A stretch of 37,068 nt of DNA, taken from assembly GCA_003149565.1 (NCBI GenBank), contig QCWH01000072.1:1-37068 (forward strand), written 5' to 3'. Of the stretch, positions 1 through 37,068 are shown one piece after another; position 1 is the stretch's first letter, and each line of letters opens with the position of its first letter. The notes under the pieces are model-generated. The model saw nothing but the letters and a program-made list of their open reading frames with translations. It was not told the origin of the DNA and searched no databases. A program made the position numbers and the translations under genes. Origin of the DNA: Marivita sp. XM-24bin2 (GTDB lineage: Bacteria; Pseudomonadota; Alphaproteobacteria; Rhodobacterales; Rhodobacteraceae).

Positions 1-1
1 C

Positions 2-169
2 GTAACGATCTTCAACGAGCACGTTGCTCGCCAAGATATCAAGGCAGGTCGCGTGGTTGAGGTGCCGCTCCCGCGCAAGCAATTCGCGGAGTACTACGCC
101 GTAACGCCCAAGGGCCCGAAACACCCGCTGACGGAGGCTTTCGTGATGTGGATCACGGGGCTGCTTTGA
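2..169 (+). CDS. LysR-type transcriptional regulator, C-terminal end (5' truncated by window edge)
   Basis: Only the last 55 codons are inside the window; the frame is open from the left edge to a TGA stop. The residues read as the end of a LysR effector-binding domain of the GcvA-like type: a valine-rich strand, then a YYAVTP strand and a final AFVMWITGLL helix, the pattern that ends many LysR proteins. The DNA-binding N-terminus is outside the window, so its target genes cannot be judged. The next feature rightward is an integrase remnant, so this regulator probably belongs to the neighbouring segment to the left. The family call rests on a short tail. Confidence 0.6.
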   Translation, partial: VTIFNEHVARQDIKAGRVVEVPLPRKQFAEYYAVTPKGPKHPLTEAFVMWITGLL

Positions 170-417
170 CACGTCGATTTAGTCGAACCTGACCGTCCGA
201 ATATCGCAGACGCCTCTGAAATGCTGCGTGCAAATTTTCAGTACCTGAGTGCGTCAAGTATACTGACCGTTGAAAAGCCTGCCTGCCTGATTCAGGTATT
301 TACCGAAGTGTGATGTCCGGCTTGAGCACTAAGCCGACCTCGGATGCAACGCATCACTATGTGATATGATGTCTTCTCAACGGCGTGATGACGATGAGGA
401 AGGGCGTGGTGGATCAA

Positions 418-747
418 ATGTCCACCTTGCAAATACCAAACTTACCCGCCATCCGTGCCCTGCGTTCAGCCGGAAACAAGGGCCGGATCGTTTGCCAGAA
501 TAGGCCGCTTGAGCCGAAACACGCCTGGCCCATCAGAGTGCGGCTTGAGCTGGCCGAGAACCATCGCGATCTGGCCTTCTTCAATTGTGCCATCGACAGC
601 AAGCCGCGCGGCTGCGGTCTGGTGACGATGAAGGCGGTCGATGTCATGGCGTCAGGCCAGATCAAGGAACGCGCGTTGGTGCTGCCAAGCAAGACGCAGA
701 ACCCCCTCCTCTTCGAAATGGGGGGCCTGCTGGTAGGCTGCAGCTAA
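418..747 (+). pseudogene. Tyrosine-type integrase remnant (N-terminal part only)
   Basis: About 110 codons resemble the N-terminal half of the short tyrosine-recombinase-like integrases common in Proteobacteria. Recognisable stretches are a P-W-x-I-R-V-R-L-E-L motif, DLAFFNCAIDSKPRGCGL and a KTQNPLLFE segment, which in intact homologues read like DLALFNLAIDSKLRGCDLV and KTQ.PVQFE. The catalytic C-terminal R-H-R-Y region is absent: after LLFEM the frame runs into unrelated residues and stops. The ATG at 418 matches the family start better than an earlier in-frame ATG at 385. I read it as a truncated, inactive relic that marks past mobile-element activity beside the thiamine operon. Confidence 0.6.
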
Positions 748-773
748 AGCGACCCTCTACAATTGGCGTTTTA

Positions 774-814
774 ATGGCGGCTTTGTCTGGTTCAACCGAA
801 GACCAAGCCGCCAT
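774..814 (-). terminator. Long perfect hairpin at the end of the thiamine operon
   Basis: A 10-bp stem (ATGGCGGCTT with AAGCCGCCAT) encloses a second nested stem (GTCTGGTT with AACC-ga-AGAC), so almost the whole 41-nt stretch can fold. It overlaps the last codons and the stop of the leftward SDR gene. There is no clean T-run on the minus-strand 3' side, so it may be an mRNA 3'-stabilising structure or a weak intrinsic terminator rather than a textbook one. Its place at the end of the operon supports a 3'-end role. Confidence 0.45.
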
Positions 815-1556
815 CAACCACAAGGTTCTGGCCTGTCACCGCCCTTGCCCAAGGGCTCGCGAAGAACAAGACAGCGTCAGCAGCTTCATCGGGCGTCGTG
901 ACGGACCGAAGAGGTGTTACTCCTGCGATATAGTCGAAGACTTCCGGAGGGGTGGCGGCGCTGGCATCCGTGGTCCGGAGCAATCCGCCAGAGACCATAT
1001 TTACGGTGATCCCCTTTGGCCCTAACTCGGCTGCGGTGGTCCGCGTCAGAGCAAGCAAGGCTGCCTTGGCAGAGGTGTAGTCGTGATAGGGCACCACGGG
1101 GTTCTGCACGAGGTTCGTGCCGATCGTGACAAGACGTCCAAATCCCGCGTCTGCCATCGCTGGCGTTGTCGCTTGGATAACGTTCAGCGCCCCTATAACG
1201 GCAGTTCCATGCTGGGAAAGCATCTCGTTGGCGGTCAAGTCGTTGACTGATGAGCGAGCGTCGCCGTTGAAACTGTAATCCGCAAGCGCGTTGTGAACGA
1301 CAGTGGTAATTGGGCCAAGGACAGTTTCGGCTTGTTTCACCATCTGCGCTACGGCGGCTGCATCCTGAACATCGGCTTGCAGCGCAACGGCGTCCGCGTC
1401 CAAGCTTGTGGCAAGCGCCTCGGCGGCTGCTTTGCTGTTGCGGTAGTTGATCACGACCTTCGCCCCTTCGCGAGCAAAGGCCTTGGCGATAGCCGCCCCC
1501 AATCCACGGCCAGCGCCGGTGACCAAAACGGTCTGTTCGCTCAAAGGCTTGCTCAT
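792..1556 (-). CDS. SDR family oxidoreductase (3-oxoacyl-ACP reductase-like), fourth gene of the thiamine operon
   Basis: A 254-residue short-chain dehydrogenase/reductase. It has the nucleotide-binding TGAGRGLG motif near residues 13-20, an N-A-L-A version of the NNAG motif, the active-site YTSAK pair and a C-terminal VVDGGLVFG typical of FabG-like SDRs. The usual catalytic Ser 13 residues before the Tyr is a Thr. The basic residues after the second strand suggest NADP(H), which is an inference. The ATG at 1556 overlaps the thiD stop in an ATGA, so it is translationally coupled to thiD and lies under the same TPP riboswitch. SDRs are not part of the known thiamine-salvage pathway. It may process a thiazole or pyrimidine breakdown product, or simply be a passenger. 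Confidence 0.85.
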   Translation of the reverse strand: MSKPLSEQTVLVTGAGRGLGAAIAKAFAREGAKVVINYRNSKAAAEALATSLDADAVALQADVQDAAAVAQMVKQAETVLGPITTVVHNALADYSFNGDARSSVNDLTANEMLSQHGTAVIGALNVIQATTPAMADAGFGRLVTIGTNLVQNPVVPYHDYTSAKAALLALTRTTAAELGPKGITVNMVSGGLLRTTDASAATPPEVFDYIAGVTPLRSVTTPDEAADAVLFFASPWARAVTGQNLVVDGGLVFG

Positions 1557-2365
1557 GATATTTCCTTCCACAGGTTATAGAAATGATGGACCGGACCATG
1601 GCCTAGTCCGACTGACTGCTGATCGGCTGCTGCAATTGCGCCGGAGACGTAACTCTTGGCTTCTGCCACTGCCGCTCTTGGGAGAAGGCCTTTGGCAATC
1701 TGAGCCGCGATCGTCGAAGACAGCGTGCAACCTGTGCCGTGAGTGTTCTTCGTCGTGATCCGCTGACCTTCAAACCAGTGGAGCGCGTTGCCGTCCCAAA
1801 GGACATCAGGGCTTTTGCCGCCCGCAAGGTGCCCGCCTTTGACCAGGGCGTTGCTGGGTCCCAGATCCGCCAAGGCGCGAGCTTGATTGGCCATTTCGTC
1901 TTGATCACGCGCCTCGGGCCTTTGCAGCAAACGCGCCGCCTCCGGTAGGTTCGGGGTCAGAAATGTCGCCAGCGGAACAAGCGCCGAGAGCAGCGCTTCC
2001 ATAGCATCTTCCTGCAAGAGCGGTGCGCCGCCTTTGGCGATCATCACAGGATCTAACACAACGGGGACATCTGGAAATCCAGATATTGCATCTGCCACCG
2101 CGATAGCGATCTCTGCAGTGGCGATCATCCCGATCTTGATTGCATCGACGCGAATATCTGCAAAGACCGCTTCAATCTGCGCCTTTACAAAGTCAGTTGA
2201 CACAAGCTCGACACCGGTGACCCCTTGGGTGTTTTGCGCGGTCAGTGCTGTCACGGCCGCCATCCCGTAGACCCCGTTGGCGGCAAAGGCCTTGAGATCG
2301 GCTTGGATGCCCGCGCCCCCTGATGGATCCGAACCGGCAATGGTTAGTACATTTTTGATCATCAT
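1553..2365 (-). CDS. thiD: Hydroxymethylpyrimidine / phosphomethylpyrimidine kinase ThiD
   Basis: ThiD phosphorylates hydroxymethylpyrimidine (HMP) and HMP-phosphate to HMP-diphosphate, the pyrimidine half of thiamine phosphate. The 270-residue protein opens with NVLTIAGSDPSGGAGIQADLK, a diagnostic start for the family. It carries the VLDPVMIAKGG segment near the middle and the C-terminal HGTGCTLSSTIAA ribokinase-fold anion hole with its catalytic Asp-equivalent region. Two tandem ATG codons (2365 and 2362) are possible starts; the first overlaps the thiE stop as ATGA. The gene sits between thiE and the SDR and overlaps both, so all are read from one message controlled by the upstream TPP riboswitch. 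Confidence 0.95.
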   Translation of the reverse strand: MMIKNVLTIAGSDPSGGAGIQADLKAFAANGVYGMAAVTALTAQNTQGVTGVELVSTDFVKAQIEAVFADIRVDAIKIGMIATAEIAIAVADAISGFPDVPVVLDPVMIAKGGAPLLQEDAMEALLSALVPLATFLTPNLPEAARLLQRPEARDQDEMANQARALADLGPSNALVKGGHLAGGKSPDVLWDGNALHWFEGQRITTKNTHGTGCTLSSTIAAQIAKGLLPRAAVAEAKSYVSGAIAAADQQSVGLGHGPVHHFYNLWKEIS

Positions 2366-3009
2366 GGGGTCTCCATTGTATTTCGCAAAGCCCGACACAG
2401 ATCGCGGGCTGCACCCTCGGGGTCGAGTTGCCCGCAGATCGCCGAAACCACAGCCATGCCATCGCATCCCGCCCGGAGAACAGGTTCGGCATGTGCCCGC
2501 TTCAACCCGCCTATTGCGACGGTGGGCACCCGTGCCAATCGCGCCATTTCTGCGAGGCCGGACAATCCAATCGTCGGCTTGTGGTCCGGTTTGGTTGATG
2601 TTGGAAAGACAGTTCCAAGGCCGAGGTAATCCACAGTCTGCGGGTCTGCTTTTGCAACCTGATCTGGTGTCTCACAGGAGAGGCCGATGATCTTGTCCCG
2701 CCCCAAACGGTGGCGCGCGCGGGCTGGAGCCACGTCACTCTGGCCAATATGCACGCCGTCCACATCGCTTGCGAGTGCCGCCTCGATATCATCGTTGATG
2801 ACCAAGGGAACACCACTCGCGCGCAAGACACCCTTGAGTGCACGCGCTGCAGAAATGCGGTCCCGGGTTGAGGCGTCCTTGTCGCGCAACTGCACAAAAC
2901 TTACCCCGCCGCGAACTGCAGCAACCACAGTCTCTAGTAAGGTCGGACCGGGGCAGAGGCTTGGGTCAGTCACGAGATAAAGCTGCAACTGGCTGGCTCT
3001 CAATTCCAT
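2362..3009 (-). CDS. thiE: Thiamine-phosphate synthase ThiE
   Basis: ThiE joins HMP-diphosphate with hydroxyethylthiazole phosphate to give thiamine phosphate in the cytoplasm. The 215-residue TIM-barrel protein shows LYLVTDPSL at the start, the FVQLRDKD diphosphate-binding segment, VPLVINDD, the DGVHIGQSDVAPARAR loop and VAIGGLK near the end, all ThiE hallmarks. An upstream in-frame ATG at 3177 would add 56 unrelated Arg-rich residues lying antisense-free within thiM. The ATG at 3009 gives the family's normal length and a 10-nt overlap with the end of thiM, so I chose it. The protein completes the salvage trio with ThiM and ThiD. Confidence 0.95.
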   Translation of the reverse strand: MELRASQLQLYLVTDPSLCPGPTLLETVVAAVRGGVSFVQLRDKDASTRDRISAARALKGVLRASGVPLVINDDIEAALASDVDGVHIGQSDVAPARARHRLGRDKIIGLSCETPDQVAKADPQTVDYLGLGTVFPTSTKPDHKPTIGLSGLAEMARLARVPTVAIGGLKRAHAEPVLRAGCDGMAVVSAICGQLDPEGAARDLCRALRNTMETP

Positions 3010-3782
3010 GATACACGCATCTCGTCCAAGTCGCCCGGTTGCAGGGTGTGCAGCATGTCCAAGAACGCGACAGAGAAACTGCCGGGACCGCCGGCGTCTG
3101 CGCCGGCCCGCTCTCCCGCCTCTGCGAAATGAAGGAATGCGGCTATTGTCGCGTCCAGACTGGGCGCCACTGCACAATAGGCCCCAACCAGAGCGGTGAG
3201 CGAGCAGCCCAAAGCTGTAACCTTTGGCATGAGCTCTGAACCACCAGTGATACGCGCACTGCGCGCGCCATCGGTGATGAAATCAACGGGACCTGAGACG
3301 GCGACGACGCAGTCATGGCCGGCTGCAAGAGTTTGTGCGGCGTTCTCTGCATCTCTTACGCTATCGCCGGTGTCAGCGCCTTTTCCTGATCCTGCACCGC
3401 CTGCGAGAGCTATGATTTCTGACGCATTTCCCCGAACAACGGTGGGCTTGAGCGCAAGTAAATCAAGCGCGACTCTGGCGCGATAGGGCGTGGCGAAATG
3501 TGCCACAGGATCAAACACCCAAGGAACTTCAGCGCCATTTGCCGCAATTGCGGCGGCCTTCATGCTTTCCACCCAAGGTGCCGAAAGGGTGCCGATGTTG
3601 ATGGTAAGCGCGCTGGCAATTGGGCTGAAGTCAGCAACCTCTTCAGGCGCGTGGATCATCGCGGGCGATGCCCCTGCCGCCAGCGTGACATTTGCCGCGA
3701 TGTTCATGGCGACGTAGTTGGTGATGCAATGCACGAGGGGGGAATTGTCGCGCAGTTTGAGCAAAGCGCTATTTGGCGTCAT
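3000..3782 (-). CDS. thiM: Hydroxyethylthiazole kinase ThiM
   Basis: ThiM phosphorylates 4-methyl-5-(2-hydroxyethyl)thiazole so that it can be re-used for thiamine synthesis. The 260-residue ribokinase-like protein has the family opening VHCITNYVAMNIAANVTLAAGASPAM, then WVFDPVAHFATPYR, VVRGNASEI and a C-terminal VTALGCSLTALVGAYCA, where the intact family usually has a GTGC/GCGC anion-hole Cys. A GGAGAG ribosome-binding site (3788-3793) sits five bases before the ATG. It is the first gene after the TPP riboswitch, and that layout (riboswitch-thiM-thiE-thiD) is typical of salvage rather than complete de novo synthesis, since thiC, thiG and related genes are absent here. Confidence 0.95.
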   Translation of the reverse strand: MTPNSALLKLRDNSPLVHCITNYVAMNIAANVTLAAGASPAMIHAPEEVADFSPIASALTINIGTLSAPWVESMKAAAIAANGAEVPWVFDPVAHFATPYRARVALDLLALKPTVVRGNASEIIALAGGAGSGKGADTGDSVRDAENAAQTLAAGHDCVVAVSGPVDFITDGARSARITGGSELMPKVTALGCSLTALVGAYCAVAPSLDATIAAFLHFAEAGERAGADAGGPGSFSVAFLDMLHTLQPGDLDEMRVSWN

Positions 3783-3835
3783 GCGATCTCTCCGAAATTC
3801 ACAGGCGGAGAAAACGCAGCAAACCGATAGGTCTG

Positions 3836-3912
3836 AACGCGCCTCCCTACGCCAGCATTATCTGGTTCAGGTTCAAAGGGTACGTCTCAGCCTTGCGGCG
3901 CCCCTGGCTATT
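3836..3912 (-). promoter_or_regulatory. TPP riboswitch (THI element) upstream of thiM
   Basis: Read on the minus strand, the segment holds the conserved THI-box blocks in order: a G-rich AGGGGCGCC arm, the GCTGAGA block (3885-3891), ACCCTTTGAACCTGA (3867-3881), and GATAATGCTGGCGTAGGGA (3844-3862) ending in the closing helix. These are the sequences that bind the pyrimidine and diphosphate ends of thiamine pyrophosphate. It ends about 55 nt before the thiM ATG, so closing the ribosome-binding site or a short terminator are both possible ways of switching off the operon when TPP is plentiful. Confidence 0.95.
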
Positions 3913-4441
3913 GCGGACAGTTTCCTAAAAAGATGGCCGAAGTCAATCTCCGACTTAAGGTTGTCCAATCTGAAGCTGTATCTCCAACGGATGGACTGTC
4001 GGGTTGTGGTAGATAGTCGACCTTTGCCAAGTCTTCCTTCGCCACGGCACTGCGACGGACGATGCCTTTTCGCGCCATGAATAATAGACGGGAAGGACTA
4101 GATCGGTGTTTCGATAGTCTTTTGATTTTAAAAATATTTTAAGCTTCAAATTTGCTCCTTCGGCACTTCCGTCAAGGTAGCGCCTTGAGGTGCAAGCCTC
4201 TTGGGGCTGAGCAACCACTGCAATAAATTTCGCCATCGTGTATTCACAAGCGGTAGGCTTGAGAGCATTTTTCTTTGCAAGATAATGTTAGAACCGCCTT
4301 GGTTGGCCAAACGGCAAAAGAGAGACAGATCGAGGCCAAATTCGATGAAAACAAAGATCCGCCCCTCCACGTGGTTGGCTGTCTTGCAAAGCCAAGGCAT
4401 GGTGAACTGCGGCCGAAATTCACTGACAGCAAAAATGAGCC
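3913..4441. other. Divergent intergenic region between the thi operon and tetR
   Basis: This stretch of over 500 bases lies between the leftward TPP-riboswitch leader and the rightward TetR gene. I see an AT-rich block near 4120-4150 (AAAATATTTTAA) that could hold a thi promoter, and small GC hairpins around 4173-4205 (CAAGG...CCTTG and GAGG...CCTC). Short open frames exist on both strands but none looks like a known protein, and they lack good ribosome-binding sites. No copy of the AGTAAA-N6-TTTACT repeat found further right is present. Confidence 0.5.
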
Positions 4442-5143
4442 ATGAACCCGCAAGACCAGCCCATTCGTGACGCGCAAACAAGGCAACCTCGAAGCCGGAA
4501 CCCGGAGCGGACTGAGGCAGATATTTTGCAAGCTGCTGTCCGGGAATATGCAACGCATGGGTATCACGGCGCGCGGATTGCGCGGATTGCCAAGGCCGCG
4601 CGGTGCAACCCACGCATGATCTATCACTATTTCGGCGGCAAGGAGCCGTTATACGTCGCTGCGCTGGACAGCGTTTATGCGTCGATCCGCAATCGCGAGG
4701 CAGAGCTCAACCTGTCCGAAGGGGATGCCGTTGCGGGTCTGAAGCGGCTCGTAGCGTTCACATTCGATTACTTCCACGATAACCCGGATTTTCTGCACAT
4801 CACACGTAACGAGAACATGCTGGGCGGGCGCTTTATTCGCCGGTCACAAATGATCCGGTCAATGTCTCAGCCTTTGACCGCGTCGATCGGGCGTCTACTG
4901 GACCGCGGGCTTAGCAGTGGCCAATTGCTCTATCGTCCCGATCCGCTTCAGCTTTACTTGAGCATTGTCGCGTTATCCGCGCATCATTTAAACAACGCGG
5001 CGACGTTGTCGGCCACCTTTGGAACCGATCTGAACGACGCGGCCTGGCGCGCGGAACGCAGGCAGCACGTCGTCACCACAATTTTGAGAAGTGTCGGTGC
5101 GAACGAGGAACTTGACTGTGCTGGGCATTCGCCTGAGAAGTAA
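4442..5143 (+). CDS. TetR family transcriptional regulator
   Basis: The 233-residue protein has an N-terminal TetR helix-turn-helix at about residues 24-70 (ILQAAVREYATHGYHGARIARIAKAA, then MIYHYFGGKEPLY), followed by an all-helical ligand domain that resembles the RutR-like C-terminal type (DNPDFLHITRNENMLGGRF). It is probably a repressor. Three inverted repeats AGTAAA-N6-TTTACT lie immediately downstream, before the amidase and before the TRAP genes, and are good candidates for its operators. None lies in front of tetR itself, so strong autorepression is not indicated. Its start is uncertain because no clear ribosome-binding site precedes the ATG at 4442. The ligand is unknown; an amide or nitrogen compound handled by the neighbours is the natural guess. 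Confidence 0.88.
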   Translation: MNPQDQPIRDAQTRQPRSRNPERTEADILQAAVREYATHGYHGARIARIAKAARCNPRMIYHYFGGKEPLYVAALDSVYASIRNREAELNLSEGDAVAGLKRLVAFTFDYFHDNPDFLHITRNENMLGGRFIRRSQMIRSMSQPLTASIGRLLDRGLSSGQLLYRPDPLQLYLSIVALSAHHLNNAATLSATFGTDLNDAAWRAERRQHVVTTILRSVGANEELDCAGHSPEK

Positions 5144-5161
5144 GTAAATATGAATTTACTT
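5142..5161. promoter_or_regulatory. Putative TetR operator 1 (before the RidA gene)
   Basis: A perfect 7-bp inverted repeat, AAGTAAA and TTTACTT, separated by six bases. It overlaps the tetR stop codon and ends 10 bases before the ATG of the RidA-family gene. The half-sites match those of the two other copies at 6926 and 7076. A bound repressor here would block reading into the RidA gene. Confidence 0.7.
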
Positions 5162-5171
5162 GCGGGGCGTC

Positions 5172-5642
5172 ATGTCTGCGATCGAATTGAAACTTGCCGA
5201 ACTTGGACTGACACTGCCACCGGACTGGAAACCGCGCGGCCAATTTCTACCGTTCCGACGAGATGGATCGACAGTCTATCTGTCCGGCCAGAGCAACGAA
5301 TGGGGCGGTGCCGTCACGCTTGAGGGCCCGGTGCCAAACTCCGATGAAGGTATTGCGGCGGCACGCAAGGCAGCGGAGGTTTGCGCACTTAATCTACTCT
5401 ATCGCTTGCGAGAGGCGGTGGATGGCGATCTCGACCAAGTAGACTGCATCCTCCGCTTAGGCGGTTTTGTGAATTGTGCCTCGGGCTTTCCACATTCGCC
5501 ACGTGTCATTGATGGCGCGACGGAACTTTTCCTTGCGCTGTTCGGAGACTCAGGCTGGCACGCGCGAACCGCTGTTGGGGTGTCCGGTCTGCCTGGAAAT
5601 GCCGCAGTTGAAGTGGATGCTGTCGTCCGTCTCAAAGGGTAA
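5172..5642 (+). CDS. RidA/YjgF family protein (reactive imine/enamine deaminase-like)
   Basis: Members hydrolyse reactive enamines and imines to ketones and ammonia, or act in amide and amino-compound catabolic routes. The 156-residue protein is longer than E. coli RidA (about 128) and resembles the RidA subgroup found in catabolic clusters. It has FLPFRRDGSTVYLSGQ near residue 30, then RLGGFVNCASGFPHSPRVIDGATELFLALFG and HARTAVGVSGLPGNAAVEVDAVV, with the conserved Arg (HARTAVG) and Glu (VEVD) that line the trimer active site. The ATG at 5172 was preferred over one four codons earlier because it matches the family start and leaves the operator outside the coding region. With the amidase next door it may clear an imine made after amide hydrolysis. 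Confidence 0.88.
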   Translation: MSAIELKLAELGLTLPPDWKPRGQFLPFRRDGSTVYLSGQSNEWGGAVTLEGPVPNSDEGIAAARKAAEVCALNLLYRLREAVDGDLDQVDCILRLGGFVNCASGFPHSPRVIDGATELFLALFGDSGWHARTAVGVSGLPGNAAVEVDAVVRLKG

Positions 5643-5666
5643 GTTGCGTCAAACGCTCGGCAACTT
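5641..5666. terminator. Possible bidirectional terminator between RidA and amidase genes
   Basis: AAGTTGC and GCAACTT form a 7-bp stem with a 12-base loop at the meeting point of the rightward RidA gene and the leftward amidase gene, which are only six bases apart. It begins in the RidA stop codon and overlaps the amidase 3' end. There is no T-run, so this is only a weak candidate. Confidence 0.3.
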
Positions 5667-6875
5667 GGGTCGAGGCGTGTGGGGCGCGATAGCAGCGATC
5701 TTCTGACCAAACTCTAACAGCCCACTGTCTTGTCCGGGTCGACCTGCCAGCATCACCGAAATCGGCAGCCCCTTTGCATCCAGCCCCCAAGGCAGGCAAA
5801 GCAAAGGGCCGCCAAGCACAGTCCAGACGGTCAGCCAATGCTGGTACCCGGTGGTGGTACCTAAACGCGGCGGGCCCTGCGGCACCGGTGGCGTTACAAT
5901 CACGTCAATATCCGCGTTGTGCTGCCAGAACTCTGCGGCGGTATCGGCAAGGCGGCGCTTGGCGGATGCTGATTCATCGGGTGTGATCCTAGCACCAGTC
6001 AGCAACGCCTCGCGAAAATTCGGCATAAGCAAATTCTGTGTCGCGTCATTAAGCAGGTTTGCGTGTGCGATGGCAGCTTCGGCGCACATAACGGTGCGGT
6101 GATCCGTCACGACTTGAGTTAAGTCGAACTCAGGTCGCAGTGTCTCAACGCGCCCAAGATATGTGGCGACGGCCTCTGAACCAGCTTCGAAGGCGGCCAA
6201 GCGGTCGGCATCGAGCCCTGCGTCGTCCGATAAAACTACCCGTCCTGCCCGAAGTGGTGCAGCACTGCTTTTCGCAAAGTCGCCTGTCATTACGGCAAAA
6301 GCATCTGCGGCAAAATCCAAATTACGCGCAATAACACCTACCATGTCGTAACTGGGTGAAAGTGGCGTCACGCCCTCCATCTCAAGCACACCGCAACCAG
6401 GTTTGAAACCAACCGCGCCGCAATAAGCTGCTGGACGGATCAGCGAACCGGCGGTTTGCGTTCCCAAAGCGATGTCCACAACGCCCGCTCCAACAGCGGC
6501 CCCGCTTCCGCTGCTGGACCCGCCGGGAGAGTATTCCAAACCAAACGGATTTCGACATGGCGTTGGGTCGGTAAACGCGTATTCAGTCGTTACGGTCTTG
6601 CCCACGACAATGGCGCCTGCGGCGCGAAGATGCGCCACAACGGGCGCGTCATGAGCCGCTACTGGGGTGTTTTCCTGTGTGCGGCTCCCATTCTTTGTCG
6701 GAAAACCTGCGACATTGATGATGTCTTTCACGGCCACCGTTCGCCCTGCAAGCGGCCCAGATAATTGATCAGCAGACCCATCCGCCAAAGATACAAAAGC
6801 GCCGATGTGGCGGTCCCAAGCCGAAATCGCGTCTGTGCCAGAGGCGCGGTGGATGGAAACGGGTGGATCGATCAT
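5649..6875 (-). CDS. Amidase (amidase-signature family)
   Basis: This enzyme of the amidase-signature family hydrolyses a C-N amide bond in a small molecule. The 408-residue protein keeps the whole Ser-cisSer-Lys triad: Lys50 in VAVKDI, Ser120 in the glycine/serine-rich GGSSSGSGAAVGAG loop, and the nucleophile Ser144 in GTQTAGSLIRPA. The 24-residue spacing between the two serines equals that of the well studied members. It lacks a signal peptide, so it is cytoplasmic and acts after uptake. The ATG at 6875 follows a GAAGGAG ribosome-binding site. It is transcribed away from the TRAP genes, with a TetR-type operator 51 bases upstream, which suggests that the TRAP system imports its substrate. 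The precise amide is not visible from sequence. Confidence 0.92.
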   Translation of the reverse strand: MIDPPVSIHRASGTDAISAWDRHIGAFVSLADGSADQLSGPLAGRTVAVKDIINVAGFPTKNGSRTQENTPVAAHDAPVVAHLRAAGAIVVGKTVTTEYAFTDPTPCRNPFGLEYSPGGSSSGSGAAVGAGVVDIALGTQTAGSLIRPAAYCGAVGFKPGCGVLEMEGVTPLSPSYDMVGVIARNLDFAADAFAVMTGDFAKSSAAPLRAGRVVLSDDAGLDADRLAAFEAGSEAVATYLGRVETLRPEFDLTQVVTDHRTVMCAEAAIAHANLLNDATQNLLMPNFREALLTGARITPDESASAKRRLADTAAEFWQHNADIDVIVTPPVPQGPPRLGTTTGYQHWLTVWTVLGGPLLCLPWGLDAKGLPISVMLAGRPGQDSGLLEFGQKIAAIAPHTPRPKLPSV

Positions 6876-6925
6876 GGTGCGCTCCTTCGGGCTGCTCTGA
6901 ATTGCTATTTCTGGACCCGACTCAC

Positions 6926-6945
6926 TAGTAAACAAATTTTTACTT
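6926..6945. promoter_or_regulatory. Putative TetR operator 2 (amidase promoter)
   Basis: TAGTAAAC and TTTTTACTT halves form AGTAAA-N6-TTTACT. Compared with the copy at 7076, 18 of 20 bases are identical and the flanking TAG also matches. It lies about 50 bases upstream of the leftward amidase ATG, an expected place to overlap its promoter. Confidence 0.75.
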
Positions 6946-7075
6946 AGGCGGATGCAATCCCTGAGTCCACTGCCTGCGATGAAGGCACAATCACCGTCCA
7001 TTTGAGCAATTTTTGGGCATTTTCACGCAGCACACCGTGCCTGAACGGGTTTTATAAAGCCAATCGCCCGCACTT

Positions 7076-7095
7076 TAGTAAACGTATTTTTACTT
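7076..7095. promoter_or_regulatory. Putative TetR operator 3 (TRAP promoter)
   Basis: The third copy of the inverted repeat AGTAAA-N6-TTTACT, 71 bases upstream of the first TRAP gene. With the copy at 6926 it brackets the divergent control region between the amidase and the transporter, so one TetR protein could switch both transcripts. Confidence 0.75.
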
Positions 7096-7165
7096 AGTGC
7101 GAGGCCAACTTGGCCACGCTGCCTTTTCCCGCCGCTCCTGAAGCGGCCTCAAACAGGATCAGAAA

Positions 7166-8167
7166 ATGCCATTCAATAGTAATTGGAGTGTTCGTGGCTC
7201 GCTGGCCGCACTGGCCCTTGGTGGCATGGCAGCCGCCAGCCCCGTCCTGGCCGAGGACATCCGCGTCCTTTCCAGCTTCGACACATCTCAACTGCCAACA
7301 TACTCCGTTCTTCAGCAGTATATGAACAACGTAGCAGAGATCGGTGAGGGCGACGTGACCTTCACTGTGTTTGGCCCGGAAGCTGTCCCGATCTTCGAAC
7401 AACTGGCACCTGTGTCCACCGGTGTTTTCGATGCGCTTTACACACACCCCGTGTTCCACGCCGGTGATGGTGGTCTCGCGCTTACCGTTGATGCGATTGA
7501 CGTCGACCCGATCGCACGGCGCGAGTCTGGAGTTTGGGAATACGTTGACCAGTTCTACCAGGAAACGCACGATCTGAAGATGGTCGCGATGATGTCCGTC
7601 AGCATGGAGGGGTATCACCTCTTCACCAAAGAACCGCTATCTGAATCCGGTGATTTGGCTGGCCGTAAAGTGCGCGGCACCCCAACCTATTTTGGCGTCA
7701 TCGAGGCGCTGGGAGCCGAGCCAGTGGTTTTGCCCGGATCCGAGATCTACTCGGCTCTTCAAACCGGTATCGTGGAAGGGGCTGGGTGGCCTGCCGCAGG
7801 CATGGTCAGCATGAAACACTATGAAGTCGCCAACTACCGTTTGCGTCCAACCTTTGGTGCGGCAACACAGCCGGTGTTCATCAATCTCGACGTCTGGAAC
7901 GGTCTGTCTGCCGAAGTGCAGGATATCCTTTTGGAAGCGGGTGAACTCACCGAACTTCAGATGCCCTGGATCGGAAACGCCATTCAAGCGGAAGAAGACG
8001 CCAAGCTGACTGAGCTAGGTGTGTCCGTTGAAACGCTGAGCACCGAGATGGCCGAAAAGGTGCAATCGGCGTTCATCTCAAGCATCTGGGATCTTGGCAA
8101 GGACTGCTGCGGAGACGCCGCTGCAGAGTTGCGCCAAATCGCATTGGATGCGGGCCTGACCGAATGA
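7166..8167 (+). CDS. TRAP transporter solute-binding protein, DctP type (system 1)
   Basis: This is the periplasmic receptor of a tripartite ATP-independent transporter. The 333-residue precursor begins with a Sec signal peptide (basic start, hydrophobic core, cleavage after SPVLA near residue 29). The mature part shows the DctP fold signatures: a GPEAVPIFEQLAPVSTGVFDALYTH segment, LAGRKVRGTP (the Arg that usually salt-bridges a carboxylate ligand) and YSALQTGIVEGAGWP. A C-terminal CC pair is unusual and may form a disulfide. The ligand is therefore probably an organic acid or a carboxylate-bearing amide. The stop overlaps the next gene by four bases. Confidence 0.93.
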   Translation: MPFNSNWSVRGSLAALALGGMAAASPVLAEDIRVLSSFDTSQLPTYSVLQQYMNNVAEIGEGDVTFTVFGPEAVPIFEQLAPVSTGVFDALYTHPVFHAGDGGLALTVDAIDVDPIARRESGVWEYVDQFYQETHDLKMVAMMSVSMEGYHLFTKEPLSESGDLAGRKVRGTPTYFGVIEALGAEPVVLPGSEIYSALQTGIVEGAGWPAAGMVSMKHYEVANYRLRPTFGAATQPVFINLDVWNGLSAEVQDILLEAGELTELQMPWIGNAIQAEEDAKLTELGVSVETLSTEMAEKVQSAFISSIWDLGKDCCGDAAAELRQIALDAGLTE

Positions 8168-8709
8168 AGGCCGCCGACCCCGTTCCGCCTGACAATCGGG
8201 GTCGGCAACCGTTTGTCGTTGCCGCGCTTGATCGTGTCACAGATGCAAGCCTATGGCTTGCCATGGCAGCGCTCGCGGCAATATTTTTCGCCTACAACAT
8301 AGAAGTCGTGCTGCGCTACGTGTTCGACAGCCCGACGCGTTGGTCGGCTGAATTTGTGTCGTACTTCCAGCTTGTCGCAACGTTCGCAGCCCTGCCAAAG
8401 CTCACCCGCGATGGCGGTCACGTCGCGGTTACCGTTTTGCTGGAGCGGCTGTCCCCACGGCTCCAACATACTGCTAGCATCGGCATCAGCCTACTGGGTG
8501 CGTTCATTTGTTGTGCGCTTGCCTGGATCGCCGCTGAAGAAACGCTGCGCCAGATCGAACGCGATGTGCGCATGATGGCCGCTATTCCGGTACCCAAGGC
8601 CGCTGTGTCGTGCTGGATGGTTTGGGGGCTTGCACTTGCGGCTCTCCAGTTTCTTCGGCTGGGCGTGTCACGCGCGCGCAAGCCCGTTTTGGATACAGCA
8701 TTATGTTGA
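8164..8709 (+). CDS. TRAP transporter small membrane subunit, DctQ type (system 1)
   Basis: A 181-residue inner-membrane protein with four predicted helices (about residues 33-55, 65-85, 103-125 and 148-168) and the DctQ features FAYNIEVVLRYVFDSPTRWSAEF and a GGHVAVTVLLERL loop. It bridges the binding protein and the large channel subunit. Its ATG overlaps the dctP stop (ATGA), and its end overlaps the dctM start by seven bases, so stoichiometric translation is likely. Confidence 0.92.
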   Translation: MKAADPVPPDNRGRQPFVVAALDRVTDASLWLAMAALAAIFFAYNIEVVLRYVFDSPTRWSAEFVSYFQLVATFAALPKLTRDGGHVAVTVLLERLSPRLQHTASIGISLLGAFICCALAWIAAEETLRQIERDVRMMAAIPVPKAAVSCWMVWGLALAALQFLRLGVSRARKPVLDTALC

Positions 8710-10004
8710 CCGGACCCGCCGCTCTGATCGGAGCAGCAACCCTAATCCTTGGGCTGTTCGTTTCGGGCATACCAATTTTCCTGTGCTTTCTCGCACTGAA
8801 TCTGATCGGGATTTGGGCTCTGCTTGGCGCGCCAGCCTTTCCAATGCTGATCAATTCGATGTTCGCGACCACGACGAACGGTCAGCTAACAGCCATCCCG
8901 CTCTTCGTCCTGATGGGCGAAATCCTTTTCCGTTCCGGCGCAACCGAGCGCATTTTTGAGGCGGTGGACCGTTTCATCGGTCGTCTCAAAGGTCGCCAAT
9001 ACATTCTCGCAGGAGCGCTCTCGGCAATTTTCGGCGCGTTGTCCGGCTCTAATATGGCTGTGGCTGCAATGATGGCGCGCACTGTGTTCCCTGGGATGAT
9101 CGCGCGCGGCTATGACAGAAAACTGTCTATTGGCATGATCCTCGGTGGGGCAAGCCTTGCCCCGGTCATCCCACCCAGCGTTCTAGTCATCATCATCGCG
9201 ACGCTGGCAAACGTGTCCGTCGCCGGTTTGCTGGTCGCCGGCGTCTTACCCGGCCTGATGCTTGCAGCTCTTTTCATTGGTTACGCGATGATCCGCATCC
9301 GGCTGAATCCCTCCCTCGCCCCGGACAGCTTAGAGCCGTCACGCAAGTTACCCATCGCAAGCGCTATTCTCTATTGCCTACCTTTTTTGGGGCTGATCGC
9401 GCTTGTTCTTGGGTTGATCCTGATGGGCGTCGCCACCCCATCGGAAAGTGCGGCCATAGGCGTGACCGGATCGCTGATGATTGCCGCGCTCTTCAAGCGG
9501 CTGTCTCTGGCACTGCTCAAAGACGCACTGCGAAGCGCGGCACTGATGACCGCGATGATCTTGATCATTATGGCGTCCTCCACACTGTTCAGCCAGCTGC
9601 TTGCCATCAGCGGTGCCAGCCGGCAGATCACCGCGCTGGTCAGCGCATTGGACCTATCACCGGCAATGATGGTGCTTGCTATGATGCTGATCGTCTTTGC
9701 GTTCTGCATGTTCGTTGATCAGGTCGCTGTCATGCTGATTGTGATCCCGATATACTTGCCTGTGATCACGCTGCTCCAGATCGATCCGTTGTGGTTCTGG
9801 ATGATGATGCTGCTTAACGTGACAGTGGGCGGAATAACGCCGCCTTTTGGTTACGCCATGTTCGCCTTCCGTGGCGCGGCAGAGGGGGTGAGCATGTCAG
9901 AACTGTTCCGCGCGTCGTGGGCTTTTGTCGGTCTTTTCATTCTTGGAATGCTCATCCTCGCCGCCGCACCCTGGCTTGCCACATGGCTGCCTGGATTTGT
10001 CTGA
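8703..10004 (+). CDS. TRAP transporter large permease, DctM type (system 1)
   Basis: A 433-residue polytopic protein that carries the sodium-driven transport. Family motifs are visible in order: the PLFVLMGEILFRSGATERIF segment, GALSGSNMAVAAMMARTVFPGM, GASLAPVIPPSVLVIIIA, LMGVATPSESAAIGVTGSL and, near the end, NVTVGGITPPFGYAMFAFRG. About twelve hydrophobic helices are present. An earlier in-frame ATG at 8610 would add 31 residues lying inside dctQ; the ATG at 8703 gives a normal length. It is the last gene of the first TRAP operon; about 110 bases follow before the GntR fusion gene. Confidence 0.93.
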   Translation: MLTGPAALIGAATLILGLFVSGIPIFLCFLALNLIGIWALLGAPAFPMLINSMFATTTNGQLTAIPLFVLMGEILFRSGATERIFEAVDRFIGRLKGRQYILAGALSAIFGALSGSNMAVAAMMARTVFPGMIARGYDRKLSIGMILGGASLAPVIPPSVLVIIIATLANVSVAGLLVAGVLPGLMLAALFIGYAMIRIRLNPSLAPDSLEPSRKLPIASAILYCLPFLGLIALVLGLILMGVATPSESAAIGVTGSLMIAALFKRLSLALLKDALRSAALMTAMILIIMASSTLFSQLLAISGASRQITALVSALDLSPAMMVLAMMLIVFAFCMFVDQVAVMLIVIPIYLPVITLLQIDPLWFWMMMLLNVTVGGITPPFGYAMFAFRGAAEGVSMSELFRASWAFVGLFILGMLILAAAPWLATWLPGFV

Positions 10005-10077
10005 TGGGTGGTGCTCATGGCTTTGATGATGTGCATCCTGATCCCAAAACATTGCCAAATTGGACAAAATTTTCCTT

Positions 10078-10096
10078 GTGATATATCAGATATCAC
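10078..10096. promoter_or_regulatory. Palindrome upstream of the GntR-dehydrogenase gene, putative operator
   Basis: GTGATAT and ATATCAC form a perfect 7-bp inverted repeat around five bases (ATCAG), 14 bases before the ATG of the GntR fusion gene. FCD-type GntR regulators usually bind such short AT-rich palindromes and regulate their own gene, so this is a likely autoregulatory site. No second full copy was seen before the following TRAP operon. Confidence 0.6.
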
Positions 10097-10110
10097 TTAA
10101 CATCTGAAAC

Positions 10111-11883
10111 ATGAGTGCCACTTCTGACTTTTCTCCAATTCCGACGAAACTGGCCGCAGCGTCCCGTCAAAAGCTGTCGGAACAGGCGCGTGACTGGATT
10201 CGAGAGCGGATTGTCACCGACGAATTTGCTTTTGGCCGCCCTTTACGTGAGTCTGACCTCTGTGCATATTTGAACATGAGTAAAAGCCCGATCCGTGAGG
10301 CTTTACTGGAACTCGCCCAAGAGGGACTAGTGGTAATGTCGCCCAACCGTGCTGCCCGGGTCATCAGCCTCGATAGCGGTGATGTGAAGGAGTTGGGCTA
10401 CCTGCGCGAAGTGCTGGAAACTCAGGCCATCGGCCTTGCCATCGCGCGGGACCGCGTCGGGCTGGCCAGCGGGATGGAGCGTTTCATCCAGCTGGGCGAG
10501 GCGGCGCTTGCAGATAATGATATTCCCGCCTTCGCGCGTGCCGATCAGGAATTTCACCTCGAAGCCTTCCGACGCTGTGGCAACCGCTACTTGGAGAAGT
10601 CTTTTCTCACGATCGCGTCACGGATTCAGTCTATCCGATCGCGTTTGACCGGAGACCAAAATCGCATCCGACGGTCTCATGCTACCCATGTCGCGATCCT
10701 TGAAGCGGTGCAGGCTGACGATGCCATGCGGGCCGCTGACCTGCTGGGCGAGCATATCCGCAGCAATGTGGCCGATTATACCGCCTTGCAATCGCCTGCT
10801 ACGGCTCAAGATCGACGCTGGCGCGTGCCTCTGGCGGAGATGGAGCGGTTTGCCAAACAAGCGCTTTCGAAACTCGGGACCGACGCCGACAGTGTTGGCG
10901 CCATTTTGCGGTCGCTCAGCCACGCCTCGCTGCACGGGGTCGATTCGCACGGCTACCGCCTGTTGCCGCACTACCTGAGCGCCATCGAGCATGGGCGCGT
11001 CCATCCGGCTCCCGACATAAGGATCGAAAAGAAATCCGATTCTGTTGCAATACTCGATGCGTGTAACGGCCACGGCGCGCGCGCTACCTTTGCAGCGGCG
11101 GATGCGGCGGTTTCAATGGCTGCCAACGTAGGAGTCGGTGCGGTCGCCATCCGCAGGTCGTCGCATTTCGGAGCGGCAGGGGCCTATGCGCTTGCCATTG
11201 CACAAGAGCGCATGATTGGGTTGTGTGTTTGCAACTCTGATCCCTTCGTGCGTCTTCATGGTGGGGCAGAGCCATTTCACGGAACAAATCCGATTGCCTT
11301 CGCCGCCAGCACAGGATCGGAGACTCCGCCGTGGCTGTTCGATATGGCGACCAGCGCGATACCCTACAATAAGGTGCAATTGGCCCAGTCATTGGGGGCT
11401 GCTCTGCCTGCGGGGACGGCGTCCGACAGTAACGGGATCGACACTGAGGTGCCCGAACTTGTAAAGATGCTGGCTCCGTTGGGCGGCGCATTCGGATATA
11501 AAGGTGCAGGTCTCGCCGGGATTCCCGAAATCCTGTCTACCGCTCTTTCCGATTCACCCCTGAGCTTAGAGATTCCTCCGATGATCTCGGAGGACATGTC
11601 CACGCCGCGAGGGCTTGGAGCTTTTGTGCTGGCAATAGATCCCGACGCATTTATGGGGCGCAGTGTTTGCGAGGCAGTGGTCCGGCGGTATCGAGACAGC
11701 ATTCGGCAGTCGCTGACGGCGCCGTCTGAAAAGGTAATGGCGGCCGGCGATCGCGAGTGGGCTGAGGCTGAGCACAGATTGATGAATGGCATTGCAATCG
11801 ACCAAACAACGGTGACTGCATTGAATACCTTTGCCGGACATCGCGAAATTCCACCGCTCAACTGCGAGGAATCATCGCACTGA
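10111..11883 (+). CDS. Fusion protein: GntR/FCD regulator joined to Ldh2-type (malate/L-lactate/AllD-like) dehydrogenase
   Basis: One uninterrupted 590-residue frame holds two complete-looking parts. Residues 20-85 are a GntR winged helix (ESDLCAYLNMSKSPIREALLELAQEGLV), and about 90-228 an FCD ligand domain with the metal ligands Asp145, His149, His193 and His215. Residues 238-590 match the Ldh2 family of NAD(P)-dependent 2-hydroxyacid dehydrogenases (AllD, sulfolactate and malate dehydrogenases): SHASLHGVDSHGYRLLPHY, RRSSHFGAAGAYALA, FHGTNPIAFAAS, LFDMATS and PLGGAFGYKGAGLAG. The active-site His of the DSHG motif (His280) is present. The linker is short (about 228-238). Family members are normally separate proteins of about 230 and 350 residues. 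It could be a regulator that senses or metabolises its own 2-keto/2-hydroxy acid ligand; the next genes encode a TRAP importer. Confidence 0.88.
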   Translation: MSATSDFSPIPTKLAAASRQKLSEQARDWIRERIVTDEFAFGRPLRESDLCAYLNMSKSPIREALLELAQEGLVVMSPNRAARVISLDSGDVKELGYLREVLETQAIGLAIARDRVGLASGMERFIQLGEAALADNDIPAFARADQEFHLEAFRRCGNRYLEKSFLTIASRIQSIRSRLTGDQNRIRRSHATHVAILEAVQADDAMRAADLLGEHIRSNVADYTALQSPATAQDRRWRVPLAEMERFAKQALSKLGTDADSVGAILRSLSHASLHGVDSHGYRLLPHYLSAIEHGRVHPAPDIRIEKKSDSVAILDACNGHGARATFAAADAAVSMAANVGVGAVAIRRSSHFGAAGAYALAIAQERMIGLCVCNSDPFVRLHGGAEPFHGTNPIAFAASTGSETPPWLFDMATSAIPYNKVQLAQSLGAALPAGTASDSNGIDTEVPELVKMLAPLGGAFGYKGAGLAGIPEILSTALSDSPLSLEIPPMISEDMSTPRGLGAFVLAIDPDAFMGRSVCEAVVRRYRDSIRQSLTAPSEKVMAAGDREWAEAEHRLMNGIAIDQTTVTALNTFAGHREIPPLNCEESSH

Positions 11884-11924
11884 TCGGTGATGGATGAAGA
11901 CGTTTAACAGGGAGGAACTTACTA

Positions 11925-12923
11925 ATGACCATCAAGACCACAGTATTGACTGCCACGCTTACATGTACGACGGCGCTGGGTTTGGCGTTACCAGCCGCCG
12001 CTCAGGACGCGGATCGCGTGCTGAAATGGGCGCATGTCTACGAAGCCAGCGAACCATATCACACGTGCGCCGTCGAAGCGGGCGACAAGCTTGCAGAGGC
12101 AACCGATAACCGCCTCGGTATCGAGGTGTTCCCGGCGTCCTCGTTGGGTAAGGAAGTCGATATCAACGAAGGTCTCGGCCTTGGTACTGTCGACATCATT
12201 TGGACGGGGCAGCTCTTTGCCGGTCGGTCTTACGGACCGATTGCTATCGGCGGGGCGCCCTTCATGTTCCGTGATTACGATCACTGGGATGCCTACCGCA
12301 ACAGTGATCTCTTCGGCGAAATGCTGCAGGGATACAACGACGCTACCGGCAACCAAGCCCTGACACTGGCGTATTACGGCGCACGGCACACCACGTCGAA
12401 CATGCCGATCCAGTCGCCTGAAGATATGAAAGACATGAAGCTGCGGGTGCCGAACGCGCCGCTTTATATGATGTTCCCGCGCGCCGTGGATGCCAACCCA
12501 ACGCCGATTGCCTTCGCGGAAGTGTATCTCGCCTTGCAACAAGGCACGGTCGATGGACAAGAAAACCCTCTGCCGACTATTCAGGCCAAGAAATTCTATG
12601 AAGTGCAGTCAGACATCAACCTGACCGGACACATTGTGGATTCTTTGCTCGGTATCGTTGGCGGACCTACATGGGGCAGTCTCGATGCCGCTGATCAGGA
12701 AACATTGGCAGATGTCATCACGGAAACATCCGCCTGCGTCACAACGCAGATCCGGGAAGCTGAGGCAGAGCTGGCAGACTGGTTCCGCGAACAGGGCGTC
12801 AATGTGAACGAAGTCGATGTGACACCGTTCCGTGAGGCGGTGATGGAAATGCACAACGGCGATATGGCGACCTGGGATCAGGAGACCTATGACCGGCTGC
12901 AGGCCATCGGGGCCGAAGGTTGA
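11925..12923 (+). CDS. TRAP transporter solute-binding protein, DctP type (system 2)
   Basis: Periplasmic receptor of a second TRAP system. The 332-residue precursor has a Sec signal peptide ending near ALPAAAQ (residue 27), a strong AGGGAGG-like ribosome-binding site (AGGGAGGAA) before the ATG, and the DctP signatures WAHVYEASEPYHTCAVEAGDKL, MKDMKLRVPNAPLYM (conserved carboxylate-binding Arg), TPIAFAEVYLALQQGTVDGQENP. The last pattern is strongly conserved in C4-dicarboxylate/2-hydroxyacid-type receptors. It follows the GntR-dehydrogenase fusion gene by 41 bases on the same strand, so a hydroxy acid used by that dehydrogenase is a reasonable substrate guess. A hairpin after its stop probably raises its level above the membrane subunits. 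Confidence 0.94.
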   Translation: MTIKTTVLTATLTCTTALGLALPAAAQDADRVLKWAHVYEASEPYHTCAVEAGDKLAEATDNRLGIEVFPASSLGKEVDINEGLGLGTVDIIWTGQLFAGRSYGPIAIGGAPFMFRDYDHWDAYRNSDLFGEMLQGYNDATGNQALTLAYYGARHTTSNMPIQSPEDMKDMKLRVPNAPLYMMFPRAVDANPTPIAFAEVYLALQQGTVDGQENPLPTIQAKKFYEVQSDINLTGHIVDSLLGIVGGPTWGSLDAADQETLADVITETSACVTTQIREAEAELADWFREQGVNVNEVDVTPFREAVMEMHNGDMATWDQETYDRLQAIGAEG

Positions 12924-12947
12924 TCGCCTAACACTGGCTTGACGACC

Positions 12948-12975
12948 AAGGGCCGCGCCACCGCGTGCGGCCCTT
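12948..12975 (+). terminator. Hairpin between dctP and dctQ of TRAP system 2
   Basis: AAGGGCCGC and GCGGCCCTT make a perfect 9-bp GC-rich stem with a 10-base loop, followed by CTTCT. It sits in the 89-base gap after the binding-protein gene. Such structures in transporter operons partly stop transcription or protect the upstream message, giving more binding protein than membrane subunits. Confidence 0.65.
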
Positions 12976-13012
12976 CTTCTGTCCAAACAAATCCACGTAA
13001 GAGGTTCCGCCG

Positions 13013-13579
13013 ATGTCGGGAATTCAGGATGAGCTGCAAGTGACCAAGATCGAGGTGGAAGAGGATGACTCGGAAATCGACCTCAAGGATATCTCCAAAG
13101 AGGACTACATCATCCTCGCGATTTTCTGGCTCTTGGCCTTCGTCGTGTTTCTTCAGTTTTTCACGCGCTACGTTCTGAACAATTCTCTTGGCTGGACCGA
13201 GGAAATCGCGCGTTTCATGTTGATTGCGCTGACCTTTACAGGATCGATCATGGCCGCGCGCAAGAATTCGCATATCGCGGTGGAATTCCTGTACCGTTAT
13301 GTCCCACGGTCGCTGAGACGAGTGGCGCAATTTGCGATTGACGGTCTCGCCACGGTTTTCTTCGCGGGCATGACCTATCTGACCGTCCAGCTTGCAGGGC
13401 GCACATCGCAATTGATGGTGTCCATCGAAGTGCCGAAATCGGCCGTCTACTACTTTGTGGCGATCTGTTTTGCCGTAATGACGTTTTATTCTTTGCGGAA
13501 CTGGATCAAGCATGTGCGAGACGGCACCAGCCGACTGATCGATCCGGATGATTTCGACGATCTCAAAGGGGCAGATTGA
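13013..13579 (+). CDS. TRAP transporter small membrane subunit, DctQ type (system 2)
   Basis: A 188-residue membrane protein with four hydrophobic helices (about residues 32-52, 66-84, 104-126 and 140-160). It carries the DctQ features LQFFTRYVLNNSLGWTEEIARFMLIALTFTGS and a KNSHIAVEFLYRYVP loop. It has an unusual acidic N-terminal tail of about 30 residues (VEEDDSEIDLKDISKED) and an acidic C-terminus (DPDDFDDLKGAD), which may contact cytoplasmic partners. It follows the hairpin after dctP and ends four bases before dctM. Confidence 0.92.
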   Translation: MSGIQDELQVTKIEVEEDDSEIDLKDISKEDYIILAIFWLLAFVVFLQFFTRYVLNNSLGWTEEIARFMLIALTFTGSIMAARKNSHIAVEFLYRYVPRSLRRVAQFAIDGLATVFFAGMTYLTVQLAGRTSQLMVSIEVPKSAVYYFVAICFAVMTFYSLRNWIKHVRDGTSRLIDPDDFDDLKGAD

Positions 13580-13583
13580 TCAT

Positions 13584-14861
13584 ATGACATTTACGGTTTT
13601 ATTCCTCGTCATCGGCGCCCTTCTGGTATGCGGTGTACCTGTGGCCATTGCTCTCATCGGGGGCTCTGCGCTTTTTATCCTGACGGGCGATGTGCCGCCG
13701 CTCATTGTGGCGCACAGGGTCATCAACGGTGTGGACAGCTTTCCACTGCTGGCCGTGCCGTTCTTCATTCTTGCCGGTAATCTGATGAACAGCGCTGGTA
13801 TCACTGAACGGATCTTCAGCTTTGCGCTTGCGCTTGTGGGCTGGATGCGCGGCGGTCTGGGCCACGTGAATGTGGGCGCGTCGGTGATCTTTGCCGGCAT
13901 GTCCGGCGCGGCGGTGGCGGATGCTGGTGGTCTTGGCTCGATTGAAATCAAGGCGATGCGGGACGCGGGGTACGATCCCGGCTTTGCCGTTGGCATCACC
14001 GCCGCTTCTTCGACCATCGGTCCGATTATCCCGCCGTCATTGCCGATGGTGATCTACGGCGTGGTATCGGGTGCCTCAATCGGGCAATTGTTTGCGGCGG
14101 GGTTCATCCCGGGCCTGGTGATGGCGCTGTCGCTGATGCTTATGGTTGCGTATTACGCGAGAGTGCGGAACTTTAAACGCGATCAGCCCTTCGCTCTGAA
14201 GCTGCTACGCGTGACCTTCCAGAGGGCTTTTCTGTCGCTGTTGACGCCTGTGATCATCGTCGGCGGGATCCTTTCAGGCGCGTTCACTCCGACCGAAGCG
14301 GCCATTGCCGCCTGCGCCTACGCGCTGTTCCTGGGCCTTGTTGTTTACCGGACGCTGACGCTCAAGCGGTTCCTGCGGGTCAGCTTTGATACGATCGAAA
14401 CTACGGCAGTGGTGCTTTTCGTTGTGGCGGCTGCGTCGATATTTGCGTGGATTCTTACATCAAACCGTGTGCCCGAAGCGGCGGCGACCGTCTTGCTGGC
14501 GCTGTCGGACCGACCTTGGGTAATCTTGTTGCTTATCAACCTTATATTGCTGGTCGTGGGCTGCTTCATGGAAACGGTGGCAGCGATCACCATCCTAGTT
14601 CCGGTGCTCTTACCGGTCGCTGTCGAGCTTGGGATCGATCCGGTGCATTTCGGTGTCATCATGGTGCTCAACCTCATGCTGGGTCTTTTGACGCCTCCGG
14701 TGGGTATGGTGCTGTACGTTCTGAGCCGGGTGTCAGGCGTGCGTTTTGAGACATGCGTTGTGTCAACCGCGCCGTTCCTCATTCCGCTGGTGGCGTGCCT
14801 GTTGCTTATGACCTTTGTTCCGAGCATTGCGATGTGGCTTCCCACGCTGATCTACCGGTGA
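13584..14861 (+). CDS. TRAP transporter large permease, DctM type (system 2)
   Basis: A 425-residue polytopic channel subunit with about twelve helices. Motifs: PFFILAGNLMNSAGITERIF, GMSGAAVADAGGLGSIEIKAM, AASSTIGPIIPPSLPMVIYG, FTPTEAAIAACAYALFLG and NLMLGLLTPPVGMVLYVLSRVSG, all normal for DctM and well conserved. The chosen ATG at 13584 lies just after the dctQ stop; the in-frame ATG at 13548 would lie inside dctQ. It ends the second TRAP operon and converges with a leftward SDR gene 41 bases away. Confidence 0.94.
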   Translation: MTFTVLFLVIGALLVCGVPVAIALIGGSALFILTGDVPPLIVAHRVINGVDSFPLLAVPFFILAGNLMNSAGITERIFSFALALVGWMRGGLGHVNVGASVIFAGMSGAAVADAGGLGSIEIKAMRDAGYDPGFAVGITAASSTIGPIIPPSLPMVIYGVVSGASIGQLFAAGFIPGLVMALSLMLMVAYYARVRNFKRDQPFALKLLRVTFQRAFLSLLTPVIIVGGILSGAFTPTEAAIAACAYALFLGLVVYRTLTLKRFLRVSFDTIETTAVVLFVVAAASIFAWILTSNRVPEAAATVLLALSDRPWVILLLINLILLVVGCFMETVAAITILVPVLLPVAVELGIDPVHFGVIMVLNLMLGLLTPPVGMVLYVLSRVSGVRFETCVVSTAPFLIPLVACLLLMTFVPSIAMWLPTLIYR

Positions 14862-14873
14862 CGGATGGCGCGC

Positions 14874-14912
14874 GCTGTCCTGCCGCTTCTCCGATCTGCT
14901 GGTCAGGACAGC
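14874..14912. terminator. Inverted repeat between convergent TRAP and SDR genes
   Basis: GCTGTCCTG and CAGGACAGC form a perfect 9-bp stem with a 21-base loop. The right arm overlaps the stop of the leftward SDR and the left arm lies 12 bases beyond the dctM stop. ATTTGTGTGT follows on the plus strand. The convergent arrangement fits a shared terminator, although the loop is long. Confidence 0.4.
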
Positions 14913-15670
14913 ATTTGTGTGTCGCCGCAGACAGAGATGGCTTGTCCCGACACCGCAGCGCCCATCGGGCTGGCAAGGTAAAGCACTTGGTTAGCGATAT
15001 CTTCGGGCTGTACGTATCTACCCGTGGACGTAGCGCGCAGTGCGTCGGCCTCGACTTCCTCAAAGCTGCGCCCCTGCCGGTCGGCCTTGGCTTGCAGGAC
15101 GCGCTTCTGGCGCGCACCGGCGACAATTCCGGGCAACACCGCGTTTACCCGCACCCCATACGGCCCCAGTTCTATCGACAGAGACTTGGTCAGACCGATC
15201 ACCCCCCATTTCGCTGCCGCGTAGGGGGTGCGCAAACCAAAACCCAAGCGCCCCGCCAGCGACGACAGGTTTATGATGGCCGCATTGTCACTGCGGCGGA
15301 GCGCGGGGGCGGCAGTGCGCACTGTGAGGAACTGCGATGTAAGGCACACACGCAAGCATTCATCCCACGCTTCGGGCGTGATCTCGTCCACAGGGGAGGT
15401 TGGACCGGCGATACCTGCATTGTTCACAAGCGTATCGAGCCCGCCCATTTCGCTGATAGCCTCAGCGATGAACTTTTCGACATGGGCCGTGTTGCCCATG
15501 TCAGCCTGCGCACCGGTCATCCCTTGTGGCAGATCCGTCAGTGTCGACGCGTCGATATCGCAGATATGCACGCGCGCGCCTTCGGCGAGGAACGCTTCGG
15601 CGATGGCCCGACCAATCCCCGCTCCTGCCCCGGTGACGATGACGCGTGCGCCCTTCAGTCCAAATCCCAT
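14903..15670 (-). CDS. SDR family oxidoreductase, partner of the BKACE gene
   Basis: A 255-residue NAD(P)-dependent short-chain dehydrogenase with TGAGAGIG at the nucleotide site, an acidic Asp after the second strand (HICDID) that favours NAD, a proper NNAG, a catalytic Ser in NLSSLAG and the YAAAK pair. The start at 15670 follows GGAGGGAAAC; an earlier in-frame ATG would place that ribosome-binding site inside the gene. It is divergent from the BKACE gene, 78 bases apart. SDRs in such places commonly oxidise a 3-hydroxy acid to the 3-keto acid that BKACE then cleaves, as in carnitine-type pathways, but the true substrate is not visible here. Confidence 0.9.
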   Translation of the reverse strand: MGFGLKGARVIVTGAGAGIGRAIAEAFLAEGARVHICDIDASTLTDLPQGMTGAQADMGNTAHVEKFIAEAISEMGGLDTLVNNAGIAGPTSPVDEITPEAWDECLRVCLTSQFLTVRTAAPALRRSDNAAIINLSSLAGRLGFGLRTPYAAAKWGVIGLTKSLSIELGPYGVRVNAVLPGIVAGARQKRVLQAKADRQGRSFEEVEADALRATSTGRYVQPEDIANQVLYLASPMGAAVSGQAISVCGDTQMLS

Positions 15671-15748
15671 TTCACGTTTCCCTCCACTCAATGTCCAGAT
15701 GCCAAGCTATGGAGTTCTGAGGCAAAGCAAAACCATTAAGGTGATACA

Positions 15749-16663
15749 ATGAGGAAACCAGAACCCGTAATCCTAACCTGTGCCATTACCGGGGCCATTC
15801 ACACGCCTTCCATGTCTGATGCATTGCCGGTGACCAAAGATCAGATCGCTGCCTCTGCTATCGAAGCGGCTCGGGCGGGTGCGTCTATCGTACATCTTCA
15901 TGCGCGTGACGATGCCGATGGCCGTCCCAACCAAACACCCGAGGCTTTTGCCCCCATCCTCGACGCCGTGCGTGCAGAGTGCGATTGTGTCATTGGCATC
16001 ACTACTGGCGGCGCGCCCACTATGAGCGTGGAAGAGCGTTTGCGCCCGGCCGCGGAGTTTTTGCCCGAATTAGCGTCGCTTAACATGGGGTCGATGAATT
16101 TTGGCCTGTTTCCAATGCTGGATCGCTACCCGGACCTGAAACACGACTGGGAACGCGACTACCTGTCGAACCGCAATATCATCTTCAACAATACCTATGG
16201 TCAAATCGAAGAGATCATCACCGCCCTGGCGCCGCACAACACGCGGTTGGAATTCGAGTGCTACGACACCTCGCATCTCTACAACCTCCGGCATTTCTTG
16301 GACCGCGGCTTGGTCAAACCGCCATTGTTTATCCAGACAGTGTTTGGATTGATGGGTGGGATCGGCGCGCATCCCGAAGACGTATCGCACATGAAGCGCA
16401 CGGCGGATCGGCTATTCGGCGATGATTGGCAATGGTCGGTACTGGGGGCGGGTCGACATCAAATGACCATTGGCGCGATGTCGGTGGCGCAGGGCGGGCA
16501 CATGCGTGTAGGACTCGAGGACTCGCTCTGGGCCGGGCCGGGCGTGCCTGCCACATCAAATGCACAACAGGTCACCAATGCAAAAAGCCTGATCGAGTCT
16601 CTTGGCCGACGCATTGCAACACCTGATGAGGCTCGCAGAATTCTGGACCTCAAGGGCAGATGA
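15749..16663 (+). CDS. Beta-keto acid cleavage enzyme (BKACE, formerly DUF849)
   Basis: BKACE enzymes condense a beta-keto acid with acetyl-CoA and split it into acetoacetate and a new CoA ester, using a zinc ion. The 304-residue TIM-barrel protein has the metal-binding VHLHARD motif (His49, His51), the RLEFECYD strand, and near the end GGHMRVGLEDSLW, which supplies the third metal ligand (Glu257) and the catalytic Asp258. MGSMNFGLFP is also typical. The specificity-determining residues would need structure comparison. It is likely paired with the divergent SDR and with the second TRAP importer: uptake, oxidation to a 3-keto acid, then cleavage. An AAGGTGATACA stretch precedes the ATG. Confidence 0.93.
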   Translation: MRKPEPVILTCAITGAIHTPSMSDALPVTKDQIAASAIEAARAGASIVHLHARDDADGRPNQTPEAFAPILDAVRAECDCVIGITTGGAPTMSVEERLRPAAEFLPELASLNMGSMNFGLFPMLDRYPDLKHDWERDYLSNRNIIFNNTYGQIEEIITALAPHNTRLEFECYDTSHLYNLRHFLDRGLVKPPLFIQTVFGLMGGIGAHPEDVSHMKRTADRLFGDDWQWSVLGAGRHQMTIGAMSVAQGGHMRVGLEDSLWAGPGVPATSNAQQVTNAKSLIESLGRRIATPDEARRILDLKGR

Positions 16664-17520
16664 ATTCAGGTTCGGCGCGCTTGTAGACAAAGCCATCGAC
16701 ACAGAAAGGGCTTCGCGGTTTCCTCGTTCTGGGCAGAAGGTTGTGTTGATGACTTCGGCAACTCCCGAATGGGCAAGCGGCGGCGTGCATCGGATTGCCG
16801 TTACGCGCGCTGCTGTTCTGGCCGCAAGTCTGCCTATGTCAAAGCTGGCCGCTTGACCAACAGGTTTTGCCCACTTCCGTGTGACGCCGCAGCCGCTGCC
16901 AGACGAGTTGTTGTCAGGTTGGGCGTTTCGGCTGTCGGAGAATTACTGCTGTGATGACACGGACATGCTGGCTCATGTCAAAATCGATGCCGTGCATGGT
17001 ACCGCCTTGGAGGCCAGCGTCTACGCAGCTGTGGCGGAGAAGATTGCCAACGCCTCACCAGTCGACCCAGTTGTTGTGCGATCTTTGACCTTTCCGAAAA
17101 TGACTCCAAGAGACGCCTCGCTGACGGCTCAGATGCCATTCCAGGATTGCCTGCCATGCTCCAGAGAGAGTGTTTCGCGCCGGAATTGGAGGCGAGCCTA
17201 GGCACTTGGCTGTCAAGTTTGCGGGACGGGACTTGTGCAAAGCCTTGGCAAGTCCGGTGACGAACAAATATCGGGGAACCTGATATACCGAGCGCCGCGG
17301 GGCGGGTATGCTTGAGTGTGCCTCGCGATCGCGCGGCCGCTGATATTCGCCGCGCATGCGACCGATGACGATCGGATCCAGGTGCAACGCAGGTGCGAAG
17401 GTATCCAAAACGCTCACTGTTTTCGCCGAGACAGGAACAGTGAAAACAGAAACGGTGTGGTCTCGTGCGGTCTGAAAAGGTTAACGAACAGTGAAGAACC
17501 ATGCTGCCCTGTTTGGCTGA
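16664..17520. other. Degraded region between BKACE and the aromatic-type regulator
   Basis: An 857-base stretch with no intact gene. Positions 16664-16880 contain no recognisable product. A TniQ-like pseudogene fills 16881 to about 17315. From there to 17520 only fragmentary frames remain and I could not assign them; one rightward frame (about 17356-17460) could be a further decayed piece of the same transposition gene, but this is not firm. Confidence 0.5.
16881..17315 (+). pseudogene. TniQ-like transposition protein remnant with internal stop
   Basis: The frame starts with a GTG and reads TPQPLPDELLSGWAFRLSENY, the usual opening of TniQ proteins that guide Tn7/Tn5053-type transposition. 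LTFPKMTPRDASLTAQMPFQDC, a CLPC zinc pair and SRRNWRRA then follow. A TAG at 17199-17201 stops the frame where homologues have Trp (TGG to TAG is a one-base change). Beyond it the same frame continues with ALGCQVCGTGL, the second Cys-x-x-Cys of the zinc finger, and stops again at 17313. The rest of the protein and the partner TniA/TniB genes are missing. It marks an old, dead transposon insertion downstream of the BKACE gene. Confidence 0.6.
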
Positions 17521-19158
17521 TCATTCAAGGGTGCCGATACTTTCCGATTGCCCCAGCCGGTATGCCAGTTGTGGTCGCGTCAGCCCAAGTAGGCGTGCGG
17601 CTGCGGCCACGTTGTTTTCTGTTTGCGCCATGGCCTTTTGCATGAGCGCTGCGTTGAGACTGTCGAGCGTCAAAGACCCATCTTCGAACCCGGGCAGAAC
17701 GGCATCCCAGATATCCAAATGTGTGGACGGCGCGGGCCGGGGTGGTTCCAGCGCAAGAGCGGCATCGATATCCTGCGCGTCGATGCGTTTCGGATCTGTC
17801 GCAAGCAGCGTTGCGCGCTGCAGAAGCGCGCGCAGTTGCGGCAGGTTGCCCGGCAATTCAAGCTGCGCAATCCGATCACAGGCGGTGTCGGTCAGCTGGG
17901 GCTTGGGCGCGTCGCGCAGGGCCGGAGCATTTGCCAGTATGGCACGCGACAGGCGCTCGAGATCGGCGTTGCGCACCTTCAATGGCGGCAGGGAGATCGG
18001 CATGACCTGCAAAGCATAGGCGAGTTCCGGCAAAAGCCCGGCCTCGGCGACCAGCAGGTCCGGTGCCATGTCAGAAATCGCGACGATCATCGGATGCTGG
18101 CCCCGTTCGCCGGTGATTAGGTCAAGCAGCGCCCATTGCCGGTCGGTGGACAGGTTCTCGATGCCGGAAATGGCCAGGAACGCGTCAGAGGCATAGGGCT
18201 GCCCGCTCCCCTTTCGGAGCGCGGCCAGACGCTCTCCCGCCTCTGCCGACCTGGCGTGGACAATCGAGAAATTTCCCTGTCGAAACCGCCGCTTGTGAAG
18301 CCAGCGCGCAGCGGCGCGGCGACCGGCACCAGCTGGCCCAGTGATTAGTGCCGGCACCCGGCCCTGCAGCACGAGATCCAGCTGCTGCCGGATCGGGTCG
18401 ATGATCAGGTCATCCAGATCGGTCACATCGGCAACGCGACCGGGTCGCCGGTTGATCCGCGCATTTGCTGCATGATCACCGCCCGTGGGCAGGACCTCGT
18501 TCAGAAAGAGTTGGACAAAGGGGTCGTCGCGCCCCCACTGATCCACCGTCTTGCCGACGACGCGACAGGCCTTGTGGCTCATGGCAGAGCAGCTGGTTTC
18601 CTTGAACAGGACCAGCTTGCGGAAAAACGGGCTGGCGTACCCCGCCGCATAGCCCGTTTGCAACCAGCACACCGGCTGCAAGGCGCGCCCGTGGCGGCGG
18701 TGATACTCGCTGGCCTCGACGGAGTCGTGCCACAGGAAATCACCCGAGAACCGGTCGCTGTCGAAATCGAAATCGTTGGAGATTGTCTCGACCCGCACGG
18801 TTCCGGTCACCATGTGCAGCCGGGTCCCGGCCGTGAAGGCGTCGCCCGGGTCCAACTCGGGCCAGGATTGCAGGATGAACTCGGCGTCCTCGCGCCCGCT
18901 CAGGTAGCCCAGCCGAAGCATCAAGACCATCGCCTCATGCTCCGAGTAGCGGCGGACCAGTTGATCGCGCAGGTCACTGCCGAAGGTCGCGCGGCTCATC
19001 AACATACGCGCCCCGTTCAAGGTGATACTGCCTCGGGTCGGGCTGAATTCGAGCCGGTCGAGGAGGTCACGAAGGGTTGGGCGACCGCCTCGTGTCAGCA
19101 GGGCGGATTCGTCAGGATTGGTTTTCATGACCGTAGATTGATCATTTGATGAATCCAT
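17521..19158 (-). CDS. XylR/DmpR-like aromatic sensor with degenerate AAA+ domain
   Basis: The 545-residue regulator has the domain order of DmpR/XylR. An XylR_N domain lies at about 25-130, and a V4R domain at 140-205 with zinc-type Cys164, Cys190 and Cys198 spaced as in DmpR. A central AAA+ region spans about 255-455 and a Fis-type helix-turn-helix 498-537 (NNVAAAARLLGLTRPQLAYRL). The AAA+ part is broken as an ATPase: Walker A reads GPAGAGRR instead of G-x-x-G-x-G-K, Walker B reads AISGIENL instead of a DE-containing strand, and the GAFTGA loop that touches sigma-54 is missing. It may therefore work with sigma-70, as the GAFTGA-less NtrC of Rhodobacter capsulatus does, or as a repressor. 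It is divergent from the cupin operon. The start is uncertain; ATG at 19158 or 19128 both lack a strong ribosome-binding site. Confidence 0.85.
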   Translation of the reverse strand: MDSSNDQSTVMKTNPDESALLTRGGRPTLRDLLDRLEFSPTRGSITLNGARMLMSRATFGSDLRDQLVRRYSEHEAMVLMLRLGYLSGREDAEFILQSWPELDPGDAFTAGTRLHMVTGTVRVETISNDFDFDSDRFSGDFLWHDSVEASEYHRRHGRALQPVCWLQTGYAAGYASPFFRKLVLFKETSCSAMSHKACRVVGKTVDQWGRDDPFVQLFLNEVLPTGGDHAANARINRRPGRVADVTDLDDLIIDPIRQQLDLVLQGRVPALITGPAGAGRRAAARWLHKRRFRQGNFSIVHARSAEAGERLAALRKGSGQPYASDAFLAISGIENLSTDRQWALLDLITGERGQHPMIVAISDMAPDLLVAEAGLLPELAYALQVMPISLPPLKVRNADLERLSRAILANAPALRDAPKPQLTDTACDRIAQLELPGNLPQLRALLQRATLLATDPKRIDAQDIDAALALEPPRPAPSTHLDIWDAVLPGFEDGSLTLDSLNAALMQKAMAQTENNVAAAARLLGLTRPQLAYRLGQSESIGTLE

Positions 19159-19367
19159 TGTCACGAAATAATCACGACGCAGTGCAGCGAAAAAGGCGGC
19201 CCAGCCTGGAACGCGGCTTGACGACCCTTCAAAAAGCACAACAAACCTTGGCCGGGTCTGCCCTCGCGTGAATACTGCACTGCGGCATCACTCTTTTCCC
19301 TTTGACGGATTCGGGGCGCTGGACGTTCCATGAGTCCCACCGCAAAGACAGGTCAGAGGAGGACCCC

Positions 19368-19883
19368 ATGGCGAAACCCGAGCTCATTACGAAATTGCCA
19401 CCGGAACCCCATGAGGCGATGATCAATCGGTTTGGAAAAGAGGGCGCCTTCATCCCAGGCGATGACAAGAACAACCCTTGGGTGCCGTTCGGTGACATGG
19501 CCGCGATCAAGCATCTCGCCTTTGACGTCCGCAACAACTCTGCCGCGAACATCCTTTGGGTCAAGGGCGGTGGCATGATTGGCACGCACAAGCATCGCGG
19601 TGTCGTTTCGGCGGTCACTCTGGAAGGATCTTGGGGCTATCACGAATACGACTGGGTCGCCCGTCCGGGGGATTTCGTCTACGAACTGCCAGGCACCGCG
19701 CACACGCTGTATTCGGATGATCCGAACGGCATGAAGGCGCTGTTCTGGCTGAACGGTGCCATCGAGTTCTTTGACGAGAATGCGAACTACGAATTCACGG
19801 CAGACGTGTTCTGGTTCATCGACCACTACGTCAGTTACTGCGAAGCTAATGGCATCGAGATCAACAAGGACATGTTCATCTGA
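19368..19883 (+). CDS. Cupin dioxygenase, 2,4'-dihydroxyacetophenone dioxygenase-like
   Basis: A 171-residue single-domain cupin related to 2,4'-dihydroxyacetophenone dioxygenase, a non-haem iron enzyme that cleaves the C-C bond between the ketone and the hydroxymethyl carbon to give an aromatic acid and formate. Metal ligands are visible: His74 and His76 in GTHKHRG, a Glu near 93 in YHEYDW, and His112 in ELPGTAHTL. The PWVPFGD and FWLNGAIEFFDE segments are family traits. A strong AGAGGAGGA ribosome-binding site precedes the ATG at 19368. It is the first gene of an operon running through an SDR, an ABC importer and an alcohol dehydrogenase, opposite an aromatic-type sensor, which fits oxidation of a hydroxyketone side chain. 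The real substrate is unproven. Confidence 0.82.
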   Translation: MAKPELITKLPPEPHEAMINRFGKEGAFIPGDDKNNPWVPFGDMAAIKHLAFDVRNNSAANILWVKGGGMIGTHKHRGVVSAVTLEGSWGYHEYDWVARPGDFVYELPGTAHTLYSDDPNGMKALFWLNGAIEFFDENANYEFTADVFWFIDHYVSYCEANGIEINKDMFI

Positions 19884-19918
19884 ACGTGGTTCGGATGACG
19901 GCGAGAGGAGACACACCG

Positions 19919-20737
19919 ATGTCCTTGGAGACGATGTTTGATGTCGCGGGCAAATCCGTGATCGTCACCGGCGGTGCGTCCGGGATCGGGCGCGCTTATG
20001 CGGAAATCATGGTGGAAATGGGGGCCGTCGTTCGCATTCTCGACATGGATGCTGCAGGGCTGGAAACGACGATTTCCGAGATCGCCGCGAAGGGCTGGCC
20101 GGGCACCGTGTCGGGCGACCAGCTCGATGTGAGCGACCGCGCCGCACTGACAAGCGCCTTCGATGCGGTCGCGAAAAACCAGGGTCGCATCGACGTAGTC
20201 TTTGCCAATGCCGGGGTTGATGCCGGGCCAGGCTTCCTGTCGCCTGAGGGTGAACGGGTGCCCGGTGCGCAAATCGACACCATGCCCGAGTCCCAATGGG
20301 ATCGCGTCATCGACGTGAATCTGACTGCCGTCTTCATGACGATCCGCAACGCCGCTCGGCATATGAAGCAGACTGGTGGCGGGCGGATCATCGTGACCTC
20401 GTCCGTTGCTGCGCGGGTGAATGAGTCGATCGTGGGCACGGCCTACATGCCGGCCAAAGCTGGCGTCGATCACCTAGTCCGCAATGCGGCGATGGAACTG
20501 GCGGAACACGGCATCAACGTCAACTGCATATCGCCGGGGCCGTTCATCACCAACATCGCTGGTGGGCGGTTGAAAAACAAGGCTGATCGCGAAGCTTTCG
20601 AAGCGCAATCGCTGATGGGGCGCATCGCCTTTCCCGACGAGATCAAGGGGTTGGCACTTTACCTCGCGGCCCCGGCATCAGGCTACGTGACAGGTGCTCA
20701 AATGACGATTGACGGTGGCTCGTCGTTGCGCGGATAG
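19919..20737 (+). CDS. SDR family oxidoreductase in the cupin/ABC operon
   Basis: A 272-residue short-chain dehydrogenase with the TGGASGIG dinucleotide motif, acidic LDMD after the second strand (suggesting NAD), an A-N-A-G-V version of NNAG, catalytic Ser in TSSVAAR, YMPAK, and the terminal MTIDGGSS. A roughly 20-residue insertion after the NAG strand (SPEGERVPGAQIDTMPE) is longer than usual and probably shapes the substrate pocket. The ATG at 19919 follows GAGAGGAG. It is 35 bases after the cupin gene and probably oxidises an alcohol to the ketone that the cupin would cleave. Confidence 0.9.
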   Translation: MSLETMFDVAGKSVIVTGGASGIGRAYAEIMVEMGAVVRILDMDAAGLETTISEIAAKGWPGTVSGDQLDVSDRAALTSAFDAVAKNQGRIDVVFANAGVDAGPGFLSPEGERVPGAQIDTMPESQWDRVIDVNLTAVFMTIRNAARHMKQTGGGRIIVTSSVAARVNESIVGTAYMPAKAGVDHLVRNAAMELAEHGINVNCISPGPFITNIAGGRLKNKADREAFEAQSLMGRIAFPDEIKGLALYLAAPASGYVTGAQMTIDGGSSLRG

Positions 20738-20815
20738 CACGCAAAGCCACGAGCGGGCGGCGCTGCCGGGCCCGTGTGACAACTTTGGCAGAAATTCAAT
20801 AGGAGGAGACAAAAC

Positions 20816-22111
20816 GTGACCAAGCAGAAAATGAACTGGACGCCTTCACGGCGTGGCGTCCTAAAGGGTATAAGTGCGTCGGCAATGGCATTGTCCGCTC
20901 CGAGCATCGTCCGTGCGCAAAGTGCTGGAACGATCAAGGTGGGATTTCTGACGCCCACGACCGGTCCGCTGGCGCTCTTCGGTGAGACAGACGGGTTCAC
21001 TGTCGAAAAAGTGCGTGAGGCTCTCGGCGGCAGGATCGAAGGAGCGGACGGGCAGACCTATGACCTTGAGATCCTAATGCGCGACAGCCAGTCGGATCCC
21101 AACCGGTCGGCCGAAGTCGCTGCGGAACTGATCCTGAACGAGGATGTGCACATGCTGCTGCCTGCCTCCACTACGGACACCATCAACCCAGCCGCCGATC
21201 AGGCCGAGCTCTTTGAGTGTCCTTGTCTGTCGACCGCTGCCCCCTGGCAGGCGATCGTGTTCCCGCGCGGCGGTGCCGAGAATCCGTTCAACTGGACCTA
21301 TCACTTCTTCTGGGGTTTGGACGAAGCGCTGAACACCTTCGTCGGCCTGTGGAACAGCCTTGAAACGAACCGCAAGGTGGGCATGCTGTTCCCGCAAAAC
21401 GCCGATGGCGAGACGTGGGGCAACACGGATTATGGCCTGCCGTCGCCGACCCAGGCCGCCGGGTTCGAGATCGACATGCCCGGCTTCTTCCAGCCGCGCA
21501 CCAATGACTTTTCTTCGCTGATCTCGTCCTTCAAGAATTTCGAGGCTGATATCGTTGGCGGCATCACCTATGTGGACGACCTGACCAACTTCGTGAACCA
21601 ATGCGCGCAGCAGGGCTTCCACCCCAAGGCGATCACCGTCGCCGCCGCGCTTCTGTTCCCGTCGGGGATCGAGGCCCTTGGCGATCTCGGCGACGGCATG
21701 TCGTCCGAGGTGTGGTGGACCCCGGCCTTCCCGTTCAAGTCGTCGCTCACTGGTCAAGTAAGCCGCGATGTCGCCGACACATGGGAGGCGGAAACCGGAC
21801 GGCAATGGACACAGCCGCTGGGCTACAGCCACGCGATCTGGGAAATCGCCATCGACACGCTGCGCCGCTCGGCCAACCCGCTGGACCGCACTGCAAACCG
21901 CGATGCGCTGAAGGCCACCAACATGCAGACCCTGATCGGGCCGGTCGATTTCTCGTCGGGGCCGCATCCAAACGTCTCGACCACGCCGATTTTTGGCGGT
22001 CAGTGGGTCAAGGGCGAAAAATGGCCCTTTGAGCTGAAGATCGTCGACAACACGGTCAATCCCCTGTTCGAACCGGAACAGGCGATGAAGCCGCTGAACT
22101 GGTCGATGTAA
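20816..22111 (+). CDS. ABC transporter substrate-binding protein, branched-chain amino acid/urea (LivJ/UrtA) type, Tat signal
   Basis: A periplasmic binding protein of 431 residues (type I fold). It starts with GTG behind an AGGAGGAG ribosome-binding site. The N-terminus has a twin-arginine signal (SRRGVLKG at 11-18, hydrophobic core, cut near residue 35), so it is exported folded. The mature part begins TIKVGFLTPTTGPLALFGE and includes a Ser/Thr binding stretch LLPASTTDTINPAADQ and VGGITYVDDLTNFVNQ. The family binds branched-chain amino acids, urea, amides or aromatic acids. Within this operon an aromatic or hydroxy-ketone ligand is more likely than leucine. Complete ATPase and permease genes follow. 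Confidence 0.92.
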   Translation: MTKQKMNWTPSRRGVLKGISASAMALSAPSIVRAQSAGTIKVGFLTPTTGPLALFGETDGFTVEKVREALGGRIEGADGQTYDLEILMRDSQSDPNRSAEVAAELILNEDVHMLLPASTTDTINPAADQAELFECPCLSTAAPWQAIVFPRGGAENPFNWTYHFFWGLDEALNTFVGLWNSLETNRKVGMLFPQNADGETWGNTDYGLPSPTQAAGFEIDMPGFFQPRTNDFSSLISSFKNFEADIVGGITYVDDLTNFVNQCAQQGFHPKAITVAAALLFPSGIEALGDLGDGMSSEVWWTPAFPFKSSLTGQVSRDVADTWEAETGRQWTQPLGYSHAIWEIAIDTLRRSANPLDRTANRDALKATNMQTLIGPVDFSSGPHPNVSTTPIFGGQWVKGEKWPFELKIVDNTVNPLFEPEQAMKPLNWSM

Positions 22112-22121
22112 GGCACGTGAC

Positions 22122-22859
22122 ATGACGGTAAACGGAGACACCTCCGTGCTGCTTGCGGCGCGCGGACTGGGCAAGTCTTTCGGGGCTGTCCGCGTGTTGC
22201 ACGACCTCGAATTCGAGGTCCGGCAGGGTGAAGTCCTTGGCATCCTTGGCCCGAATGGGGCGGGGAAGACAACGCTGTTCAACCTGATCAGCGGGGACAT
22301 CCGCGATTACACGGGCGACATCCGTTTCAAGGGCCGACCGCTGGCTGGCCCGCCGTTCAAGCGGTGCCATGAGGGCATCGGGCGGACCTATCAGATCCCG
22401 CAGCCTTACGCGGGCATGAGCACGTTTGAAAATCTTCTGGTCGCCGCCACTTTTGGCGGCGGCATGGCCGAGGCGGACAGCTACGATCATTGCGTCCGGA
22501 TTCTCGAAGAGTGTCAGCTGGCGCAACGTTCCAATACCAATGCCGGTTCGCTGACCTTGCTGGATCGCAAGCGGCTGGAACTGGCGCGTGCGCTGGCCTC
22601 TCGGCCAAGCCTTCTGCTGCTCGATGAGATCGCAGGCGGCCTGACCGACGACGAAGGCAAGGAACTGGTGGCCCTGATCCGGCGTATTCGCGACGGTGGC
22701 ACGACCATCGTCTGGATCGAACACGTGCTGCATGCACTCTTTGCCGTAGCGGACCGCTTGCTGGTGTTGAACTTCGGCGAGAAGATTGCCGAAGGCGTGC
22801 CCGCCGAGGTGATCGAGGACCCGGAAGTCAAACGTGTCTACATGGGGGTCGAAGCATGA
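22122..22859 (+). CDS. ABC transporter ATP-binding protein, LivG type
   Basis: A 245-residue cytoplasmic ATPase: Walker A GPNGAGKT (about residues 43-50), Q-loop IGRTYQIPQPYAGMSTFENLLVA, Walker B LLLLDEIAGGL and a switch His in WIEHVLHAL. The LSGGQ signature is replaced by LTLLDRKRLELARAL, a variant known in some LivG relatives. It is one half of the LivG/LivF pair that drives the branched-chain-type importer. It overlaps the livF-type gene by four bases. Confidence 0.94.
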   Translation: MTVNGDTSVLLAARGLGKSFGAVRVLHDLEFEVRQGEVLGILGPNGAGKTTLFNLISGDIRDYTGDIRFKGRPLAGPPFKRCHEGIGRTYQIPQPYAGMSTFENLLVAATFGGGMAEADSYDHCVRILEECQLAQRSNTNAGSLTLLDRKRLELARALASRPSLLLLDEIAGGLTDDEGKELVALIRRIRDGGTTIVWIEHVLHALFAVADRLLVLNFGEKIAEGVPAEVIEDPEVKRVYMGVEA

Positions 22860-23581
22860 CGACTTTGCTGTCTACCCACGGCCTTCAGGCCGAATATGGC
22901 GACATGCGCGCGCTTCACGGGATCGACTTTGCCGTGGAGCCGGGTGAAACGGTTGCACTGATCGGGGCCAACGGCGCGGGAAAGTCCACGCTGCTGAGCG
23001 CGATCATGGGTTTGCTTCCGGTGGCAGTAGAGATGGTGAAACTCGACGGCAAGCCGGTTGGCGGCAGCCTGCCGCACCGCATGGTCCAAAGCGGAGTTGC
23101 CATCGTGCCTGAGGGCAGGCGCTTGTTCGCAGGGATGACCGTCGAGGAAAACCTGCAAGTCGCCAGCGAACACGCCGCCGCGCCGAGAGGTACGGCCTGG
23201 ACAAAGGAACGTGTCTACGACCTTTTCCCGATCCTGCGCGAAAAGGCCCGCACCCCGGTCGAGAACCTCTCGGGCGGGCAGCAGCAGATGGTTTCCATCG
23301 GGCGGGGCTTGCTGGCGCAGCCGCGCGTCCTGCTATGTGACGAGATCAGCCTTGGCCTTGCCCCGCGCGTGGTGCGCGAAATCTATGATGTGCTGCCACA
23401 AGTGACGGCGCAGGGCACCGCGCTGGTCCTAGTGGAACAGGATGTCGGGCTCGCGCAGCGCGCCTCGCAACGGCTGTATTGCCTGCTCGAAGGCCGCGTC
23501 ACCCTTGAGGGCAAATCAAGTGATATCAGCCGCGACGACATCAGCGCGGCCTATTTCGGAGCGAGCCATGCATTGGATTGA
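22856..23581 (+). CDS. ABC transporter ATP-binding protein, LivF type
   Basis: The second ATPase, 241 residues, with Walker A GANGAGKS, the livF-typical GVAIVPEGRRLFAGMTVEENL, a perfect signature NLSGGQQQMVSIGRGL, Walker B VLLCDEISLGLAP and the LVEQDVGLA switch region. Cys in the Walker B strand (LLCDE) and Ile-Ser in place of the common P-S-x-G-L are mild departures. ATGA overlap with the previous gene and a 14-base overlap with the permease gene point to coupled translation. Confidence 0.94.
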   Translation: MTTLLSTHGLQAEYGDMRALHGIDFAVEPGETVALIGANGAGKSTLLSAIMGLLPVAVEMVKLDGKPVGGSLPHRMVQSGVAIVPEGRRLFAGMTVEENLQVASEHAAAPRGTAWTKERVYDLFPILREKARTPVENLSGGQQQMVSIGRGLLAQPRVLLCDEISLGLAPRVVREIYDVLPQVTAQGTALVLVEQDVGLAQRASQRLYCLLEGRVTLEGKSSDISRDDISAAYFGASHALD

Positions 23582-24428
23582 AGGTATCGTGCAGGGTGTC
23601 CTATTGGGCGGCCTTTATGCCCAATATGCGCTGGGGATGGCGCTAATGTTCGGAGTGATGAAGATCGTAAACGTCACCCACGGCGATCTGGTGATCCTTC
23701 TGGCGTTGATCGGCATCTCTCTGGCGGACTTTACCGGGATCGGACCTTGGGGCGTACTGACAACCTTGGTGCCTGTCGGGGCGGCCATCGGTTGGCTATT
23801 GCAGCGGGCGGTACTGAACCGGGTTGTCGGGAACGATCCGCTGCCCTCGCTCATTGCCACCTTCGGGCTGTCCATTGCGCTTCAAAACGCAATGCTGGTA
23901 GTCTGGTCGGCCGATACGCGGTCGTTGTCGGGAGGTGGACTTCAACAGGCGTCGATCGAAATCGGGCCGCTGTTCGTGGGCGTCTTGCCGGTGATTGTCT
24001 TGATCTGCGCCACAGTGTTGACGGGTGGGCTTGATGCGGTGCTGCGGTTCACCCGGTACGGCCGGTCGCTGCGCGCCGCGTCAGCCGACGTGGAGGCCGC
24101 CGCCATGGTTGGTGTGAACCCAAAGGCGGTCTATGCTGCGGCCACGGCCATCGCGGTCGGTATCCTCGGCTTTGCCGCGACCTTTCAGGCGATGCGGTCA
24201 ACCGTGGCCCCGGCGGATGGACCGTTTCAGCTGATCTACGCATTCGAGGCGGTCATCATCGGCGGGCTCGGTTCTGTCTGGGGGGCCTTCACGGGCGCGA
24301 TGATCCTTGGCATCAGCCAGGCCATCGGGTTCCGGATCAATCCCGGCTTCGGAATCCTGGCCGGCCATATCGTCTTTCTCGCGGTTCTTGCCATTCGGCC
24401 GCAGGGCATCTTTCAACGGAAATCTTGA
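23568..24428 (+). CDS. ABC transporter permease, LivH type
   Basis: A 286-residue inner-membrane protein with about eight helices. The start IEGIVQGVLLGGLYAQYALGMALMFGVMKIVNVTHGDLV is the standard LivH opening, and GYGRSLRAAS.D.EAAAMVGVNPK is the coupling loop that meets the ATPases; VIIGGLGSVWGAFTGAMILGI closes the domain. An earlier in-frame ATG at 23442 lies well inside the ATPase gene, so the ATG at 23568 was chosen. The gene is followed 12 bases later by the second permease. Confidence 0.93.
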   Translation: MHWIEGIVQGVLLGGLYAQYALGMALMFGVMKIVNVTHGDLVILLALIGISLADFTGIGPWGVLTTLVPVGAAIGWLLQRAVLNRVVGNDPLPSLIATFGLSIALQNAMLVVWSADTRSLSGGGLQQASIEIGPLFVGVLPVIVLICATVLTGGLDAVLRFTRYGRSLRAASADVEAAAMVGVNPKAVYAAATAIAVGILGFAATFQAMRSTVAPADGPFQLIYAFEAVIIGGLGSVWGAFTGAMILGISQAIGFRINPGFGILAGHIVFLAVLAIRPQGIFQRKS

Positions 24429-24440
24429 GGAGCGCGTGCC

Positions 24441-25442
24441 ATGAGTTATCGTGTCGAACGCATGACCCTGTCGGGCCGCGTTGCCATTCTGGCCGGTGCG
24501 CTGGCGCTCGGTGCCATCGTCTCCATGCCTTGGTGGGCGTCGCAAGGGCTGATCCGCGATGTGATCACGCTGGCCTGTTTCATCGCCGTCGCGCAGATGT
24601 GGAACATGCTGGCCGGGTATGGCGGGTTGGTCTCGGTCGGCCAGCAAGCCTTTGTCGGGGTCGCGGCCTATGCCATGTTCGTCATGGCGCAAAGCTGGGG
24701 CATCAATCCCTTCATTGCCGTGGGCCTGAGCCTGATCGCGCCCGCGCTTCTGGCGGTGCCGATCTATCTTCTGCTTCACCGACTCGAAGGGCCATATTTT
24801 GCCATCGGCACGTGGGTGGTGGCCGAGGCGCTGCGTCTGGTCGCCACAAACATGCCGATGGTAAATGGCGGAGCGGGCATGAGCCTGCGCGTGATGACCC
24901 AGTTTTCCGCCCATGAGCGCGCGATCGCTGGATCTTTCCTTGCAGCCTTGCTGCTGCTGGTCACGGTGGGCGGCAGCTACCTTTTGTTGCGCAGCCGCTA
25001 CGGGCTGGCGCTGACGGCGATGCGCGACAACCCGGTCGCCGCGCGCAGCCAAGGCGTCGATGTGCAGCGCCTGCGGTTCCTGATCTTTGTTGCCGCCGCG
25101 ATCGGGACAGGCTTTGCAGGTGCGGTCTATTTCATGGTGCAACTGCGCATCACGCCGCCTTCGGCCTTTGACATGAACTGGGCAAACCTCGCCATCTTCA
25201 TCGTCATGGTCGGCGGTATCGGCAGTATCGAAGGCGTGCTGATCGGTGCAGTAATCTACTTCTTTGCCGACCGCTGGTTCGGAGAGTATGGCGCAAGCTA
25301 CCTGATCGTTCTGGGCCTGCTGACGCTGATGACAGCACTCTTCTTCCGGGAGGGGCTCTGGGGGCTGTGGCGCAGGACCTTCGATGCCCCATGGTTCCCG
25401 ACCCGACGCACCTTGATCCAGGTCGAAAGGGATGTTCCATGA
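24441..25442 (+). CDS. ABC transporter permease, LivM type
   Basis: A 333-residue permease with about nine hydrophobic helices and the LivM features WNMLAGYGGLVSVGQQAFVGVAAYA, YFAIGTWVVAEALRL, RYGLALTAMRDNPVAARSQGVDVQRLRF (coupling loop) and IFIVMVGGIGSIEGVLIGAVIYF. A GAGGAGC ribosome-binding site precedes the ATG. With the LivH-type partner it forms the translocation channel. The stop overlaps the alcohol dehydrogenase ATG (ATGA), placing that enzyme in the same transcript. Confidence 0.93.
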   Translation: MSYRVERMTLSGRVAILAGALALGAIVSMPWWASQGLIRDVITLACFIAVAQMWNMLAGYGGLVSVGQQAFVGVAAYAMFVMAQSWGINPFIAVGLSLIAPALLAVPIYLLLHRLEGPYFAIGTWVVAEALRLVATNMPMVNGGAGMSLRVMTQFSAHERAIAGSFLAALLLLVTVGGSYLLLRSRYGLALTAMRDNPVAARSQGVDVQRLRFLIFVAAAIGTGFAGAVYFMVQLRITPPSAFDMNWANLAIFIVMVGGIGSIEGVLIGAVIYFFADRWFGEYGASYLIVLGLLTLMTALFFREGLWGLWRRTFDAPWFPTRRTLIQVERDVP

Positions 25443-26449
25443 AGGCGCTTGTTTTCGATACCGCGGGCCAACCTCTTCGCGAAGCAGACGTGCCTGATCC
25501 CACACCGGGGCGCGATGAAGTGGTCATCAGCGTGTGCCGCTGCGGAATCTGCGGCAGCGACCTGCACATGACCGAAGACCCCGGGACCTTCGGGTTGGGG
25601 TCAGGCGATGTGATTGGCCATGAATTTGCGGGCGAAGTTCTGGAGGTCGGGCGCGATGTGACCGATCTGAGGCCCGGCGACCTCGTTGCCGCTGCGCCAC
25701 TGCGAGGCTGTGGAGACTGCGCCCCATGTCGGCGCGGAGAGCCCGCCTGGTGTGAGAGCGGGATGACCCTGATCGGCGGTGGCTATGCCGAATACGCTGC
25801 CTTGGCAGGACGGCAGTTGCGCAAGCTGCCAGTGGATATCTCTCTAGCGGATGGTGCTCTAGCCGAACCGCTGGCGGTTGCGCTGCATGGCATCATCCGC
25901 TCCGGGATGAAACCCGGGGCGAGGGTGCTGGTTGTCGGAGCCGGGGCCATCGGACTTGCCGTGGTCTACTGGGCGCGCCGTATGGGGGCGGGGTGTGTCG
26001 TGGCTGCGGATCTGCATGACCACCAGCGGTATCGGGCGATGGATCTGGGCGCAACCGGCTTCGTCATCTCGGGGCCGGACATGGCGCAGCGCGTGGCAGC
26101 CGCCTGTGGCGGTGCGCCCGACATCGTGTTCGAATGTGTCGGCAAGGTGGGGTTGATCGACCATTGCATCGACCTGGTGCGGCCCCGCGGTACAGTCTGC
26201 GTGCTGGGCCTGTGTACGGGGGCCGATCGGCTCGACAGTTTTCGCGCGATCTCGAAAGAGGTGAATGTCATCATGTCGGTGTTCTTCGATATGCACGAAT
26301 TCGCCAACGCAATCGACGCGCTCGACACTGGCCGCTATGCGCCGCAGCACCTTGTCTCCGGGACCGTGTCGTTACAAGAGGCCCCGGCTGCGTTCGAAGC
26401 CCTTAAAAACCGCACAACCGAGTGCAAGGTTCTGATCTCTCCTGGGTAG
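25439..26449 (+). CDS. Zinc-dependent alcohol dehydrogenase (MDR family)
   Basis: A 336-residue medium-chain dehydrogenase. Catalytic zinc ligands are Cys38 (CGICGSD) and His61-Glu62 (GHEFAG). The structural zinc site has Cys91, Cys94, Cys97 and Cys105 (CGDCAPCRRGEPAWC), so it keeps both metals. VLVVGAGAIGLAV is the nucleotide fold and AADL after the second strand suggests NAD. It resembles threonine/2,3-butanediol/sorbitol-type dehydrogenases that act on vicinal diols or hydroxy-ketones. It is coupled to the ABC transporter and closes the operon, so it probably acts on the imported compound together with the SDR and the cupin. Confidence 0.93.
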   Translation: MKALVFDTAGQPLREADVPDPTPGRDEVVISVCRCGICGSDLHMTEDPGTFGLGSGDVIGHEFAGEVLEVGRDVTDLRPGDLVAAAPLRGCGDCAPCRRGEPAWCESGMTLIGGGYAEYAALAGRQLRKLPVDISLADGALAEPLAVALHGIIRSGMKPGARVLVVGAGAIGLAVVYWARRMGAGCVVAADLHDHQRYRAMDLGATGFVISGPDMAQRVAAACGGAPDIVFECVGKVGLIDHCIDLVRPRGTVCVLGLCTGADRLDSFRAISKEVNVIMSVFFDMHEFANAIDALDTGRYAPQHLVSGTVSLQEAPAAFEALKNRTTECKVLISPG

Positions 26450-26452
26450 GGT

Positions 26453-26730
26453 TTCTGCGTCAATCCTTCAAGCCTTGGGGGCGATGGTGGCGCAGCCGTC
26501 TGCGAGGCTGAGTTGATCTTGGTCCACACCGACGGTACTACCACCAGCCAGCCATTCAAGGTGCCATATTTTAACGTCAAAGCTGGGGAAAGCCGGTATC
26601 GGTTGGTCCAAGCGGCGCCGGGTGCGGCGAGCCACGGCTGCGTCCGCGAGAGGCTTTCACAGACGACATTGCGGATGGCTTGCTAGCCAAAGAAACGCCG
26701 AAAGCGATTTTTGGATGGGGTATCAAAAAA
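26453..26730 (+). pseudogene. Hydantoinase B/oxoprolinase C-terminal remnant (frameshifted)
   Basis: Directly after the alcohol dehydrogenase stop, one frame reads GGDGGAAVCEAELILVHTDG and then VPYFNVKAGESRYRLVQ. This is like the C-terminal part of hydantoinase-B proteins (GG.PGA...AEV.H.DG, then KAGDRY.L.T.GGGGYG). After about 26660 the match continues in another frame with DDIADGLLAKETPKAIFG, which equals the family ending DDIADGLLSPE.A..IYG. The frame change and the missing first 400 or more residues show a dead fragment. It suggests a hydantoin-type hydrolase was once encoded here, relevant to the hydantoinase-like operon to the right. Confidence 0.65.
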
Positions 26731-26740
26731 CCCTTACACA

Positions 26741-27652
26741 TTAGACATGCTGATACCGTTCCGACAAGTCGCGTCCGACCTGCTCTGAAAAACGGGAGGC
26801 GGCTACCGACAGGTTGCGACCGGGCAATTGACCCATCCAGAGTGTCCCGGGGGAGACATCTCGTATGTCGATCAGCCGGGCGGTTAGATAAGTGTCTTGA
26901 ACCGGGGCAAGCGGTGCCCCGCTTTCAATTTGAAAAGTCACCGCCATAGTCTTGGCTACGTGGGCCTTGAGATACTCAAACGAATTACTTTCCAACTCAG
27001 GTTGGCGGGCGTAGGACTTTTCTCGAAGCGCTGCATCCACCATGGCACGGCTGCCAAAGCCAACACCAGGCATCGCCACAGGATGCTCGTAACATTGGCG
27101 CAACCGCAGTTGTTCAAAATGCGCAAGTGGGTGGTTCGGAGCCATTACTGCTGCCAAGCGCTGGCGGACGCCCAACAGCGTCTTGAACTCAGGCACCTCT
27201 TCGGCGCCAAACACAAGGGCCAGATCAATGACATGGCTGGCCAAGGCGCTTTGTGCTGCGCGATGCTCCATTACGACCACCTCAAATGTTACGTTGGGAT
27301 ATGTCGTCTGGTAGCTGCTGATGTGGCGCGGCAGAAAGTAGGGCACCAACGCCTGGCTGCAGCCAATCCGCACCTCGCCCCGACGCATTCCGGACAAATC
27401 CGCAAGGCGTGACGTCAACTTTCCAGTTTCGGAAAAGGTCTCGCGAATGTGCATGATCACCAGTTCCCCGGCAGAATTCAGCTCTACCCCCTGCGGCCCC
27501 CGGTCGAAGATCTCATAGCCGATCTCTTCCTCATAGGATTGCAAGCGCCGCTGAACCGCCGAAGGGGTCAGCGCCAGGTGATCCGCCGCTCGCCGGATAG
27601 AACCGGTTCGGGCAATGGCATCGATGACTCTGAAGGTGGTGAGGTATTTCAT
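26741..27652 (-). CDS. LysR-type transcriptional regulator, divergent from the N-heterocycle operon
   Basis: A 303-residue LysR protein: N-terminal helix-turn-helix at about 3-62 (FRVIDAIARTGSIRRAADHLALTPSAVQRRLQSYEEEIG), a linker helix and a substrate-binding domain beginning GEVRIGCSQALVPYFLP. It is transcribed away from the isochorismatase-led operon with 108 bases between the starts, the typical arrangement for a LysR regulator of a divergent operon. The intergenic part holds a TTGACA box at 27727-27732 on the operon strand, but no palindrome clear enough to call an operator. Its inducer is presumably a compound of the operon pathway. Confidence 0.92.
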   Translation of the reverse strand: MKYLTTFRVIDAIARTGSIRRAADHLALTPSAVQRRLQSYEEEIGYEIFDRGPQGVELNSAGELVIMHIRETFSETGKLTSRLADLSGMRRGEVRIGCSQALVPYFLPRHISSYQTTYPNVTFEVVVMEHRAAQSALASHVIDLALVFGAEEVPEFKTLLGVRQRLAAVMAPNHPLAHFEQLRLRQCYEHPVAMPGVGFGSRAMVDAALREKSYARQPELESNSFEYLKAHVAKTMAVTFQIESGAPLAPVQDTYLTARLIDIRDVSPGTLWMGQLPGRNLSVAASRFSEQVGRDLSERYQHV

Positions 27653-27760
27653 ATCAAGACCTTAGGTGGGTGTACGGTTTTCGGCAACGCATTGTCAGAA
27701 AAAAAGCAGACGACAGCAACGCAAATTTGACACAGGCTCGATCGTGTACTGGGGGCACGC

Positions 27761-28552
27761 ATGCAAAAGTTGAAATGTCATTCACATTCGGATCGCTGGA
27801 CACCGCTGGACGAGGGTGCGGCTGTGTCGCTGTTGCGGCCCGCGCCGACGCCGCAGCCGATCCGCTTTGCGGCCGACCCGAAATCGGTCGAGGCTGACGT
27901 GGCGCGCTGTGCCTTGATGATCATCGACATGCAGAACGATTTTCTGAGTGATGAGGGATGGTTCGCCACATCTCGCAACGCGGATGTTTCGGCCCTGTCA
28001 AACGTGGTCTCGCAGATCAACGCGTTGAGCGGTGCCTTTCGCAAGGTCGGGTCACCCGTGATCCACATCAACTGGGCGGTCAGGCCTGACGCGGCCAATC
28101 TGCCGGCCAATGTGCTCGACAAGGGCTCGGACTGCGGCGCGCGCCCCGGTTATGGCGACCAGATCGCCTCGGGACGGGTCTTGGTCGACGGGGATTGGGG
28201 CGCGCAATCTGTCCCGGCCATTGACAAAGGGGAGGACGACATCGCCGTTGGCAAGACCCGGTTGACCGGCTTTCGCGACAATGAACTCGACAGCATCCTG
28301 CGCCGCTTGGGCGTTGCAACCCTATTTTTTACCGGCGTGAACCTTGACCGCTGTGTCTTCGCGACTTTGGCAGACGGGTGTTTCAACGGCTTCGACGCGG
28401 TGCTTGTCGAAGACGCCACCACCACGGTTTCTCCGCCCCATGTGACGGACGCAATTCTTTACCTCATCCGGCTGCTCTATGGCTTCACAGCCAAGTCTGA
28501 AGACATTTTAGCAGCCCTTTCCACACAACCACAGATCGGAGAGAAGTCATGA
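27761..28552 (+). CDS. Isochorismatase-family cysteine amidohydrolase (RutB-like)
   Basis: A cytoplasmic hydrolase of the isochorismatase fold whose members split N-carbamoyl, ureido or amide groups. Triad residues are present: Asp56 (IDMQNDF), Lys165 (VGKTRLTGF) and Cys198 (GVNLDRCVFATL). Sequence around these and the long central loop (LDKGSDCGARPGYGDQI, then VDGDWGAQ) resemble ureidoacrylate amidohydrolase RutB and N-carbamoyl hydrolases more than true isochorismatases. The 263-residue length includes about 45 residues before the fold, as in RutB-type proteins. First gene of the operon, coupled by ATGA to the binding-protein gene. It probably releases ammonia and carbon dioxide from a ring-opened ureido intermediate. 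Confidence 0.88.
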   Translation: MQKLKCHSHSDRWTPLDEGAAVSLLRPAPTPQPIRFAADPKSVEADVARCALMIIDMQNDFLSDEGWFATSRNADVSALSNVVSQINALSGAFRKVGSPVIHINWAVRPDAANLPANVLDKGSDCGARPGYGDQIASGRVLVDGDWGAQSVPAIDKGEDDIAVGKTRLTGFRDNELDSILRRLGVATLFFTGVNLDRCVFATLADGCFNGFDAVLVEDATTTVSPPHVTDAILYLIRLLYGFTAKSEDILAALSTQPQIGEKS

Positions 28553-29586
28553 CCATTACACGACGAAATTTCACGAAATTGGCAGGTGCCGCGGCCGCCA
28601 CAGTGCTGGCAGCCCCAGCCCTTGCGCAAGGTAAAACCCCGATCAAAATGATCCTGAACTGGCGCTATCAGGGGCCGCAGGCGTGGTTCTTTCTGGCCAA
28701 AGACAACGGTTATTTCGACGAGGCTGGGATCGACCTGACAATGGATCAGGGCAATGGGTCAGGGGCAGCTGTCGGCCATGTGGCCGGCGGGGCCTACGAT
28801 GTGGGCTTTGGCGATGTAAATGCACTGATCCGACTGGCCGGAACCTCGCCAGAGGAAGCGCCGATCTGCGTCTATCAGATGTACAACAAGCCGCCATTCA
28901 CCGTCGCGGTCCTGGCAGACTCAGACATTCAAACCGCCGAAGACCTACAGGGACGTCTACTAGGCGGGTCCGCAAATGACGGGGCGCTTAAATTGTTCCC
29001 GGCCTTTGCGAATGTAGCCGGGCTCGATACCAGCGACATTGAAATCCTGAACTTCAAATCGAACCTTCGCGAGCAGATGTTGAAGAGCAAAGAAGTCGAA
29101 GGAGTCTTCGGGTATGTAAACACCATCCGCTTCTCGGCCAAGCTCTCGGGTATGAACCCGGACGAAGACATCCGGTTTATTTCTTACGGCGACTACGGGA
29201 TGGATCTCTATTCCAACGGGTTGATCATTCCAAAGGCCATGGCCGAGGAAAGCCCAGAGATGGTCGAGGGCATGGTCTGGGCCATCAATCAGGGGGTCAA
29301 AGACACGCTGGCGGATCTTGATGCGGCGGTGGACGCGGTCGCAGCTCGCGAGCCGTTGATCAACAAAGAGATCGAGAAAGAGCGCCTGATCGCCACGTTG
29401 CGGGATGAGATGAACCATCCTGAGCTGGCCACAACTGGGCTCGGCAACGTCGATGCTGAGCGGTTCAAGGAGGCCATCGATCTTGTTGTAAAGGCCAACG
29501 CACTGCCGCGCACGCCAGACCCATCCGAGATCTATTCCGACGCCTTCCTGCCGGCGGATGACGAACGCATTTACAAGTTGCTCTGA
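28549..29586 (+). CDS. ABC substrate-binding protein, NMT1/THI5-like, Tat signal (paralogue 1)
   Basis: A periplasmic binding protein of the NitT/TauT/THI5-like group, 345 residues. A twin-arginine signal (TRRNFTKLAG, cut near residue 27) precedes IKMILNWRYQGPQAWFFLAKDNGYFDEAGIDLTMDQGNGSG, the diagnostic opening used by receptors for pyrimidines, thiamine precursors and related N-heterocycles. GGAYDVGFGDVNALI and YQMYNKPPFTV follow. A close paralogue lies at 33399 with a Sec signal instead. Only one ATPase and one permease are present, so both receptors probably serve the same channel. The gene is coupled to the amidohydrolase before it. Confidence 0.93.
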   Translation: MTITRRNFTKLAGAAAATVLAAPALAQGKTPIKMILNWRYQGPQAWFFLAKDNGYFDEAGIDLTMDQGNGSGAAVGHVAGGAYDVGFGDVNALIRLAGTSPEEAPICVYQMYNKPPFTVAVLADSDIQTAEDLQGRLLGGSANDGALKLFPAFANVAGLDTSDIEILNFKSNLREQMLKSKEVEGVFGYVNTIRFSAKLSGMNPDEDIRFISYGDYGMDLYSNGLIIPKAMAEESPEMVEGMVWAINQGVKDTLADLDAAVDAVAAREPLINKEIEKERLIATLRDEMNHPELATTGLGNVDAERFKEAIDLVVKANALPRTPDPSEIYSDAFLPADDERIYKLL

Positions 29587-29591
29587 AGCCA

Positions 29592-30386
29592 ATGGACCTC
29601 GAATTGAAAGACAAGGTCGTGGTGATCACTGGCCCGGCCAAGGGTATGGGCGCTGCAATCTCGTTGGGCTTTGCCCGCGAGGGTGCCCATCTCGCCCTGC
29701 TTGGCCGCGATACGGCGGCGATCGCTCCGGTCTGCGCTCAGGCGAAGGAGTTGGGCGTACAGGCAGAGGTGTTTTCTTGCGATGTCACCTCTAGCCAGTC
29801 GGTAGATGCGGCCATCGCGGGCGTTCTGACGGCGTTCGCGGGCCGGATCGACATCCTCGTCAATGTGGCGGGCGGCACAGGCCCGATTGGCAAGACCGGG
29901 TTGGAGACCACGCAAGAGGAGTTTGACGATATATTGCGTCTGAATGTTCTGGGCCCCTTCAATCTGATCCATGCCGCAGCCCCGGTCATGAAAGCCAGTG
30001 GCGGCGGTAAGATCGTAAATGTGGGTGGTACTTTTGGGATGCGGGGGCGGGCGATGCGTTTGTCCTACTCCAGTTCCAAATGGGGGCTGCGGGGCATGAC
30101 CAAAAGCTTTGCGCTGGAATTGGGTGCGGACAATATCAATGTCAATCTCGTGGCACCGGGCATGGTCGATGGCCCCAGGTTCCGCGAAAAGGTTGTGCCG
30201 CAAGTCGCTGACCAACATGGAATTTCGCATGATGAAGCCGTCGCCAAACATGCTGCTGATTATGCACTGGGCCGGGTCAGCACAGATGAAGATGTGACGG
30301 CTGCCACGCTTTTTCTGGCCTCAGATCGCGCAAGACAGATCACCGGGGTTGATTTGCCGGTGGACGGGGGATGGGCCGCTCTATGA
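29592..30386 (+). CDS. SDR family oxidoreductase in the N-heterocycle operon
   Basis: A 264-residue short-chain dehydrogenase with TGPAKGMG at the nucleotide site, basic GRD after the second strand (may favour NADP), NVAGG in place of NNAG, the YSSSK pair and a C-terminal VDLPVDGGWAAL. Where SDRs normally have the catalytic Ser (NISS), this one reads NVGGT, so the Ser is lost or replaced by the nearby Thr; activity may be altered. It starts six bases after the binding-protein stop and its own stop overlaps the cyclic amidohydrolase ATG. A role in oxidising or reducing the ring before hydrolysis is possible. Confidence 0.88.
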   Translation: MDLELKDKVVVITGPAKGMGAAISLGFAREGAHLALLGRDTAAIAPVCAQAKELGVQAEVFSCDVTSSQSVDAAIAGVLTAFAGRIDILVNVAGGTGPIGKTGLETTQEEFDDILRLNVLGPFNLIHAAAPVMKASGGGKIVNVGGTFGMRGRAMRLSYSSSKWGLRGMTKSFALELGADNINVNLVAPGMVDGPRFREKVVPQVADQHGISHDEAVAKHAADYALGRVSTDEDVTAATLFLASDRARQITGVDLPVDGGWAAL

Positions 30387-31801
30387 CTGATTTGATTTTG
30401 AAAGGCGGCACGGTCGTCAATGAAACATCCCGTGATCTGGCGGACGTGGCGATCACGGATGGGCGCATCAGTGCTATCGGTGCGCCGGGCAGCTTGGGCG
30501 AGGCGGCTGAGGTTGTCGATGTCACGCGGATGCACTTGATCCCCGGCGCCATCGATATGCATGTCCACTTTCGTGAGCCGGGCTACACCCACAAGGAAGA
30601 TTGGGAAACTGGCACGCGGGCCGCGGCGATGGGCGGGGTCACGACCGTGTTCGAGATGCCTAACACGCATCCGCCGACCCGTTCGGCCTCCGAGTTTCGC
30701 CAAAAACAGGACTGTGCAAAGAAAGCCTGCGTTGACTTCGGGGTCTACGGTCTGCTGGCCGAGGACAACATTGAAGAACTGCCGGGGCTGATTGATGCAG
30801 GCGTCAATGCATTCAAATGCTTTATGGGCAACACTTTCGGCAATCTGCCCTCGCCGTCAACAGGGGCAATGCTGGAAGGGTTCGAGATCATTGCTGGCTC
30901 CGGTCTGCGGATATCCCTGCATGCAGAGACCGCGTCAATCATGGCGTGGCGGCAGAGGAAGTTAGAGGCGGCTGGGTTGAATGACCCGCTCTATCACATA
31001 GCAGCCCGACCAGAGGTCGTCGCCATCGAGGCGGTCGCCCGTGCAGCCATCCTGTCGGAATGGACCGGCGCACGCATCCACGTACTTCATATCTCCTCTG
31101 CTGGAGAATTGCGCCCGCTGGCCGAAGCCAAAGCCCGGGGTGTTGATATCACGGGTGAAACCTGCCCTTGCTATCTATTCCTTAATTCCGGCGATTATGA
31201 CCGCCTGGGCAGTGTCATCCGGGTGAACCCTCCAGTGCGCGAGGCCCGCGACAGTGCTGCAATCTGGGACGCTCTTCAAAGCGGCGTGGTGGACATGATT
31301 GCAACCGATCACGCGCCGCATACGCCCGAAGAAAAAACCAACGACATTATTTGGAAGGCCGATTGCGGTTTTCCAGGTGTTGAGACGCAAATGCCGCTGA
31401 TGCTGACCGAAGTGGCGGCAGGGCGGATGACGCTGGAGCATTATGTGCGCATATCGTCCGCCAACCCTGCGCGCGCCTTTGGCATGTGGCCACACAAGGG
31501 GCGCATCGCCGTCGGTGCTTTGGCAGATATCACTGCTGTGGATATGGCGCGCGAAGAGGTTATAGCGGCCAGCCGCCTGCACAGCCGGGGCAAGGTCACG
31601 CCCTTTGAAGGACGTAAGACGGTTGGCGCTCCGGTTCACACGCTGGTGCGGGGTGCGTTTGTGCAGCGCGATCGCCAAATAGTCGAAGGGATGGCCGGAC
31701 ACGGCCGACAAGTCACCGACATTCAGGCAATGCCCGCGCCTAACCCACAGAACGTGGATCAAAGCCTTGCCTATCTGCTTGGCACGGAGGGGACGACATG
31801 A
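30383..31801 (+). CDS. Cyclic amidohydrolase (dihydroorotase/allantoinase/hydantoinase type)
   Basis: A 472-residue metal-dependent hydrolase that opens cyclic amide or ureide rings. It keeps the binuclear centre: His60 and His62 (IDMHVHFREPG), the carboxylated Lys145 (NAFKCFMG), His in LHAET and HVLHISS, and Asp in ATDHAPH. FREPGYTHKEDWETGTRAAAMGGVTT is typical of dihydroorotase and allantoinase, while the ending TPFEGRKTVGAPVHTLVRG is more allantoinase-like. The substrate could be allantoin, a hydantoin, dihydropyrimidine or a related ring; sequence alone does not decide. The ATG overlaps the SDR stop (ATGA) and the end overlaps the ATPase start, so it is tightly locked into this import operon. 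Confidence 0.9.
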   Translation: MTDLILKGGTVVNETSRDLADVAITDGRISAIGAPGSLGEAAEVVDVTRMHLIPGAIDMHVHFREPGYTHKEDWETGTRAAAMGGVTTVFEMPNTHPPTRSASEFRQKQDCAKKACVDFGVYGLLAEDNIEELPGLIDAGVNAFKCFMGNTFGNLPSPSTGAMLEGFEIIAGSGLRISLHAETASIMAWRQRKLEAAGLNDPLYHIAARPEVVAIEAVARAAILSEWTGARIHVLHISSAGELRPLAEAKARGVDITGETCPCYLFLNSGDYDRLGSVIRVNPPVREARDSAAIWDALQSGVVDMIATDHAPHTPEEKTNDIIWKADCGFPGVETQMPLMLTEVAAGRMTLEHYVRISSANPARAFGMWPHKGRIAVGALADITAVDMAREEVIAASRLHSRGKVTPFEGRKTVGAPVHTLVRGAFVQRDRQIVEGMAGHGRQVTDIQAMPAPNPQNVDQSLAYLLGTEGTT

Positions 31802-32613
31802 GCGGCCAGGAATTCGTGAAACTCGAAGGCGTCGGGGTTACGTATGGCGAAGGGGTCAACAAAACGCAGGCGCTTTGCCCCACGGACCTATCAATTGCCC
31901 AGGGAGATTTCGTGGCTTTGGTTGGACCGTCAGGCTGCGGAAAGTCCACCATCCTGAAGCTGGTCAGCGAGCTTCTCAAGCCCAGTGAAGGCAACATTTT
32001 CTTCGGGGGTAGAGAACTTGGAGCCAAACCTGTGCGGGTCGGTATGGCCTTTCAAAGCGCCTCGTTGCTGCAATGGATGACTGTCCGCGATAACGTCATG
32101 CTGCCCCTGAAAATCGTTCCGCCATTCAAGGCGGATTTTCGAACCAAACGAGACGGCGAATTCAAAGATCGGGTCGATGCACTTCTGGAACAGGTGGGGC
32201 TGATCGACTTTGCGGACAAAAGTCCATGGCAACTCTCGGGCGGTATGATGCAGCGGGCTAATCTGTGCCGCGCGCTGGTCCATGATCCTGATCTTTTACT
32301 TCTCGACGAGCCTTTCGGGGCGCTCGACCAATTCACCCGCGAGGAACTGTGGCAGACGATGCAGGACCTCTGGTTGAACCGAAAATCAACAGTTTTGCTT
32401 GTCACCCATGACTTGCGCGAAGCAGCTTATCTGGCGAACCGGGTCTGCGTGATGAGCGCGCGTCCAGGCCGCATTATTGACAACAGGCAAGTCTCTTTTG
32501 CCCGTCCTCGTGCGATTGACGTGACCTTTGAACAGCCCTTCATCCAAATGGTGCAAGACCTGCGTCAGTTGATCGTGCACGCGCCGGCGGGACCAAAGGC
32601 GGATGCAGCATGA
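31798..32613 (+). CDS. ABC transporter ATP-binding protein, NitT/TauT type
   Basis: A 271-residue ATPase: Walker A GPSGCGKST, Q-loop VGMAFQSASLLQWMTVRDNVMLPL (the LLxWxTVxxNVxLPL pattern of SsuB/TauB/NrtD types), signature QLSGGMMQRANLCRAL, Walker B LLLLDEPFGALDQFTRE and switch VTHDLREAAYLAN. It energises the single permease that follows and is coupled to genes on both sides by ATGA overlaps. Its place between the two binding-protein genes suggests both receptors use it. Confidence 0.95.
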   Translation: MSGQEFVKLEGVGVTYGEGVNKTQALCPTDLSIAQGDFVALVGPSGCGKSTILKLVSELLKPSEGNIFFGGRELGAKPVRVGMAFQSASLLQWMTVRDNVMLPLKIVPPFKADFRTKRDGEFKDRVDALLEQVGLIDFADKSPWQLSGGMMQRANLCRALVHDPDLLLLDEPFGALDQFTREELWQTMQDLWLNRKSTVLLVTHDLREAAYLANRVCVMSARPGRIIDNRQVSFARPRAIDVTFEQPFIQMVQDLRQLIVHAPAGPKADAA

Positions 32614-33371
32614 CCCCGCGCGCGCAAAAAATAGCCTCGGCCTCACTGATCGTTGGCGTCTTTGTCTTTTGGGAGCTGTTTTGCCTCGCGGCCGGAATCT
32701 CAGAACTGATCCTGCCAAGACCAAGCCGGATCATAGAGGCGTTCCTGCAATACGCCCCCGCAATCGCGCCGCACGCGTGGCAAACGCTTTATACCACGTT
32801 GGTTGGCTTCTTCTTTGGAGTGCTGATCGGTCTATCGCTTGGGGTGCTGATCGGATCGTCGAAACTGGCTTATGATACGGCTTATCCACTCCTTGTGGGG
32901 ATATCGTCCATTCCAAAAGTGGCCGTCGTTCCGATCTTCGTCCTGTGGTTCGGTGCGGGCACCGTGCCCGCCATCCTAACCGCCATGATCATCTGCATCT
33001 TCCCGATTGTCGTGAACGTCTCCACCGGCATCGCGACGGTCGAGCCCGAGTTGGAAGACGTCATGCGATCCCTCAAGGCGAGCAAACTGGAAATTCTGTG
33101 GAATGTCGGTTTGCCCCGATCGCTGCCGTACTTCTTTGCCGCGCTTAAGGTGGCCATCACGCTCAGCTTTGTTGGCTCTGTCATCGCTGAAACTGTCGCC
33201 TCCAACAAAGGGGTGGGGAATATGATGCTGATCGCTTCCTCGCAATTCAACGTGCCGCTGGTCTTCTCGGGACTGATGGTGCTCGCGGTGATGGGGATCT
33301 CACTTTACGCGATTTTCGCCTTTCTAGAGCGGCGCATGACGGGCTGGGCGACCCGAAAGAACATCGCCTGA
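32610..33371 (+). CDS. ABC transporter permease, NitT/TauT type
   Basis: A 253-residue membrane protein with about six helices and the SsuC/TauC pattern LPRPSRIIEAFLQYAPAIAPHAWQTLYTTLVGFFFGVLIGLSLGVLIG. The cytoplasmic coupling loop with an EAA-like motif reads LEDVMRSLKASKLEILWNVGLPRSLPYFFAALKVAI. It is the only permease of the operon and would act as a homodimer with the preceding ATPase. Confidence 0.94.
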   Translation: MTPRAQKIASASLIVGVFVFWELFCLAAGISELILPRPSRIIEAFLQYAPAIAPHAWQTLYTTLVGFFFGVLIGLSLGVLIGSSKLAYDTAYPLLVGISSIPKVAVVPIFVLWFGAGTVPAILTAMIICIFPIVVNVSTGIATVEPELEDVMRSLKASKLEILWNVGLPRSLPYFFAALKVAITLSFVGSVIAETVASNKGVGNMMLIASSQFNVPLVFSGLMVLAVMGISLYAIFAFLERRMTGWATRKNIA

Positions 33372-33398
33372 GGCTTCAAACCAACACGGAGAATAGCA

Positions 33399-34406
33399 AT
33401 GCGTAAACTACTGTCACTTACCGTTTTCGCACTGAGCTTTGCTGGCCCAGCCTTAGCCGAGGATATCCCGATCAAGTTTACCCTCGATTGGAAGATTCAG
33501 GGCGTTCACGGCTGGTTCTATCTGGCGAAAGAGAAAGGGTATTTCGACGCTGAAGGTCTGGATGTGACCCTTGACCAGGGCGAAGGCTCTGCCGCGACAG
33601 TCAGCCGGATCATTTCCGGGGCTTATGACGCGGGCTTTGGTGACATGAATGCCATCATCCAGAACGCCGCAACCAACCCGGATGAAGCGCCGGTGATGGT
33701 CTATCAGATATACAATCAGCCGCCCTTTGCGGTGCTGACCAAGAAGGGTGGCCCGGTCGAAAGCCTCGCCAGTCTCGAAGGGCTTAAGGTCGGCGCACCT
33801 CCGGGATCAGCCTCGACCAAGCTATTCCCAGCCCTTGCTTCGGCGGCAGGATTTGACGCAGAGAAGGTCGAACTGATCAGTGTGAAATCAAACCTGCAAG
33901 AGCAGATGCTGGTCCAGGATCAAGTCTCCGCCAGCCTCGTGTTCAACGTAACCAGCTATCTGAATATCCTCGGAATCGGGATGGACCCTGACACCGATTT
34001 CACATGGTATCCGTATGGGGAGGCCGGGCTTGATATCTATTCCAACGGTGTGATGGTCTCGCCCAAGCTGCTGGAAGAGAATCCCGAGGCGGTCCAAGGG
34101 CTTGTGAATGCCATTGCAAAGGCGATGGCCGACGTGCTGGAGAACCCCCAGGAAGCAATCGACATCATCACGGCGATCGAGCCTTTGTCCAATGGTGAAC
34201 TTGAGATGAAGCGCCTCCAGTTCGCCCTCAATAACCTGATCTTCTCAGATGAGAGCAAGGCGAACGGCATCGGTGCGATTGATGCTGAACGTTTGACCCG
34301 CTCGATCACCACAATCAAAGAGCTTTATGACCTGCCCGACACGCCTGCGGCGGAGGATGTCTTTGACGCATCCTTCTTGCCGCCGATGGATATGCGGTCA
34401 TTCTAA
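33399..34406 (+). CDS. ABC substrate-binding protein, NMT1/THI5-like, Sec signal (paralogue 2)
   Basis: A 335-residue periplasmic receptor with a Sec signal peptide (MRKLLSLTVFALSFAGPALA, about 20 residues). The mature start IKFTLDWKIQGVHGWFYLAKEKGYFDAEGLDVTLDQGEGSA and GAYDAGFGDMNAII, EAPVMVYQIYNQPPF align closely, nearly residue for residue, with the paralogue at 28549. The two differ in export route (Sec here, Tat there) and in the ligand-cleft stretch after the PPF motif. It follows the permease by 27 bases. Two receptors on one transporter could widen the substrate range or bind substrate and product. Confidence 0.93.
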   Translation: MRKLLSLTVFALSFAGPALAEDIPIKFTLDWKIQGVHGWFYLAKEKGYFDAEGLDVTLDQGEGSAATVSRIISGAYDAGFGDMNAIIQNAATNPDEAPVMVYQIYNQPPFAVLTKKGGPVESLASLEGLKVGAPPGSASTKLFPALASAAGFDAEKVELISVKSNLQEQMLVQDQVSASLVFNVTSYLNILGIGMDPDTDFTWYPYGEAGLDIYSNGVMVSPKLLEENPEAVQGLVNAIAKAMADVLENPQEAIDIITAIEPLSNGELEMKRLQFALNNLIFSDESKANGIGAIDAERLTRSITTIKELYDLPDTPAAEDVFDASFLPPMDMRSF

Positions 34407-34433
34407 ATTGCACAGTGACGTGAAAGGACAACG

Positions 34434-35873
34434 ATGACCCAGCTTCACGTCAGCGCAGCTCTTTTGGGGCCGGAGTACGAAACCTCCGGCCCTGTCAGGA
34501 TTTCGATAAAGGATGGGCGGATTGCAGCGATTTCGCCCGCCTCAAAGCCGGATGGCCCGGCCCGGCTCGCGATGCCAGCCCTAGCCGACGCTCATAACCA
34601 CGCGCGGCCCTTGTCGACGACCTCCTTTGGGTGTGGTGGCAAACCTTTGGAACAATGGTTGCCGCAATTGGCTGTCATGCCCCCGGTCGATGCATATACC
34701 GCGACGGCAGCATCTTTGGCGCGATCCGTGCGGGGTGGAGCGACGGGCGTCATGGTCCATCTCACCCGCGCGATGGGGCTAAAGCCTCTGCCCGACGAGG
34801 CCCGCGACATTGCCCGTGCTGCGGCGGATGTTGGCGTCTCCATCGGCTTTGCCATCTCTATGCGAGACCGCAATCCGCTGATCTATGGCGACCATGAGGC
34901 ACTGCTTGGCGAGCTGGCGCCCGAGGTCGCGCAATTGGCCAGAAACACTTGGTTAAAACCGCTTCCGTCCGTAGCCGAGCAACTGGCACTTGTGGATCAG
35001 GTCGCCTCTGCCTTAGCGGACGAACCCCACGTTGATGTGCAATACGGCCCGACTGGTGTGCAATGGTGCAGCGATGAGATGTTGCGCGCGATTGCCGACG
35101 CTTCAGCCCGAACCAAACGTCGCATTCACATGCACTTGCTTGAAACCCAACCGCAGCGCCAATGGCTTGATCAGACCTATCCGCAGGGCGGTGTCTCGTT
35201 TCTCGAGGAGATAGGATTTCTCTCATCTCGGCTTACGCTGGCGCATTGCGTTTGGGCTCGTGAACAAGAGCTTGATCTGATCGCCGCGTCCGGAGCGCGG
35301 ATTGCTGTTAGCAATTCCTCTAACCTGCACCTCTATTCCGGCCGTGCCCCGCTGGCGGATATGCAAGCCGCCGGTGTCGCGGTAGCCATGGGACTTGATG
35401 GCTGCGCCCTCGATGAAGACGACGATGGGCTGCGAGAGCTGCGCCTGTTTCACTTGCTTGGGCGGCGTCCCGGGTATCCGTCTGATCAGGGAATGACCCA
35501 TGCAGCCGCCTTGCGGGCGGCCTGTCGCACGGGGCGTGCGGCCCTTGGCCTGCCGGAAGGCGGGGTGCTTGAAGTTGGGATGCCCGCCGACCTGTTGATC
35601 CTTGATCTTGACGCTCTTGACCGTGATGCCCTGATGCCCGTGTCCGCCGAAGACTTGCTTTTCGCCCGTGCCACCGCGGCCCATGTGGTCGAGGTTTGGA
35701 CGTCCGGTCGGCAGGTCGTTCGAGAGGGACATGTTCAGGGCGTGGACCTTGCGCAACTTGAGAAGAGCTTGCGGGGGGCCTATCGCTCGGGACTTGTTGG
35801 AACAGAAAAGCTGCAAGAACTGTGGCCGACAGTTGAACAGAACATTGGCGATTACTACCGGGGCTGCTGCTAG
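34434..35873 (+). CDS. Amidohydrolase, cytosine deaminase/TRZ-ATZ type
   Basis: A 479-residue metal-dependent hydrolase or deaminase. Metal ligands: His54 and His56 in ADAHNHARP, a His in HMHLLETQ, another in LTLAHCVWA and the Asp in MGLDG (after SNSSNLHLYSG), the same pattern as S-adenosylhomocysteine deaminase, cytosine deaminase and s-triazine hydrolases. The C-terminus (LEVGMPADLLILDLDAL) is the usual beta-sandwich extension. It starts 28 bases after the second binding-protein gene. A role in deaminating a pyrimidine, imidazole or triazine-like ring before opening by the cyclic amidohydrolase is a reasonable inference, not shown. Confidence 0.88.
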   Translation: MTQLHVSAALLGPEYETSGPVRISIKDGRIAAISPASKPDGPARLAMPALADAHNHARPLSTTSFGCGGKPLEQWLPQLAVMPPVDAYTATAASLARSVRGGATGVMVHLTRAMGLKPLPDEARDIARAAADVGVSIGFAISMRDRNPLIYGDHEALLGELAPEVAQLARNTWLKPLPSVAEQLALVDQVASALADEPHVDVQYGPTGVQWCSDEMLRAIADASARTKRRIHMHLLETQPQRQWLDQTYPQGGVSFLEEIGFLSSRLTLAHCVWAREQELDLIAASGARIAVSNSSNLHLYSGRAPLADMQAAGVAVAMGLDGCALDEDDDGLRELRLFHLLGRRPGYPSDQGMTHAAALRAACRTGRAALGLPEGGVLEVGMPADLLILDLDALDRDALMPVSAEDLLFARATAAHVVEVWTSGRQVVREGHVQGVDLAQLEKSLRGAYRSGLVGTEKLQELWPTVEQNIGDYYRGCC

Positions 35874-35922
35874 GCCCTTTGCAACCTAAGAAGACCTTAA
35901 TATGGACGGGAGAACAAAATTC

Positions 35923-36336
35923 ATGAGTGAATTGATCATCAAGGCTGGCGGGTTCACCTTTGGGGCGCGGTTCGAAGAGGCCGACGCGCCAAAGACTTGC
36001 GCAATGTTCCGCAAGCTGCTGCCTTACAAAGGTCAGATCGTCCATGTGCGCTGGTCTGGCGAGGGGGTCTGGATTCCCTTGGGTGACGAGGATTTCGGCG
36101 TGGAGTACGAAAACCACACCAGCCACGCGGGGCCGGGCCAGATCCTGCTATATCCCGGCGGTATCAGCGAAACAGAGATCCTTTTGGCCTATGGCGGCGT
36201 TTGTTTTGCGTCAAAAATGGGGATGCTGGCGGGCAATCATTTTATCACGCTGACCTCGGGACTCTCGAACCTCAAGAAGCTTGGAAATGCGGTCCTGTGG
36301 GAAGGCGCGAAGGACATTTCCTTCGAATTTGCCTGA
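35923..36336 (+). CDS. DUF3830 family protein (cyclophilin-like fold)
   Basis: A 137-residue protein of the uncharacterised DUF3830 family, whose members are predicted to have a cyclophilin-like beta-barrel. It shows an N-terminal strand with RFEEADAPKTC, then YKGQIVHVRWSGEGVWIPLGD, a GPGQILLYPGGISETEILLAYG stretch and LSNLKKLGNAVLWEG, all typical of the family. The ATG at 35923 follows a GGGAGA ribosome-binding site; an earlier ATG at 35902 lacks one. No catalytic residues are known for the family. It ends the operon, and in related clusters DUF3830 genes lie next to amidohydrolase or hydantoinase genes, so a role in the same pathway is inferred. Confidence 0.75.
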   Translation: MSELIIKAGGFTFGARFEEADAPKTCAMFRKLLPYKGQIVHVRWSGEGVWIPLGDEDFGVEYENHTSHAGPGQILLYPGGISETEILLAYGGVCFASKMGMLAGNHFITLTSGLSNLKKLGNAVLWEGAKDISFEFA

Positions 36337-36344
36337 CCGATGCG

Positions 36345-36862
36345 GTTATGAAGCGGATCATCAAGGCCTGGCTCAATCTGAATCGCCAGGTCACCGAACT
36401 GCAGGTGCGTACCGCCTTGCCGAACGGCTACACCATGCTTGGCCGCGCAGGGCATTTATGGCCTGTGTCCGCTGCCGGATTAGAAGTTCGCGCACGCGAA
36501 ACACTATGGCCGCGCCTTGTGTCCCTTCGCTCGTCACCGGAACGAAGCGCATTGTTGGGCGCGTCGCCGCTTCGCAAATCGCCTTGGCCGTATCATTATT
36601 CTATCGCTTCATGAAGGGCTTGAGATAGGCAGGCGGAATGAAGTTCACCTCATGGTCCAATTCGCTGATCTTGCGACGGCAGAAAAAAGCGCCACCATAA
36701 GCTTGCCATGGCTACGACGCAGGACGGTAGTCGTGCGAAAAACCCATGGGCCCAATCTCTTCTCAGCTTTTTGCGCAGCACCACTTGGCCTGATGCATCG
36801 GGCTCGTGAGCCTGGAAAACTTTCTCCGCCAGGTCAAATGCGACAGTGATAAATCCGGACAT
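36345..36862 (-). pseudogene. IS110-family transposase remnant (multiple frameshifts and a stop)
   Basis: Read leftward, the start is MSGFITVAFDLAEKVFQAHEPDASG and VVLRKKLRR, the N-terminal DEDD domain of IS110 transposases (homologues: IDLAK.VFQ.HG.D..G.VVLRR.L.R). Near 36700 the frame shifts and the match continues with LDHEVNFIPPAYLKPFMKR, a TAG stop at 36601-36603 where homologues have Gln or a similar residue, then AICEAATRPTMRFVPV and LLIRQRTQAINALRGQ. After about 36455 it shifts again (KHGVAVRQG). It ends close to the DUF3830 stop; the serine domain of the C-terminus is absent. It is inactive and marks the right border of the operon. Confidence 0.75.
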
Positions 36863-37068
36863 GACCGCCCTTCCTTGCGGATCGTCGCAGACCCACCTTG
36901 GCGCATTGATGCCGTAGGGGGCGATCACATCATCAAGGCAGGTCAAATTGTATCTTGCGGAATGTTGCGCTCTTACGATTGCGTGGCTGAGCGCGGGTCC
37001 TTCGGTCCAGTCTTTCGATCTTCGACGGTCTGTCGTTGGCGCCGCTTCTCTGCCGTCCTGGGATTGAT
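36863..37068 (-). other. Unassigned end of the window
   Basis: One leftward frame stays open from the window edge through this stretch and into the transposase remnant, with the residues LTCLDDVIAPYGINAPRWVCDD. I do not recognise a family and no good start is visible. It may be chance, or the end of a gene that lies to the right. Confidence 0.2.

Follow-up and report, generated by a model that had tools for sequence, protein, structure and literature searches.

A GntR-FCD regulator joined to an apparently intact Ldh_2 dehydrogenase, with a conserved TRAP importer downstream, in ten genomes of five genera

The window, the whole stretch of DNA analysed here, comprises 37,068 nt of Marivita sp. 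XM-24bin2 (GCA_003149565.1, contig QCWH01000072.1, positions 1 to 37,068, forward strand), and at its centre of interest lies a plus-strand frame, 10111-11883, that translates without a stop into 590 residues (Table 1). Pfam recognises three domains in this protein: a GntR winged helix (47.1 bits against a cut-off of 27; whole-protein E 1.8e-12), an FCD domain (76.6 bits against 24.3; E 2.9e-21), and an Ldh_2 domain (296.2 bits against 38.8; E 3.8e-88) that spans profile positions 2-332 of 333. A first-pass annotation, made from the letters of the DNA, had described GntR, FCD and a full-length Ldh_2 in one open frame, and both Pfam and the ORF agree; the DSHGYR, HFG, GTNPIAFA, and DMATS motifs that it had assigned to the Ldh_2 part are all found there. 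The order GntR then FCD, both above the Pfam cut-offs, places the regulator half among the FCD-type (FadR-type) GntR regulators. Among solved structures, 1z2i, a 'malate dehydrogenase', is closest to the enzyme half (E 2.1e-102), the solved matches to the regulator half are FCD-type regulators, for instance 7xp0 and 3fms/3sxy, and none of the 24 matched solved sequences (13 enzyme, 11 regulator) contains both halves together. An AlphaFold model of the fusion, built from a two-row alignment, is too poor for domain arrangement (mean pLDDT 44.5, pTM 0.32). All ten fusions described below have Met244 (10840-10842) at the start of the Ldh_2 part, where 1z2i has Leu; a second translation start inside the fusion gene is possible at this codon, and inspection by eye of the sequence before it found no ribosome site with good spacing.

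Table 1. Genes and features of the fusion locus, in window positions.
Feature	Position	Strand	Basis or remark
Operator-like inverted repeat GTGATATATCAGATATCAC	10078..10096	.	14 bases before the fusion start codon
Fusion gene GntR-FCD-Ldh_2, 590 aa	10111..11883	+	ORF, Pfam, alignment
GntR winged helix, aa 22-84	10174..10362	+	Pfam
FCD domain, aa 98-217	10402..10761	+	Pfam; predicted metal ligands D145, H149, H193, H215
Linker, aa 218-239	10762..10827	+	Stop-free; varies among fusions in sequence and length
Ldh_2 dehydrogenase domain, aa 240-571	10828..11823	+	Pfam and alignment
TRAP solute-binding protein DctP	11925..12923	+	41 bases past the fusion stop; conserved partner
TRAP small membrane subunit DctQ	13013..13579	+	Conserved partner
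TRAP large membrane subunit DctM	13548..14861	+	Conserved partner
SDR dehydrogenase	14903..15691	-	Not core; Pfam and locus comparison
Beta-keto acid cleavage enzyme (BKACE)	15749..16663	+	Not core; Pfam, NCBIfam and locus comparison

The FCD metal-binding set named by the first-pass annotation, Asp145, His149, His193, and His215, is invariant in 10/10 aligned fusion proteins, and these residues resemble in kind and spacing, the two having been compared by spacing only, the metal site of LldR (His148, His196, His218), to which sites in TM0439 and CitO are related according to the available part of the source (PMC4746285); metal binding by the fusion is predicted from these residues. Rough dN/dS values for HTH, FCD, and Ldh_2 are 0.05-0.36 in six fusion pairs wherever they are finite, with HTH synonymous sites saturated in two pairs and nearly so in others, and indicate that all three domains are under purifying selection, the linker being under looser constraint. 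The most diverged fusion, that of genome G188 (L047, 9484-11259), retains 34% identity in the regulator half and has an altered recognition-helix region, and regulation may be different or lost in this genome.

The enzyme half was compared with AllD of E. coli K-12, using active-site roles from the accessible portion of PMC3527362, in an alignment of the ten fusions and 29 stand-alone Ldh_2 proteins from which a distant paralogue in the window's own genome (L002) was left out. Equivalents of AllD His44, His116, Ser140, Asp141, Thr156, Pro158, Asp174, Lys224, Met251, Arg259, and Gly306 (H280, H352, S376, D377, T392, P394, D411, K464, M491, R500, and G546 of the fusion) are identical in 10/10 fusions, and those of His44, His116, Thr156, Pro158, Asp174, Lys224, and Gly306 also in 29/29 stand-alone relatives. 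The conservation of substrate and NAD residues, which the first-pass annotation had singled out for checking, thus extends to both catalytic histidines and the cofactor residues. The position of AllD Ser43 is Thr in 7/10 fusions, and that of Arg48 (Leu284) is Leu in every fusion and in all 29 stand-alone proteins, so that the Leu is read as a mark of substrate class and not of decay. The dN/dS of the Ldh_2 part alone is 0.07-0.22 in six pairs. On these residues the Ldh_2 part is apparently an intact NAD(P)-dependent dehydrogenase. NCBIfam scores fall far below cut-off for the AllD models TIGR03175 (165.3 against 496.2 bits) and NF011599 (171.6 against 356) and for the sulfolactate dehydrogenase model NF040650 (167.7 against 500); because of these scores and the Leu at the Arg48 position, ureidoglycolate and sulfolactate, both earlier put forward as candidate substrates, are unlikely ones.

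Downstream of the fusion gene, dctPQM follows directly and on the same strand in all nine loci with enough sequence, the window included, and in the other eight the proteins are 74-89% (DctP), 65-77% (DctQ), and 80-95% (DctM) identical to those of the window. At the tenth locus, that of G789, the contig edge is close, and what looks like the start of dctP was recognised by eye after the fusion gene, and a GGGAGGA ribosome site stands between fusion stop and dctP in 10/10. This TRAP system is the only neighbour common to all nine fusion loci compared, among which SDR and BKACE orthologues lie beside the operon only in the window and in Marivita SBSPR1. The BKACE protein of the window scores 497.2 bits, against a cut-off of 430, with the NCBIfam model for 3,5-dioxohexanoate:acetyl-CoA acetone transferase. 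Another TRAP system, unlike the downstream one, lies at 7166-10004 directly upstream of the fusion gene and was rejected as partner: it has no close copy beside other fusions, and queries taken from it match nothing but the conserved TRAP and distant systems, at 25-37% identity. Of the earlier proposal that the regulator controls an adjacent TRAP importer, the part concerning the downstream system is likely, because dctPQM directly follows the fusion gene in each of the nine loci, whereas the upstream system is not the conserved partner.

The association of this importer with Ldh_2 enzymes reaches beyond the fused genomes. Among the 389 unfused genomes of the family survey described below, a close Ldh_2 protein is present in 4/7 with a DctP of at least 64% identity and in 16/382 without (Fisher p 1.6e-4), and co-occurrence calculated with all 17 genomes that have a DctP hit at E <= 1e-90 gives p 8.9e-4; the 64% line was drawn after inspection of the list, the genome lists were transferred by hand, and both p values ignore kinship. 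Because the TRAP system and stand-alone Ldh_2 co-occur in unfused genomes, the enzyme-importer link is, by this measure, independent of the fusion. In G183 (L083, G183:C5, 5369-10522) the same TRAP is followed after dctM by a stand-alone Ldh_2 gene, the four genes being adjacent, and the fetched stretches of the six other unfused loci with DctP of at least 64% (L084-L089) contain no Ldh_2. A plasmid RepC-type gene lies next to the TRAP and Ldh_2 genes of L083, and downstream of the related TRAP of L084 (G289:C3) a MerR winged helix and a methyltransferase domain share one chain (10822-11991), a further case of regulator and enzyme joined.

Genes for an altronate/galactarate-dehydratase-type enzyme, an FAA hydrolase, a 2-hydroxyacid dehydrogenase, and an SDR lie near both the SBSPR1 fusion and the related TRAP of unfused G094, and the same set is found in part near G083. 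This gene context hints at sugar acids; at 45% identity the set is shared by no other compared fusion locus. In the window itself, a sigma-54-type activator with XylR_N and V4R domains (17521-19239) lies beside SDR and branched-chain-type ABC transporter genes.

Between the upstream TRAP and the fusion start codon, the palindrome that the first-pass annotation had placed at 10078 is indeed found (Table 1), but as a palindrome it is marginal against dinucleotide shuffles (p 0.05). By eye, A/T-rich and roughly symmetric elements stand just before 9/10 fusion genes. The palindrome score reaches p <= 0.05 in four of the ten loci (the window, G025 at 0.005, G315 at 0.01, and G789 at 0.01), the other six lie above that level (G791 at 0.09), and in SBSPR1, G152, G790, G793, and G188 the top-scoring repeat differs from the operator-like element. 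The core ATAT[CG]ATAT, chosen after inspection of these same loci, occurs seven times in the 188,576 bases formed by the window and eight fusion neighbourhoods, in 6/9 stretches (twice, overlapping, in L044 and once each in L045, L046, L094, L095, and L096), and always directly before a fusion gene, provided that the conserved downstream start is assumed, since the gene picker put the starts of G025 (L044) and G790 (L096) upstream of the core. G789 also carries this core, in the window and in SBSPR1 its place is taken by the variant ATATCNGATAT, and G188 has neither.

In the genomes of the window and of G025 the element is rare. Its own reverse strand aside, the window element has no other copy in its genome at up to 2 mismatches and one at 3, and the 20-base pattern of G025, which has no match in G789 or G315, occurs just once in the G025 genome when up to 3 mismatches are allowed; this rarity agrees with a regulator that acts locally and mainly on its own operon. 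The FadR-subfamily operator consensus is given in the available part of PMC4494728 as an A/T-rich palindrome with TKGT/ACMA boxes in which GT and AC are 2-3 nt apart, and, unlike in that consensus, GT and AC lie far apart in the operator-like element. A sigma-70 scan of 9950-12000 returned no site before the fusion gene and a single site, on the opposite strand, at 10517-10544.

The fusion in one frame was found in ten genomes of five genera, at identities down to 46%: the window genome, G025, G315, G152, G188, G779 (Marivita SBSPR1), G789, G790 (listed with a contamination of 10), G791, and G793. A family survey of 394 genomes, almost one per genus, at a threshold of E <= 1e-60 gave 26 matches in 25 genomes, five of which span both halves (own, G025, G315, G152, and G188), the other 21 being counted as Ldh_2 alone. 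Three of these, in frames of 544, 550, and 603 aa (L018, L025, and L028, respectively), and a further one in a frame of 477 aa (L031) had looked like fusions and were taken as stand-alone because the sequence ahead of the enzyme is rich in Arg or low-grade, lacks an in-frame regulator match, and resembles an out-of-frame neighbour. Searches within the hit genera added the other five fusions, one of them on NZ_JAIPUS010000001.1 of 'Marivita sp. isolate SBSPR1', so that the fusion occurs in 2/17 genomes of the window's genus (G779 and own), in 2/2 of G789's genus, and in 4/5 of G152's genus (including G790, G791, and G793), G025 and G188 having no other genomes in their genera. Surveys of the class (385 genomes; 3 other matches) and the phylum (398 genomes; 7 other matches) yielded no fusion beyond the window's own, the other matches being Ldh_2 only, and among the best 25 of 26 matching records in a plasmid collection none spans 80% of the fusion protein. 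Because the large surveys scored the best 3 candidates per genome (the best 5 in one) at strict E-values, they could be escaped by very diverged or independent fusions.

The two halves appear to share one history. In the enzyme-half tree (41 rows) the ten fused proteins stand on one side of one branch with support 100/100, and they do so with support 100/99 in the regulator-half tree (30 rows), whose other 20 rows are relatives that chanced to lie in fetched loci. Since each half forms one supported clade, a single origin of the fusion is likely, and the same deep split in both trees, three (own, SBSPR1, and G025) against seven, implies that the halves travelled together. A possible picture of the state before fusion is offered by G094 (L090, G094:C5), in which a GntR-FCD gene (open frame 8054-9136) and an Ldh_2 gene (open frame 9132-10187) are separate, lie in different frames, and overlap by 8 bases, the former ending with its stop at 9139 and the latter starting at 9132. 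The pair is divergent from a related TRAP whose DctP is 56% identical, and in neither tree are the G094 regulator and enzyme the closest relatives of the fused ones. In G791, an IS240-type transposase (L094, G791:C11, 10793-11533) immediately precedes the fusion operon, which may point to mobility.

Taken together, these observations favour, with a rough probability of 0.6, a bifunctional autoregulator-enzyme through which a cell would sense, import, and convert one hydroxy or keto acid. The GntR-FCD part would bind the A/T-rich element before its own gene and repress the four-gene operon of fusion and dctPQM, a step suggested by where the element lies, by gene order, and by what is known of the family. 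In the FCD pocket, D145, H149, H193, and H215 would hold a metal, and the imported acid or its product would bind there, whereupon the DNA would be released. The Ldh_2 part, whose residues are those of an NAD(P)-dependent dehydrogenase, would act on the same acid. Because sensor and enzyme share one chain, the enzyme would be made only together with the importer and would use up (or make) the signal read by its own sensor, such that repression resets as the nutrient runs out. Several points speak against this reading: palindromes are weak in 6/10 loci, G188 is without the core, the spacing of GT and AC departs from the consensus, only the TRAP is common to all nine loci compared, and occurrence is patchy (2/17 in the window's genus and 4/5 in that of G152).

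How closely the two halves communicate is where the main alternatives diverge. The variable linker and the intact FCD site speak for loose coupling of the domains, and the retention of the join mildly favours some coupling. At the tight end, turnover or NAD(H) occupancy of the Ldh_2 part would reshape the dimer and gate DNA binding, with or instead of the FCD pocket, a trigger-enzyme arrangement to which the single chain, the single clade for both halves, and the complete cofactor and active site lend themselves, and for which PutA, a dehydrogenase that alternates between the roles of repressor and of enzyme, is a precedent in the available part of PMC5293562. The FCD metal ligands are all kept, however, so that an ordinary sensor seems intact and a second one unneeded, and a linker that varies in length and sequence does not suit a tightly coupled interface; it is accordingly doubtful that one chain reads substrate through FCD and redox state through Ldh_2 to set the level of its own importer, and the trigger-enzyme arrangement itself seems unlikely. 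At the loose end, neighbouring genes would have been joined by chance, both halves working and affecting each other only through stoichiometry and a doubled dimer contact. The 8-base overlap in G094 indicates that a small change is enough to fuse such genes, and the variable linker agrees with an accidental join, but the join has been kept in five genera and the fused clade contains no stand-alone Ldh_2 row, which together hint, weakly, at some benefit; chance joining is judged rather improbable.

Two further explanations concern the enzyme and the frame themselves. The first-pass annotation had allowed that the enzyme part might have become a pure sensor, and a catalytically dead Ldh_2 serving as ligand sensor or dimer scaffold would resemble the aminotransferase fold of MocR, a GntR-superfamily precedent (the subfamily is named in the available part of PMC5882156); the replacement of AllD Arg48 by Leu284 could be taken as a trace of such decay. 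That Leu is shared by all 29 aligned stand-alone proteins and goes with substrate class, though, and since the catalytic and cofactor residues (both histidines and the equivalents of Asp174, Lys224, Thr156, and Pro158) do not vary and purifying selection acts on the Ldh_2 part, a dead enzyme is disfavoured and very improbable. An artefact, be it a sequencing error, a chimera of assembly, or a stop overlooked between two genes, could be suspected from families that are usually separate, as in 21/26 family-survey matches. The first-pass annotation had itself named a frame break, or homologues that are always split, as grounds against a single chain, and an open junction in ten genomes of five genera, nine of them with the same downstream operon, refutes an artefact almost completely.

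If the autoregulator-enzyme reading holds, one compact four-gene module seems to link how a nutrient acid is sensed, taken up, and converted, and is suited to asking what the joining of sensor and enzyme buys, be it faster feedback, stoichiometry, or gating by redox state. Through the conserved operon, an orphan Ldh_2 clade is also linked to a single TRAP importer, which offers a practical route to the substrate. To our knowledge, few regulators are naturally fused to a catabolic enzyme that is apparently intact, PutA being the textbook case, and the locus described here would add a second such fusion made from unrelated parts, one that probably arose once, has an operator-like element before its own gene, and keeps the same importer as partner. 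The protein belongs among enzyme-transcription factor fusions, and literature searches among open-licence full texts, aimed at this fusion or at regulator-enzyme fusions, gave no paper on a GntR-FCD-Ldh_2 protein. A survey of the companion domains of transcription factors covers enzymatic companions in general and BirA, and the word 'dehydrogenase' is absent from its main text (PMC5882156).

Each part of the fusion has known counterparts. Stand-alone Ldh_2 is represented by 1z2i, which has the same full-length domain and the SHGxRLLxHY and NSDxFVRL signatures, but no regulator attached. MocR, GabR, PdxR, and EnuR combine a GntR-superfamily winged helix with an aminotransferase fold, without FCD; the fusion likewise pairs a winged helix with an enzyme fold, but has no aminotransferase match (Pfam, E up to 0.001). 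FCD-type regulators such as LldR/CGL2915, TM0439, and CitO, the last of which senses citrate, share the HTH and an FCD domain with a conserved metal site, as described in the available part of PMC4746285, whereas the 11 solved GntR-FCD matches (E up to 0.001) measure 209-265 aa and carry no fused enzyme.

The comparison with PutA bears on the whole arrangement. PutA controls putP, the gene of its substrate importer. In PutA an N-terminal DNA-binding domain sits on a catabolic dehydrogenase, and the protein acts as autogenous repressor of the regulon to which it belongs (available part of PMC5293562). The fusion shares with trifunctional PutA (RHH-proline dehydrogenase-P5C dehydrogenase) the attachment of a dehydrogenase to a DNA-binding domain and, presumably, autogenous repression, and its gene order and element position fit a regulator-enzyme gene encoded with its importer, for which control is predicted. 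In contrast, the DNA-binding and enzyme folds of the two are unrelated, PutA, a flavoenzyme, relocates to the membrane whereas Ldh_2 uses NAD(P)H, and in the fusion an FCD ligand domain lies between DNA-binding part and enzyme, and a TRAP system takes the place of PutP. A Pfam search at E up to 0.001 detected only GntR, FCD, and Ldh_2, with no RHH or PRODH domain, and the fusion is not a member of PutA because neither PutA domain was found. By analogy, PutA would nevertheless be the closest functional parallel of the fusion, one built from unrelated parts, and were the trigger-enzyme reading true, a PutA-like switch would have arisen independently in the GntR superfamily.
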